A DNA stretch of 64,000 nucleotides from Stappia indica (GTDB lineage Bacteria; Pseudomonadota; Alphaproteobacteria; Rhizobiales; Stappiaceae): positions 3,315,001-3,379,000 of the forward strand of contig NZ_CP046908.1 in NCBI RefSeq assembly GCF_009789575.1. Direction: 5' to 3'. Below, piece after piece: positions 1 through 64,000 of this stretch; within the stretch, counting starts at the first letter, position 1; every line of letters starts with the position of its first letter. A model generated the notes under the pieces. The model saw only the letters and a program-made list of their open reading frames with translations, did not search any database and had not been told where the DNA came from. The translations under genes were made by a program, and so were the position numbers.

Positions 1-836
1 CCCTTCGGGCATCGCTGACCCCCTGCGCACTGCGCTATCGAAATGGCTGGCGAGTCTGTTGCGGCCCCTGTGGGGGCTGTGTATGGTCTTGGTTATCGGG
101 CGCTCGCCCGGGCAAAATCGCAAAACTAAGAAGACAGAGGCCTCCAGGAGAGCAATGTTATATTTGTGTGAAAAATATACATTGAACGGTAGTCGCGCGT
201 TCTCCTGGCGGCATTCCAGTAGTGTACCGGACCTGCGGCTGGCGTATCTGAAGTCGTAGGTCGGAAGGACTATCTCCCCCTGCAAGAGCTGGATGTTTTT
301 GACTTGCCGTGTCCTTCGGCAGGCCGGGATTTCTGTGTCTTGCGCGGTGCCGTTTGCGGAAACGGCAAGAGGGCGGCGCCTGCCGTGAGCGACCAGTGTG
401 GTCTGCCTGCGACGGTTGCGCCCAGGGAAGTCGAAGACTGGAAAGAGGGGCTTGACGATGACTGCACAATCTACTTTCTGTGCCGCTCCGGCGTGGCTGC
501 CATCGAACGGCGTCACGCCCTGATCCATCCCTGCGAGCCGTCGAGCGCGCAAGCGCCGCACGGCCACATCGCATCTAGCGACCCGCCCGCAACCGGGGCC
601 GATCCATCGCCCACGCGACCTGCAGGAGGTTGAGGCAACGGGAAGCCCCAAGGGGCAGAAGAGATTTCAAGCCGGGCGGGCAGCGCTCATCCGGTGAGGA
701 TACCTGTCGCTCTTGCGACACCTGGCGGGCCGATGACGGCCCACGACAAGACCGCGCCGAAACGGCGAAAAACACAACAAGTGCAACGGGTTCTGCGGCG
801 GCGGAGCATCTCGTTGACCATTTGGAGGCGATCACG
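1..836. other. Non-coding region upstream of dnaA
   Basis: No convincing gene is visible. Short open frames here lack a good ribosome binding site and recognisable protein features. There is a perfect 7-bp hairpin, GCCGTTT/AAACGGC with loop GCGG, at 349-366, but no T-run follows it. I saw no TTATCCACA-type DnaA box, so nothing in the sequence supports an origin here. The dnaA promoter probably lies in the second half of the region, but I cannot place it. Confidence 0.5.
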
Positions 837-2315
837 ATGAACTTGCAGGAACTGCCGGCATCCGAGACCGCAGGAATTGACCATTGGACGCGCGTCAAGA
901 AGCGCCTGCGGGCCGAGCTTGGCGAGGACGTCTTCACCAGCTGGTTTGCGCGTGTCGATCTGGAGGATCACTCCGACGGCACCGTGCGGCTCTCCGTGCC
1001 CACCCGGTTCCTCAAGCAGTGGATCCAGTCCCACTACCGAGAGCGCCTGATGGGCCTTTGGAAGCACGAGTGCGACGACGTCCATCGCATCGAGCTGACC
1101 GTGCGCGGCGCGGTGCGTGCCCGCCCCGTCGTCGGCGGCGTCGCGCGTCCCGTACCGGCGGCCCCGCGGACTGCCCAGCAGATCAAGCTCGTCGAAAACT
1201 CCGCTTCAGCCAGGGCCGAGACCGTCTCGTCCGGCGTGGCGCGGCCTGCGGCTGCGACCCCGCGCGAGGGCTCCGATGGCCTGGAAGGGGCTTCGCTCGA
1301 TCCGAAATACACGTTCGAGTCCTTCGTTGAGGGCGAGTCCAACGCGCTGGCGCTGGCCGCCGCGCGTCAGGTCGCGACCGCTGCGGCGGTGACCTTCAAC
1401 CCGCTCTACATCCATGCCTCGGTCGGCCTCGGCAAGACCCACCTGATGCAGGCTGTCGCCTCGGCGGCGCAGGCCTCTGGCCGCCGCGTGCTCTATCTCA
1501 CGGCCGAGCATTTCATGTACCGCTTCGTCGCGGCGCTGAAGGCCCAGTCCGCCCTTGCCTTCAAGGACACGCTGCGCGCCATCGACCTGCTGCTGATCGA
1601 CGACATGCAGTTCCTGCACGGCAAGCAGGTTCAGCAGGAGTTCTGCCACACGCTCAACGCCCTGATCGACGGTGCCCGCCAGGTGGTGGTCGCTGCCGAC
1701 CGTCCGCCCGCGGACCTTGAGACGCTCGACGACCGCATGCGCTCGCGTCTGGCCGGCGGCCTCGTCGTCTCGATCTCCGAGCCCGATTTCGGCCTGCGCC
1801 GCGCCATTTTGACCAACCGCATCGATTGCGTGCGCCGTTCGCATGCCACCTTCGCCGTGCCGGAGGCCGTGCTCGACTACGTCGCCCGCCATGTCGGCAA
1901 TTCGGGCCGCGACCTCGAGGGCGCGCTGAACCGCCTGATCGCCCACAACCAGCTCACCAACCAGCCGGTGACGCAGGAAATGGCCGAGGCGACCTTGCGC
2001 GACCTGGTGCGCAATACAGAGCCGCGCCGGGTCAAGATCGAGGACATCCAGCGCATCGTCTCCAAGCACTACAACGTGTCCAAGGCCGACCTCCTGTCGG
2101 CCCGCCGCACCCGCACCATCGTGCGTCCGCGGCAGATCGCCATGTATCTTGCCAAGGCCCTGACCCCGCGCTCGCTGCCCGAGATCGGCCGCCGCTTCGG
2201 CAACCGCGACCACACAACCGTGCTCCACGCAGTTCGCAAGATCGAGGACCTCGCGCGATCCGACACCGCGCTCGCGCAGGAGCTCGACCTCCTGAAGCGG
2301 ATGCTGGACGCCTGA
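837..2315 (+). CDS. dnaA: Chromosomal replication initiator DnaA
   Basis: DnaA is the AAA+ ATPase that binds DnaA boxes and melts the origin. I chose the ATG at 837 because GGAGG lies 8 nt upstream (824-828) and the protein then begins MNLQELPAS, giving 492 aa, normal for the family; an in-frame upstream extension to 630 looks non-coding. Order of parts: N-terminal DnaB-interacting domain (about 1-85), variable linker rich in Ala/Pro/Arg (about 95-150), AAA+ domain with Walker A VGLGKT at 196-201 and Walker B LLLIDD, and the C-terminal DNA-binding signature RDHTTVLHA. The residues before the P-loop are HAS rather than the YGG of E. coli. dnaN follows in the same direction. Confidence 0.97.
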
Positions 2316-2493
2316 TCCTTCATCCGGCAGGCATCGCGGGTGGCATCCCCTTGTCGGGGAGGGCCGCCCGCTTGCGGTTTTCGCAAGGCATTTGCCAAGG
2401 ATCGCCGGCACTTGCTTTTCGCAGCGCAAAAGGGCAGTGTCTTCGCCCATTTGACCGTCGCGGTTCCCACGATTTTCGACAATGGACGATACA

Positions 2494-3612
2494 ATGAAAG
2501 TGACCCTCGAGCGGACCGATCTTCTGAAGTCCCTGACCCATGTTCATCGTGTCGTCGAGCGCCGAAACACCATCCCGATCCTGTCGAACGTGTTGCTGCG
2601 CGCCGACGGCGGCCAACTGCTGCTGAAGGCGACCGACCTCGATCTGGAAATCTCGGAGAAGGTCGCGGCGCTGGTCGAACAGCCCGGCGCGACCACCGTT
2701 CCGGCGCACATGATCTACGACATCGTCCGCAAGCTGCCCGAGGGCGCGCAGGTGGCGCTGGAGACCTCGTCGGACAATGCGACGCTGGAGATCCGGGCCG
2801 GCCGCTCGCGCTTTGCGCTGCAGATGCTGCCCGAGACCGACTTCCCGGACATCACGGCCGGTGAGTTCACACACCGCTTCACGCTACCCTCACGCGATCT
2901 GCGCTCGCTGATCGATGCCACCCAGTTCGCAATCTCCACCGAGGAGACCCGCTACTACCTGAACGGCATCTACATGCATTCGGTGGCGACCGACGGCGGC
3001 GACCGGCTGCGCGCGGTGGCGACCGACGGTCACCGGCTGGCGCGCGCCGAAATCCCGGCGCCGAACGGCTCCGTCGGGATGCCGGGCATCATCGTGCCGC
3101 GCAAGACGGTCGGCGAGATCCAGAAGCTGCTGGAAGCGCCGGACGCGGAGGCGGCCATCGAGATCTCCGAGACGAAGATCCGCATCACCACCGGCGATGT
3201 GATCCTGACCTCGAAGCTGATCGACGGCACCTTCCCGGACTACGGCCGGGTGATCCCGCAGAACAACGACAAGGAAATGCTGGTCGAGCGCGACGAGTTC
3301 AAGGCCGCCGTCGACCGCGTGTCCACCATCTCCTCCGAGCGCGGTCGCGCCGTGAAGCTGGCGATCTCCGAAGGCCGTATGATCCTGACGGTGGTCAATC
3401 CGGACAGCGGTTCGGCGACCGAGGAACTGGCCATCGACTACGACAGCGATCCGCTGGAGATCGGCTTCAACTCCCGCTATCTGCTGGAGATCACCAGCCA
3501 GCTGCGTGGCGATACCGCCTGCTTCCGCCTGGCCGATGCCGGCGCGCCGACGCTGATCCAGGACAAGGGCGTGGAAGACGCGCTCTATGTCCTGATGCCG
3601 ATGCGCGTCTAG
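2494..3612 (+). CDS. dnaN: DNA polymerase III subunit beta (sliding clamp)
   Basis: DnaN forms the ring-shaped clamp that tethers DNA polymerase III to DNA. The protein begins MKVTLERTDLLKSL and is 372 aa, the usual length. An ATG 12 nt upstream (2482) is also in frame, but the family normally begins at MKVTLER, so 2494 is preferred. The three repeated clamp domains span the whole protein, and it ends in the conserved YVLMPMRV. The gene lies 178 bp after dnaA and about 100 bp before recF, the classic dnaA-dnaN-recF order. Confidence 0.97.
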   Translation: MKVTLERTDLLKSLTHVHRVVERRNTIPILSNVLLRADGGQLLLKATDLDLEISEKVAALVEQPGATTVPAHMIYDIVRKLPEGAQVALETSSDNATLEIRAGRSRFALQMLPETDFPDITAGEFTHRFTLPSRDLRSLIDATQFAISTEETRYYLNGIYMHSVATDGGDRLRAVATDGHRLARAEIPAPNGSVGMPGIIVPRKTVGEIQKLLEAPDAEAAIEISETKIRITTGDVILTSKLIDGTFPDYGRVIPQNNDKEMLVERDEFKAAVDRVSTISSERGRAVKLAISEGRMILTVVNPDSGSATEELAIDYDSDPLEIGFNSRYLLEITSQLRGDTACFRLADAGAPTLIQDKGVEDALYVLMPMRV

Positions 3613-3714
3613 CAGCCAGGCTTTGCCCGCGATCGGCAGCCGCGCTGCGGGCGCGGTGCGCCTTGACGGGGCCGGCAGGCGAAGCGCAGGCAAGCGACCC
3701 GTAATGGAGGCCGG

Positions 3715-4854
3715 ATGGGCGAGCCGGTCCAGGTTGCCATCGGCAGTCTGACACTCACCGATTTCAGGAACTACGAGCAGGCGAGCGTCGCATTCGGCGC
3801 CCGCCTTGTGGCGTTGGTCGGCGACAACGGCTCCGGCAAGACCAACCTGCTGGAGGCGGTCTCGCTGCTGACCGCCGGGCGCGGTCTGCGCCGGGCCCAA
3901 CTCGACGACATCCGCCGGCAGGGGGCGCCCGCCGGCTGGAGCGTTGCCGCCCGTGTCGAGGGCGTGGCCGGGGAGACCCGCATCGGCGTCGGCCATGCGC
4001 CCGGCGAGACCGGCCGGCGTGTGCGCATCGACGGCGCGGATGCCCGCTCTTCCGAACAGTTGCTCGACTATCTGCGCGTGCTCTGGCTGCTGCCGGCGAT
4101 GGACGGGCTGTTCACCGGCGCGGCCGGCGACCGCCGCCGCTTCCTCGACCGCCTGGTGCTGGCGATCGACCCAGGCCATGGCCGCCGCGTCGCCGATCTG
4201 GAAAAGACCCTGCGCGCCCGCAATCGCCTGCTGGAGGAGGGCGGCTCTGCCGCCTTTCTCGATGCGGTGGAGGCGCAGCTCGCCCCGCTTGCGGTTGCCG
4301 TCGGCTTTGCCCGGCGCGAGACCGTCGCCCTGTTGCAGGCCCGCATCCGCCAGCAGGGCGACCTCGGTCTGCCCTTCCCGCTGGCCGGGGTGGAGCTTGC
4401 CGGCGAGTTCGAGCGCGACTGCGAAGGCATTGCGGCCTACGACATCGAGGACCGCTACCGCGATCAGCTCGCCGCGACCCGCATGCGCGACCGCGCCGCC
4501 GGGCGGACCCTTTACGGGCCGCATCGCAGCGATCTGGCGGTGCGCCATCTGGCCAAGGACATGCCGGCGGCCCTTGCCTCCACCGGCGAGCAGAAGGCGC
4601 TGCTGATCGGTCTTGTGCTGGCCCATGCGGAAGTGACCTCGCAGACCGCCGGCATGACCCCGGTGCTGCTGCTGGACGAGGTCGCCGCCCATCTCGACCC
4701 GGGCCGGCGCAGGGCGTTGTTCTCGCGCCTGGCGGAACTGGGGCTGCAGGTGCTGATGACCGGCACCGACAGCCAGCTTTTCGTCGATCTTCCCGAAGGC
4801 AGCCAGATACTGAAGGTCGCACAATCGACCATTTCGCCTTATATGAAGGACTGA
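3715..4854 (+). CDS. recF: DNA replication and repair protein RecF
   Basis: RecF is an SMC-like ATPase that helps RecOR load RecA at single-stranded gaps. The 379-aa protein has Walker A GDNGSGKT at residues 36-43, the early FRNY motif typical of RecF, and the Walker B/D-loop LLLDEVAAHLDPGRR near the C-terminus, followed by TGTD. The start is supported by GGAGG a few bases upstream. It follows dnaN on the same strand. Confidence 0.96.
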   Translation: MGEPVQVAIGSLTLTDFRNYEQASVAFGARLVALVGDNGSGKTNLLEAVSLLTAGRGLRRAQLDDIRRQGAPAGWSVAARVEGVAGETRIGVGHAPGETGRRVRIDGADARSSEQLLDYLRVLWLLPAMDGLFTGAAGDRRRFLDRLVLAIDPGHGRRVADLEKTLRARNRLLEEGGSAAFLDAVEAQLAPLAVAVGFARRETVALLQARIRQQGDLGLPFPLAGVELAGEFERDCEGIAAYDIEDRYRDQLAATRMRDRAAGRTLYGPHRSDLAVRHLAKDMPAALASTGEQKALLIGLVLAHAEVTSQTAGMTPVLLLDEVAAHLDPGRRRALFSRLAELGLQVLMTGTDSQLFVDLPEGSQILKVAQSTISPYMKD

Positions 4855-4916
4855 CCGGCCGCGTGCGGGCGCCCTTGGCCGGCGCCCCTTCGGCCCCTTG
4901 CAGGATCACGCTTTCC

Positions 4917-5534
4917 ATGGATGTTTCCGCGCTGCTCGTCTTCGCTGCGGCCCTGTTCGTCGCGGCCGTCATTCCCGGACCCGGCATCGCCGCCATCGTC
5001 GCGCGCGTGCTGGCGCGCGGGCGCGAGGGGGCCTTCGCCTTCTGCTTCGGCATCGCGCTCGGCGACGTGATCTGGCTGGGCTTTGCGGTCGCCGGCCTTG
5101 CCGTGCTGGCCAAGACCTTCGGCACGGTGTTCCTGGTGCTGAAATATGCCGGCGCGCTCTATCTCGCCTATCTGGCCTACAAGATGTGGACCGCACCGGC
5201 CGATGGCGGCCTGGCAGCGCTCGGCCCCGTGCGCAAGGAGAGCCCTTTCGCCCTGGCCTTGGGCGGGCTGGCCGTCACCATGGGCAACCCCAAGGTGATG
5301 GTCTTCTATCTGGCGCTCCTGCCCAACATCATCGCGCTGGAGACGGTGACCGTGCTCGGATATGCCGAGCTGTCGCTGATCACCTTCGCGGTGCTGGCCG
5401 TGGTGCTGGGCGGCTATTGCCTGCTTGCCGAGCGGGCACGGAAGATGCTGGCCAGCCCCAGGGCGGTGCGACTTCTCAACAGGGTCGCTGGCTCCGTCAT
5501 GGCGGGGGCTGCGGTCGCCGTTGCCACGCGGTGA
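4917..5534 (+). CDS. LysE/RhtB-family amino-acid exporter
   Basis: This is a roughly 205-aa inner-membrane protein of the LysE/RhtB family, which exports amino acids and similar small molecules. It has about six hydrophobic segments and the N-terminal signature PGPGIAAIVARVLARGREGAF. A downstream GNPKVMVFY matches the second conserved family motif. I chose the ATG at 4917 because MDVSALLVF is the normal family start; a longer in-frame reading from 4863 adds an unlikely Pro/Ala-rich leader. The substrate cannot be told from sequence. It sits between recF and gyrB, which are adjacent in many relatives. Confidence 0.88.
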   Translation: MDVSALLVFAAALFVAAVIPGPGIAAIVARVLARGREGAFAFCFGIALGDVIWLGFAVAGLAVLAKTFGTVFLVLKYAGALYLAYLAYKMWTAPADGGLAALGPVRKESPFALALGGLAVTMGNPKVMVFYLALLPNIIALETVTVLGYAELSLITFAVLAVVLGGYCLLAERARKMLASPRAVRLLNRVAGSVMAGAAVAVATR

Positions 5535-5574
5535 CGGGAAGGTCTCGAAGTATGCGGGTAACGCATTGACTTGA

Positions 5575-8202
<2,628 letters not shown>

Positions 8203-8311
8203 CGCTCTCCGGCCCGCCGGCCGGATTGCCGGATGCGCGAAAGCCGGATGCCGGAATCGCGCAGCAGGCAATCCGACGCGGCGGAAAACGCCGGGAAGCG
8301 GGATTCTTCCT

Positions 8312-8340
8312 TTGACAAAGCGGGCCGCCCCCCCTATACG
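8312..8340 (+). promoter_or_regulatory. Sigma-70-type promoter of rpsL
   Basis: TTGACA at 8312-8317 is a perfect -35 hexamer. It is separated by 17 bp from TATACG at 8335-8340, which matches the -10 consensus in its first four bases. Transcription would begin about 8347, some 36 nt before the rpsL ATG, so rpsL can be transcribed independently of gyrB. Confidence 0.75.
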
Positions 8341-8382
8341 AGGCGGCCAAGACATTCCTCAAAAACAAGCTGCAAACAACCT

Positions 8383-8754
8383 ATGCCGACAATCAACCAG
8401 TTGGTTCGCCTGAACCGTAAGCCGACCGTCAAGAAGTCCAAGACCCCCGCGCTGGGCGGTAACCCGCAGAAGCGCGCGGTTTGCACCCGCGTCTACACCA
8501 CGACGCCGCGCAAGCCGAACTCGGCTCTTCGTAAGGTCGCGCGTGTTCGCATGACCAATGGCAATGAAGTCACCGCCTACATTCCGGGCGAGGGCCACAA
8601 CCTGCAGGAGCACTCCGTGGTGCTCGTGCGTGGCGGCGGCCCGAACGATCTTCCGGGCGTGCGCTACCGCGTGATCCGCGGCGTGCTCGACACCCAGGGC
8701 GTCAAGGACCGTAAGAAGCGCCGTTCGCTCTACGGCTCCAAGCGTCCGAAGTAA
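8383..8754 (+). CDS. rpsL: Ribosomal protein S12, divergent solitary copy
   Basis: The 123-aa product is clearly S12 (MPTINQL start, [13 protein letters not shown] end), the decoding-centre protein of the 30S subunit. It is unusual at conserved places. Residue 43 (Met counted as 1) is Arg in TTTPRKPNS instead of Lys, and the loop normally reading RGGRVKDLPG reads [10 protein letters not shown], so residue 88 is Asn instead of Lys. Changes at Lys43 and Lys88 are the classical streptomycin-resistance sites. Asp89, the methylthiolation site, is kept. rpsG, fusA and tuf do not follow; the gene has its own promoter and terminator. No clear Shine-Dalgarno sequence precedes the ATG. It may be a paralogue of an S12 in a normal str operon elsewhere, or the only copy; I cannot tell from this window. 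Confidence 0.93.
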
Positions 8755-8795
8755 GCTTCCAGCCGGGTCCCGCCCGGCAGGGAATTGTCTTGTCG

Positions 8796-8835
8796 AGGCC
8801 TTCCGGACACCCGTCCGGGAGGCCTTGATGTTTTT
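8796..8835 (+). terminator. Rho-independent terminator after rpsL
   Basis: The stem is AGGCCT-CCGGAC / GTCCGG-AGGCCT with one unpaired base on each side and loop ACCC, followed by TGATGTTTTT. It lies 42 bp after the rpsL stop. The reverse orientation lacks a T-run, so it serves the plus strand. Confidence 0.85.
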
Positions 8836-8862
8836 GGGCGAGGCTCTTGCGACGCAGGGCGC

Positions 8863-10404
8863 CTAGAGCGTGCCGGCTTCGAGCCGTTTCAGGCTGCGCG
8901 CGGCGGCTTTGAGGTAGTCCTTGCGGGTCTCCGCCGACATGCGGTCCCAGGTCCGGTAGGGCTGGGCAAGACGCGGATTGGCGCCGAGCCTTTCCCGGTT
9001 GCGGATCAGGAAGTCCCAGTACAACGCATTGAACGGGCAGGCGTTTTCGCCGGTGCGGTCCTTCACGTCGTAGCCGCAGTTGCGGCAGTGGTCCGACATC
9101 TTGTTGATGTAGTTGCCGCTCGCCGCATAGGGTTTGGAGGCGAGCAGCCCGCCATCGGCGAACTGGCTCATGCCGACCGTGTTCGGCAACTCCACCCATT
9201 CGAAGGCGTCCGCATAGACCGCGAGATACCACTCGTGCACCTGGTGCGGGTCGATGCCGGCGATCAGCGCGAAATTGCCGGTCACTATCAGCCGCTGGAT
9301 GTGATGCGCGTAGGCCTCGTCGCGGGTCTGGCCGACGACCTCGCACAGGCAGGCCATTTTCGTCTCCGCGCTCCAGTAGAATTCCGGCAGCGGCCGGTTC
9401 GCGCCGAAATGATTGGCGCCGGCATAGCCCGGCATCTTCAGCCAGTAGATGCCGCGCACATATTCCCGCCAGCCGATGATCTGGCGGATGAACCCCTCGG
9501 CCGAGTTGAGCGGCACGGCACCGTCGAGAAACGCTTGCTCCGCCTTGCGGCAGACCTGCAAGGGATCGAGCAGGCCGGCATTGATGTAGGGCGACAGGAC
9601 CGAGTGGTAGAGGTACTTTTCCCCGGTCAGCATGGCGTCCTGATAGTCGCCGAAGCAGGGCAGGGCCTCCTTGATGAAGCGCTCCAGCGCCGCCTCGGCG
9701 TCCTCGGTGGTGACGGCGAAGCGGAACGGGGTGAGCCTGCCGAACCCGCCCGGAAACCGCGCCTCGACCAGGTCCAGCACCGCCCGCGTCGTCGTGTCCG
9801 GCTCGAAGTCCAGCGGGCGCGGCATGAAGAGGTCGGTGTCCGCCGGCTTGCGGTTCTCCGCATCGAAGTTCCAGCGACCTCCGACGGGCTCGTCGCCCTC
9901 CATCAGCAGTCCGGTCTTGCGCCGCATCTCGCGGTAGAAATACTCCATCCGCAGCTGCTTGCGGCCGTCCGCCCAGGCAGCGAACTCCTTGGCGCTGCAC
10001 AGGAAACGGCTGTCGGGCAGGATGTCGACCGGCAGGTTGTGCGCGCTCTCTAGCCCGCGCAGGATCTCCAGCACCCGCCACTCGCCGGGCTCGGTCGCCC
10101 GGATCCGCAAGGGATCGTGCCGCGCCACCGCCCGGCCGATCTCGCCCGCAAAGCTGCCGGTATTGTCCGGATCATTGAGCTCGACATAATCGACCTGCCA
10201 GCCGGCCCGGCGCAGGGCGGCGGCGTGATGGCGCATGGCGGCCAGGATGAAGGCGATCTTCTTGCGATGGTGCGGGACGTAGGTCGTCTCCTGCGCGACC
10301 TCCATCATCAGCAGTCGTGCGGCGCTCTTGTCGACGTCCTGCAGCGCCGAGAGGCCGAAGGAGAGCTGGTCGCCGAGGATCGGAATGAGGATGGGTCTGG
10401 TCAT
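8863..10404 (-). CDS. Iron-sulfur (6-4) photolyase / cryptochrome-like protein (PhrB type)
   Basis: The 513-aa protein belongs to the FeS-BCP branch of the photolyase/cryptochrome superfamily, whose Agrobacterium member PhrB repairs (6-4) photoproducts in light. It begins with the Rossmann-like LIPILGDQLSFGL antenna domain. The C-terminal FAD domain holds HRQ-like HHIQRLIVTGNFALIAG and FADGGLLASKPYAASGNYI. Four cysteines expected to hold a 4Fe-4S cluster are present: one near residue 352 (CLCEV), C440 and C443 (CRNC), and one 13 residues later (ENACPFN), matching PhrB spacing. It runs convergently to rpsL. Confidence 0.93.
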   Translation of the reverse strand: MTRPILIPILGDQLSFGLSALQDVDKSAARLLMMEVAQETTYVPHHRKKIAFILAAMRHHAAALRRAGWQVDYVELNDPDNTGSFAGEIGRAVARHDPLRIRATEPGEWRVLEILRGLESAHNLPVDILPDSRFLCSAKEFAAWADGRKQLRMEYFYREMRRKTGLLMEGDEPVGGRWNFDAENRKPADTDLFMPRPLDFEPDTTTRAVLDLVEARFPGGFGRLTPFRFAVTTEDAEAALERFIKEALPCFGDYQDAMLTGEKYLYHSVLSPYINAGLLDPLQVCRKAEQAFLDGAVPLNSAEGFIRQIIGWREYVRGIYWLKMPGYAGANHFGANRPLPEFYWSAETKMACLCEVVGQTRDEAYAHHIQRLIVTGNFALIAGIDPHQVHEWYLAVYADAFEWVELPNTVGMSQFADGGLLASKPYAASGNYINKMSDHCRNCGYDVKDRTGENACPFNALYWDFLIRNRERLGANPRLAQPYRTWDRMSAETRKDYLKAAARSLKRLEAGTL

Positions 10405-10537
10405 GCCTTGCGGGGATGCGCTGGATCGGAAGGATGGTCCTTCCGGTTACGCAGCCCGGCTTTGTGCGGATCTCGGCCCGGCGCGCGCAAGGGCGGGACG
10501 GGGACAGGCCGCGCTGCGGGCAGGGCCCGACGGCGGC

Positions 10538-10574
10538 CAAAACGAACAACGCCCGGTCGGTTTCCCGCCGGGCG
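10538..10574 (-). terminator. Terminator after the GcrA-like gene
   Basis: On the minus strand CGCCCGG pairs with CCGGGCG around an 11-nt loop and is followed by TTGTTCGTTTTGG. It lies about 130 bp downstream of the GcrA-like stop and before the photolyase gene, so the two genes are probably separate transcripts. Confidence 0.7.
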
Positions 10575-10630
10575 TCTCGATGAGACAGGCATGCTCGAAA
10601 TTCGAGACGGATTTTGCAAAATCCCGTCTC
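10574..10630. repeat. Cluster of three adjacent inverted repeats
   Basis: Three palindromes sit nearly end to end: GTCTC-GAT-GAGAC (10574-10586), CTCGAAATTCGAG (10594-10606), and a 27-nt near-perfect palindrome at 10604-10630 with arms GAGACGG and CCGTCTC around ATTTTGCAAAAT and one extra C. An AT-rich stretch with TTTTTT follows. The cluster lies between the GcrA-like gene and the photolyase start, so it could be an operator set or a terminator for the other direction. No LexA-type GTTC(N7)GTTC motif is present. Confidence 0.6.
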
Positions 10631-10703
10631 AATTTTAGTGTTTTTTGCGACAGCGCTCGCAATCTCGCTCCGCGCGGAGCGGGGACAAGTGCCGGCGTCG
10701 GTA

Positions 10704-10916
10704 TCAGGCGGCGATGCGGCGCTGCGCCTTGAAGGCGACCGGGGTGTTCTCGCGGTTGCGGCGACGCTCCTCGGGGGAGATATACACCAGTGCGTGATGC
10801 TCGCTGCAGTAGGAAATCCCCGCCTCGACGCGGTTGCGGCACGGGAAGGTGTAGTTGCCGCCGGTGCCTTCGGCCCACTTGCACTGGCCGGCACGCGGCA
10901 AACGGAGTTCGGTCAT
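10704..10916 (-). CDS. Small GcrA C-terminal-domain-like zinc protein
   Basis: The 70-aa protein resembles only the C-terminal part of the cell-cycle regulator GcrA. Likely metal ligands are C12, C26, C37 and H40 in the pattern GQCKW...FPCRN...YCSEH, followed by the basic SPEERRRNRE typical of that domain. The N-terminal GcrA helix-turn-helix is absent. I chose the ATG at 10916 because AAGGACAGG precedes it; an in-frame ATG at 10949 has a poorer context. GcrA binds sigma-70 and methylated DNA, but whether this short form does either is unknown. Confidence 0.7.
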   Translation of the reverse strand: MTELRLPRAGQCKWAEGTGGNYTFPCRNRVEAGISYCSEHHALVYISPEERRRNRENTPVAFKAQRRIAA

Positions 10917-11017
10917 CGTCCTGTCCTTCAGTCTGGTGACGCCTTTCACTCCGAAGCGCGATCCGCGGGGCTTGCCGCGGCACCGGTGTCAGGAGCGCCT
11001 GCCAGCGGCTGCGCGTC

Positions 11018-11041
11018 AAAAAAGCCGGGCCAAGGCCCGGC
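11018..11041 (-). terminator. Terminator after the lipoprotein gene
   Basis: On the minus strand GCCGGGCC-TT-GGCCCGGC is followed directly by TTTTTT. It lies about 120 bp after the OmpA-like lipoprotein stop and closes that two-gene operon. Confidence 0.88.
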
Positions 11042-11164
11042 ATCGATCCGATGACTGTAATATAGGTGTCACATTGCAAAAGGCCAAACGCATCTCCGAC
11101 ATGGGAGCCATGCCTATATTGCAGTGCAGCGATGTGGTTAACGCCGAGCGGTTGCAGTCTTACT

Positions 11165-11713
11165 TCAACGCTCGCGTTCTTCGCGGAGGTTGGTGACCAC
11201 CCGGCGGTTCTGCGCCTTGCATTCTTCTTCGGCGCAATCGCGCACCTTGCGCTCCGTTCCGTAGCCCTTGGCCCACAGGCGGTTCGGCGCGACGCCCTTG
11301 CCGACCAGATAGGCCATCACCGCGTTCGCCCGGCGCGTCGAAAGCGCCGTGTTGTCGCCGGTGCTGCCCGGATCGTCCGAAAAGCCCTGGATCTTGGCGT
11401 ACCAGGTCCGGTGGGACATCAGCCACTCGGCCTGCTTGTCGAGCGTCATGCGGGCGGTCTCGTCGATCTCCGCCGAGCCGGGCGTGAAATAGGTCCGCCG
11501 GCCGACATTGAGCATGAAGGCCTCCTCGCTGCCCGGCTCCATGTTGGCGAAGCCGAGCACCGGCGCGTTGGTGACGTCCGGCGAGGCGACATTCTCGACC
11601 GTGTTGCAGCCGGCGAGAAGCGCGCAGGCGGCAAGCCCGGCCAGCAGCAGGGGCGAAAACGAGAGGCGCGGCCGCAAGGCGCGGCCGGTTGCGGGCGTCG
11701 AAAAGGCGGTCAC
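11165..11713 (-). CDS. OmpA-family lipoprotein, Pal-like
   Basis: The 182-aa product starts with GTG inside a GTGA overlap with the stop of the upstream L,D-transpeptidase gene. It has a long lipoprotein signal with lipobox LLAGC (acylated Cys at residue 36) and a C-terminal OmpA/Pal peptidoglycan-binding domain with TYFTPGSAEID, NTALSTRRANAVMAYLVGKGV and NRRVV. It is expected to be anchored in the outer membrane and to bind the peptidoglycan that its operon partner modifies. It is shorter at the N-terminus than classical Pal and no tol genes are near. Confidence 0.87.
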   Translation of the reverse strand: MTAFSTPATGRALRPRLSFSPLLLAGLAACALLAGCNTVENVASPDVTNAPVLGFANMEPGSEEAFMLNVGRRTYFTPGSAEIDETARMTLDKQAEWLMSHRTWYAKIQGFSDDPGSTGDNTALSTRRANAVMAYLVGKGVAPNRLWAKGYGTERKVRDCAEEECKAQNRRVVTNLREERER

Positions 11714-12372
11714 GTGCGCTCCTGATCCTGCGGTGTGCCGGCGCCCAGATGCTCCAGAACCGACACGCGGGTTCCGACCGGGCAGCGCTGGTAGAGGTCG
11801 ATGATGTCTTCGGGGAACATGCGGATGCAGCCCGACGAGACGTCGCTGCCGATGCTCCACGGCTCCAGCGTGCCATGCAGCCGGTAGCCGGTGTCGGCGC
11901 CGCTGTCGTGGTGCAGGTAGAGCGCGCGGGGGCCCAGCGGGTTGTTCGGCGCGCCGCCCTCGACCAGTTTCGGCAGGTCGGGCTGGCGCTTGCGCATGTC
12001 GGGGGGCGGCACCCAGCGCGGCCACAGCGCCTTGCGGCGGACCTGCGCGCGGCCGAACCACTGGAAGCCTTCGCGCCCGACGCCGACGCCGTAACGCAGC
12101 GCGGTGTTGTTCTCCCAGATCCAGTAGAGGAAGTGGTTGCGCGTGTCGACGACCACCGTGCCCGGCGATTCTTGCGAGAAATACTTGACCATCTGCCGGC
12201 GCCAATGCGGCTTGATCACCGAGAAATTGGTGCGGCGGTACTCGAAGCCATTGTCCGCAGCGGCCCCGTCGAACCATTTCGAGGACGCGAATGCCGGTAT
12301 GGGCAGCGAGATGTTCGCCGCCATCGCGCCGGCGCCGACCAGCAGCGCGCGCCGTGTCATGGATGCCGTCAT
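11710..12372 (-). CDS. L,D-transpeptidase (YkuD domain)
   Basis: The 220-aa secreted enzyme has the YkuD catalytic motif as HGTLEPWSIGSDVSSGCIRM, with the nucleophile Cys and the His in place. Such enzymes form 3-3 peptidoglycan cross-links or attach proteins to peptidoglycan. The start at 12372 is backed by AGGAGGAGA just upstream. The N-terminus MTASMTRRALLVGAGAMA carries twin arginines before a hydrophobic stretch, so export by Tat is possible. It is translationally coupled to the OmpA-like lipoprotein gene. Confidence 0.9.
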   Translation of the reverse strand: MTASMTRRALLVGAGAMAANISLPIPAFASSKWFDGAAADNGFEYRRTNFSVIKPHWRRQMVKYFSQESPGTVVVDTRNHFLYWIWENNTALRYGVGVGREGFQWFGRAQVRRKALWPRWVPPPDMRKRQPDLPKLVEGGAPNNPLGPRALYLHHDSGADTGYRLHGTLEPWSIGSDVSSGCIRMFPEDIIDLYQRCPVGTRVSVLEHLGAGTPQDQERT

Positions 12373-12488
12373 TCCGTCTCCTCCTCCTGACGGGCAGCCG
12401 CGTCCGCCCCGCGCTCGGCAGTATCTGCGAGCGCGGAACGGTCCTATTACTGTCCATTGCGGAGAAAACGTCAATCCTTCGAAGTTTT

Positions 12489-14174
12489 TCAGTTCGATGA
12501 CGGTGCCGGCGATGGGGGCCGCGAAGGCGCCTCGCCGAAGTCCGCCCCGGCCGCCGACAGCGCCTCGCGCGTGTCGAGATCGAGGCGCGCGGCCTCGCCG
12601 ATCTCAACCTCGCGCATGGCCGAGGCGTTCTGCCCGATCAGGTGGCGGGCGCCCGTGTCGCCCTCCAGCCGCGCCAGCGCGTCGAAATGGCTGCGGTCCC
12701 ACAGCACCGGGTTGCCCCGCTTGCCATGGGTGGTGGCGAGCACCAGCGTGACGCCCGCGTCCGGCCGGTAGGCCTCGATCAGCCGGTCGAGAACGGGGCC
12801 GTCGATGCCCGGCATGTCGGCAAGCAGGATCATCGCGGCATCCGCGTCCGCCCCCAGCGCCTTGACGCCGGTGCGGATCGAGCCGGCCATGCCGTCCGCA
12901 TAGTCGGGATTGTGCACCAGCACGACGTCGAGCCCGGCCAGCGCGGCGGCGACGTCCTTCGCCATGTGGCCGGTCACCACGGTCAGCCGGGACAGCCCGC
13001 TCGCCAGCGCGGCTTTGGCCGCGATGCGCACCAGCGGCTCGCCGTCGATCCGCGCCAGCAGCTTGTTGACGCCGCCCGCCCGCCGCGACTGGCCGGCGGC
13101 GAGCAGGATGCCCTCGATCCGCCGCCCGCGCGGTGCCGCCTGCGGCGCGTCCTGTCTCGTCTCCTGTGCGGTTTCGCGCGCTGCCTCGCGCGGCTGCGGC
13201 CGCGTGCCGATCTCCATCAACAGGCCCCCGACTCCCATGCCGGTGATCTCATGGGGAGTGACGGGCAGGTCCGCCATCAGCCGGTCCAGCACCCAGTCGA
13301 AGCCGTTTTCCTTGGGGCTGCGGGCGCAGCCCGGTGCGCCGAGCACCGGCACTCCGCCGACCTCGCCGACGAGCAGCAGATTGCCCGGATCGACCGGCAT
13401 GCCGAAATGCGTGACCGTGCCGCCGGCCTGCCGGATCGCGGACGGGATGACGTCGTCCCGGTCGACGATGGCCGAGGCGCCGAAGACCAGGACCAGTTCC
13501 GCTCCGTCCGCGATCAGCGCGGCGATGGCCGCCGCCGTCTCGCCGGCCGCATGGGCAACGCGGATCTCGCGGGCAAGCTGCGACCCGTAGACGGCAAGGC
13601 GGCTTTCGGTGATGCGGCGGGTCTTGTCGAGGGTGGCGGGCTTGAGATGGGCAAGCTGCGTTGCGACCAGCCCGACGGGGCGGGCACGGAACGGGGCGAC
13701 GCGCACGGCGCCGCGCACCGCCTCGCAGGCGGCCTCCACATCGGCGCGCGGCGCGGCGAAGGGAATGATCTTGGCGGTCGCCACCATGCGGCCGCGGGTG
13801 ACGCGGGCGAAGGCGGGCAGGGTCGCCAGCGTGATCGCCGGATCGATGCGGTTGGTCCGGTCGACCGCGTCCTTGTCGACCACCAGCAACCCGTCGGCAT
13901 CGGCATGGAAGTTGACCCGGCCGGTGAAGGGCGGCTCCAGCGTCATGCCGCCACCGGAGGCGGCCTCGGCAATGCGGCGCGCCGCCTCGTCCTCGTGGCA
14001 ATCGTCCGGGCCGAGCCGGGCGGCAACGACCTCCGCGATGCCCGCATCCGCGATCCGTGCGATGTCGCCGGCGGTGAGCCGGCGGCCCTTCTTCAGCGCG
14101 CCGTCGGCAAGCCGCAGCGTATGGGCGAGCAGGGCGCCTTCCGCGTCTTTCGTGGCGAGCGGGCCGAACTTCAC
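12489..14174 (-). CDS. Bifunctional molybdopterin-binding (MoeA-like) / MobA-like nucleotidyltransferase
   Basis: The 561-aa protein begins with GTG in a GTGA overlap with the upstream xdhC-type stop. Residues about 1-340 form a molybdopterin-binding module (LTAGDIARIADAGI, LVLVFGASAIVDRDDVIPSAI, GTVTHFGMPVDPGNLLLVGE). After an Arg/Gln/Ala-rich linker, a MobA-like nucleotidyltransferase starts with ILLAAGQSRRAGGVNKLLARIDGEPL and contains LLADMPGI. Such fusions probably make cytidylated molybdopterin for xanthine/CO-dehydrogenase-type enzymes (compare MocA). The upstream XdhC-type genes support that job. No molybdenum hydroxylase subunit is visible in the window. Confidence 0.88.
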   Translation of the reverse strand: MKFGPLATKDAEGALLAHTLRLADGALKKGRRLTAGDIARIADAGIAEVVAARLGPDDCHEDEAARRIAEAASGGGMTLEPPFTGRVNFHADADGLLVVDKDAVDRTNRIDPAITLATLPAFARVTRGRMVATAKIIPFAAPRADVEAACEAVRGAVRVAPFRARPVGLVATQLAHLKPATLDKTRRITESRLAVYGSQLAREIRVAHAAGETAAAIAALIADGAELVLVFGASAIVDRDDVIPSAIRQAGGTVTHFGMPVDPGNLLLVGEVGGVPVLGAPGCARSPKENGFDWVLDRLMADLPVTPHEITGMGVGGLLMEIGTRPQPREAARETAQETRQDAPQAAPRGRRIEGILLAAGQSRRAGGVNKLLARIDGEPLVRIAAKAALASGLSRLTVVTGHMAKDVAAALAGLDVVLVHNPDYADGMAGSIRTGVKALGADADAAMILLADMPGIDGPVLDRLIEAYRPDAGVTLVLATTHGKRGNPVLWDRSHFDALARLEGDTGARHLIGQNASAMREVEIGEAARLDLDTREALSAAGADFGEAPSRPPSPAPSSN

Positions 14175-14899
14175 GGCCGGCCTCCCTCTCCCTTGAGTCC
14201 CTCTTCCTTGGGGTCGGGGCTCTTGCGAAGCGCGGCGATGATGTTGGCGAGCACCGCAACGGCGATCTCGGCCGGCGAGGCGGCGCCGATATCGGCGCCG
14301 ATCGGCGCGTCGATGCTGTCGAAGGCGTCCGGTGTCACGCCGGCTTCCAGCAGCCGCTCGCGGCGCTTGCCATGGGTCTTGCGGCTGCCGAGCGCGCCGA
14401 CATAGAAGCACCCGGCCGCCAGCGCGGCGGCAAGCGGCACGTCGTCGATCTTCGGGTCGTGGGTGAGCGCGGCGAGCGCGGTGTAGGGATCGAGCGAGAG
14501 CTGCTCCAGCACGTCGGCCGGCCACTCGGCGAGCAGCGTGCCGTCCGGAAACCGCTCGGGCGTCGCAAAGGCGGTGCGCGGGTCGACGACGGTCACGTCG
14601 AAGCCGGCGATCTGCGCCATCGGCACCAAGGCCTGGCTGATATGGACGGCGCCGATCAGCACGATGCGCGGCGGCGGCACGCTGACGGTCAGGAAGGCCT
14701 GGCCGCCGCCTGCAAGCTCGACCAGCCCGGACTTGCCGGACCTCAGCCTTGCGCGCAACTCCGCCGCCAGCGGATCGGCATCCGTGATGTCGCCTGGGGC
14801 AACGAGGCGCTGGGCGCCGCTGCCGGTCTCGGTGACGAGGATCGCGGGCTTGCGGCCGCTGCGGGCGGCGTTGAAGCGGGCGAGGAGCTGAAGGTCCAT
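14171..14899 (-). CDS. XdhC family protein, Rossmann-domain half
   Basis: The 242-aa protein matches the C-terminal Rossmann-like part of XdhC/CoxI proteins: PPPRIVLIGAVHISQALVPMAQIAGFDVTVVDPR, then ALTHDPKIDDVPL and YVGALGSRKTHGKRRERL, ending with IGADIGAASPAEIAVAVLANIIA. XdhC proteins bind and protect the sulfurated molybdenum cofactor before insertion. The start MDLQLLARF (14899) is preferred over an in-frame ATG at 14935. Its stop overlaps the next gene's GTG start. The N-terminal XdhC/CoxI domain is coded by the separate gene upstream. Confidence 0.9.
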   Translation of the reverse strand: MDLQLLARFNAARSGRKPAILVTETGSGAQRLVAPGDITDADPLAAELRARLRSGKSGLVELAGGGQAFLTVSVPPPRIVLIGAVHISQALVPMAQIAGFDVTVVDPRTAFATPERFPDGTLLAEWPADVLEQLSLDPYTALAALTHDPKIDDVPLAAALAAGCFYVGALGSRKTHGKRRERLLEAGVTPDAFDSIDAPIGADIGAASPAEIAVAVLANIIAALRKSPDPKEEGLKGEGGRP

Positions 14900-14989
14900 G
14901 GGAAGCGGTCCTGAAAATCGGGGCGGCGCCGGCATGCGGCGGCGTGAGGCAGGCGAGACGGGCTGCAGAGGCGGCCCGGCCGCGCAGGA

Positions 14990-15334
14990 TCAGGCGGAGC
15001 GGGCGACCGGCTCCACATAGACGCGGATGCGCCCGCCGCAGGACAGGCCGACGCGCCAGGCGGTCTCGTCGGCGACGCCGAATTCCAGCATGGTCGGCTT
15101 GCCGGTCTCGATCACCTCGGCGGCCTCGGCCACGACCGCGCCCTCGACGCAGCCGCCCGACACCGAGCCCTCGAAATTTCCCTCCGCATCGATGACGAGA
15201 TGCGCGCCGACCGGGCGCGGCGCCGAGCCCCAGGTCTCGACAACGGTGGCAAGGGCGACACGGCGCCCGTCGCGGCTCCAGCTTTCGGCCAGAACCAGCG
15301 GATCGATCTCCGTCCGGATTGCATCCTGTTGCAT
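14990..15334 (-). CDS. XdhC/CoxI N-terminal-domain protein
   Basis: The 114-aa protein is a stand-alone XdhC/CoxI domain with ATVVETWGSAPRPVGAHLVI, GSVSGGCVEGAVVAEA and LSCGGRIRVYVEP, the family signatures including the CGG motif. AAGGAGA precedes the ATG at 15334, making it the first gene of the operon with the Rossmann-half xdhC and the MoeA-MobA fusion. Together they would mature the cofactor of a molybdenum hydroxylase such as an aerobic CO-dehydrogenase-type enzyme. Confidence 0.9.
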   Translation of the reverse strand: MQQDAIRTEIDPLVLAESWSRDGRRVALATVVETWGSAPRPVGAHLVIDAEGNFEGSVSGGCVEGAVVAEAAEVIETGKPTMLEFGVADETAWRVGLSCGGRIRVYVEPVARSA

Positions 15335-15503
15335 GTCCGTCTCCTTCGTTGCCCCGAATATAGGCTCACCCCGGCGCCCTGCACAGGCGTCCCGTCGCTG
15401 GCCTTTGGTCGGAAGGGGGATGGGAGAGGCGGAAGAGGCGGCAGGTTGGGCGGGAGGAGCGGCGGAAACGAGACGCCGATGCGCCCCTCTCGCTCGGCTG
15501 TCG

Positions 15504-15533
15504 TCCCGGTTTCGGCAAAGCCGAAGACCGGGA
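15504..15533. repeat. Intergenic palindromic repeat
   Basis: TCCCGGT-TTCGGC pairs with GCCGAA-ACCGGGA across an AAA loop with one unpaired G. Dispersed intergenic palindromes of this kind are common in alphaproteobacteria. It lies in the 467-bp gene-free stretch between the XdhC-type operon and pckA. Confidence 0.6.
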
Positions 15534-15614
15534 ACCAGTAACCACGGCGGTCGCGACCCTTGCCGTCGCGCGCCACCGGAAGGCCGGGGGCTGCTGCCGT
15601 CGCATACCCACCCG

Positions 15615-15660
15615 CCCCGGCGGATACTGGATACCTGCCTTCGCAGGTATGACAGCCGTG
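15615..15660. repeat. Intergenic palindromic repeat (CTGCCTTCGCAGG type)
   Basis: The core is the 20-nt palindrome at 15631-15650, with arms ATACCTGC and GCAGGTAT around the loop CTTC, flanked by GGATACTGG and GACAGCC. It resembles the widespread repeat whose spurious translation reads VIPAKAGIQ, and that reading is indeed present on the minus strand here. Confidence 0.7.
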
Positions 15661-15699
15661 GAGTTGGGTGAAGGCCTTCCCGCCTGGCCAAGGCCCGCC

Positions 15700-15737
15700 C
15701 CAAACGACAAAGGGCGCCGCAAGCCTGCGGCGCCCTT
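15700..15737 (-). terminator. Terminator after pckA
   Basis: A 12-bp stem, AAGGGCGCCGCA / TGCGGCGCCCTT with a 4-nt loop, lies 65 bp beyond the pckA stop. On the minus strand it is followed by TTGTCGTTTGG. Confidence 0.85.
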
Positions 15738-15801
15738 CAGTCGGTCAGCGGTGCGGCACGGAGTTATCCGGCCGCGCCCCAAAATCCAGTCCGCTGCGGC
15801 G

Positions 15802-17415
15802 TTATTCGGCCGCGGCGCGGAAGGACGGGGCGGCGGCGAGGATGGCGCCGTCCACATGGCTTTCGAACTTGGCGAAGTTGGTGACGAACATGTCCACCAG
15901 CTTGGCGGCCTGCGCGTCGTAGGCGTCCTTGTCGGCCCAGGTCGAGCGCGGGTCGAGGATCGCCGCGTCGACGCCCGGAACCTCGACCGGAACGGCGAAG
16001 CCGAAATTCGCGTCCGTGCGGCAGGCGACATCGCGCAGCGAACCGTCGAGCGCGGCGGCGAGCAGCGTGCGGGTGGCGCGGATCGGCATGCGGTTGCCGG
16101 TGCCGTAGGCCCCGCCCGTCCAGCCGGTGTTGACCAGCCAGCAGTCGACCTCATGGGCGGCGATCAGCGAGCGCAGCAGGTTGCCGTATTCGGACGGATG
16201 ACGCGACATGAACGGTGCGCCGAAGCAGGTGGAGAACGTCGCCTGCGGCTCCGTCACGCCCTTCTCGGTGCCGGCGACCTTCGCCGTGTAGCCCGACAGG
16301 AAGTGATACATCGCCTGGGCCGGGGTCAGCCGGGCGATGGGAGGCAGCACGCCGAAGGCATCGGCCGTCAGCATGATGATGTTCTTGGGGTGCGGCGCGC
16401 GGCCCGTCGGGCTGGCATTGGAGATGAAGTCGATCGGATAGGCGCAGCGGGTGTTCTCGGTCTTCGAGCCGTCGTCGAAGTCGGGAACGCGGGTCTGCGG
16501 ATCGAGCACGACGTTCTCCAGCACGGTGCCGAAGCGCTGGGTCGTGGCGTAGATCTCCGGCTCCGCCTCGGCCGACAGCTTGATCGTCTTGGCGTAGCAG
16601 CCGCCCTCGAAATTGAAGATGCCGTCCGGGCCCCAGCCGTGCTCGTCGTCGCCGACCAGCGTGCGGGTCGGGTCGGCCGACAGGGTGGTCTTGCCGGTGC
16701 CGGACAGGCCGAAGAAGACGGCCGTGTCGCCCTCGTCGCCGACATTGGCCGAGCAGTGCATCGGCATCACCCGGCTGGCCGGCAGCAGGAAGTTCAGCAT
16801 CGAGAAGACGGACTTCTTCATCTCGCCGGCATAGGAGGTGCCGCCGATCAGGACGATGCGGTTGGTGAAGTCGCAGGCGATGACCGTCTCGGTGCGGCAG
16901 CCGTGGCGCGCGGGATCGGCGCGGAAGCTCGGCAGGTCGATGATCGTCATTTCGGGCGCGAAATCGGCCAGCTCGGACGGCTCGGGACGGATCAGCAGGT
17001 TGCGGATGAACAGGGAGTGCCAGGCGTATTCGGTGAAGACGCGCACCTTGATGCGGTGGGCCGGATCGGCGCCGCCATGCAGGTCCTGCGCGTAGAGCGA
17101 CATGCCCTTGGCATGGGCGACCATGTCGGCATGGAGCACGGCGAACTGCTCGGGGCTGATGGAATTGGAATTGTCCCACCACACGGTGTCGCGGGTGGTG
17201 TCGTCGACGACGATGAACTTGTCCTTCGGCGAGCGGCCCGTGTGAACGCCGGTGTCGGCGACGAGCGCACCGCCGTCGGCGACGACGGCCTCCTCGCGGC
17301 GCAGCGCATGCTCATAGAGCGCCGGTGCCGTGAGGTTGCGATGAAGTCCGCCGAGCTCCTTCAAGCCGCACATGCCAGCGTCTTTCGAAGAAAGCTCTAC
17401 GCCCTGATCCGCCAT
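15802..17415 (-). CDS. pckA: Phosphoenolpyruvate carboxykinase (ATP)
   Basis: PckA converts oxaloacetate and ATP to phosphoenolpyruvate and CO2, the first committed step of gluconeogenesis from organic acids. The 537-aa protein shows [16 protein letters not shown], the P-loop [11 protein letters not shown], the metal-binding DDEHGW and the C-terminal [15 protein letters not shown]. The ATG at 17415 gives the family length; an in-frame extension to 17658 looks non-coding. The upstream region holds a LacI-type palindrome, and the ChvI/ChvG-HPr genes lie nearby on the other strand. Confidence 0.97.
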
Positions 17416-17678
17416 GTTTCCGAGATCCCTGTATCGTGTTTGGTTCGCCGGTCCTTGCTGGACCGCTGAGACTGCCGGATGCCGCGATGTTCGTCCTGTC
17501 GCGATTTCGCAATATGAGTCCGGTAGCGTGTGAACTGCCGGCGGCCCTGGTGCCGGCGCACGGAACGGCCGTCGACCCCGTGTCGGGTCCGGCCCTGCTG
17601 TCTTTTTCGCTTTTGGCAGAGCGAACCTAGTGGATGGCCCCCAAATCAACAAGCGCAACGAAGGTGGCAGCCCTGGGG

Positions 17679-17692
17679 TTAAATCGATTTAA
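17679..17692. promoter_or_regulatory. LacI-type operator-like palindrome upstream of pckA
   Basis: TTAAATCGATTTAA is a perfect 14-bp palindrome with a central CG, as in LacI-family operators. It lies 264 bp upstream of the pckA ATG in an unusually AT-rich stretch. In rhizobia pckA is controlled by the LacI-family regulator PckR, so a PckR-like site is a reasonable inference. It also resembles a TTAA(N6)TTAA CtrA half-site pair, but CtrA normally needs seven spacer bases. Confidence 0.5.
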
Positions 17693-17821
17693 TTCACCGT
17701 TTCTGCAGTTATAATTATTTTTTAACGAAAAATAATACGTGTTCCGCCGCGCCGCCCGGTGGAATACTCGTTTCATATCAGTTCATTCGTGGATCATCCG
17801 TTCGGAATCGCACGAAGCTGC

Positions 17822-17860
17822 CCCAAAAACCGGCCCAAAAACCGGCCCAAAAACCGGCCC
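17822..17860. repeat. 12-bp tandem repeat, 3.25 copies
   Basis: The unit CCCAAAAACCGG is repeated head to tail at 17822, 17834 and 17846 and is followed by CCC. It lies in the 582-bp gap between the divergent pckA and MATE genes. No function is evident. Confidence 0.85.
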
Positions 17861-17997
17861 GCGGCACGGAACCGCGGTGCCGGAGTCGCTGCGGCTGACC
17901 GGCCCGCCGGTTTCGGCTATGGTCGGGCTCCATTGCCCGGTGCGATGCGCTGTCCGCGTCCGCCGCCCGCCCCGTTTCCTTCATCCGTCAGGCCGAG

Positions 17998-19401
17998 ATG
18001 TCGACACTTCGCAGTACCTCTCCCGCTTCCGCGGGACATCATTTTCGCGCCACCGTGGCGCTGGCGCTGCCGATCATCGTCTCGCGCGCGGCGCTGGTGA
18101 TCATGTTCACCGTCGACACGGTGATGGTGGGCCGGGCGAGTGCCGCCGACCTTGCCTATTTCGGCCTCGGCGTCGCGCCGCAGCTGACCTTGATGATGGT
18201 CGCCGTCGGCGCGCTGCAGGCGACCGCCGTGTTGGCCTCGCAGGCGCTGGGCGCGGGCGATGGTCCGCGCGCCGGGGCGGTGCTGCGCGCCTCGCTCGCC
18301 CATGCGCTGGCGCTGGGCCTCATCTGTCTGTTCCTGTCGATGCTGGCCGAGCCGTTCTTCCTGGCGACCGGGCAGGACCCGGACCTTGCGGGCGGGGCTG
18401 CGCGCGTGTCGCATGCCTTCGGCGTCGGCATGCCGGGCATCCTGCTCTTCGTCGCCTGCAACCTGTTTATGGAGGCGACGGGCCGGCCGAAGACCGGCAT
18501 GGCGATCATGCTCGCCGCCAACCTCGTCAACGTGCCGCTGAACGCCGTCTTCGGCTATGGCTGGGGCGGCCTGGTGGAGGCCGGCGGGGCGGAAGGCATC
18601 ATGCTGGCCAGCACCATCGCCCGCACGCTGGCCGGCCTGACCATCCTGACCATCCTGGCGCTGCAGGCCAGGCGCGACGACACGTTCCGCATCCTGCCGC
18701 GCCGCAGCGCCGGGGCGGCCGCGCTCGGCCTGTGGACGGATCCGGACGCGCGCCAGCTGCGCCGGCTCGGCCTGCCGATGGGCCTTGCCCAGGGCGTGGA
18801 AAGCGCCGCCTTCGCCACCGTCGTGATGATGGCCGGCTGGCTCGGCACGGCGCAGCTCGCCGCCTACCAGACGACGATGAGCCTCGTGACGCTGACCTTC
18901 ATGATGGCCATCGGCACCGGCGGGGCGACGGCGATCCGGGTGGGCCGGGCCTTCGGCGAGGGCGACATGGCCAATGTCGGGCGCGCCGGCTGGACGGGCA
19001 TCGCGCTCGGCGCGGTGTGGCCGCTGCCCGTGGCGCTGCTGTTCCTGGTCTCGCCGGAAACCGCGGCGCGGGCGGTGACCTCCGACCCGCGCACGGTCGA
19101 GGCGGCCGCGCAGGCGCTGTTCATCGCCGGCTTCATGCTGTCCATCGACGCGGCGATGGCGGTGACCATCGGCGCGCTGCGCGGCCTTGGCGACGTATGG
19201 TGGCCGACCCTGTGGCAGATCGGGGCGTTCTGGCTGATCGCCATTCCGGTCGCCTATGTGATGGCGATCGTGCTGGCGGTCGGCGCGGGCGGGCTGATCG
19301 GCGGGCTGATCGCCGGCATCCTCGTCTCCTTTGCCGGCCTGTCGTGGCGCTTCGCCCGCCAGAGCGCGATGCGGCGCCTGTCGCCGGTGGTTCCGCTGTA
19401 G
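17998..19401 (+). CDS. MATE-family multidrug/metabolite efflux protein
   Basis: The 467-aa protein has about twelve hydrophobic segments and typical MATE features: VALALPIIVSRAALVIMFTVDTVMVGR at the start, VASQALGAGDG-like motifs and a second half beginning near LRRLGLPMGLAQGVESAAF. These are inner-membrane antiporters that export drugs or metabolites with Na+ or H+. The ATG at 17998 begins MSTLRSTSPAS. The gene separates pckA from chvI, which are close neighbours in many rhizobia. Substrate unknown. Confidence 0.88.
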   Translation: MSTLRSTSPASAGHHFRATVALALPIIVSRAALVIMFTVDTVMVGRASAADLAYFGLGVAPQLTLMMVAVGALQATAVLASQALGAGDGPRAGAVLRASLAHALALGLICLFLSMLAEPFFLATGQDPDLAGGAARVSHAFGVGMPGILLFVACNLFMEATGRPKTGMAIMLAANLVNVPLNAVFGYGWGGLVEAGGAEGIMLASTIARTLAGLTILTILALQARRDDTFRILPRRSAGAAALGLWTDPDARQLRRLGLPMGLAQGVESAAFATVVMMAGWLGTAQLAAYQTTMSLVTLTFMMAIGTGGATAIRVGRAFGEGDMANVGRAGWTGIALGAVWPLPVALLFLVSPETAARAVTSDPRTVEAAAQALFIAGFMLSIDAAMAVTIGALRGLGDVWWPTLWQIGAFWLIAIPVAYVMAIVLAVGAGGLIGGLIAGILVSFAGLSWRFARQSAMRRLSPVVPL

Positions 19402-19509
19402 CGGTTGGCGATTGGCTCCGGCCATCGCCATAATTTATGCGCATTTGCACCCGCAAGGCTGATAAACCAAGACGAGCGAACAAGAAGAACGGGTTCAGGG
19501 CTTTCGACC

Positions 19510-20208
19510 ATGCCGACGATCGCACTCGTAGACGACGACCGTAACATCCTGACCTCGGTCTCCATTGCACTGGAGAGCGAAGGATACAGGGTCCATACCT
19601 ATACGGATGGCTCCTCGGCCCTCGACCGGCTGATCACCGATCCGCCGGATCTTGCCATCTTCGATATCAAGATGCCGCGGATGGACGGCATGGAGCTGCT
19701 GCGCCGGCTGCGCCAGAAGTCGGACCTGCCGGTGATCTTCCTGACCAGCAAGGACGACGAGATCGACGAGCTGTTCGGCCTGAAGATGGGCGCCGACGAC
19801 TTCATCCGCAAACCGTTCTCGCAGCGCCTGCTGGTGGAGCGCGTCAAGGCGGTGCTGCGCCGCGTGCAGCCGCGCGACCCGGCGACGAGCAAGCAGGAAA
19901 GCGACAAGCTGCTGGAGCGCGGCGACCTGATCATGGACCAGGAGCGCCACACCTCCATGTGGAAGGGCCAGCCGGTGACGCTGACGGTCACCGAATTCCT
20001 GATCCTGTATGCGCTCGCCCATCGCCCGGGCGTGGTCAAGAGCCGCAACGCCTTGATGGATGCGGCCTATGACGACCAGGTCTATGTGGACGACCGCACC
20101 ATCGATAGCCATATCAAGCGGCTGCGGAAGAAGTTCAAGCTGGTCGACGACAGCTTCGACATGATCGAGACGCTGTACGGCGTCGGCTACCGCTTCCGCG
20201 AGGGCTGA
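19510..20208 (+). CDS. chvI: Response regulator ChvI
   Basis: ChvI is the OmpR-class partner of the sensor ChvG and controls envelope, acid-response and host-interaction genes in Hyphomicrobiales. The 232-aa protein has the receiver acidic pair DDD at 8-10, phospho-acceptor D52 in [10 protein letters not shown], the conserved Lys in IRKPFS, and a winged-helix domain ending [14 protein letters not shown]...[10 protein letters not shown] chose [10 protein letters not shown] (19510) as start; a longer in-frame reading from 19405 is improbable. It is followed by chvG and the HPr-system genes. Confidence 0.95.
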
Positions 20209-20314
20209 CGGCAGCGCCGCGCCCGCGCCATCCTGCCGGCCCAGACGGGAGGGCAGGACGGGCGGTTGCGCATGCCTGCAAGGCGTGGCCGGAAACTCCG
20301 GCCGGGAAAGATGG

Positions 20315-22156
20315 ATGGCGATTGAGGTGGACACGAGCGGGCGGCCCGAACGTGAGGCCGACCGGCGGCCGTCTCCTCCGGCCGAGGCCGGGGGCGCACC
20401 GTCGGCTGCCCGCGGTTCCTCGGGCCAGCGGCGATACCGCCGGCGCATCCTGTCGCGCATCGCCGGCTCGATCTCGCCCTATCTCACCTCCTCGCTGACC
20501 CGCCGCATCCTGGTGCTGAACCTTGCCGGCCTGTGCGCGCTGGTCGGCGGCATTCTCTATCTCAACCAGTTCCGCGCCGGGCTGATCGACGCCCGCGTCC
20601 AGAGCCTTCTGACCCAGGGCGAGATCATCGCCGGCGCCATCGCCGCCTCGGCGACGGTGGAGACCGACGGGCTGATGGTCGATCCCGAACAGCTGCTGCA
20701 GCTGCAGGCGGGCGAGAGCGTCTCGCCGACCGACGGCTCGCGGCTGACCGACTTTCCGATCAACCCGGAGCGCGTCGCCCCGGTGCTGCGCCGGCTGATC
20801 TCGCCGACCCGCACAAGGGCGCGGATCTACGATCCCGAAGGCATCCTGATCCTCGATTCCCGGCATCTTTATGCGCGCGGCCAGATCCTGCGCTTCGACC
20901 TGCCGCCGCCGACCACCGAGGAACCCGGCCTGTGGGACCAGATCTGGGCCGACGTGAAACTGTGGTTCCGCCGCGGCGACCTGCCGCTCTACGAGGAGAT
21001 CGGCGCGGGCAACGGCCGGGCCTATCCGGAAGTGGAGGCAGCGCTCGCCGGCTCGCCCGCCAGCGTCGTGCGCGTGTCCTCGCGCGGCGAGCTGATCGTC
21101 TCGGTGGCGGTGCCGGTGCAGCGCTTCCGCGCCGTGCTGGGCTCGCTGCTGCTGTCGACGCAGGGCGGCGACATCGACGCCATCGTGCGGGCCGAGCGCA
21201 TCGGCATCGTGCGCGTGTTCCTGGTCGCCGCGACGGTGACCATGGTGCTGTCGATCCTGCTGGCCGGCACCATCGCCGGCCCGGTGCGGCGGCTGGCGGC
21301 GGCGGCCGAACGGGTGCGCCGGGGCATCAAGTCGCGCGAGGAGATCCCGCAATTCTCGGAGCGGCGCGACGAGATCGGCCACCTGGCGAGCGCGCTGCGC
21401 GACATGACCAACGCGCTCTACAACCGCATGGACGCGATCGAGACCTTCGCCGCGGACGTGGCGCACGAGCTGAAGAACCCGCTGACCTCGCTGCGCAGCG
21501 CGGTCGAGACGCTGCCGCTGGCCAAGCAGCCCCAGGCGCGCGAGCGGCTGATGGAGGTGATCCAGCACGACGTGCGCCGGCTCGACCGGCTGATCACCGA
21601 CATTTCCGACGCCTCGCGGCTGGATGCGGAACTCGCCCGCGCCGATGCCGAGCCCATCGACATCTCGACGCTGCTGCTGGGCGTGTGCGATCTGGCCAAC
21701 GAGCGGGCGGCGGCGGGCGAGGCGCGCGTCGAGGTGCACATCAATTCCTCGCGCCGCGACCATCCCTACCGGGTGCTCGGCCATGACAGCCGCCTCGGCC
21801 AGGTGGTCAACAACCTGATCGACAATGCCCGCTCCTTCTCGCCCCCCGGCGGCACGGTGCGGGTAACGGCGAACCGCACCGCCGACATGGTCGAGATCAT
21901 GGTGGATGACGACGGGCCGGGTGTGCGCCCGGAGCTGCGCGAGCGCATCTTCGAGCGCTTCTACACCGACCGGCCGGAATCCGAAGGCTTCGGCAACAAT
22001 TCCGGCCTCGGCCTGTCGATCTCGCGCCAGATCGTCGAGGCCCATCGCGGCACCATCTCGGTCGCCAACCGCGAGACCACCGACGCCAAGACCGGCGAGA
22101 CCCGCATCGAGGGCGCCCGCTTCACCGTTCGCCTGCCGGCCGAGAGCCGGGGATGA
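20315..22156 (+). CDS. chvG: Sensor histidine kinase ChvG
   Basis: ChvG is the inner-membrane kinase for ChvI. From the ATG at 20315 it is 613 aa; a GTG at 20285 is an alternative start. Layout: basic cytoplasmic N-terminus, membrane segment (VLNLAGLCALVGGILYL), periplasmic sensor domain of about 230 residues, second membrane segment (VFLVAATVTMVLSILLAGTI), HAMP, dimerisation domain with H384 in DVAHELKNPLTSLR, and ATPase domain with NLIDNARSFSP, DDDGPGVRP and GLGLSISRQIVEAH. Its stop overlaps hprK by ATGA, so sensing and HPr phosphorylation are coupled genetically. Confidence 0.94.
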   Translation: MAIEVDTSGRPEREADRRPSPPAEAGGAPSAARGSSGQRRYRRRILSRIAGSISPYLTSSLTRRILVLNLAGLCALVGGILYLNQFRAGLIDARVQSLLTQGEIIAGAIAASATVETDGLMVDPEQLLQLQAGESVSPTDGSRLTDFPINPERVAPVLRRLISPTRTRARIYDPEGILILDSRHLYARGQILRFDLPPPTTEEPGLWDQIWADVKLWFRRGDLPLYEEIGAGNGRAYPEVEAALAGSPASVVRVSSRGELIVSVAVPVQRFRAVLGSLLLSTQGGDIDAIVRAERIGIVRVFLVAATVTMVLSILLAGTIAGPVRRLAAAAERVRRGIKSREEIPQFSERRDEIGHLASALRDMTNALYNRMDAIETFAADVAHELKNPLTSLRSAVETLPLAKQPQARERLMEVIQHDVRRLDRLITDISDASRLDAELARADAEPIDISTLLLGVCDLANERAAAGEARVEVHINSSRRDHPYRVLGHDSRLGQVVNNLIDNARSFSPPGGTVRVTANRTADMVEIMVDDDGPGVRPELRERIFERFYTDRPESEGFGNNSGLGLSISRQIVEAHRGTISVANRETTDAKTGETRIEGARFTVRLPAESRG

Positions 22157-22614
22157 GCGGCGGCGACACGGTCCATGCCTCCTGCATCCTGGTCGGCAGC
22201 GCCGGCATCCTGATCCGCGGCCGCTCGGGCGCGGGCAAGTCGCGCCTCGGCGAGCGGATCCTCAGCGAGGCGCGCCTGCGCGGGTTGCTGGCGCTGGCGG
22301 TCGCCGACGACCGGGTGGCGCTTGCCGCCCGCTCGGGCCGGCTGGTCGCGAGCTGTCCGCCGCAGCTTTCCGGCCTGTGGGAGCGCCGCGGCGAGGGGAT
22401 CGTGCAGGTTGCGGCCGAGCCGCGCGCGGTGGTGCGGCTGGTCGTCGACCTGGTGCCCGAGGGCGAGCTGGAGCGCATGCCGGAGCCCGGCGCCATGCGG
22501 GTGCAGCTGTGCGGGGTCGAGATTGCGCGCCTTGCCGTGCCGTGCGGGCGCGAGGGCGCCGCGGCGCTCGACGTGCTGGCCGTGCTGGCGGGCAGGGCAT
22601 CCGGCGCGGCCTGA
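22153..22614 (+). CDS. hprK: HPr kinase/phosphorylase, short alphaproteobacterial form
   Basis: HprK phosphorylates and dephosphorylates a serine of HPr. The 153-aa protein contains only the catalytic C-terminal domain, as is usual in alphaproteobacteria, with P-loop GRSGAGKS at 23-30 and the loop VADDRVAL. It overlaps chvG by 4 bp and lies upstream of the EIIA and HPr genes. In these bacteria the system has no sugar permease and is thought to be regulatory. Confidence 0.9.
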   Translation: MSGGDTVHASCILVGSAGILIRGRSGAGKSRLGERILSEARLRGLLALAVADDRVALAARSGRLVASCPPQLSGLWERRGEGIVQVAAEPRAVVRLVVDLVPEGELERMPEPGAMRVQLCGVEIARLAVPCGREGAAALDVLAVLAGRASGAA

Positions 22615-22924
22615 TCGGCGGCTTTGCGCTGCGCCTGCTGCCGGATGTCGCAGGCGCCCTTGCGAAAAAGCCGGGGGCCGGGTCCGATTTCTCTTGCGCT
22701 GCAGCGTCACCTTGCCGACATTGGGCGCCCGGCATCGAACGACCGGGGGCGGGGAGCGTTCCGTCGCGTGCGGCCCTCGGGCCGCAGCGGTGCAACACCG
22801 CAAGGGGCTAAGGTATCGGCACCGGTCGTTGGGCCGGCGGATACCGGCAGGAACGCCCGTTGCGGCATGCGCCATGCCGGCCGCCGAAGGCGGACCGGAC
22901 GGACGGACAAACGACGGACAGGGC
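22615..22924. other. Gene-free stretch between hprK and the EIIA gene
   Basis: A 310-bp region with no open frame that looks real. I see no strong promoter or terminator. It may carry the promoter of the EIIA-HPr pair. Confidence 0.4.
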
Positions 22925-23329
22925 ATGATCGGTCTCGTACTTGTTACGCACGGACGATTGGCGGAAGAATTCAAGTCGGCGCTGGAGCATGTCGTCGGCC
23001 CGCAGGAGCGGGTGGAGACGATCTGCATCGGCCCGGACGACGACATGGAGCAGCGCCGGCAGGACATCCTGACGGCCGTGGAGAGCGTCAACGACGGCTC
23101 CGGCGTGGTGCTGCTGACGGACATGTTCGGCGGCACCCCGTCGAACCTTGCCATCTCCGTGATGGACGGCACCAGCATCGAGGTGATCGCCGGCGTCAAC
23201 CTGCCCATGCTGATCAAGCTGGCCAGCGTGCGCGGCGAAAGCGCCATCGCCGAGGCGGTGGACGAGGCCCGCAAGGCCGGCCAGAAATACATCTCCGTTG
23301 CCAGCCAGGTTCTGTCGGGCCAGGGGTGA
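22925..23329 (+). CDS. PTS EIIA component, mannose family
   Basis: The 134-aa cytoplasmic protein is a stand-alone EIIA-Man-type domain. MIGLVLVTHGRLAEEF places the phosphorylated histidine at H9, and DMFGGTPSNLA is the second family signature. It would accept phosphate from HPr in an incomplete regulatory phosphotransferase system (no EIIB/C nearby). The HPr gene begins 4 nt after its stop. Confidence 0.92.
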   Translation: MIGLVLVTHGRLAEEFKSALEHVVGPQERVETICIGPDDDMEQRRQDILTAVESVNDGSGVVLLTDMFGGTPSNLAISVMDGTSIEVIAGVNLPMLIKLASVRGESAIAEAVDEARKAGQKYISVASQVLSGQG

Positions 23330-23333
23330 CGGG

Positions 23334-23627
23334 ATGATGGACCAGATGCAAGCGGCCGGGCTGACCCGCGACCTGAAGATCGTCAACCGTCGCGGACTGC
23401 ATGCCCGGGCCTCGGCCAAGCTGGTGAAGCTGGTCGAGACCTTCGACGCCGAGGTCGTGGTGATGAAGGACGGCCAGTCGGTCGGCGGCAACTCCATCAT
23501 GGGCCTGATGATGCTGGCGGCCAGCCCCGGCTGCTCGATCCGCGTCTCCGTCACCGGCGCGGAAGCGGAAGGCGCGCTCGCCGCCATCGCCGAGCTGGTT
23601 GAAAACGGCTTCGGCGAGACCGACTGA
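23334..23627 (+). CDS. Phosphocarrier protein HPr
   Basis: HPr carries phosphate from EI to EIIA. The 97-aa protein has the active histidine H23 in NRRGLHARASAK and the regulatory serine S54 in GGNSIMGLMML, the target of HprK. Two adjacent ATG codons (23334 and 23337) could both start it; AGGGG lies upstream. It is the last gene of the run chvI-chvG-hprK-EIIA-HPr, closed by a terminator. Confidence 0.93.
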   Translation: MMDQMQAAGLTRDLKIVNRRGLHARASAKLVKLVETFDAEVVVMKDGQSVGGNSIMGLMMLAASPGCSIRVSVTGAEAEGALAAIAELVENGFGETD

Positions 23628-23664
23628 CGCGCCGATAGCTCGGCTGTCAGCGCTGCAGACGCCT

Positions 23665-23697
23665 CGCGATGTCTGGGTGTCCATCGCGGATTTTTTT
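23665..23697 (+). terminator. Terminator after the HPr gene
   Basis: CGCGATG pairs with CATCGCG around a 10-nt loop and is followed by GATTTTTTT. Confidence 0.85.
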
Positions 23698-23810
23698 GCC
23701 TCAATGCGACAGACCGGACCTTACACTACGTGCGGAAGCATGAGCTGCCTGCTTGTGAAAGAAAGGACGGTCGGTCTCTGCACGGCAAGCGATTTATTTT
23801 TCAGAGGACC

Positions 23811-23990
23811 GGGTGAACCGTGGGACAGGCCCCGATATGTCCTGTGAGTTTGCATCGTTCGTTCTAATCCTGCTCGTCCTAAATAGCTATGCGTCCTGCT
23901 TTGGGTGAGCCTAGAGGCACCCGCCCGGCGAACCTGTGTTCAGGGGGCGGGTGAACCTTAGTTCGTGGTCGGGTGTACCCATGTGCACCC
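23811..23990. repeat. Iteron- or operator-like GGGTGNNCC array
   Basis: Direct copies are GGGTGAACC at 23811-23819, GGGTGAGCC at 23903-23911, GGGTGAACC at 23949-23957 and GGGTGTACC at 23971-23979. A looser CGGCGAACC is at about 23926-23934. Inverted partners GGCACCC (23916-23922) and GCACCC (near 23985-23990) make local palindromes. The array lies directly upstream of the helix-turn-helix gene, the closest copy about 50 bp before its ATG. It could be the gene's own operator set or a plasmid-like iteron relic. Confidence 0.6.
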
Positions 23991-24025
23991 CATATACCCT
24001 TGAAAGCCCTGAAAAATAGGGCAAT

Positions 24026-24550
24026 ATGACTTCCATCAAATCGATCGCGAGGCGTCCTCAAATGTCAATCACGGGCGAAAAAGGTAAGGCAGATGTCCAA
24101 ACCCTAAAGACGAACGAGAAGAAGTGGACCAAGGCAGTGATGGCGGCGGGGTGGAACGTCATCCCCAACATCATCATCGAGAAGCAGGAGGCCCTCGGGC
24201 TCGATGCGATTGACATGAATATCGTGGTTCATCTCTCTCATTATTGGTGGCATCCGGAAAACCTGCCTCATCCGTCCGTTGCCACCATCGCTAAGGCGAT
24301 CGGTGTAAAGTCGCGTACTGTGCAAAAGCACATCAAGAGGCTCGAGGATGCAGGTCTAGTGAAGCGCAAGGAACGCCGGCACACAAAGACCGGGAGCGCG
24401 ACCAACCTCTACGACTTGAGTGGTCTGATCAAAGCGGCAAAGCCTTTTGCCGAAGAAAAAGTGAAAGAGATTGAGGACGCTAAGGCTGCCAAAGAAGCAC
24501 GTCTTGCGAGGAAGAGGCCCCGTCTCGTGGTTCATAACGAAGAGAAGTAG
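24026..24550 (+). CDS. Helix-turn-helix protein of unknown role
   Basis: The 174-aa protein has a winged helix-turn-helix at about residues 80-115 (LPHPSVATIAKAIGVKSRTVQKHIKRLEDAGLVKRKERR) after a segment WNVIPNIIIEKQEALGLDAIDMNIVVHLSHYWW like those in plasmid or phage replication and partition regulators. The C-terminus is a charged, probably helical tail rich in Lys, Glu and Ala. Its codon and base use are less GC-rich than the neighbours, suggesting transfer. A repeat array lies just upstream and a tRNA-like gene starts 6 bp downstream. Starts at 24026 or 24062 are possible. No specific function is assigned. Confidence 0.75.
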   Translation: MTSIKSIARRPQMSITGEKGKADVQTLKTNEKKWTKAVMAAGWNVIPNIIIEKQEALGLDAIDMNIVVHLSHYWWHPENLPHPSVATIAKAIGVKSRTVQKHIKRLEDAGLVKRKERRHTKTGSATNLYDLSGLIKAAKPFAEEKVKEIEDAKAAKEARLARKRPRLVVHNEEK

Positions 24551-24556
24551 CAGTTT

Positions 24557-24670
24557 CGCGGCGTAGCTCAGTTGGAAAGAGCACCTTGCTTTCGACGCGC
24601 ATTTGGATGTCACAGTCACAATGTACGGGCAAGGAGGTCGCGGGTTCAAGTCCCGCCGCCGCGCACACCA
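24557..24670 (+). tRNA. tRNA-like gene with an interrupted anticodon loop
   Basis: All outer parts of a cloverleaf are present: acceptor CGCGGCG/CGCCGCG (24557-24563 with 24657-24663), T8 A9, D-arm GCTC/GAGC with GG, T-arm GCGGG-TTCAAGT-CCCGC (24640-24656), and a G15-C48 pair. The anticodon stem CCTTG pairs with CAAGG, but the loop has 41 nt instead of 7, an insertion of about 34 nt. Removing it after position 33 would leave CTACGGG, an Arg(ACG)-like loop; other cut points give Gln(UUG), Arg(UCG) or Glu(UUC). The acceptor is followed by C, then ACACCA, so the CCA end is displaced. It may be a decayed tRNA or one with a tiny intron. Confidence 0.55.
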
Positions 24671-25146
24671 GCGCTAGGGATGATGCGCCTTTATCGCTTC
24701 CTTAACACCAAGTCGCCGTCTTCGCGTTTCTACTCTTTAAGAGCCTTGCTGTCCCGCAGGTGGCCCCGCGCGAACGGCGGCACAGCATGCCCTTCGATTC
24801 TTGCCCTTGCGGATGGTGCCTGTATCTGGAATGAAAGGGACATAAAGAAATCTTTATATCCTTATTGCTTTGTATCGATTTCCGGCCTATAAACCGGGTC
24901 ATCCGCCGGGTGCCCGCATCCGGCGCAAACCGTTATCCGCGCCGGACGGAGCCGCAAGGCCCGCACCCGGCGCCAGACATGACCGTAGAGGGTCGGTCCG
25001 GGGCGACCCCAGGGCATCCCCGGACATGGGCCCGGACACGGGCGATGCCGGACACCGCCGGCGGCCCTTTCGCGAAATTCCTGTCCCGGATGTCTGTTCC
25101 GGGCAGGCAGATGCTGTTCCAAACGAAAAGCGAGCGGACGATACGC
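24671..25146 (+). other. Long leader region of ahcY
   Basis: No gene is evident in this 476-bp stretch. Its first part is AT-rich and holds the palindrome at 24842-24857; the rest is GC-rich with several possible hairpins. If transcription begins near the palindrome the ahcY leader would be about 280 nt. I do not recognise the SAH or SAM riboswitch cores in it. Confidence 0.4.
24842..24857. promoter_or_regulatory. Operator-like palindrome upstream of ahcY
   Basis: ATAAAGA-AA-TCTTTAT is a perfect 7-bp inverted repeat with a 2-nt centre, in an AT-rich promoter-like stretch. AT-rich palindromes of this kind are described for SahR, the ArsR-type regulator of the methionine/SAH cycle in proteobacteria. 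Assigning it to SahR is inference from position and shape. Confidence 0.45.
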
Positions 25147-26544
25147 ATGACCACCGCAACCGATTACTACGTCAAGGATCTCTCCCAGGCCGACTACGGC
25201 CGCAAGGAGATCGACATCGCCGAGACCGAGATGCCGGGCCTGATGGCCTGCCGCGAGGAGTTCGGCGAGAAGAAGCCGCTCAAGGGCGCGCGCATCGCCG
25301 GCTCGCTGCACATGACCATCCAGACCGCCGTGCTGATCGAGACGCTGGTCGCGCTCGGCGCCGAGGTCCGCTGGGCGTCGTGCAACATCTTCTCGACCCA
25401 GGACCATGCCGCTGCCGCCATCGCCGCCGCCGGCATCCCGGTCTTTGCCGAGAAGGGCGAGACCCTCGAGGAATATTGGGATTATTGCGACCGCATCTTC
25501 TTCTTCCCGGAAGGCACGGCCAACATGATCCTCGATGATGGCGGCGACGCCACCATGTACATCCTGCTCGGCGCCCGCGCCGAGGCCGGCGAGGACGTGC
25601 TCTCCAATCCGGGTTCGGAGGAGGAGAAGGTCCTCTTCGCCCAGATCCGCAAGCGCATGGCCGCCAGCCCCGGCTGGTTCACCAAGCAGCGCGACGAGAT
25701 CCGCGGCGTCTCCGAAGAGACGACGACGGGCGTCAACCGCCTGTACCAGCTGAAGGCCAAGGGCCTGCTGCCGTTCCCGGCGATCAACGTCAACGACAGC
25801 GTCACCAAGTCGAAGTTCGACAACAAGTACGGCTGCAAGGAGAGCCTCGTCGACGGCATCCGTCGCGGCACCGACGTGATGATGGCCGGCAAGACCGCCG
25901 TCGTCTGCGGCTACGGCGACGTCGGCAAGGGCTCGGCCGCCAGCCTTCGCGGCGCCGGCGCCCGCGTCAAGGTGACCGAGGTCGACCCGATCTGCGCCCT
26001 GCAGGCCGCCATGGACGGCTTCGAGGTCGTCACCCTGGAGACGGCCGCCCCGACCGCCGACATCGTGATCACCACCACCGGCAACAAGGACGTGGTGACC
26101 ATCGAGCACATGCGGTCGCTGAAGGACATGGCGATCGTCGGCAACATCGGCCACTTCGACAACGAGATCCAGGTCGAGGCGCTGCGCAACTTCAAGTGGA
26201 CCAACATCAAGCCGCAGGTCGACATGATCGAGTTCCCGGGCGGCAACCGGATGATCCTGCTGTCGGAAGGCCGCCTGCTGAACCTCGGCAACGCCACCGG
26301 TCACCCGAGCTTCGTGATGTCGGCCAGCTTCACCAACCAGGTGCTGGCGCAGATCGAGCTGTGGACCCGTCCGGACGCCTACGACAAGGACGTCTACGTC
26401 CTGCCGAAGCATCTCGACGAGCGCGTCGCCCGTCTGCACCTGGCCAAGCTCGGCGTCGAGCTGACCGAGCTGTCGCCGGCGCAGGCCGACTATATCGGCG
26501 TGAAGACCACCGGCCCGTACAAGCCGGAACACTACCGCTACTGA
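25147..26544 (+). CDS. ahcY: Adenosylhomocysteinase (SAH hydrolase)
   Basis: AhcY splits S-adenosylhomocysteine to adenosine and homocysteine, removing the inhibitor of methyltransferases. The 465-aa protein starts [22 protein letters not shown] and shows [30 protein letters not shown], the NAD-binding [11 protein letters not shown], and the C-terminal KPEHYRY. Length and motifs are typical. Its neighbour divL on the same strand recalls the arrangement in other alphaproteobacteria, but a terminator separates them. Confidence 0.97.
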
Positions 26545-26648
26545 TCGGTCCCGCCGGTCCCCGGCGCATCCGGCAGGCATGGGTCCTGCCGGAGAGCCGC
26601 GGAAAACGGCGCCGGAACGATCCGCCGGCGATCCCTGAACGATCCTCG

Positions 26649-26686
26649 AACGGGGGCTGTGGATGACACGGCCCCCGTTTACTTTT
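26649..26686 (+). terminator. Terminator after ahcY
   Basis: AACGGGGGC pairs with GCCCCCGTT, with inner TGTG/CACG pairing in the loop, followed by TTTACTTTT. Confidence 0.85.
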
Positions 26687-26858
26687 CGGTAACCGACACT
26701 TCTTCGCGATTCGCGTTTGCGTTATGGTCTTTGCGAATCAGGCGGGTCGTGAGGCAGAACTGCCTAAAGGTCCGCACATTGCGGGCGGGCCCGATGCGGC
26801 AGCCTGAGGCGGGTGCCTAGATGCGGGTGCCTCGACAGGGCGACAGGGGAACGAGCGG

Positions 26859-29381
26859 ATGCCGGCGGACGGCTGGGAACATGGGCGCGACCGCGCCGCA
26901 TGGCGGAGAGTGAGTCGCAAGGCTCGGCTGGGTCTGTCGACCGCGCCGCTGGCCTGGGCCGCCTCCACCGGCCTGTGCCTTGCCCAGGATGCCGCAGCAA
27001 ACGCCCATCCGCTGTTTTCCGGTTCCTTCACGCCCGAAAAGGTCGTCTGGATCGCCGCCGTCGGCGGTGCCGTGACCTTCGCCGTGACGGCCGCCGTCAC
27101 CCTCATCCGCAACATGCGCGCAAGCTCCGGCACGCTGAACACCGCGACCGAGACCAGCGCCCGGCTGGCCGCGCGGCTCGACCGGCTGGAGAGCCTCGTC
27201 GCCTCCGACGACCAGCGCATCGTCATGTGGCAGCCCGGCGAGGACGAGCCCTTCGTCGCCGGCATGCTGGAGGAAAGCTCCGGCGTGCCGCGCTCGCCCG
27301 CCCGGATGCTGGCCTTCGGCACCTGGCTGGATGCGCGCACGGCCAGCGCCCTGGAACAGGCGGTAGACCGGCTGCGCCAGCATGGCGAAGCCTTCCGCAT
27401 GACGCTGCCGACCCGCACCGGCGGCATGGTCGAGATCTGCGGCCGGGTGACCGCCAGCGCGCCGGTGCTGCGCCTGCGCGACCTCACCGGCGAGCGCAAG
27501 TCGCAGGCGCTGACGGCCGAGCGCAACAGCGCCATGACCCGCGAACTGCAGACCCTGCGCGCGCTGCTCGACGGCGTGCCCTCGCCCGCCTGGCTGCGCG
27601 ACGAGAGCGGCGCGCTGGTCTGGGTCAACGCCGCCTATGCGCGGGCGGTGGAAACCGACAGCGGCAAGGCGGCGATCGAGGCCAGGGTCGAGTTCCTCGA
27701 CGCCAAGGGCCGTGGCCAGATGGAGCGCGGCCGCGACGAGGCCGGCCAGTCGCGCGCCCGCCTGCCGGCGGTGGCGGCCGGTGCCCGGCGCATCTTCGAC
27801 GTCACCCAGATCGCGGTGGAGTCCGGCTCCGGCGGCATCGCCATCGATGTCAGCGAGCTGGAAAACGTGCGCCAGGAACTGGGCCGCACCATCGACTTCC
27901 ACGCCCGCACGCTCGACCAGCTGGCGACCGCCGTGACGATCTTCGGCGCCGACCGGCGGCTGCAGTTCTACAATGCCGCCTTCCGCTCCCTGTGGGATCT
28001 CGATGCGAGCTTCCTGGAAAGCAACCCGACGGATGCGGCCCTGCTCGATGCCCTGCGCGCCGCGCGCAAGCTGCCCGAGCAGGCGGACTATCGCGGCTGG
28101 CGCAACAAGCTGCTGGAAACCTACACCTCGCTGGATGCGCGCGAATTCTGGTGGCACCTGCCGGACGGACGGACGCTGCGCGTCATCGCCAACCCGCATC
28201 CGCAGGGCGGCGTCACCTATATCTACGAGAACGTCACCGAGCGGCTGGACCTGGAAAGCCGCTACAACTCGCTGATCCGCGTCCAGGGCGAGACGCTGGA
28301 CAACCTGTCCGAGGCGGTGGCGGTGTTCGGCTCCGACGGGCGTCTGCGCCTTTGGAACCCGGCCTTCGAGAGCATGTGGGACCTTTCCGACGACCGGCTC
28401 GGCGACAGTCCGCACATCACCCGCGTCGTCGACATGGAGATGCTGGAGCCGGAAGAGACGGCGATCTGGCGTCAGCTGGTGACGGCGGTGACCAGCCTTG
28501 CCGACAACCGCGAGCCGGTGTCCGGGCGGCTGGAGCGCGAGAGCGGCGAGGCGATCGACTACGCCACCGTGCCGCTGCCCGACGGCGGCACGCTGGTGAC
28601 CTTCGTCAACGTGACGGATTCGGTGAATGTCGAGCGCGCGCTGCTCGACAAGAACGAGGCGCTCGAACAGGCCGACCAGCTCAAGAACGCCTTCATCCAG
28701 CACGTCTCCTACGAGCTGCGCTCGCCGCTGACCAACATCATCGGCTTCGCCCAGCTGCTGTCCGATCCGAAATTCGGGCCGCTGACCGACAAGCAGGGGG
28801 AGTATGTCGACTACATCCTCTCCTCCTCCTCGGCGCTGCTGGCGATCATCAACGACATTCTCGACCTCGCCACCATCGATGCCGGCATCATGGAGCTCGA
28901 CATTTCCTCCGTGGATGTGGCGAGGACCGTGCAGGCGGCGGTGGAAGGGCTGAAGGACCGGCTCTCCGACAGCGGCATCGCGCTGAAGCTGACCGTCGCC
29001 GACGATGTCGGCGTGATCCAGGCCGATGAGCGACGCCTGCGCCAGGTGCTGTTCAACCTGATCTCCAACGCGCTGCGCTTCTCCGATGTCGGCGGCACCA
29101 TCGATGTCGGCTGCCTGCGCACCTCGGATGCCATCGAGTTCCATGTGCGCGACCACGGCTGCGGCATCCCCGAGGACATGCTCGACCAGGTCTTCGCCCG
29201 CTTCGTCGGCCGCGATGCCGGCCAGCGCCGCCGCGGCGCCGGGCTTGGTCTTTCCATCGTCAAGAGCTTCGTCGAGCTGCATGGCGGCACGGTCTCCATC
29301 GAGTCGGAAGAGGGGGTCGGCACATATGTCGTCTGCCGATTTCCCTTCGCACCCGACGCCCTCCAGCACGCCGCCGAGTGA
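26859..29381 (+). CDS. divL: DivL-type atypical sensor kinase with Tyr at the phospho-site
   Basis: The 840-aa membrane protein has an N-terminal hydrophobic anchor (KVVWIAAVGGAVTFAVTAAVTLI), two or more PAS-like regions, a dimerisation domain and an ATPase domain (NLISNALRFSD, DHGCGIPED, GAGLGLSIVKSFVELHGG). At the usual phospho-histidine the motif reads HVSYELRSPL, placing Tyr618 where His is expected. That substitution is the hallmark of DivL, which in Caulobacter works with DivK and CckA to control CtrA. Family, ahcY and tsaE neighbours agree. The start at 26859 has AGGGGAA upstream. Confidence 0.88.
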   Translation: MPADGWEHGRDRAAWRRVSRKARLGLSTAPLAWAASTGLCLAQDAAANAHPLFSGSFTPEKVVWIAAVGGAVTFAVTAAVTLIRNMRASSGTLNTATETSARLAARLDRLESLVASDDQRIVMWQPGEDEPFVAGMLEESSGVPRSPARMLAFGTWLDARTASALEQAVDRLRQHGEAFRMTLPTRTGGMVEICGRVTASAPVLRLRDLTGERKSQALTAERNSAMTRELQTLRALLDGVPSPAWLRDESGALVWVNAAYARAVETDSGKAAIEARVEFLDAKGRGQMERGRDEAGQSRARLPAVAAGARRIFDVTQIAVESGSGGIAIDVSELENVRQELGRTIDFHARTLDQLATAVTIFGADRRLQFYNAAFRSLWDLDASFLESNPTDAALLDALRAARKLPEQADYRGWRNKLLETYTSLDAREFWWHLPDGRTLRVIANPHPQGGVTYIYENVTERLDLESRYNSLIRVQGETLDNLSEAVAVFGSDGRLRLWNPAFESMWDLSDDRLGDSPHITRVVDMEMLEPEETAIWRQLVTAVTSLADNREPVSGRLERESGEAIDYATVPLPDGGTLVTFVNVTDSVNVERALLDKNEALEQADQLKNAFIQHVSYELRSPLTNIIGFAQLLSDPKFGPLTDKQGEYVDYILSSSSALLAIINDILDLATIDAGIMELDISSVDVARTVQAAVEGLKDRLSDSGIALKLTVADDVGVIQADERRLRQVLFNLISNALRFSDVGGTIDVGCLRTSDAIEFHVRDHGCGIPEDMLDQVFARFVGRDAGQRRRGAGLGLSIVKSFVELHGGTVSIESEEGVGTYVVCRFPFAPDALQHAAE

Positions 29382-29393
29382 TCGGCTCCTCGC

Positions 29394-30956
29394 ATGAGCG
29401 ACACCCGTCCTGCATCGCCGTTCCGCGATGATGCGGAGCCCTTTGCCGGCGCAATTTCGCTCGCCTGTCCCGATGAGGCGGCGACCGTCCGCCTTGCCGA
29501 GGACATCGCCGTGGTGCTCCGGCCCGGCGACTGCCTCTGCCTCGTCGGCGATCTGGGCGCCGGCAAGTCGACCTTCGCACGGGCCCTGCTGCGCGCGCTC
29601 GCCGACGATCCCGCGCTCGAGGTGCCGAGCCCGACCTTCACCCTCGTCCAGTCCTATCCGCTCGAGCCGCTGCCGGTCGCCCATTTCGACCTCTACCGGC
29701 TGGAGGACGAGGAGGAGCTCGACGAGCTCGGCCTCGACGAGATCCTGGAGAGCGGCGCGGCGCTGATCGAATGGCCGGAGCGCGGCGCCTCGCGGCTGCC
29801 GGAAAACCGCCTCGTCCTGCGCATTGCCGCCGGCGACACGCCGCAGGCGCGCAAGATCGCCCTGCTGCCGCCCGACGAGGCGTGGCGCGGACGCCTTGAG
29901 CGCACGCTGGCGATCCGCCGCCTGATCGAGGAAACGGAGCTTGCCGGTGCGCTCCGCCGCCGCTTCCAGGGCGATGCCTCGGCCCGCCGCTTCGAGACGG
30001 TGCGCGCATCGGGCACGGATGCGGTGCTGATCGATTCGGTGCCGCCGCCGCAGCATCAGCCGGTGCTGCGCGACGGGCTGACCTATCGCCAGCTGGTGCA
30101 TCTGGCCGACGGGGTCGATGCGGTGGTCGCCGTCACCGAGGCCTTGCGCGCGCGCGGCATCTGCGCCCCGCGCACCTATGGCGCCGATATCGCGGGTGGG
30201 CTGGTGCTGCAGGAGGATCTGGGACGCGGCAAGGTGCTGGAGGCCGGCCGGCCGGTGGCCGAGCGCTATCTTGTCGCCGCCGGCGTGCTGGCGCGGCTGC
30301 ACGGCGCGCCGCCGCAGGCGGACCTGCCGCTGCCCGCGAGCTGCGGCGGCGGCAGCTACCGGCTCTCGCTCTTCGATCCGCGGGCGATGCTGGTGGAGGC
30401 GGAATTGTTCCTCCACTGGTATCTGCCGCATATGGGGGTGGAGGTCTCGGACGGGCTGGTGGAGACGTTCGCCGCCTGCTGGCAGCCGCTGTTCGAGTGC
30501 GCCGCGCAGGATCGCAACTGGGTGCTGCGCGACTACCATTCGCCGAACCTGATCTGGCGCCAGGACGAGAGCGGCGATAATCGCATCGCCCTGGTCGACA
30601 CCCAGGACGCGATGATCGGCCCGGCCGCCTATGACGTCGCCTCGCTGGCGATGGATGCGCGCGTGGATGTGCCGCAGGAGTTGGAGCGGCAGCTGGTCGA
30701 GCACTACATCGCCCGGCGTCACGAGACCTCGCCCGGCTTCGACGAGGCGGCGTTCCGCCGCGACTACGCAATCATGGGCGCGCAGCGGGCGACCAAGATC
30801 CTCGGCATCTTCACCCGGCTCGCGGTGCGGGACGAAAAGCCCGGCTACCTTGTGCATCTGCCGCGCGTGCGCGAGTATCTGGCCCGCGCCCTGCGCCACC
30901 CGGAGCTCGCCGAACTGGCCGGCTGGTTCGACGGCCGTCTCGGCGAAACCGGCTGA
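29394..30956 (+). CDS. TsaE / AmgK-like sugar kinase fusion
   Basis: The first about 165 residues of this 520-aa protein are TsaE, the ATPase of the tRNA t6A-modification complex, with Walker A GDLGAGKST at 52-60 and VPSPTFTLVQSY and HFDLYRL motifs. From about residue 185 it is an aminoglycoside-phosphotransferase-like kinase with catalytic VLRDYHSPNLIW and the metal-binding ALVDTQD, resembling AmgK, the anomeric MurNAc/GlcNAc kinase. The next gene resembles MurU, the AmgK partner in peptidoglycan recycling. Thus one polypeptide seems to join a tRNA-modification factor to a cell-wall salvage enzyme. It starts 12 nt after divL. Confidence 0.88.
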   Translation: MSDTRPASPFRDDAEPFAGAISLACPDEAATVRLAEDIAVVLRPGDCLCLVGDLGAGKSTFARALLRALADDPALEVPSPTFTLVQSYPLEPLPVAHFDLYRLEDEEELDELGLDEILESGAALIEWPERGASRLPENRLVLRIAAGDTPQARKIALLPPDEAWRGRLERTLAIRRLIEETELAGALRRRFQGDASARRFETVRASGTDAVLIDSVPPPQHQPVLRDGLTYRQLVHLADGVDAVVAVTEALRARGICAPRTYGADIAGGLVLQEDLGRGKVLEAGRPVAERYLVAAGVLARLHGAPPQADLPLPASCGGGSYRLSLFDPRAMLVEAELFLHWYLPHMGVEVSDGLVETFAACWQPLFECAAQDRNWVLRDYHSPNLIWRQDESGDNRIALVDTQDAMIGPAAYDVASLAMDARVDVPQELERQLVEHYIARRHETSPGFDEAAFRRDYAIMGAQRATKILGIFTRLAVRDEKPGYLVHLPRVREYLARALRHPELAELAGWFDGRLGETG

Positions 30957-31022
30957 GCGGGCCGGGGCCCCAAGGCGGGGCGGGCATCCCATCCAACGGC
31001 CAATCAACGGAAAGAGGCGGAC

Positions 31023-31793
31023 TTGCAGGCAGGACCAGAAACGGGAAACGGGGCAGGGGTACAGGCGGGCGTGCGGGGGCCGAAGCGGGCCATCGTGCTG
31101 TCGGCCGGCATGGGCAAGCGCATGCGCCCGATCACCGCGACGACGCCCAAGCCCCTGATCTCCGTCGCCGGGCGGGCGCTGCTCGACCGGGCCTTCGACA
31201 AGCTGGTGGTCGCCGGCGTCGAGACCGTCGTCGTCAACGTGCATTACCTTGCCGATCTCGTCGAGGTGCATGCCCTGCGCTGGCCGGCGCCGCCCAAGGT
31301 GCTGATCTCGGACGAGCGCGCGGAGCTGCTGGAAACCGGCGGCGGCATCGTCAAGGCGCTGCCGCTGCTGGGCGAGGAGCCGTTCTACCTGCTCAATTCC
31401 GACAGCACCTGGATCGAGGGCGTGAGGCCAAATCTGGAGCACCTAGCGCGCGCTTTCGACCCGGAGAAGATGGACGCCTTGCTGCTGCTCTCCGGTCTTG
31501 TCACCGCCGTCGGCTATGACGGCAAGGGCGATTTCGTGATGGATGGGGACGGGCGCCTTGCCCGCAGGGCCGAGCGCGAGGTCTCGCCCTTCGCCTATGT
31601 CGGCGGCGCGATCCTGCATCCGCGGCTGTTCGACGGCGCGCCCGAAGGCGCCTTCTCGCTCAACCGCCTGTTCGACGCGGCTATCGAGCGCGGCACCCTG
31701 TTCGGGGTGCTGATGGAAGGGATCTGGCTGCATGTCGGTACGCCCGAGGCGATCGATGCGGCCGAGCGGGCCATCCGCGACAGCGCCGCCTGA
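31023..31793 (+). CDS. MurU-like sugar-1-phosphate nucleotidyltransferase
   Basis: The 256-aa cytoplasmic enzyme has the nucleotidyltransferase signature VLSAGMGKRMRPITATTPKPLISVAG, then DERAELLETGGGIVKALPLL and LLNSDSTW. In the AmgK-MurU route it converts MurNAc-1-phosphate to UDP-MurNAc, recycling peptidoglycan. I chose the TTG at 31023 because GAAAGAGG lies just upstream; a GTG at 31071 would remove 16 residues. It follows the TsaE-AmgK fusion in the same direction. Confidence 0.88.
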   Translation: MQAGPETGNGAGVQAGVRGPKRAIVLSAGMGKRMRPITATTPKPLISVAGRALLDRAFDKLVVAGVETVVVNVHYLADLVEVHALRWPAPPKVLISDERAELLETGGGIVKALPLLGEEPFYLLNSDSTWIEGVRPNLEHLARAFDPEKMDALLLLSGLVTAVGYDGKGDFVMDGDGRLARRAEREVSPFAYVGGAILHPRLFDGAPEGAFSLNRLFDAAIERGTLFGVLMEGIWLHVGTPEAIDAAERAIRDSAA

Positions 31794-31832
31794 GGGCGCG
31801 CAGTCCGGCGGCAAAAGGGGAGGCGGAGGCTG

Positions 31833-34800
31833 ATGACAAGCCAGGCCAAGACGAGCCAGGCAAGGCCGCGTGTCCATACGATCCCGCCATCCGCGCCTTT
31901 CCTGCGGACGCTGGTCGATGCCCTGTTCGACGGGCGGCTGGTGCCGGGCTTCGACCCGGCCGCCGATCCGCTGGCGCTGGCCGATCTCACGCTCTACCTG
32001 CCGACCCGCCGTGCCGCCCGCTCCATCGCGCCGCTGATCCGCGAAAAGCTGGGCGGGGCGCCCGTGCTGCTGCCCTCGATCCGCCCGCTCGGCGATGTCG
32101 AGGAGGACCTGCAGCTGCTGCAGGTCGAGGCCTGGGCGGACGGGCTGCCGCCGGCCCTGCCGGAGATGGAGCGGCGCTTTGCCATGACCCGGCTGGTGCA
32201 GGCCTGGGAGGGCGCGCTGCGCCGCGAGGTGCTGGGCCTGCCGGCCGGCGCGGTGCTGCGCTCGCCCGCCTCCGCCGCCGATGCCGCGTGGCTGGCCGGC
32301 GACCTGCTGGCCTTGATGGACGAGATGGCGACGGAGGAGATCCCGTGGACGGGGCTGGCCGGCCTCGTGCCGGAGGACCACGCCCGCTACTGGCAGATCA
32401 CGCTGGACTTCCTGAAGATCGCCATGGAGCACTGGCCGGCCTATCTGGCAAGCCGCGAGGCGAGCGACCCGAAGGCGCGGCGCGCCGCGCTGCTGCGCCG
32501 CGAGGCCGAGCGGCTGCGCAAGAGCCCGCCGCGCGGCCCGGTGATCGCGGCCGGCGCCACCGGCTCCATCCCCGCGATTGCCGAGCTGCTGGCGGTGATC
32601 GCCGGGCTGGAGCGCGGCGCGGTGGTGCTGCCGGGCTTCGATGCGGGGATGGACGAGCGCAGCTGGCAGGCGATCCTTGGCGGCGAGGGCGTTTCGGGGA
32701 GCCCCAGCCATCCGCAATACGGCATGGCGCGGCTCGCCGGTGCGCTGAAGATCTCCCGCGACGAGGTGATGCCGCTGGCGGACGGCGCGAGCGAGACCCT
32801 GCGGCTGCGCGACAGGCTGGTCGCGGAGGCCCTGCGTCCGGCCGAGACGACGGATGTCTGGCCGCAGGTCGTCGCCGAGGTGCCGGAAGAGGCACGCGCC
32901 CATGCCTTTGCCGATGTGGCGATGATGGTCGCGCGCAACGAGGCGGAGGAGGCGCTGACTGTTGCCACCGCCCTGCGCTCGGCTATCGAGGAGGGCAAGA
33001 CGGCGGCGCTGGTGACGCCGGACAGGACGCTCGCCCGCCGTGTCGCCGTCGAGCTGTCGCGCTGGGGCCTGCAATCGGACGACAGTGCGGGGCGCCCGCT
33101 CGACCAGACCGCGCCCGGCGTGCTGGCCCGCCTTTCCGCCCGGCTGGCGCTGGAAGGGCTGGAGCCGGTGGCCCTGCTGGCGCTGCTGAAACACCCGCTG
33201 ACGCGGCTTGGTTTGCCGTCTAATAAGATACGTGCCGCCGCCCGCGCGCTGGAGCGCGCCGTGCTGCGCGGACCGCGCGCAAGGGCCGGCACGCAGGGCC
33301 TGCGCGAGGCGGTTGCCGCCGCGCGGCATCTGGCGACCGAGAGCGAGACCCCGCCGCGCCTGCCGCGCTGGCAAAAGCTGCATGAGGACGACTGGGACGA
33401 TGTCGCCGACCTCGTCGACAGGTTGGCCGAGGCGCTGGCGCCGCTGGAGCGCCATGCGGAGACGCGCGAGCCGGTGGACGTGGTGCAGCTCGTCGCCGAT
33501 CACGAGGCGGTGCTGCTGAACCTGGCGCGGGACGAGGAGGGACGCTCCGACGAACTCTATGCCGGCGAGGCCGGCGAGGGGCTGGCCGCCGCCTTTGCCG
33601 AGATGATCGCCGCCGGCCCTTCGGGCCTGCAGGCGCCGCCCGCCGACTGGCCGGACATGTTCATCGCGCTCGTCTCCGGCATCAATGTCCGCCGCCGCCT
33701 GCCGGGCGATCCGCGCATCGCCATCTTCGGACCGATGGAAGCCCGGCTGCAGGATTTCGACATCCTGGTGCTCGGCGCGCTCAACGAGGGCAACTGGCCG
33801 CAGGCGACGCGCAACGACCCCTGGCTCAACCGGCCGATGAAGGGCGGGCTCGGCCTCGACCCGCCGGAGCGGCGCATCGGCGCGGCCGCCCACGATTTCT
33901 CGCAGGCGCTGGGCGCGGCCCGAGTGATCCTGTCGCGGGCCGAGCGCTCGGGCGGCGCGCCGGCCGTCGCCTCGCGCTGGCTGCTGCGGCTGACGACGCT
34001 GCTGGGCGAGGGTGTCACCGCCGCGATGCAGGCGCGGGGGCAGGCCCTGCTGGCGCTCACCGCCCATCTCGACCGGGTCGAGACGGGGGCGGCGCCCGTT
34101 GCAAGGCCGGAACCGGCGCCGCCCGTTGCCGCCCGCCCGCGCCGGATCTCGGTAACCGAGGTGGAGCTGCTGATCCGCGACCCTTATGCGCTCTATGCCC
34201 GCAAGGTGCTGGTGCTGGACCCGGTCGAGCCGATCGGCGGCGATCCGGGCGCGGCGGAAAAGGGCACGCTGATCCACGATTGCCTCGCCGAGTTCCTGGA
34301 CAGCTGGAGCGGCCCGTTCGATGAGGCGGCGCTGGCGCATCTGATCGCCATCGGCCGGGCGCAGTTCGCCCCGCTCGATGCCTTCCCGGCGATCCGCGCC
34401 GTGTGGTGGCTGCGCTTCGAGCGGATCGCCGCCGCCTTCATCCGCCACGAGGCAGGCCGCGCCGATCTGATCGCCGGTCGCCATTTGGAGATCCCCGGGG
34501 CGCTGGAGCTCGATCTTGCCCCCGGCGGGCGCGTCACCCTGTCGGCGCGGGCCGACCGCATAGACAGGATGGCCGACGGGAGCCTCGCGGTGATCGACTA
34601 CAAGACCGGGCAGGCGCCGAGCGACAAGGAAGTCGCCGCGCTGCTGGCGCCGCAATTGCCGCTGGAAGTGGCGATGATCGGCAAGGGCGCCTTCGGCGAG
34701 GTCGACCGCGCGGCCCCCGTCGCAACGCTCGCCTATATGCGCCTGACCGGCGGGCGGACGCCGCTGGAATGGCAGGACAGGACGCCGAAGAATACCAGCG

Positions 34801-34979
34801 TCGATGAACTCGCCGACGAGGCGCTGGCCCGTACGGTGAAACTCTTTGCCGGCTATGAAAATCCGCAAAAGGGCTATCTGTCGCGCGCCAGGGTGCGCAA
34901 GGAGGCGGAGATGTCCGGCCCTTACGACCATCTGGCGCGGGTGCGCGAATGGGCGCTCAGCGGAGGGGAGGAGGAATGA
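31833..34979 (+). CDS. addB: Double-strand break repair protein AddB
   Basis: AddB is the partner of AddA in the helicase-nuclease that resects double-strand breaks for RecA, replacing RecBCD in alphaproteobacteria. The 1048-aa protein begins with the inactivated helicase part (LTLYLPTRRAARSIAPLIREKLGG) and ends with a PD-(D/E)XK nuclease domain showing ISVTEVELLIRDPYALYARKVL, AEKGTLIHDCLAEF, and ADRIDR...AVIDYKTGQAP. It overlaps addA by ATGA. Confidence 0.94.
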   Translation: MTSQAKTSQARPRVHTIPPSAPFLRTLVDALFDGRLVPGFDPAADPLALADLTLYLPTRRAARSIAPLIREKLGGAPVLLPSIRPLGDVEEDLQLLQVEAWADGLPPALPEMERRFAMTRLVQAWEGALRREVLGLPAGAVLRSPASAADAAWLAGDLLALMDEMATEEIPWTGLAGLVPEDHARYWQITLDFLKIAMEHWPAYLASREASDPKARRAALLRREAERLRKSPPRGPVIAAGATGSIPAIAELLAVIAGLERGAVVLPGFDAGMDERSWQAILGGEGVSGSPSHPQYGMARLAGALKISRDEVMPLADGASETLRLRDRLVAEALRPAETTDVWPQVVAEVPEEARAHAFADVAMMVARNEAEEALTVATALRSAIEEGKTAALVTPDRTLARRVAVELSRWGLQSDDSAGRPLDQTAPGVLARLSARLALEGLEPVALLALLKHPLTRLGLPSNKIRAAARALERAVLRGPRARAGTQGLREAVAAARHLATESETPPRLPRWQKLHEDDWDDVADLVDRLAEALAPLERHAETREPVDVVQLVADHEAVLLNLARDEEGRSDELYAGEAGEGLAAAFAEMIAAGPSGLQAPPADWPDMFIALVSGINVRRRLPGDPRIAIFGPMEARLQDFDILVLGALNEGNWPQATRNDPWLNRPMKGGLGLDPPERRIGAAAHDFSQALGAARVILSRAERSGGAPAVASRWLLRLTTLLGEGVTAAMQARGQALLALTAHLDRVETGAAPVARPEPAPPVAARPRRISVTEVELLIRDPYALYARKVLVLDPVEPIGGDPGAAEKGTLIHDCLAEFLDSWSGPFDEAALAHLIAIGRAQFAPLDAFPAIRAVWWLRFERIAAAFIRHEAGRADLIAGRHLEIPGALELDLAPGGRVTLSARADRIDRMADGSLAVIDYKTGQAPSDKEVAALLAPQLPLEVAMIGKGAFGEVDRAAPVATLAYMRLTGGRTPLEWQDRTPKNTSVDELADEALARTVKLFAGYENPQKGYLSRARVRKEAEMSGPYDHLARVREWALSGGEEE

Positions 34980-37900
34980 GCACCTTCGAGATCCCGCTGG
35001 CGACGCGCGAGAGGCAGGCGTTGGCCGCCGACCCGCGCCGCTCGGCCTGGGTCAGCGCCAATGCCGGCTCCGGCAAGACCTTCGTGCTGGCGCGGCGGGT
35101 GATCCGCCTGCTGCTCGCCGGCACCGCGCCCTCGCGCATCCTCTGCCTGACCTTCACCAAGGCGGCGGCCTCCGAAATGGCGACCCGCGTCTTCGAGACG
35201 CTGGGCTCGTGGATCGCGCTGACCGACGAGGCGCTGGCACGCGAACTGGAAGCGATCGAGGGACGGCGGCCGGATGCGCGCGGACTGGCGCGGGCGCGCC
35301 ATCTCTTCGCCGTGGCGCTGGAAACGCCGGGCGGGCTGAAGATCCAGACGATCCACGCCTTCTGCGAGGCGATCCTGCACCAGTTTCCGCTGGAGGCGAA
35401 TGTCGCCGGCCATTTCCAGGTGCTGGACGACCGGCAGGCGGCGGACCTGCTCGCCGGCGCCCGTTCGCGCGTGCTGGCGCTGGCCGAGCGCGAGCCGGAG
35501 AGCCCGCTGGGCCGGGCGCTGGTGCATCTGGTCTCCGAGCTGCCCGACAAGACGGTGGAGGCGGCGCTTGCCGACCTGATCGCCCGCCGCGACACGCTGC
35601 GCCGCTGGCTGCGGGACGCCGGCTCGCTGGATGCGGCGCTGGTACAACTGACCCGTGCCTTCGGCCTTTCGGAGGGCGAAACGCTCGCCCGTCTCGATGC
35701 GGCGCTGCGCGAGGAGGTCTCGATCTCGCCGCAGGAGGCGCTGGCCTATGCCGAGGCGCTGGCGAGCGGCGGATCGCGCGACAACGAGCGGGCCGAGCGT
35801 CTGCGCATGGCGGCCCGGCTCGCCGGCAGCAGGCCGGACGAGTGGTGGGAGGTCTGGCACCGGGTCTTCCTCAACAAGGACCTGGCGCCGACCAAGGCGC
35901 TGGCGACCAAGAAGGTGGAAGAAAACTTCCCGCAAGTGGTCGAGCGGCTCTTTGCCGAGCAGGAGCGGCTTTTGGCGCTGCTCGAGCGGCGGCGGATCGC
36001 CTATGCGCTGGCCGGCACGGAAGCCGCGCTGCGGCTCGCCGATGCCATGCTCGACATCTACGAGCGCGAGAAGACCCGGCGCGGGCTGATGGACTTCGAG
36101 GACCTGATCGTGCGCACGGCGAGCCTGCTGTCGCGCGCGGATGCGGCCTTGTGGGTGCAGTACAAGCTCGACCAGGGGCTCGACCACATCCTGGTCGACG
36201 AGGCGCAGGACACCAGCCCGCACCAGTGGCGCGTCGTCCAGGCACTCGCAGAGGAATTCTTCGCCGGAGCCTCGGCGAACGAGCGCATCCGCACGCTCTT
36301 TGCCGTCGGCGACGAGAAGCAGTCGATCTATTCGTTCCAGGGCGCGGTGCCGGCCTATTTCGCCGACATGCGCCGCTATTTCGAGCGGCGGGCGAAGGAT
36401 GCCGAGGCGGCGTTCGAGCGTGTCGAGCTGACGCTCTCCTTCCGCTCGCGGCCCGATGTGCTCTCGGCCGTCGACACGGTGTTCGAGGCCCCCGACATGC
36501 ATGCGGGCCTGTCGCAGGAGGCAGGCGCGCCGATCCATGAGGCGGTGCGGCGCAACGACCCCGGCATGGTCGAGATCTGGCCGCCGGAGGAGCCGGTGGA
36601 GCAGGAGGTGCCGGACGACTGGACCGCGCCGGTCGACCGCATCGGTGCGGACAGTCCGATGCTGCGGCTGGCCGACCGGCTGGCGCGCTCGGTGCGGAGC
36701 TGGTGGAAGAGCGGCGAGGCGGCGCCCGGCGACGTGCTGGTGCTTGTGCGCAAGCGCGGGCCCTTCGTCGATGCGCTGACGCGGGCCCTGAAGCGCGAGG
36801 GCGTGCCGGTGGCCGGCAGCGACCGGCTGGTGCTGAACCAGCATATTGCGGTGGAGGATCTGCTGGCGCTCGGCCGCTTCCTGCTGCTGCCCGAGGACGA
36901 CCTGTCGCTTGCCTGCCTGCTGAAGAGCCCGCTGCTCGGCCTCGACGACGACGCGCTGTTCCGCCTCGCCCGGCCGGACGGAGCTTCCTTGCGCTCCGGC
37001 ACGCTGTGGCAGTCGCTGCGCCGGCAGGCGGACAGCGATCCGGCGTTCGAGCGGGCACGCGAGCGGATCGAGACCTGGCGCGCGCGCGCCGACTTCATGC
37101 CGCCCTTCGAGTTCTTCTCGCGGCTGCTGGGCGCCGACGGGGGACGTCGCGCTTTCCGCGCCCGCCTCGGCTCGGAAGTCGACGACGTGCTCGACGAGTT
37201 CCTGGCGGTGACGCTTGCGTTCGAGCAGACCGGCGTGCCGGGGTTGGAGGGCTTCCTCGCCTGGTTCGCGGCCGCGCCGACGGAGGTGAAGCGCGAGCTC
37301 AATGCGGCGCGCGGCGTGGTGCGGATCATGACCGTGCACGGGGCGAAGGGGCTGGAGGCGCCGCTCGTCGTGCTGGTCGACGGCGGCGCGGCACCGGTCA
37401 GCGCCCATCACGACCCGGTCTTCATCGAGCGGGCGATGCCCGGCAATCTCGGCGAGGTCACGGGCCTTGTCTGGAACCCGGTCAAGGCCGAGCGCAGCCC
37501 CTGGCACGGCGAGCGGCTGGACGCCCTGCGCCAGGCGGCGGCCGACGAATACCGCCGCCTGCTCTATGTGGCTATGACGCGCGCCCGCGACCGGCTGATC
37601 GTCTGCGGCTGGATGCCGGCGCGCGGCCAGTCGGAGGAGTGCTGGCACGCGCTGGTGGCACGCGCGCTGGAGCCGGGTGCCCGCGACGGCGAGGCGGGAG
37701 ACGGCGGCCCCTGCCGCATCTGGCAGCGCCCCGGCACCACCGCGCCGGCGCCGCTGCTGGCGCGAGGGACAGAGGCTGCGGAGGAAGGATCGTCGCCGCC
37801 GGCCCCTGCCTGGTTGTTCGCGCCGGTAGCAGCGCCCGAGCGCCCGCGCCGCCTGCGCCCGTCCGAGGCCTTCGACGAGATGGAGGCGAAGGAGGGGGCC

Positions 37901-38476
37901 GAACCGGTGCCGGCGACCGACCGGCTGGCGGAAGCGCGGGCAGCTCCCGACTTCGCGCTGGAGCGCGGCCGCCACCTGCACCGGCTGCTGCAGCTGCTGC
38001 CCGAGCTGCCGCCGGCAGAGCGCCGCGCCGCAGGCGGGCGCTATCTCGCCCATGCCTTGAGCCCGCTCTTTGCCGCAAGGGCGGAGCAGCTCTTGAACGA
38101 GGCGCTCGGCGTGCTGGAGCATCCCGGCTTTGCCGCCGTCTTCTCGGCCGATGCGCGCGCGGAAGTGCCCCTGGCCGGAACGCTGCGCCTTGCCGACGGC
38201 TCGGCCTATGAGGTGTCGGGCCAGATCGACCGGCTGCGCGTCGACGAGGACGCGGTGTGGATCCTCGACTTCAAGACCGACCGGCGGGTGCCGGAGGGGC
38301 CGCACGAGATCGGCGAGGCCTATGTGGTGCAGCTTGCGGTCTATCGCCGGCTGCTCGCCGACATCTGGCCGGGGCGGGCCGTGCGGGCCGCGCTGGTCTA
38401 TACGGCCGGGCCGAAGCTGGTGGAACTGCCGGGCGAGGCGATGGACGCGGCGGTGGCGGCGCTGGCGCCGGCCTGA
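34976..38476 (+). CDS. addA: Double-strand break repair helicase AddA
   Basis: AddA is the UvrD-like helicase and nuclease subunit of AddAB. The 1166-aa protein has Walker A in [19 protein letters not shown] near residue 25, [16 protein letters not shown], motif [49 protein letters not shown], and a C-terminal nuclease [12 protein letters not shown]. The ATG at 34976 overlaps the addB stop and has GGAGGGGAGGAGG just before it. Confidence 0.95.
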
Positions 38477-38591
38477 GACCGCCGCGACACGGGTGCGACC
38501 CAACGCTTGCTTGACGCGGGCGGGTCGCCTTCCTACGTTCGGGGCAACGAAAGGATGCGTCGCATCCGCGAGCTTTTGGAAAGGGCATGAG

Positions 38592-38912
38592 ATGGCCACT
38601 TCAGTCGTGACCGATGAGAGCTTCGAAACCGACGTCCTGCAGGCGTCCGGCACCGTCGTGGTGGACTTCTGGGCCGAATGGTGCGGTCCGTGCAAGATGA
38701 TCGCACCGGCGCTGGAGGAAATCTCCGAAGAGATGAGCGGGCAGGTGAAGATCACCAAGCTCAACATCGACGAGAACCAGAACATGGCGATGAAGTACGG
38801 GGTGCGTTCCATCCCCACGCTCATCCTGTTCAAGGACGGCCAGCCGGTCTCCACGCAGATCGGCGCGGCACCGAAGAACAAGCTGGCCGCCTGGATCCAG
38901 ACTGCGATCTGA
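38592..38912 (+). CDS. trxA: Thioredoxin
   Basis: A 106-aa cytoplasmic thioredoxin with active site [11 protein letters not shown] and the cis-proline loop [12 protein letters not shown]. It reduces disulfides in many enzymes. The start [12 protein letters not shown] has GGAAAGGG upstream. It follows addA after 115 bp, an arrangement seen in other alphaproteobacteria. Confidence 0.96.
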
Positions 38913-39147
38913 CGCAGTCCGGTCTAGGGCGAACCCTGAACCGAATCACGCCGGTCCGGCTTGCCTTTGAAGGCTTGCCGGATCGGTGCGTCTTGCGTGG
39001 GATGCGGGCAGGCCGAAGGGCCGGTCGGCAGTTCCGCGCATCGGCGAGAGCCCGGATTTCCCCTGGCCGCTGATGGCCGGGCGAGAGGCGGGGGCGCCGG
39101 TCGGACCAGACCTTTTTCTGAAGACGCCGAGCATTGCCGGGAAGACC

Positions 39148-39780
39148 ATGAACGACAGCAACGACAAGACCAATATCAACCCCGAGGATGCCGTTTCCGG
39201 TCATGAGGCCGAGAACGGCGGCGAGGCGCAGGCCGCGCTCGATCCGACCGAGGCGCTGCTGGCGGAAAACGCCGAGCTGAAGGATCGCATGCTCCGCACC
39301 ATGGCGGAGATGGAGAACCTGCGCCGGCGGACCGAGAAGGAAATCCGCGACAGCAAGCAATACGCCGCGGCCAGCTTCGCCCGCGACATGCTGGGCGTCG
39401 GCGACAACCTGCGCCGGGCGCTGGAGGCGATCTCCGCCGAGGCCCGCGATGCGGCCAACGAGAGCATGCGCGCCCTGATCGAGGGCGTCGAGATGACCGA
39501 GCGCGAGATGCTCAACCAGCTCGACAAGCACGGCGTGCGCCGCATCGACCCGGCCGGCGAGAAATTCGATCCGAATTTCCACCAGGCGATGTTCGAGGTG
39601 CCGAACACCGAGGTGCCGAACAACACTGTCGTGCAGGTGATGCAGGCCGGCTACGTGATCGGCGACCGCGTGCTGCGTCCGGCGCTTGTCGGCGTGTCGA
39701 AGGGCGGGCCGAAGGAGCGCAAGCCGGAGGGCGAGGCCCCGGCGGCCGAGCCCGGCTCGACGGTCGACCGCACCGCCTGA
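39148..39780 (+). CDS. grpE: Nucleotide exchange factor GrpE
   Basis: GrpE releases ADP from DnaK. The 210-aa protein has an acidic, disordered N-terminus, a long coiled coil ([31 protein letters not shown]), and a beta-domain with [12 protein letters not shown] and [20 protein letters not shown] start at MNDSNDKTN (39148); a longer in-frame reading from 38986 looks non-coding. hrcA is not adjacent. A strong terminator follows. Confidence 0.95.
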
Positions 39781-39826
39781 GTATGTTTGCGGGCCTCCGA
39801 TGAGGTCCGATCTTACGCTTTGCGAG

Positions 39827-39854
39827 AAAGGCGCGCCCATGGCGCGCCTTTTTT
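39827..39854 (+). terminator. Terminator after grpE
   Basis: An 11-bp perfect stem, AAAGGCGCGCC / GGCGCGCCTTT with loop CAT, ends in six T residues. Confidence 0.95.
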
Positions 39855-39878
39855 GCTGTTGTCCGCTGGCAGCCGGCG

Positions 39879-41147
39879 TCAGTCGAAGCGGCTGAAGACC
39901 AGCGCGGCGTTCACCCCGCCGAAGCCGAAGGCGTTGGAGAGGACATGGTCGACCGGCGCCGACCGGGCGCCTTGCGAGATCAGGTCGAACCCTTCGGCCT
40001 CCGCCATCGGCCGGGCGATGTTCAGGCTGGGCGGCAGGGTCCTGTCGCGGATGGCAAGGACCGAGAACACGGCCTCGATGGCCCCTGCTGCCCCCAGCAT
40101 GTGACCGGTTGCCGACTTCGTGGAGCTGATCGGCACGCGGCCGCGCGCAGCGCCCAGGACCCGCTCCAGGGCGGCGAGCTCCGCCGCATCGCCGACGGGC
40201 GTCGAGGTGGCATGCGCGTTGACATAGCCGATATCCGCAGCCTCGAGCCCGGCCATCGCGATGGCGATCTCCATCGCCCGCGCGGCCTCGCGGCCGTCCG
40301 GCCAGCCGGCGGTGACGTGGTGGGCGTCCGTCGTGGTGCCGTAGCCCGACAGGACGGCCAGGGGGCGAGCGCCCCGGCGCTCGGCATGGTCCAGCCGCTC
40401 GATGACCAGCATTGCCGCGCCTTCGGAGAGAACGAACCCGTCATGGTCCGCGTCGAACGGACGGGAGGCGCGCTGCGGGTCGTCATTGTAGCCGAAGGAC
40501 AGCGCCTTGGCCGCCGTGAAGCCGCCGATGGCGACGGGATCGACGCAGCCTTCCGCGCCGCCGCACAGGGCGATATCGGCTTCGCCCGAGCGGATCAGGC
40601 GCATGGCATCGCCGATGGCCTGGGCGGAGGCGGCGCAGGCCGTGGTGGGCGAGCCGGCCGGCCCGTTGAAGCCGAAGCGGATCGACACCTGGCCTGCCGC
40701 GAGATTGGGCAGGAACGAGGGAACGACGAAGGGAGACAGCCGGCGCGGCCCTTCCGTGCGGACCAGTTCGCTCGCCGCGGTGATCGCCGGGACGCCGCCG
40801 ACCCCGGTGCCGATCTGCGTTGCGGTGCGCGCCCGCTGCCCGGGCTCCTCCGGGTGCCAGCCGGCCTGGTCGAGCGCCTCGATGGCTGCGGCCATGGCGT
40901 ATTGGATGAACAGGTCGTTCCGGCGCCGGTCGCGGGCATCCATACAGCGCTCGGGGTCGAATCCCTCGGCATCCTCCGCGATGGAGGGGACCAGCCCGGC
41001 GATCCCGCATTTCCAGCCGGTCGTGTCGAAGCGGGTGTTGGCGACGATGCCGCTCTGCCCCGCGATCAGCCGGCGCCAGTTCGCCTCGATGCCGGCGCCC
41101 AGCGGGGACACGGCGCCCAAACCCGTGACGACAATCGGAACCGACAT
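39879..41147 (-). CDS. Beta-ketoacyl-ACP synthase, FabF-like, orphan
   Basis: The 422-aa condensing enzyme has the catalytic triad of the KAS I/II family: C171 in SPTTACAASAQAIG, His in NAHATSTPVGD, and His in SATGHMLGAAG. Such enzymes extend acyl chains on acyl carrier protein. AAGGAGG precedes the ATG at 41147. No acyl carrier protein, ketoreductase or fabD is near; instead a MarR regulator lies directly upstream on the same strand. It may be a second FabF with a special role in lipid remodelling or a small biosynthetic unit. Confidence 0.9.
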   Translation of the reverse strand: MSVPIVVTGLGAVSPLGAGIEANWRRLIAGQSGIVANTRFDTTGWKCGIAGLVPSIAEDAEGFDPERCMDARDRRRNDLFIQYAMAAAIEALDQAGWHPEEPGQRARTATQIGTGVGGVPAITAASELVRTEGPRRLSPFVVPSFLPNLAAGQVSIRFGFNGPAGSPTTACAASAQAIGDAMRLIRSGEADIALCGGAEGCVDPVAIGGFTAAKALSFGYNDDPQRASRPFDADHDGFVLSEGAAMLVIERLDHAERRGARPLAVLSGYGTTTDAHHVTAGWPDGREAARAMEIAIAMAGLEAADIGYVNAHATSTPVGDAAELAALERVLGAARGRVPISSTKSATGHMLGAAGAIEAVFSVLAIRDRTLPPSLNIARPMAEAEGFDLISQGARSAPVDHVLSNAFGFGGVNAALVFSRFD

Positions 41148-41173
41148 GCTAGCCTCCTTGGTAGGGTTTTGAC

Positions 41174-41185
41174 GTGCATATACAC
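41174..41185. promoter_or_regulatory. Possible MarR operator
   Basis: GTGCATATACAC is a 12-bp near-palindrome between the MarR gene and the ketosynthase start. MarR proteins bind such sites near their own genes. The assignment is tentative. Confidence 0.35.
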
Positions 41186-41219
41186 ATAGAGAGGCGAGCA
41201 CAAGGGCCCGATCCGGGTT

Positions 41220-41642
41220 TCACGGCGCCGCCAGCCGGCGGGCGACGCTGAGATAGATCGCCGCTTCCTCTTCCGTGATGTCCTTCATCACCGACGCATA
41301 GGCGTCCGGCCATACCGCCAGAAGCGGCTCGAGAACGGCATCGCCCTCCGGCGTCAACTCGCAGACACGCTGGTTTCCGGGCAGTCCGGCAACGCGCCGG
41401 ACCAGTCCCTTCCTGGCAAGGAGGTCGAGATTGCGCGTCAGGCTGGTCCGGTCGAGGGCGATGCGCCCGGCGAGCACCATGACCGGCTGCCCGGGCAGGT
41501 AGCGAATCGCCGCCAGCAGAAAGAACTGCTGGACGGTGACGCCGTAGGGCTTGAGCCTTGCGTCCCAGCGCTTGAGCAGCGCCCGCGAGGTCGCCACGGT
41601 GTTCATGATCAGGCAGTCGGCAAGGGCTTTGGGCAAGGTCAT
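41220..41642 (-). CDS. MarR-family transcription regulator
   Basis: The 140-aa protein has the MarR winged helix: VTVQQFFLLAAIRYLPGQPVMVLAGRIALDRTSLTRNLDLLARKGLVRRVAGLPGNQRVCELTPEG. MarR dimers usually repress nearby genes and respond to small phenolic or lipid ligands. It lies 72 bp upstream of the ketosynthase on the same strand, which it probably controls. The start MTLPKALADC (41642) is preferred to an ATG at 41663. Confidence 0.9.
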   Translation of the reverse strand: MTLPKALADCLIMNTVATSRALLKRWDARLKPYGVTVQQFFLLAAIRYLPGQPVMVLAGRIALDRTSLTRNLDLLARKGLVRRVAGLPGNQRVCELTPEGDAVLEPLLAVWPDAYASVMKDITEEEAAIYLSVARRLAAP

Positions 41643-41785
41643 GCCCTCATTGGAAAGCAGCACCTGGCGAAGTCAAGACCTGGCGCGGCGCTCGCCGCCT
41701 CCGGGCGAAGTAACACGGGGGACAGCGCGCGTGCGCCTCACTTCGCCCGTTGCGGATGCGCCGGGTTACGGCCTAGCATCGCCGC

Positions 41786-42418
41786 ATGGCGACCATGCTC
41801 CAGATCCTCGATTTTCTCGGCGTTGCCGTCTTCGCGGTGACAGGGGCCATCGTCGCCTCGCGCCTGCGGCTCGACTGTCTCGCCTTCGTCTTCTTCGCCG
41901 TGTTCACCGGCGTCGGCGGCGGCACGCTGCGCGACCTGCTGCTCGATGCGCCGGTTTTCTGGGTCGAGAACGAGATCTATCTCGTCGTCTGCATTTCCAT
42001 CGGCGCGCTGATGTGGTTCGCAACGCCGGTGGTGGAACGGATGAGCAAGCCGCTGCGCTGGGCCGACGCGATGGGCCTTGCCGCCTATTCGGTGATGGGA
42101 GCGGCGAAGACGCTGGCGCTCGGCCACCCGCCGACGGTTGCGGTGCTGATGGGGGTGGCGACCGCCACCTTCGGCGGCATCATCCGCGACACGATCGCCG
42201 ACCAGCCCTCGGCGCTGGTCAATCCGGAGCTCTATCTGACGCCGGCCTTTGTCGGCGCGGGCGTCTATGTCGGCCTGTTTTCCTTCGGCGTCGAGGCCTG
42301 GCCGGCGGCGATCGCCGGGGTCGTGGCGGCCCTGGTGCTGCGCGGCGGGGCGATCATCTGGGGCTGGAGCCTGCCGGCCTATACGCCGCCGGACGACAAG
42401 CCTTCCGGCAATCCCTGA
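41786..42418 (+). CDS. TRIC-type cation channel family protein (YadS/UPF0126)
   Basis: The 210-aa inner-membrane protein has about seven hydrophobic segments and the duplicated glycine motif of the family: FTGVGGGTLRDLLLD in the first half and ATFGGIIRDTIAD in the second. Prokaryotic TRIC homologues conduct monovalent cations, but physiological roles are mostly unknown. It is transcribed away from the MarR gene. Confidence 0.9.
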   Translation: MATMLQILDFLGVAVFAVTGAIVASRLRLDCLAFVFFAVFTGVGGGTLRDLLLDAPVFWVENEIYLVVCISIGALMWFATPVVERMSKPLRWADAMGLAAYSVMGAAKTLALGHPPTVAVLMGVATATFGGIIRDTIADQPSALVNPELYLTPAFVGAGVYVGLFSFGVEAWPAAIAGVVAALVLRGGAIIWGWSLPAYTPPDDKPSGNP

Positions 42419-42448
42419 CGGCTGCCCCCGAAGACTGCCTGAAACGCA

Positions 42449-42485
42449 TTCGGCCCGCGCGGACCTTGTGGCGCGGCGGGCCGAA
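42449..42485. terminator. Hairpin between convergent genes
   Basis: TTCGGCCCG pairs with CGGGCCGAA across a 19-nt GC-rich loop. There is no clear T-run, so termination is only suggested by its place between the convergent TRIC and lapA genes. Confidence 0.4.
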
Positions 42486-42512
42486 ATCAGACTATCGAAC
42501 CGTTGCTGCGGG

Positions 42513-42854
42513 TCAGGCCGCGGAGCGGGAGGTAATGGCCTTGCCGCCATCGCCCTGCTGCTGGGCCTTCAGCCGGTCGGCTTCCGAGTGCCAGCGGTCG
42601 GCCTCGCGCCGCTTGACGCGGGCTTCCTTGCGCCACTTACCCTGGGCTGCCCAGGAGGCGACGCCGCCGATGAAGACGCCGAAGGCGACGGCCGCGAACA
42701 GGATCCAGAACAGCGGCGCATCGACGCTCACGGCCGGATCGGCCCGGTTGAACGGGTCGAGCGACAGCGTCACGACATGCCGGTTGGCGACCGCCAGCGC
42801 GATCAGCACGACGGCGATCGGCACCAGCACGAGGTTCTTCAGAAAGCGCGTCAA
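42513..42854 (-). CDS. lapA: LapA-domain (DUF1049) membrane protein
   Basis: The 113-aa protein has two membrane segments (LVLVPIAVVLIALAVANRHVV and FWILFAAVAFGVFIGGVASW) followed by a charged cytoplasmic helix (KWRKEARVKRREADRWHSEADRLKAQ). LapA works with LapB in lipopolysaccharide assembly control in E. coli; lapB is not adjacent here. I chose a TTG start at 42854, giving LTRFLKNLVL, because AGGAGACAGGA lies directly before it and the family begins there. It follows ihfB. Confidence 0.82.
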   Translation of the reverse strand: MTRFLKNLVLVPIAVVLIALAVANRHVVTLSLDPFNRADPAVSVDAPLFWILFAAVAFGVFIGGVASWAAQGKWRKEARVKRREADRWHSEADRLKAQQQGDGGKAITSRSAA

Positions 42855-42957
42855 TTCCTGTCTCCTGTACGCGATCTCCCGCGCGGCCGGTCGCCTGCGG
42901 TCCCGGCACCCGGCCCGCATTCGGGCCGCCTGCGGCCCGGGCTCCGATCAGGGCCGC

Positions 42958-43266
42958 TCAATCGTCGTCGGGGTCTTCCGAACCGTCCCCGTCGTTGAGA
43001 CGCTCGCGCATCTCCTTGCCGGTCTTGAAGAAGGGAACGAACTTCTCCTCCACATCGACCTTTTGCCCCGTGCGCGGATTGCGCCCGGTGCGGGCCGGCC
43101 GGTTCTTCACCGAGAAGGCCCCGAAGCCCCGAAGCTCGACCCGGTTGCCGCTGCGCAGGGCATCGGTGATCTCGTCGAGGATCGCGTTGACGATGTTCTC
43201 AACATCCCGCTGGTAAAGATGCGGATTCTGTTCGGCGATCCGTTGCACCAGTTCCGACTTGATCAT
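42958..43266 (-). CDS. ihfB: Integration host factor subunit beta
   Basis: The 102-aa DNA-bending protein starts [17 protein letters not shown] and has the DNA-binding arm [24 protein letters not shown] acts with IhfA in nucleoid architecture and transcription. The acidic tail [11 protein letters not shown] is usual in alphaproteobacteria. The start overlaps the sppA stop (ATGA). The neighbours sppA and lapA flank ihfB in many relatives. Confidence 0.94.
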
Positions 43267-44270
43267 TCGCGTCCCCCTGTTCGGTCGAGACTTTCCGCCG
43301 CGTTGCGAGCGTGCCAAACGGACACAAGACCGTCAAGCGCAAGCCCTTCCGGGATGATGGCGCCGGCACCTGCCACCGCCTCGAGGGCACCGCTGGCGAC
43401 CCCGGAGCCGAACCAGTGCGCCATCCGGCCGACGAAGGGCAGTCCGCCCTCCCTCTCGCGCGCGACCCGCCAGGTGACGACCGGCAGGTCGGCGGCGATG
43501 CCGCGTTCGGTTTCCAGCCACTTGAGGCTGGCTTCCTCGCCGCCGAGATCGTCGATCAGCCCGAGATCGCGCGCCGCCTCGCCGGAATAGACGCCGCCCT
43601 GCGCGACCGCGCGCACCGCGTCCACATCCAGCCCGCGGCGCTCGGCCACCCGGGCGACGAACCATTCGTAGCTGTCGTCGATCAAGGCCTGCAGATTGTC
43701 GCGCACGGCCGGAGGCGTCTGGGAATGGAAATTCGGCTCCGCCTTGAGCGGGCCGGAGCGCACCACGTCGAACTTGACGCCCAGCGTGTCGAGCAGGCCG
43801 CCGAAATTGCCGTACTGGATGTAGACGCCGATGGAGCCGGTGATCGAGGTGTGCCGTGCAACGATATGGTCGGTGGCGATGGCGGTCATGTAGCCGGCCG
43901 AGGCGGCCAGCGTGCCGACCTGCGCGACCACGGGCTTTTTCTCCGCCAGCTCGCGCAGCGCCATGTAGAGCGTCTCGCCGCCGACGGTGGTGCCGCCGGG
44001 CGAGTTCAGGTCGACGATCACCGCCTTCACCCGCTCGTTCTTGGCGAGCTCCTTGATCAGCTTGACCCGGTCCCGGTCGTCGACGATCAGTCCGCCGACC
44101 GGAAGCCGTGCGATGTGGGCTCCGCGCCGGTCGAGCGAGCCGAAGGCGCCGCTCCAGGCGAGCATCCCGCCGATCGCCACGATCGCGAGCAGGAAGGCAA
44201 AGGCCCTCCAGAACATCACTTTCCGGCGCAGTCGCCGTCGGTCGACCAGCGCGTCCGCATCAAGGGCCAT
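43263..44270 (-). CDS. sppA: Signal peptide peptidase SppA
   Basis: The 335-aa serine protease of the 36-kDa class cuts signal peptides left in the membrane. One N-terminal membrane segment ([20 protein letters not shown]) precedes the ClpP-like fold with [13 protein letters not shown], the catalytic serine in [10 protein letters not shown] and, 52 residues later, the general-base lysine in SGPLKAEPN; this spacing matches Bacillus SppA. The ATG at 44270 begins [12 protein letters not shown]. It is coupled to ihfB. Confidence 0.93.
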
Positions 44271-44470
44271 GGGCCAAACCTTTCGCTCTTCCCGCTTCCA
44301 GGGAGGCTTATCGCTACATGGCTGAGCTGCCGTTGAAAAGCCCGAACTGGAAGAAACGGCCCGCAGGCGCGCAGCAGCATGCTTGCCGGACGCCGCGTCC
44401 TCTGGCACTCAGGCGCTCGCCACGTTTTGTTGCGGTGCACGATAACAGGTCGGGGAGGGCCTTACGAACC

Positions 44471-45277
44471 ATGGCGCAAATCACCCTTAACACGCTGGAC
44501 GCGCGCAAGGCGGACGGCCGCCGCTTCGCGATGGTCACCGCCTATGACGCCGGTTTTGCCCAAGCCGCCGCCGGCGCCGGCATCGAGACCCTGCTCGTTG
44601 GCGACAGTCTCGGCATGGTGGTGCAGGGACGCGGCTCGACCGTTCCCGTGACCATGGACGACATGGCCTATCACACGGCCTGCGTCCGCCGCGGCGTGGA
44701 GCGGGGCGAACACCGTCCGCTGATCCTCGCCGACATGCCGTTCGGCGCGGCCAATGCTCCCGATCAGGCGGCGGCCAATGCCGCCCGGCTGATGCAGGCC
44801 GGGGCCAATGCGGTGAAGATCGAGGGCGGCGCCTGGGTGGCCGAGACGATCCGCCATCTGACCGAGCGCGGCATGCCGGTCTGCGCCCATCTCGGTCTGA
44901 CGCCGCAAACGGCCGACATGCTGGGCGGCTTCCGCCTGCAGGGCCGCAATGAGGCGGCCGCCGCGCGCATCCGCGAGGAGGCTCGCATGCTGGAGGAGGC
45001 CGGCGCCCGGCTGCTGCTGCTGGAATGCGTGCCCGATGCGCTCGGCAAGGCGGTGAGCGAGGCCGCAACGGTGCCGGTGGTCGGCATCGGTGCGGGGCCT
45101 GCGACCGATGCGCAGGTGCTGGTCCTGCACGACATGCTGGGCCTGGGCGAGGGGCGCAAGGCGCGCTTCGTGAAGGATTACCTTGCCGGGCGCGGCAGCA
45201 TTACCGAGGCGCTGCGCGCCTTCGGCGAGGAGGTGCGCTCCGGCGCCTATCCCGCGCCCGAGCACTGCTACGGCTGA
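44471..45277 (+). CDS. panB: 3-methyl-2-oxobutanoate hydroxymethyltransferase
   Basis: PanB makes ketopantoate from ketoisovalerate with methylene-tetrahydrofolate, the first step to pantothenate and coenzyme A. The 268-aa protein shows MVTAYDAGFAQ, LLVGDSLGMVVQG, LADMPFGA, AVKIEGG and VPVVGIGAGPATDAQVLVLHDMLGL, all typical. It diverges from sppA. panC is not in the window. Confidence 0.96.
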   Translation: MAQITLNTLDARKADGRRFAMVTAYDAGFAQAAAGAGIETLLVGDSLGMVVQGRGSTVPVTMDDMAYHTACVRRGVERGEHRPLILADMPFGAANAPDQAAANAARLMQAGANAVKIEGGAWVAETIRHLTERGMPVCAHLGLTPQTADMLGGFRLQGRNEAAAARIREEARMLEEAGARLLLLECVPDALGKAVSEAATVPVVGIGAGPATDAQVLVLHDMLGLGEGRKARFVKDYLAGRGSITEALRAFGEEVRSGAYPAPEHCYG

Positions 45278-45364
45278 ACCGCTCGGGGCGCGTGCCGTTC
45301 GCATCTTCCGGGCACGGGACCGGATGTGCCATCCTTTGCGCAGGCCACGGCAAGGGAGCGAAAG

Positions 45365-45751
45365 ATGAGCGTTCGGATCGTGCGGCTTGGAACGCAGCGC
45401 AGCGAGGGCGAGGGGCCCCGGCTCGGCACGGTGCGCCGGCCGCCGCGCGGTGTGCGCAAGGAAGACTACGCGACCGGCAACTGGTACGACACCTGGCTGC
45501 CCGAGCTGTCGCCGAGTGCGGAGCTGGTGGCGAGCGCGCGGGCCGCGCAGTCGGAGGCGGACTGGGCGGCCTTCGTCAAGGCGTTCCGCAAGGAGATGGC
45601 AGCGCCTGGCCCCGCGCGCCTGCTCGACATGCTCGCAGCGCTGTCGCATTCGGGGGCCTTCTCGCTCGGCTGCTATTGCGAGGACGAGGCCCGCTGCCAC
45701 CGCTCCGTGCTGCGCGAGCTGCTGACGGAGCGCGGCGCCGACATCGCCTGA
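45365..45751 (+). CDS. DUF488-family protein
   Basis: The 128-aa protein has the DUF488 features RLGTQRSEGEGPRLGTVRRPPRGV, NWYDTWLPELSPS and SLGCYCEDEARCHRSVL, including the conserved cysteine pair. Biochemical roles in this family are unsettled. The start at 45365 is preceded by GGGAGCGAAAG. It lies 87 bp after panB on the same strand. Confidence 0.85.
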   Translation: MSVRIVRLGTQRSEGEGPRLGTVRRPPRGVRKEDYATGNWYDTWLPELSPSAELVASARAAQSEADWAAFVKAFRKEMAAPGPARLLDMLAALSHSGAFSLGCYCEDEARCHRSVLRELLTERGADIA

Positions 45752-45774
45752 AACGTGCCGCGAACCCGGCCCGG

Positions 45775-45910
45775 AACGAAAGAACCCCGGCCTTGCGGCC
45801 CCCCCGAAACGAAAGAACCCCGGCCGCGAGGCCCCCCAAACGAAAGAACCCCGGCCGCGAGGCCCCCCAAACGAAAGAACCCCGGCCGCGAGGCCGGGGT
45901 TCTGTTTTTT
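45775..45910. repeat. Tandem terminator-like repeat array, four copies
   Basis: AACGAAAGAACCCCGGCC begins copies at 45775, 45808, 45839 and 45870 (period 33, 31, 31 bp). Each copy contains a GGCC...GGCC hairpin with C-runs, and on the minus strand each gives a GC hairpin followed by TTCTTTCGTTT. The last copy forms the full terminator. The array looks like stepwise duplication of half of the rpsA terminator. Confidence 0.9.
45876..45910. terminator. Bidirectional terminator between DUF488 and rpsA
   Basis: A 12-bp perfect stem, AGAACCCCGGCC / GGCCGGGGTTCT with loop GCGA, is followed by GTTTTTT on the plus strand and TTCGTTT on the minus strand. Confidence 0.92.
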
Positions 45911-45930
45911 CGTAAGGTCGCGTGTTGCGA

Positions 45931-47640
45931 TCAGTCGTCGGTCTCGCGGGCCTTGAGGGCCGCGCCGAGAATGTCGCCGAGCGAAGCGCCCGAGTCCGAC
46001 GAACCGTACTGCGCAACGGCTTCCTTCTCCTCGGCGATTTCCAGCGCCTTGATGGAGACCGACACGCGGCGGGTCTTCTTGTCGAACTGGGTGACGCGGG
46101 CGTCGAACTTCTCGCCGACCGAGAAACGCTCGGGGCGCTGCTCGGCGCGGTCGCGGGACAGGTCGGCACGACGCACGAAGGTGGTCAGGTCGGTGTCGAC
46201 GATCTTGGCCTCGAGGCCGCCGTCCTTCACTTCGACCACTTCGCAGGTGATGATGACGCCCTTGCGCAGCTCGCCGGCCGCAGCAGTGTCGAACGGATCG
46301 CCGCCGAGCTGCTTGATGCCGAGCGAAATACGCTCCTTCTCCATGTCGACGTCGAGCACGACGGCGCGAACCATGTCGCCCTTCTTGTACTCTTCGATGA
46401 CCTGCTCGCCCGGACGGTTCCAGTCGAGGTCGGAGAGGTGGACCATGCCGTCGACGTCGCCGTCGAGACCGATGAACAGACCGAACTCGGTCTTGTTCTT
46501 GACCTCGCCCTCGACCTCGGTACCGGTCGGGAACTTGTCGGCGAAGGCCTCCCACGGGTTCTGCAGGGTCTGCTTGAGACCGAGCGAGATACGACGCTTG
46601 ACCGGATCGACCTCCAGGATCATCACCTCAACCTCCTGCGAGGTGGAGACGATCTTGCCCGGATGGACGTTCTTCTTGGTCCAGGACATCTCGGAGACGT
46701 GGATCAGGCCTTCGATGCCCGGCTCCAGCTCGACGAACGCACCGTAGTCGGTGATGTTGGTCACGCGGCCCGTGAACTTGGCATCGACCGGGTACTTGGC
46801 CTCGATGCCGTCCCACGGATCGGCCTCGAGCTGCTTCATGCCCAGCGAGATGCGGTGCGTGTCCTGGTTGACGCGGATGATCTGGACCTTGACGGTCTGA
46901 CCGATCGACAGGACCTCGCTCGGATGGTTGATGCGGCGCCACGCGATGTCGGTGACGTGCAGCAGGCCATCGATGCCGCCCAGGTCGACGAACGCACCGT
47001 AGTCGGTGATGTTCTTGACCACGCCTTCCATGACCTGGCCTTCCTCGAGGCTCTGGACCAGCTCCGAGCGCTGCTCGGCACGGGTCTCCTCGAGGACGAC
47101 ACGGCGCGACACGACGATGTTGCCGCGGCGCTTGTCCATCTTCAGGATCTGGAACGGCTGCGGGGTGTGCATCAAGGGCGCGACGTCGCGCACCGGACGG
47201 ATGTCCACCTGCGAACGCGGCAGGAAGGCCACGGCGCCGTCGAGGTCGACGGTGAAGCCGCCCTTAACCTGGTTGAAGATCTGGCCGGTGACCTTCTCGT
47301 TCGCCTCGAAAGCGACCTCGAGACGGACCCAGCTCTCTTCGCGGCGAGCCTTGTCGCGCGACAGGACGGCCTCGCCGAGCGCGTTCTCGACGCGCTCCAG
47401 ATAGACCTCGACCTTGTCGCCGACCGAGACGCCGGCATCGTCGCCGTCACGTCCCTTGACGCCAAATTCCTTCAGCGCGATGCGGCCTTCGACCTTCAGG
47501 CCGACGTCGATCACCGCGAGATCCTTCTCGATGGCGATCACGGTGCCGGTGACGACGGAACCTTCGTACAGCTCCTGCTGCTCGAAGCTTTCCTCGAGAA
47601 GGGCGGCAAATTCATCGCGGGTAGGGTTCAAACTGCTCAT
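45931..47640 (-). CDS. rpsA: Ribosomal protein S1
   Basis: S1 helps the 30S subunit bind and unfold mRNA. The 569-aa protein has six S1 RNA-binding repeats, visible as repeated ITDYGAFVDLG, ITDYGAFVELE and KTEFGLFIGLD, and RISLGMKQL-type ends. AGGAG precedes the ATG at 47640. Order aroA-cmk-rpsA on the minus strand is standard for alphaproteobacteria, though ihfB is here displaced beyond panB and DUF488. Confidence 0.97.
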   Translation of the reverse strand: MSSLNPTRDEFAALLEESFEQQELYEGSVVTGTVIAIEKDLAVIDVGLKVEGRIALKEFGVKGRDGDDAGVSVGDKVEVYLERVENALGEAVLSRDKARREESWVRLEVAFEANEKVTGQIFNQVKGGFTVDLDGAVAFLPRSQVDIRPVRDVAPLMHTPQPFQILKMDKRRGNIVVSRRVVLEETRAEQRSELVQSLEEGQVMEGVVKNITDYGAFVDLGGIDGLLHVTDIAWRRINHPSEVLSIGQTVKVQIIRVNQDTHRISLGMKQLEADPWDGIEAKYPVDAKFTGRVTNITDYGAFVELEPGIEGLIHVSEMSWTKKNVHPGKIVSTSQEVEVMILEVDPVKRRISLGLKQTLQNPWEAFADKFPTGTEVEGEVKNKTEFGLFIGLDGDVDGMVHLSDLDWNRPGEQVIEEYKKGDMVRAVVLDVDMEKERISLGIKQLGGDPFDTAAAGELRKGVIITCEVVEVKDGGLEAKIVDTDLTTFVRRADLSRDRAEQRPERFSVGEKFDARVTQFDKKTRRVSVSIKALEIAEEKEAVAQYGSSDSGASLGDILGAALKARETDD

Positions 47641-47996
47641 CGAAACTCCTGGCAGCCAAGTCTGGCTCGTCGCCGGCGGGTTTGTGTTGTTCCAGGCGGT
47701 TCCTCCGTCCGGCAGCGCCCGTTTCGGGTGCTGCTTCCGCGCCGTCCCCGGCCATTCGGCAACGGGACTGCGCAGGCCGGCGAGGCGGAAGGCGAAACCG
47801 CACGCTCAGTCATGTCTTGCGGGGAATGCGCGGCCGTCCTTCACCGTAAAGGGAACAACATGTCGCGATCCGCCAGTCTTCGCCCGGCCGGTCCCGGGCG
47901 AGCCGGACCATGAGGCCGATGGGCGCGGAAACCTGCGCGAGGGCAGATCCTCCGGCTCGGGGCGAGCGATGCGAAAAAGCGCCGATCTCGTGACCG
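47641..47996. other. Gene-free region between cmk and rpsA
   Basis: This 356-bp stretch upstream of rpsA has no plausible gene. It should hold the rpsA promoter and leader, but I cannot mark a clear promoter or S1 autoregulatory structure. Confidence 0.4.
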
Positions 47997-50944
<2,948 letters not shown>

Positions 50945-51145
50945 GTCTTCCCCCTCGATCTGAAAATCCGATAAAATCGCACGATCAGAGCAGGCGCTTG
51001 TTCGCCTGCTTGTGCCGTTTGCGTCGCCGGATCCCGCGGATCCCGGTCGGTCGCGCGAGCGATGCAGCGCCGTTTTCCGTCCGGCAGCTCCGCCCTCCCT
51101 CCGCCGGCGTTCGGGGCGCGTCACGGCGCGCGCCCGGCCCCCTGT

Positions 51146-51493
51146 TCAGCCGAGCCACTCCTGCGGGTTGTCGGCGGAATAGTCGACGGGATCGCCCATC
51201 GTGCCCTCCTCGCGCAGCGTCCAGTAGGCGGCGTGCAGCCGTGTGGTGAAGCTGCCCGGCGCGCCGTTGGCGACCGCCTTGCCGTCCGCCGACGTGAGCG
51301 GAACGCCGCCGCCGGCGGTCGTCGTCAGGACGGCGCAGGCCGAAAGCCATGCCGGCGACACCCCATCAGAGGAACACGCTGCGGCAGGTCGCTGCCGGGC
51401 GCCGGCGGGTGGCCCGATATCGCGTGAGGTGTGGGGTTCGGAATACAAGATATTGACCGCAAGGCGCTGGGCATGCCTAGATCGTGTTGTCAT
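51146..51493 (-). CDS. Small open reading frame of uncertain reality
   Basis: A 115-codon frame ends ...TREEGTMGDPVDYSADNPQEWLG-like (C-terminus REEGTMGDPVDYSADNPQEW). I recognise no family and see no good ribosome binding site. It faces the nrd riboswitch, and the segment might be chance in GC-rich DNA. Apart from this frame nothing coding is seen between tRNA-Ala and the riboswitch. Confidence 0.25.
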   Translation of the reverse strand: MTTRSRHAQRLAVNILYSEPHTSRDIGPPAGARQRPAAACSSDGVSPAWLSACAVLTTTAGGGVPLTSADGKAVANGAPGSFTTRLHAAYWTLREEGTMGDPVDYSADNPQEWLG

Positions 51494-51499
51494 GGTGTC

Positions 51500-51655
51500 C
51501 GCGATTCGGCGCGGATGAAAAGGGAAGCCGGTGCAAGTCCGGCGCTGCCCCCGCAACTGTAAGCGGCGAGCCGACGTCCACGCATGTCACTGGGACCACC
51601 GGGTCCCGGGAAGACGGACCAAGGCAACGACCCGCGAGCCAGGAGACCTGCCAGG
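51500..51655 (+). ncRNA. Cobalamin riboswitch
   Basis: The aptamer is recognised by GGGAAGCCGGTGCAAGTCC, then CTGCCCCCGCAACTGTAAGCGG, the GGGAAG segment after 51601, and the B12 box GAGCCAGGAGACCTGCC at 51636-51652. It lies about 115 nt before nrdH and should reduce expression of the B12-independent ribonucleotide reductase when adenosylcobalamin is plentiful. Confidence 0.95.
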
Positions 51656-51756
51656 ACCTTGTAACGAACCCGGTCGGTGGGCCCGGAGGCGTCGTACGGT
51701 CGTGGCCTCGCCGCGACTGTTCGCGTCCCTGTCCCTGCCGCCCGCATCAGGCAGAG

Positions 51757-51773
51757 ATCGAGGGACTCCCGAT
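51757..51773 (+). promoter_or_regulatory. Hairpin sequestering the nrdH ribosome binding site
   Basis: ATCGAGGGACTCCCGAT folds on itself: ATCG and GGGA pair with TCCC and GAT. It covers the GAGGGA Shine-Dalgarno and reaches the ATG at 51772, so it could be the riboswitch expression platform. Confidence 0.55.
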
Positions 51774-51993
51774 GAGCATCACCGTCTATTCCAAACCCGC
51801 CTGCGTCCAGTGCACCGCGACGACCCGTGCCCTTTCGGCCAAGGGGCTGGCGTTCGACCTTGTCGACCTTACCCTGGACGAGCAGGCCATGGCCCGCGTG
51901 AGCGAGCTCGGCTATCGCCAGGTGCCGGTCGTCATGGCGGGCGACGAGCACTGGGCCGGCTTCCGGCCAGACAAGATCGCCGCGCTCGCCTGA
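51772..51993 (+). CDS. nrdH: Glutaredoxin-like NrdH
   Basis: The 73-aa redoxin has C11-VQ-C14 in [16 protein letters not shown] and [23 protein letters not shown]. NrdH is the electron donor of class Ib ribonucleotide reductase and is reduced by thioredoxin reductase. First gene of nrdHIEF. Confidence 0.95.
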
Positions 51994-52387
51994 GCAAGCC
52001 CATGGGCGGGCTGATCTATTTCTCGTCGCGGTCGGGCAATACGGACCGGTTCGTCCGTGCCCTGGGACTTGCGGCCGAGCGCATCCCCGTGTCGCCGGCC
52101 GATCCCATGCCCATGCCGGACGCGCCGTTCGTCCTGGTCACCCCGACCTATGCCGACGGCGAGGGGCGCGGCGCCGTCCACAAGCAGGTGATCCGCTTCC
52201 TCAACGACGCGGACGCCCGCGGGCATCTTCGCGGCGTCATCGCGTCGGGCAACCGCAACTTCGGCGCGCTCTACGCGCTGGCCGGTGACGTGATCGCCCG
52301 CAAGTGCGGCGTGCCGTTGCTCTATCGCTTCGAATTGGCCGGAACGGCGAGCGATCTCGACCGGGTCAGGGAAGGACTGGACAGGTT

Positions 52388-55550
<3,163 letters not shown>

Positions 55551-55553
<3 letters not shown>

Positions 55554-55586
55554 GAAGGCCGGGACTTTTGAGAAGGCCGGGATTTC
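55551..55586. repeat. 18-bp tandem duplication at the nrdF end
   Basis: TGAGAAGGCCGGGACTTT and TGAGAAGGCCGGGATTTC are adjacent and differ at two positions; the first begins at the nrdF stop codon. Confidence 0.75.
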
Positions 55587-55651
55587 TGAAATGCCCGGCT
55601 GCACCGGGCTGCAAGCCGTGCCACCATGCGGGCCGGAAACGGAGCGATACC

Positions 55652-56557
55652 ATGACATACCTGACTGCTGCCGAACTGCCGCTCGAAAGCGCCGGCGAGC
55701 GTTTCCGCGCGCTGGTGGAGCAGGGCGGCATCGCCCGGTTGCCGGGCGCGCATAACGGCATGGCGGCGCTGCAGGCGAAGGCCGCCGGCTTCAAGGGGCT
55801 GTATCTGTCCGGCGCGGCGATGACCGCCTCGATGGGCATTCCCGATCTCGGCATCATCACTGTGGACGAGGTCGCCGTCTTCATCCGCCAGATCACCCGC
55901 GCGGCCGGTCTCCCGCTCCTGGTCGACGGCGACACCGGCTATGGCGAGGCGCTCAACGTCATGCACATGGTGCGCACGTTCGAGGATGCCGGTGCGGGCG
56001 CCGTGCATCTGGAGGACCAGCTGCTGCCGAAGAAATGCGGGCATCTCAACGACAAGAAGCTCGCCGACGCGAGAGACATGGCGGCGAAGGTCGCGGCGGC
56101 CGCAAGGGCACGGCGGCATCTCTACATCGTCGCGCGCACGGATGCAGCAGCCAGCGAGGGCCTCGACGGCGCGGTCGCACGGGCCAGGCTCTACATGGAG
56201 GCCGGCGCCGATGCGATCTTCCCCGAGGCGCTGACGACCGCGGAGATGTTCCGCGAGTTCGCCGCACGCATGCCCGGCGTGCCGCTGCTCGCCAACATGA
56301 CCGAATTCGGCCGCACGCCCTTCTTCACGGCGAGCGAGTTCGAGGAAATGGGCTACCGGATGGTGATCTGGCCGGTGTCCTCGCTGCGCGTCGCCAACAA
56401 GGCACAGGAGAAGCTCTACGCGGCGCTGGCGCGCGACGGCTCGACCAAGGCGATGCTCGGCGAGATGCAGACCCGGGCCGAGCTCTACGAGACCATCGGG
56501 CTTGGCCAGTACGAGGCGCTCGATGCGTCCATCGTCGCAACGGTGCTGCCGGAGTAA
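55652..56557 (+). CDS. prpB: Methylisocitrate lyase (PrpB-like, isocitrate lyase family)
   Basis: The 301-aa enzyme has the family signature with catalytic C129 in LEDQLLPKKCGHL, DGDTGYG and NMTEFGRTP. PrpB splits methylisocitrate to pyruvate and succinate in propionate breakdown. The rest of the prp genes are absent, so a related lyase reaction is possible. It follows nrdF after about 100 bp but is probably a separate unit. Confidence 0.87.
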   Translation: MTYLTAAELPLESAGERFRALVEQGGIARLPGAHNGMAALQAKAAGFKGLYLSGAAMTASMGIPDLGIITVDEVAVFIRQITRAAGLPLLVDGDTGYGEALNVMHMVRTFEDAGAGAVHLEDQLLPKKCGHLNDKKLADARDMAAKVAAAARARRHLYIVARTDAAASEGLDGAVARARLYMEAGADAIFPEALTTAEMFREFAARMPGVPLLANMTEFGRTPFFTASEFEEMGYRMVIWPVSSLRVANKAQEKLYAALARDGSTKAMLGEMQTRAELYETIGLGQYEALDASIVATVLPE

Positions 56558-56647
56558 GCTCGCCGGAGATGGCAGAGGCAGGGAAGCGGCCGGGCTGATT
56601 GCTCCGGCGTGCCGCGGGCGCCACTTGTAAAGGCGAAACAAGACGAG

Positions 56648-56681
56648 ACAAGGCCACGGCGTTCCGGCGCCGTGGCCTTGT
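56648..56681. terminator. Hairpin between convergent prpB and SDR genes
   Basis: A 14-bp perfect stem, ACAAGGCCACGGCG / CGCCGTGGCCTTGT with loop TTCCGG. T-runs are weak on both sides but the position between convergent genes fits a shared terminator. Confidence 0.65.
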
Positions 56682-56732
56682 CGGTTGTCGCGTGCGATGA
56701 GGGCCTTGCCGCGGGCCCGGGCGGAAGCGGGC

Positions 56733-57470
56733 TCAGTAGTCGGCCCGTCCCCCCGACATGTCGAACACCGCGCCGGTGGAGAAGGAAGCCTTGCGGGAGG
56801 CGACGAAGGCGACGATCTCCGCCAGCTCCTCCGGCGTGCCGAAGCGGTTCATCGGGATCTTGGCGAGAAGCTCCTGGACGTAGCTTTCCGGCCAGCCATC
56901 GAAGATGCGGGTGCGGATGGCGCCGGGCGCAACGCAGTTGACCGTGACGCCGGTGGTGGCGAGTTCGCGCCCCAGCGTCTTGGTCAGCGAGATCACCGCC
57001 GCCTTGCTCGCCGCATAGGCGGCGATGCGCGGGCCCGGCTCCTTGCCGGCGACCGAGCCGATGGTGACGATGCGGCCGTAGCCGCGCGCCACCATGTCCG
57101 GGATCACCGCCTGGCAGCACAGCAGCGTGCCGGTGACGTTCACCTCCATCACCCGTGCCCAGTCGGTGGCGGCCAGTTCCGCCGCCGGCACGTTGGGGCC
57201 GGGAATGGCGGCGTTGCACACGAGGATCGAGATCTCGCCGAGCATCTTGCGGGTGGCGGCCAGCGCGGTCGCCACCTCGCCCGGAGAGGTGATGTCGACG
57301 GCGCAGGAATGGGCCGGGCCGATATCGGACAGCTGCTCGGCGCAGTCCTGTGCCGCCTCGCCGTCCTGGTCCCAGATCGCCACGCGCGCGCCTTCCTCCA
57401 GCAGCTTGCGGGCGATCGCCTGGCCGAGCCCGCGGGCTGCGCCCGTGACGATGGCAGAGCGCCCCTTCAT
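56733..57470 (-). CDS. SDR-family oxidoreductase
   Basis: The 245-aa short-chain dehydrogenase has the cofactor motif TGAARGLGQAIA, acid DITSPGE, NAAIPG (NNAG-like), active-site Ser and YAASK tetrad, and a C-terminal SGGRADY. It overlaps the livM stop (ATGA) and is the last gene of the liv-type operon, suggesting it acts on the imported compound or its product. Substrate unknown. Confidence 0.9.
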   Translation of the reverse strand: MKGRSAIVTGAARGLGQAIARKLLEEGARVAIWDQDGEAAQDCAEQLSDIGPAHSCAVDITSPGEVATALAATRKMLGEISILVCNAAIPGPNVPAAELAATDWARVMEVNVTGTLLCCQAVIPDMVARGYGRIVTIGSVAGKEPGPRIAAYAASKAAVISLTKTLGRELATTGVTVNCVAPGAIRTRIFDGWPESYVQELLAKIPMNRFGTPEELAEIVAFVASRKASFSTGAVFDMSGGRADY

Positions 57471-58450
57471 CGGTTGCCCTCCTGCCTGGTTTCGGTGCCG
57501 GCTTCGGCGGCGGATCCCTTGCGGGCGCGCATCTTCTCGATCCAGGCGCCGATCTCGCCGACGAAGCCCTTGCGGAAGGCGAGGATGCAGGTGAGGAACA
57601 CGACGCCGATGATCACCGACAGCCATTCGCCCACCTTGTCGGCGAGGAAGTTCTGCAGAAGGATCACGAAGAAGGCGCCGGCCACCGGCCCGCCCAGCGT
57701 ACCGAGGCCGCCGAGGATGCACATCATCACCACCTCGCCGCTCAGCGCCCAGTGCAGGTCGTTGAGCGACTCGTAGGACAGCGCCAGCGCCTTCAGCGCC
57801 CCGGCAAGGCCGGACAGCGCACCCGACAGGGTGAAGGCCAGCACCTTGTAGCGGTCGACGTCGTAGCCGAGCGAGATGGCGCGCGGTTCGTTCTCGCGGA
57901 TCGCGGTCAGCACCTGGCCGAAGGGCGAGGTGACGATGCGGTGGACCGCGAACAGTGCCAGCAGGAAGCAGGCGGCGACCAGGCCGTAAAGGGCCATGTC
58001 GTCCTGCAGGTCGATGATGCCGAACAGCGTGCCGCGCGGGATGCCGTGGAAGCCGTCGTCGCGCCCCGTCCACTCCATCTGCATGGCGACGAAGTAGATC
58101 AGCTGCGAGATAGCCAGCGTGATCATGGCGAAGTAGATGCCCTGGCGGCGGATCGCCACCGATCCGGCGAGGAAGCCGATCAGGGCCGCCACCGCGACGC
58201 CGGCAAGGATGCCGAGTTCCGGCGGCCAGCCGAGATGCTTCATCGTCACGCCGAGCGCATAGCCGGCCGAGCCGAAGAACATCGCATGGCCGAAGGACAG
58301 CAGCCCCGTATAGCCGAGCATCAGGTTGAAGGCCGAGGCGAAGATGGCGAAGCACAGGAGCTTCACGATCAGCATCGGGTAGATGAAGGCCGGGGCGACG
58401 GCGAGCGCCGCGATGGCCAGCGCGATCATGAGGGTGCGGGTGTTGAGCAT
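57467..58450 (-). CDS. livM: ABC transporter permease, LivM type
   Basis: The 327-aa permease has many hydrophobic segments and family motifs FNLMLGYTGLLSFGHAMFFG, GYDVDRYKVLAFTLSGALSGLAG and GLGTLGGPVAGAFF. It forms half of the membrane channel of a branched-chain amino-acid-type importer. Liv-type systems also carry other amides and acids, so the substrate is not certain. Confidence 0.93.
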   Translation of the reverse strand: MLNTRTLMIALAIAALAVAPAFIYPMLIVKLLCFAIFASAFNLMLGYTGLLSFGHAMFFGSAGYALGVTMKHLGWPPELGILAGVAVAALIGFLAGSVAIRRQGIYFAMITLAISQLIYFVAMQMEWTGRDDGFHGIPRGTLFGIIDLQDDMALYGLVAACFLLALFAVHRIVTSPFGQVLTAIRENEPRAISLGYDVDRYKVLAFTLSGALSGLAGALKALALSYESLNDLHWALSGEVVMMCILGGLGTLGGPVAGAFFVILLQNFLADKVGEWLSVIIGVVFLTCILAFRKGFVGEIGAWIEKMRARKGSAAEAGTETRQEGNR

Positions 58451-58459
58451 GGCCTGTCC

Positions 58460-59344
58460 TCACTGCTTTCCGAACAGGCCGTGCGGGCGAACCAGCAGGA
58501 CCAGGATCATCAGGACGAAGATCGCGGTGGACGAGGCCTCCGGATAATAGACCTTCGCCAGCCCCTCGATCAGGCCGAGGCCGAGACCGGTGAGGATGGA
58601 GCCGAGGATCGAGCCCATGCCGCCGATCACCACCACGCCGAAGACGGTGATGATGATGGAATGGCCGATCTGCGGGGTGAGCTGCATCAGGGGCGCGGCG
58701 AGCACGCCGGCAAAGGCGGCAAGACCGACGCCCCAGCCGAAGACCAGGGTGACCAGCAGCGGCACGTTGACGCCGAAGGCCTGCACCAGGCTCGGATTCT
58801 CCGTGCCGGCGCGCAAGGTGGCGCCGAGGCGGGTCCGTTCGATCACCAGCCAGGTAATGAGGCACAGGCCGAGGGCCGCGACGATCACCCAGATGCGATA
58901 GATCGGCAGCCGCATGAAGCCGAGATCGACCATGCCCTGCAGCGAGGAGGGCACCGCGTAGCGCAGGCCCGAGACGCCGAAATAGACCCGCACGAAGCCC
59001 TCGATCACCATGGTCAGGCCGAAGGTGACGAGCAGGCCGTAGATGTGGTCGAGCTTGTAGATGCGCTTGAGGATCGTCCGCTCGATGACGATGCCGAGAC
59101 CGGCCGCCAGCAACGGCACCAGAAGAATGGCCCACCAGTAGCCGAGCCCGAGCGGCTCCAGCAGCAGATAGGCGAGGAACGCGCCCAGCATGTACATCGT
59201 GCCATGGGCGAAGTTGACGATGTTCAGCAGGCCGAAGATCAGCGACAGGCCGAGCGACAGCAGCGCATAGAAGCTGCCGTTGACGAGGCCCAGCAGCAGC
59301 TGGCCGTAGAGCACGGGGGCGGGAACGCCGAAGATCTCGGTCAT
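58460..59344 (-). CDS. livH: ABC transporter permease, LivH type
   Basis: The 294-aa permease has SLGLSLIFGLLNIVNFAHGTMYMLGAF, RAGTENPSLVQAFGVN and VIGGMGSILGSILTGLGLGLIEG. I chose the ATG at 59344 because GGGAG lies 7 nt upstream; a GTG at 59350 overlaps the livF stop. Partner of LivM. Confidence 0.93.
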   Translation of the reverse strand: MTEIFGVPAPVLYGQLLLGLVNGSFYALLSLGLSLIFGLLNIVNFAHGTMYMLGAFLAYLLLEPLGLGYWWAILLVPLLAAGLGIVIERTILKRIYKLDHIYGLLVTFGLTMVIEGFVRVYFGVSGLRYAVPSSLQGMVDLGFMRLPIYRIWVIVAALGLCLITWLVIERTRLGATLRAGTENPSLVQAFGVNVPLLVTLVFGWGVGLAAFAGVLAAPLMQLTPQIGHSIIITVFGVVVIGGMGSILGSILTGLGLGLIEGLAKVYYPEASSTAIFVLMILVLLVRPHGLFGKQ

Positions 59345-59346
59345 GG

Positions 59347-60059
<713 letters not shown>

Positions 60060-60060
<1 letters not shown>

Positions 60061-60824
60061 CAGTGCGCCCCCTCCAGCTCGGTCTCGCTGCCCATGTAGG
60101 CCTCCAGGACCCGCGGGTCGGCGGAGACCTCGGCATAGGTCCCTTCGGCGAGCAGCGCGCCGCGCTGCAGCACCGAGATGCGGTCGCAGATGCCGGCGAC
60201 GACCTTCATGTTGTGTTCCACCATCAGGATCGTGCGTCCTGACGAGACCCGCTTGATGAGCTGGGTGACACGCTCCACGTCCTCGTGGCCCATGCCCTGG
60301 GTCGGCTCGTCGAGCAGCATCAGCCGCGGCTCCATCGCCAGGGTCGTTGCGATCTCTACCGAGCGCTTGCGCCCGTAGGGAAGGTCGGCCGCCTTGGCGT
60401 GGGCGAAGTCCTGCATGTCGACCTGCTCCAGCAGGTCCATGGCCCTGGCGTCGAGGCGCGAGAGCACGCTCCCGGGCAGCCAGAACGCATAGGTCGGCGC
60501 GTGGCGCCGCTGCAGCGCCACGCGCACGTTTTCCAGCACCGTCAGGTGGGGGAAGGTGGCCGAGATCTGGAAACTGCGCACCATGCCCTGGCGGGCGAGG
60601 GCGGCGGGTTTCTCGCGGGTAATGTCCCGGCCATCGAACACGATCCTGCCCGCGCTCGGCGACAGGAACTTCGTCAGCAGGTTGAAGACGGTCGTCTTGC
60701 CGGCCCCGTTGGGCCCGATGAGGGCGTGGATATCGCCCTCCCGGACCCGCAGGGAGACATCATCGACCGCCCGGAACCCGCGGAACTCCTTGCAGAGTCC
60801 AACCGTTTCCAGGATGTGGGTCAT
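60060..60824 (-). CDS. livG: ABC transporter ATPase, LivG type
   Basis: The 254-aa ATPase has canonical Walker A GPNGAGKTT, a signature region PYGRKRSVEIATTLA and Walker B LMLLDEPTQGM. It pairs with LivF and presumably supplies the catalytic site with normal Lys. I start at MTHILETVG (60824); an in-frame ATG at 60860 is possible. Confidence 0.93.
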
Positions 60825-60835
60825 GGACTGTATGC

Positions 60836-62041
60836 TCAGCCCTTGTTGACCAGGGGGCACTTGCTCTGGTCGAGCGGCAGGAAGGCTTCCGCCGCCGGAA
60901 TGGTCTCGAGCACCTTCAGGTAGTCCCAGTCGTACTGCGACTCTTCCGGCGTCTTGACCTGCACCAGATACATGTCGTGCACCATCATGCCGTCTTCGCG
61001 GATCTGCCCGTTCTCGGCGAACATGTCGTTGATCGGCATTTCGCGCATCTTGGCGAGCACCGTCTTGGCATCCGTGGTGCCGGCCGCCTCGACCGCGCGC
61101 AGGTAGTGCAGCGTGCCGGAATAGTCGCCGGCATTGACCATGTTCGGCATCTTGCCGACGCGCTCATAGAAGCGCTTCGACCACTCGCGGGTCTGCTCGG
61201 TGCGATCCCAGTAGAAGCCGTCGGCGAAGAGCAGGCCGGACGCCTGGTCGAGGCCGAGGCCGTGGATCTCGTTGATCAGCAGGGTGAAGGCCACCATCTG
61301 CTGGTCGCCGCCGAGGCCGAATTCCTTCAGCGCGCGGATGCTGTTGGTGGTGTCGGACGAGGAGTTGGAGAGGCCGATCGCCTTAGCGCCGGACGAGATC
61401 GCCTGCAGGGCGTAGGACGAGAAGTCGCTGGCCATGAAGGCGGGATGCTTGACGCTGCCGGAAAGCGTGCCGCCGGCCGTCTCGATGGCACCGGTCACCG
61501 CCGCCTCGACCGACAGGCCGTAGGCGAAGTCGGAGACGATCAGGTACCAGTCGTCGACGCCCTTCGCCGCCAGCGCCTTCACCGGCGAGTTGGCGAGCGA
61601 GTAGGAGTTGAAGGCGAAGTGGACGGCGTTGGGCGAGCAGGCATCGCCCGTGATGCGGTCGGAGCCGGCACCGGTCACCACGACCACCTTGTCCTTGGAC
61701 TGGGCGATCTCCATCACGCCGAGCGCGGCGGCCGAGTTCGACAGGTTGATCACCATGTCGGTGCCGCTGTCGAACGCCTCGCGCGCCTTGGTGACGGCAA
61801 TGTCCGGCTTGTTCTGGTGGTCGATGAAGTCGGCATGGATCGGCTTGCCGTTCAGCGTACCGCCGAAGTCCTCGATCGCCATCTTCACCGCTTCGATGGC
61901 GCCCTGGCCGCCATAGTCGGCGGTCGCGCCGGCCAGATCGGTCATCAGGGCGATCTTGACCTGGTCCTCGTCCGCGAGGGCAGGCATCGTCAGCACGGTG
62001 CTCGCCATCAGGGCGAGCATGCGGCCATAAACCTTATTCAT
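60836..62041 (-). CDS. livK: ABC transporter substrate-binding protein, LivK type
   Basis: The 401-aa periplasmic protein has a signal peptide MNKVYGRMLALMASTVLTMPALA and a type I binding fold: VKIALMTDLAGATADYGGQG, VVVTGAGSDRITGDACSPN, DFSSYALQAISSGAKAIGL. GGAGGAAA precedes the ATG at 62041. It leads the minus-strand operon livK-G-F-H-M-SDR. The ligand is not evident; the family also binds amides and aromatic acids. Confidence 0.9.
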   Translation of the reverse strand: MNKVYGRMLALMASTVLTMPALADEDQVKIALMTDLAGATADYGGQGAIEAVKMAIEDFGGTLNGKPIHADFIDHQNKPDIAVTKAREAFDSGTDMVINLSNSAAALGVMEIAQSKDKVVVVTGAGSDRITGDACSPNAVHFAFNSYSLANSPVKALAAKGVDDWYLIVSDFAYGLSVEAAVTGAIETAGGTLSGSVKHPAFMASDFSSYALQAISSGAKAIGLSNSSSDTTNSIRALKEFGLGGDQQMVAFTLLINEIHGLGLDQASGLLFADGFYWDRTEQTREWSKRFYERVGKMPNMVNAGDYSGTLHYLRAVEAAGTTDAKTVLAKMREMPINDMFAENGQIREDGMMVHDMYLVQVKTPEESQYDWDYLKVLETIPAAEAFLPLDQSKCPLVNKG

Positions 62042-62329
62042 CGTGTTTCCTCCCGTTTCAGGCTCGCGAGCATGCAGGCGCATCCACGGGGCCGGCGGGA
62101 AGTCCTCGTCTTCCTGCCGCCTTGAGCGGAATGCCGTCCTGTGTCGCGAGAGGGTGCGCAGATGCTCCCGAAACTTGCGCTTTGGCTTGGGCGGGGAGCC
62201 GCGGATGCGGCCCGTGCCGTTGCCCGACGAACGCTAGGCAGGTGCAAGGCATGTGTAAAATAGATAATTGACATGCAAACCATAATTAAAAGACATTTCA
62301 GCCTGGCGGCGCGCGGGGGAGGAAAAACG
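62042..62329. promoter_or_regulatory. Divergent promoter region between livK and lysR
   Basis: The 288-bp region has an AT-rich stretch at about 62255-62300 containing TTGACA (62268-62273), a possible -35 for the LysR gene, though no good -10 follows at 17 bp. LysR proteins typically bind such divergent regions and control both directions. Confidence 0.45.
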
Positions 62330-63259
62330 ATGAAAATCCGGCAGCTCGAATATTTCATGCATGTGGTGAACACGCTGAACATCACCCATGCGGCGGAGCG
62401 GGCGAACGTCTCGCAGCCCGCCCTCAGCCGCCAGGTGCAGCTGCTGGAGGAGGAGCTCGGCACGCGGCTGGTCGACCGCCGGCCGCGCGGCGTGGCGCTG
62501 ACCCCTGCCGGCCAGCGGCTGGCCGATCATGTGCGCGCCCTGATGCAGAATGTCGAGCTGATCAAGGAGGACATCATCGCGGCCGAGACCATGCCGGCCG
62601 GCTCCTTGCGCATTTCCTCCGCCTATTCCCTGCGCGGGCTGCTGATCGCCGACGTGGTGGCCGAGTTCCACCGTCTCTATCCCCAGGTCAATCTGGAAAT
62701 CCACGAGGGCGTGTCGATCAATGTCCGAGAGGAGCTGGTCACCCGTCATGTCGACCTGGCGATCTATTCCGACCACGGTGCCTCGCGCGGGCTGAACCGC
62801 CAGGCCCTGTGCTCCGAGGGGCTGGTGCTGCTCGCCTCGCCGGCGGCGGGCCTGCGCATGGATACGCCTGTTCCCAGCGCCTCGCTGGTCGGCCTCGACC
62901 TGGTGCTGACACCCTCGCCCAACGGGTTGCGGCGGGTGGTGGAGGACCTGCTGCCGCCGTCCGCCACCTTGCGCAATCCGCCGGTGATCGTGGAGACCAA
63001 CTCGATCATCGTCGATCTGGTCTCGCGCGGCGGCCTGCATAGCATCCTGCCCTACAGCGCCTGCCACCAGGCCTATACGCGGGGCGAGATCTCCATCGCG
63101 CCGGTCGCCGGCGTCACCTGGCCCTGGGTCATCGCCACATCGCGCGACCGGCCGCGCACCGCCGCCATGCGGGTGTTCACCGAGCTGCTGCTCGGTCATG
63201 CCCGGCAGCTGGCGGCGGACGGCGTCTGGATTACCGCCGAGTTGCCGCCCGAGGACTGA
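62330..63259 (+). CDS. LysR-family transcription regulator
   Basis: The 309-aa protein starts MKIRQLEYFMHVVNTLNITHAAERANVSQPALSRQVQLLEEELGTRLVDR, the LysR helix-turn-helix, and has a ligand-binding domain from about residue 90. GGGGGAGGAAAA precedes the ATG at 62330. Being divergent from livK it probably regulates the transport operon, and perhaps the dehydrogenase genes downstream. Confidence 0.92.
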   Translation: MKIRQLEYFMHVVNTLNITHAAERANVSQPALSRQVQLLEEELGTRLVDRRPRGVALTPAGQRLADHVRALMQNVELIKEDIIAAETMPAGSLRISSAYSLRGLLIADVVAEFHRLYPQVNLEIHEGVSINVREELVTRHVDLAIYSDHGASRGLNRQALCSEGLVLLASPAAGLRMDTPVPSASLVGLDLVLTPSPNGLRRVVEDLLPPSATLRNPPVIVETNSIIVDLVSRGGLHSILPYSACHQAYTRGEISIAPVAGVTWPWVIATSRDRPRTAAMRVFTELLLGHARQLAADGVWITAELPPED

Positions 63260-63471
63260 ATGCGCGCCAGACGCGAGGATTCCTGAGGCCTGACCCCGCG
63301 TCCGCCGCCATTCGGCATAGATTAAACTGATCTTGAATTCACAGACATAACATCAGGTTATTCCAGACATATGCGCATTGATTTTGTCCTGTGCGCGCGA
63401 ACATGCTTGCTTTCCCCGGAAATGGCCGCATCCCGCGGGTGCCGGCCTGTTACTCCCGGGAGGAAACATCC

Positions 63472-64000
63472 GTGGCAAGAAACGCCCGTTCGGCTGCCGG
63501 CGGCAGCCTGACCCTGCCTGTCGGCAAGAACACGCCCAAGCGCCTCAACCGCAACGTCCCCGAGCCGACCCGCGACGACATGCTGGCGCTCGCCCGCACG
63601 ATGCTGCGGATCCGCCGCTTCGAGACGCGCACCGAGGAACTGTTCAAGGCCGGCGTCATCAAAGGCACGGCGCATTCCTCGGCCGGACAGGAGGCGATTG
63701 CCGCCGGTGCCTGCCTGCCGCTGCGCCGCAGCGACTTCATCACCACCCATCACCGCGGCCACGGCCACTGCATCGCCAAGGGCGCCGACATCGACGGCAT
63801 GATGGCGGAGCTGTGCGGCAAGCTCGGCGGCATCTGCGGCGGCATCGGCGGATCGATGCATGTCGCCGACGTGGAGCTGAACATCCTCGGCGCCAACGGC
63901 ATCGTCGGCGCCTCGATGGGGCTCGGCGTCGGTGCGGCGCTCGCCGCCAAGCAGCGCGGCTCGGACGATGCGGGCATCGCCTTCTTCGGCGACGGCGGCT
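63472..64000 (+). CDS. Thiamine-diphosphate dehydrogenase E1 alpha, partial
   Basis: A GTG at 63472 with GGGAGGAAA upstream opens a frame that runs off the window end after 176 codons. It shows MLRIRRFETRTEEL, GTAHSSAGQEAIAAG, ITTHHRGHGHCIAKG, GGIGGSMHVAD, GANGIVGASMGLGVGAAL and the start of the TPP motif FFGDGG, as in pyruvate or acetoin dehydrogenase E1 alpha. Acetoin-type is slightly favoured. The beta subunit must lie beyond the window. Confidence 0.88.
   Translation, partial: MARNARSAAGGSLTLPVGKNTPKRLNRNVPEPTRDDMLALARTMLRIRRFETRTEELFKAGVIKGTAHSSAGQEAIAAGACLPLRRSDFITTHHRGHGHCIAKGADIDGMMAELCGKLGGICGGIGGSMHVADVELNILGANGIVGASMGLGVGAALAAKQRGSDDAGIAFFGDGG

Follow-up and report, generated by a model that had tools for sequence, protein, structure and literature searches.

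A solitary S12 gene of streptomycin-resistance type as the probable replacement of the native str-operon copy in Stappia

Ribosomal protein S12 is a universal protein of the decoding centre, and its gene belongs to one of the most conserved operons. The window analysed here, a stretch of 64,000 nucleotides from the genome of the marine alphaproteobacterium Stappia indica (contig NZ_CP046908.1, positions 3,315,001 to 3,379,000), carries an S12 gene outside that operon and with altered residues, which raises the question of whether this gene accompanies an ordinary copy or has taken its place, and from where it came. The gene, rpsL, occupies positions 8383–8754 of the plus strand and encodes a complete S12 of 123 residues containing TTTPRKPNS and [10 protein letters not shown]. 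In the profile search, residues 1–123 scored 202.6 bits against TIGR00981 (rpsL_bact), above the cut-off of 112.95, which places the protein in the bacterial uS12 family. Codon 43 (8509–8511, plus strand) specifies Arg instead of Lys, and codons 86–88 (8638–8646, plus strand) specify Gly-Pro-Asn instead of Arg-Val-Lys; the translation and a check of the positions bear out the original reading of K43R, R86G, V87P and K88N with Asp89 retained. Shuffling the sequence 100 times never reproduced the back-translated loop pattern, which the window contains once, so chance is no concern for this loop. Residues 43 and 86–88 belong to the two S12 loops that face the decoding centre.

The gene is solitary, as originally noted, and stands away from rpsG-fusA-tuf. 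Upstream is gyrB (5755–8202, plus strand), which the neighbour scan found at this place in all 14 Stappia loci; downstream is a photolyase-related gene (PF04244; 8863–10404, minus strand), present in 11 of the 14 and missing from L097, L106 and L119. No biosynthetic cluster adjoins the Stappia S12 among the nearest neighbours scanned, which are gyrB and, mostly, the PF04244 gene. The promoter TTGACA-17-TATACG (8312–8340, plus strand) is retained in the upstream regions of all 14 Stappia; TTGACA and TATA are invariant, the -10 element ends in CG or GG, and the flanks drift. The automatic promoter scan reported none because it requires T as the last base of the -10 element. A terminator-like hairpin followed by a T tract (8791–8830, plus strand) is no better than chance expectation, with one site found 3′ of the gene against a mean of 1.0 in shuffles of that stretch.

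Two other features of the window were observed. A tRNA-like match at 24557–24664 (RF00005, 54.6 bits) has an anticodon loop that, at about 39 bases by eye, looks far too long, and received no call from ARAGORN; it would be a broken or intron-bearing tRNA. A Cobalamin riboswitch (147.5 bits) lies at 51476–51669, near a tRNA-Ala at 50869–50944.

The Stappia indica genome is a single closed contig of 5,116,759 bases with one S12 and one S7 match, and its str operon is without rpsL, so that the second rpsL for which a search of that operon had been proposed is not there. A paralogue beside a standard S12 is ruled out by this single copy and by the one S12 in each of the 14 Stappia genomes (the window's own and 13 more). 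Among the 41 genomes compared (own and 40 relatives), 39 have S12, one each. The 14 Stappia share the same form of the protein and the same residues, at 97–100% identity. In 11 genomes from other genera of Stappiaceae, S12 is 74–76% identical to the Stappia protein, and the ten of these returned as loci all have K43 and RVK and stand beside rpsG. The S12 is abnormal for its lineage, the other genera of the family having a canonical S12 in the str operon.

The same comparison bears on the reading of the gene as an ordinary lineage variant, for which close relatives would have to carry the same residues in their only S12 and in a normal str operon. The first part agrees with the data (14/14 Stappia) and the second does not, since S12 stands next to rpsG in none of the 14. 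Residues common to all 14 genomes, with rpsG never 3′ of the gene, indicate a replacement fixed in the genus, neither an ordinary lineage variant nor a second copy. Of the original description, a specialised or resistance-type S12 and possibly a paralogue of a standard copy, the resistance-type residues stand and the paralogue does not, the genome having one S12.

The str operon was read in eight of the 14 Stappia genomes; G001 has no S7 match and the other five were outside the S7 search. In the window's genome the interval between rpoC and rpsG has a leader resembling, by eye, that before rpsL of the sister-genus genome G015, but rpsL is absent; in seven further Stappia genomes rpoC is followed by rpsG with no S12 between them. 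G015 runs collinear with the window as far as gyrB extends, except for a stretch with a LysE-type gene, and has no S12 within the 20-kb stretch holding its gyrB. The lack of S12 at this place in G015, together with the rpsL missing from the Stappia str operon, points to a gain at the gyrB site and a loss of the native gene.

That Lys43 and Lys88 are streptomycin-resistance positions, as originally stated, is documented. Passages of PMC10521367 attribute extremely high streptomycin resistance in Agrobacterium fabrum to K43R, and passages of PMC13390409 give, for Escherichia coli, 64 mg/L for R86S and more than 32,768 mg/L for K43N and K88R. A substitution at K43, R86 or K88 marks streptomycin-resistance rpsL alleles, and the window's S12 is substituted at all three. 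Since changes at these positions are known to confer resistance, Stappia ribosomes should be intrinsically streptomycin-resistant, a prediction made from the S12 residues. PMC4557100 lists Stappia stellulata Ss-F1, an isolate named by a 16S match of 98.7%, as streptomycin-resistant (100 mg/L) but not as kanamycin-resistant; this is the profile expected from an S12-based mechanism, seen in one 16S-identified isolate, and Rhizobium isolates listed alongside it were likewise streptomycin-resistant (PMC4557100). A search of all 14 Stappia found no APH(6). AadA_C genes occur in four of the 14, the window's genome not among them, so that resistance could also stem from other causes.

We propose, with a little more than even confidence, that the Stappia S12 is a solitary replacement, of resistance type, of the native S12 of the str operon. 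An S12 gene with coupled R43, G86-P87 and N88, acquired from a different bacterium or born by duplication of the native rpsL, would have been gained beside gyrB in the Stappia ancestor and placed under a promoter of its own. Once ribosomes were built with the new S12, the native rpsL would have become dispensable and been lost from the str operon, leaving the new gene as the sole S12 of the genus. The resulting ribosomes would be streptomycin-resistant, with accuracy rebalanced through the rewritten loop. Antibiotic pressure may have selected this S12, which would then give Stappia its resistance, and the loop and R43 may compensate for each other.

The pattern GGxPxDLPGV[R/S]Y was scanned over one genome per species, for 84,980 species; the collection has no contigs shorter than 3 kb and may not include the very closest records to the window, and residue 43 lies outside the pattern. 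The scan returned 24 loci, all of them S12, and 22 combine R43 with G86-P87. Ten loci have the Stappia S12 sequence type, nine from named Stappia and one from a Rhodobacteraceae MAG. The remaining two of the 24 (L108 and L117; a UBP7 MAG and a MAG with a near-identical S12) have K43 and R86-P87, as GGRPKDLPG, and are the only cases of P87 seen without R43. Across 125 distinct S12 strings, residue 43 and residues 86–87 were K/RV in 103, R/GP in 19, K/RP in two and R/RV in one; R43 is present in all 19 strings with G86-P87 (two of them cut Hellea fragments) and in one of the 106 others. A natural change at two resistance positions was also seen in an alphaproteobacterial str-operon S12 (L045, genome G389), which has R43 and an RVS loop (K88S). 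In another record (L246, genome G828), a Hellea-like N-terminal half with R43 is fused to a canonical loop at the edge of a MAG contig, beside a Hellea-like rimO; two S12 genes were probably fused there during assembly, and the record was removed before all counts, as was L247, a piece without a clear reading.

Carriers of the R43/G86-P87 type in Proteobacteria are Stappia, Hellea (five loci), Lichenibacterium ramalinae, a Caulobacterales MAG, and the MAGs BS301 (alpha) and UBA7310 (gamma); outside Proteobacteria they are Pseudonocardia thermophila, an Actinomycetes MAG and a Falkowbacteria MAG. Two further carriers, which escape the scan pattern through other residues after the loop, are the alphaproteobacterium G068 and Indioceanicola profundi, the latter with the gene on a 1.18-Mb plasmid. 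Their S12 proteins are identical at 103 of 123 residues and may represent a single acquisition, for which reason Indioceanicola is left outside the count of lineages. At least seven proteobacterial lineages thus carry this S12, none beside rpsG. Its neighbours are gyrB in Stappia; rimO in Hellea and Indioceanicola; an adenylate cyclase gene in Lichenibacterium; a molybdopterin-dependent dehydrogenase gene in the Caulobacterales MAG; a SIS-domain gene in BS301; and an integrase-core gene in G068. With rpsG sought up to 1.5 kb 3′ or to the end of the piece, it was found for none of 14 distinct proteobacterial S12 of this type and for 103 of 103 others (Fisher p 2e-18, relatedness ignored); this count omits contig-edge rows, unreadable rows including L136, and non-proteobacterial rows, and predates the Indioceanicola copy. 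The three non-proteobacterial carriers have their R43/G86-P87 S12 inside the str operon, so the solitary location is not general for the type.

Outside Stappia, native copies or their remains are still found, and the carriers form a displacement series that runs from both genes intact, through a native gene without its decoding loop and a 3′ stub, to no trace. UBA7310 (L135) has an intact canonical str-operon S12 besides the solitary one; BS301 (L136) has, besides its solitary S12, a heavily altered str-operon ORF without the decoding-loop residues. These are the only co-occurring str-operon copies seen, both outside Stappia. Lichenibacterium (L280) keeps, ahead of rpsG, a short 3′ piece of rpsL (tblastn E 0.003 when a small number of loci was searched). 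In the Caulobacterales MAG (L284) the remnant is the last 24 bases or so before rpsG, recognised by eye only and given no match by BLAST. No trace of a native S12 was found at the str operon in eight Stappia genomes, in G068 or in the three Hellea genomes with an S7 locus; two other Hellea MAGs have no S7 match and stand outside this count. In the controls G199 and G813 the str-operon S12 is canonical and intact.

In UBA7310 the solitary S12 adjoins a run of genes on the opposite strand (L285-L286) that encode an inositol-3-phosphate synthase (above the Pfam and below the NCBIfam cut-off), two carbamoyltransferases, a glycosyltransferase, a PhyH oxygenase, an APH-like kinase and a SurE-like phosphatase and, further along, a class-III aminotransferase, a third carbamoyltransferase and an SDR-aldehyde dehydrogenase. 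We take this run to resemble aminocyclitol biosynthesis. With an S12 altered at the streptomycin site next to such genes, self-resistance would make sense, and the arrangement suggests it. An S12 gene in or beside a biosynthetic cluster is therefore seen, by gene content only, in UBA7310, and is not seen in Stappia. On the side of the solitary S12 away from the gene run, some 6.4 kb distant, is a phage-type integrase. The stretch has a GC content of 0.436 against 0.524, and its tetranucleotide correlation with the str-operon contig is 0.30; this deviating composition fits an island, but equally a binning error.

The enzyme RimO modifies Asp89 of S12. A dependence of the rewritten loop on RimO was considered and rejected: RimO above the family cut-off was found in none of the 14 Stappia and none of the eight family genomes searched, and in nine of the 12 other carriers searched, and so it does not track the loop. 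The gene rimO lies 0.2–1.2 kb upstream of the solitary S12 in all five Hellea genomes (including L102, L105 and L110), and on the Indioceanicola plasmid a RimO-type gene (L298, 5418–6851) is directly upstream of S12. The Hellea and Indioceanicola RimO are 57–59% identical and the latter is 59–64% identical to other RimO; as the two are not specially close, the adjacency of rimO and S12 probably arose twice.

Overall identity points to no donor, for no non-Stappia S12 exceeds 80% among the matches listed from 385 genomes of the class and 398 of the phylum (342 and 371 of which have an S12 match); the nearest non-Stappia S12 is that of the Caulobacterales MAG, at 81%. Trees that include 13 proteobacterial sequences of the R43/G86-P87 type were built with all columns and without columns 43, 83, 86–88 and 95. 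Two explanations of the recurrence, which we hold to be equally plausible and neither of them probable, make opposite use of these trees. One S12 lineage could have spread horizontally on islands and plasmids, displacing native rpsL genes as it went. The full-column tree agrees with this, joining all 13 proteobacterial sequences in one clade (95/91), but with flagged long branches and a bootstrap that had yet to converge; once the trait columns are removed the clade disappears, though it is still not rejected (AU p 0.467). The reduced tree still pairs Lichenibacterium with the Caulobacterales MAG across orders (96/82). Mobility is further favoured by the Indioceanicola plasmid copy with its near relative in G068, by the integrase-core gene adjoining the G068 S12, and by the integrase and different composition of the UBA7310 stretch. 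Against it, the Indioceanicola plasmid is typed non-mobilizable, and of the 12 plasmid S12 records read (of 68) 11 are canonical, Indioceanicola profundi being the exception. A phage or viral source was rejected, as 28 viral-contig matches to the pattern hold no S12 and the one phage S12 record read (of 18) is canonical.

Alternatively, each solitary copy could be a duplicate of its host's native gene that gained the same residues independently. Without the trait columns the solitary S12 of UBA7310 groups with its own native copy (92/78), which speaks for such convergence and against a single mobile lineage, and groupings with host relatives are not rejected for Lichenibacterium (p 0.204) or Hellea (p 0.298); the str-operon cases in Pseudonocardia and others point the same way. 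On the other side, 117 columns give low power, and the cross-order pairing of Lichenibacterium speaks against it. A protein of 123 residues is too short to decide between transfer and repeated duplication, and our proposal of a replacement in Stappia accommodates either source.

It is rather unlikely, in our estimation, that the rpsL native to the family was simply relocated beside gyrB and evolved rapidly there, with no foreign gene and no drug selection, R43 and the loop being side effects. Stappia placed with its own family is not rejected without the trait columns (AU p 0.16), and the C-terminal part of its S12 ([12 protein letters not shown]) looks alphaproteobacterial when inspected by eye. 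That grouping nevertheless costs 13 log-likelihood units, and the protein has been nearly frozen since the change, as the identity within Stappia attests; moreover, the coupled R43/G86-P87 recurs in at least six other solitary proteobacterial lineages and in three str-operon cases from other phyla, which drift does not predict. An assembly or binning artefact behind the MAG cases, to which the composition of the UBA7310 stretch and the chimeric L246 could lend colour, is very improbable, given that named isolates are among the Stappia, Hellea balneolensis, Lichenibacterium and Indioceanicola records, that G068 and the window's genome each consist of one contig, and that in BS301 the compositions match (0.60 and 0.59, correlation 0.92).

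A wider scheme, which we offer as speculation and think doubtful, is that a solitary resistance-type S12, which arose as self-resistance beside a streptomycin-like aminocyclitol pathway, moves among bacteria by way of islands and plasmids and has time and again ousted the native S12; if true, the sole S12 of entire genera, Stappia among them, is a resistance gene. Because S12 has been displaced repeatedly, with intermediates at several stages, how an essential ribosomal gene is replaced can be tested directly. R43 coupled with G86-P87 offers a natural solution, shared by a whole genus, to altering resistance positions while the ribosome keeps working. Intrinsic streptomycin resistance may exist in some environmental genera that lack the usual resistance gene, and an extra S12 of the R43/G86-P87 type could flag unknown antibiotic pathways.

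The literature searched (the titles and abstracts listed on rpsL duplication or transfer and on self-resistance through ribosomal proteins) holds no report of a solitary R43/G86-P87 S12, and the closest known systems differ from it in part. Streptomycin-resistance rpsL alleles (K43R, K88R and R86S among others) affect the same loops, at positions 43, 86 and 88, and a ribosomal, streptomycin-specific resistance is likewise predicted for Stappia; as far as the cited passages describe them, these alleles are single changes of the native gene, whereas Stappia has four joint changes in a relocated sole gene, identical in all Stappia compared. The dityromycin self-resistance of Streptomyces AM-2504 (PMC6763770) also employs an altered S12 as target-based resistance, and passages of that paper present it as the first self-resistance through a ribosomal protein. 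Its effective changes, V32T and R55K in the numbering of that paper, are not those of Stappia, which keeps Val and Arg (V33 and R56 with Met counted). Among producers of protein-synthesis inhibitors (PMC9290621), rpsL is listed as one of the recurrent genes, and duplicated or incongruent ribosomal genes mark producers; in Stappia, with no cluster seen adjoining, the native gene has been displaced instead of gaining an extra copy.
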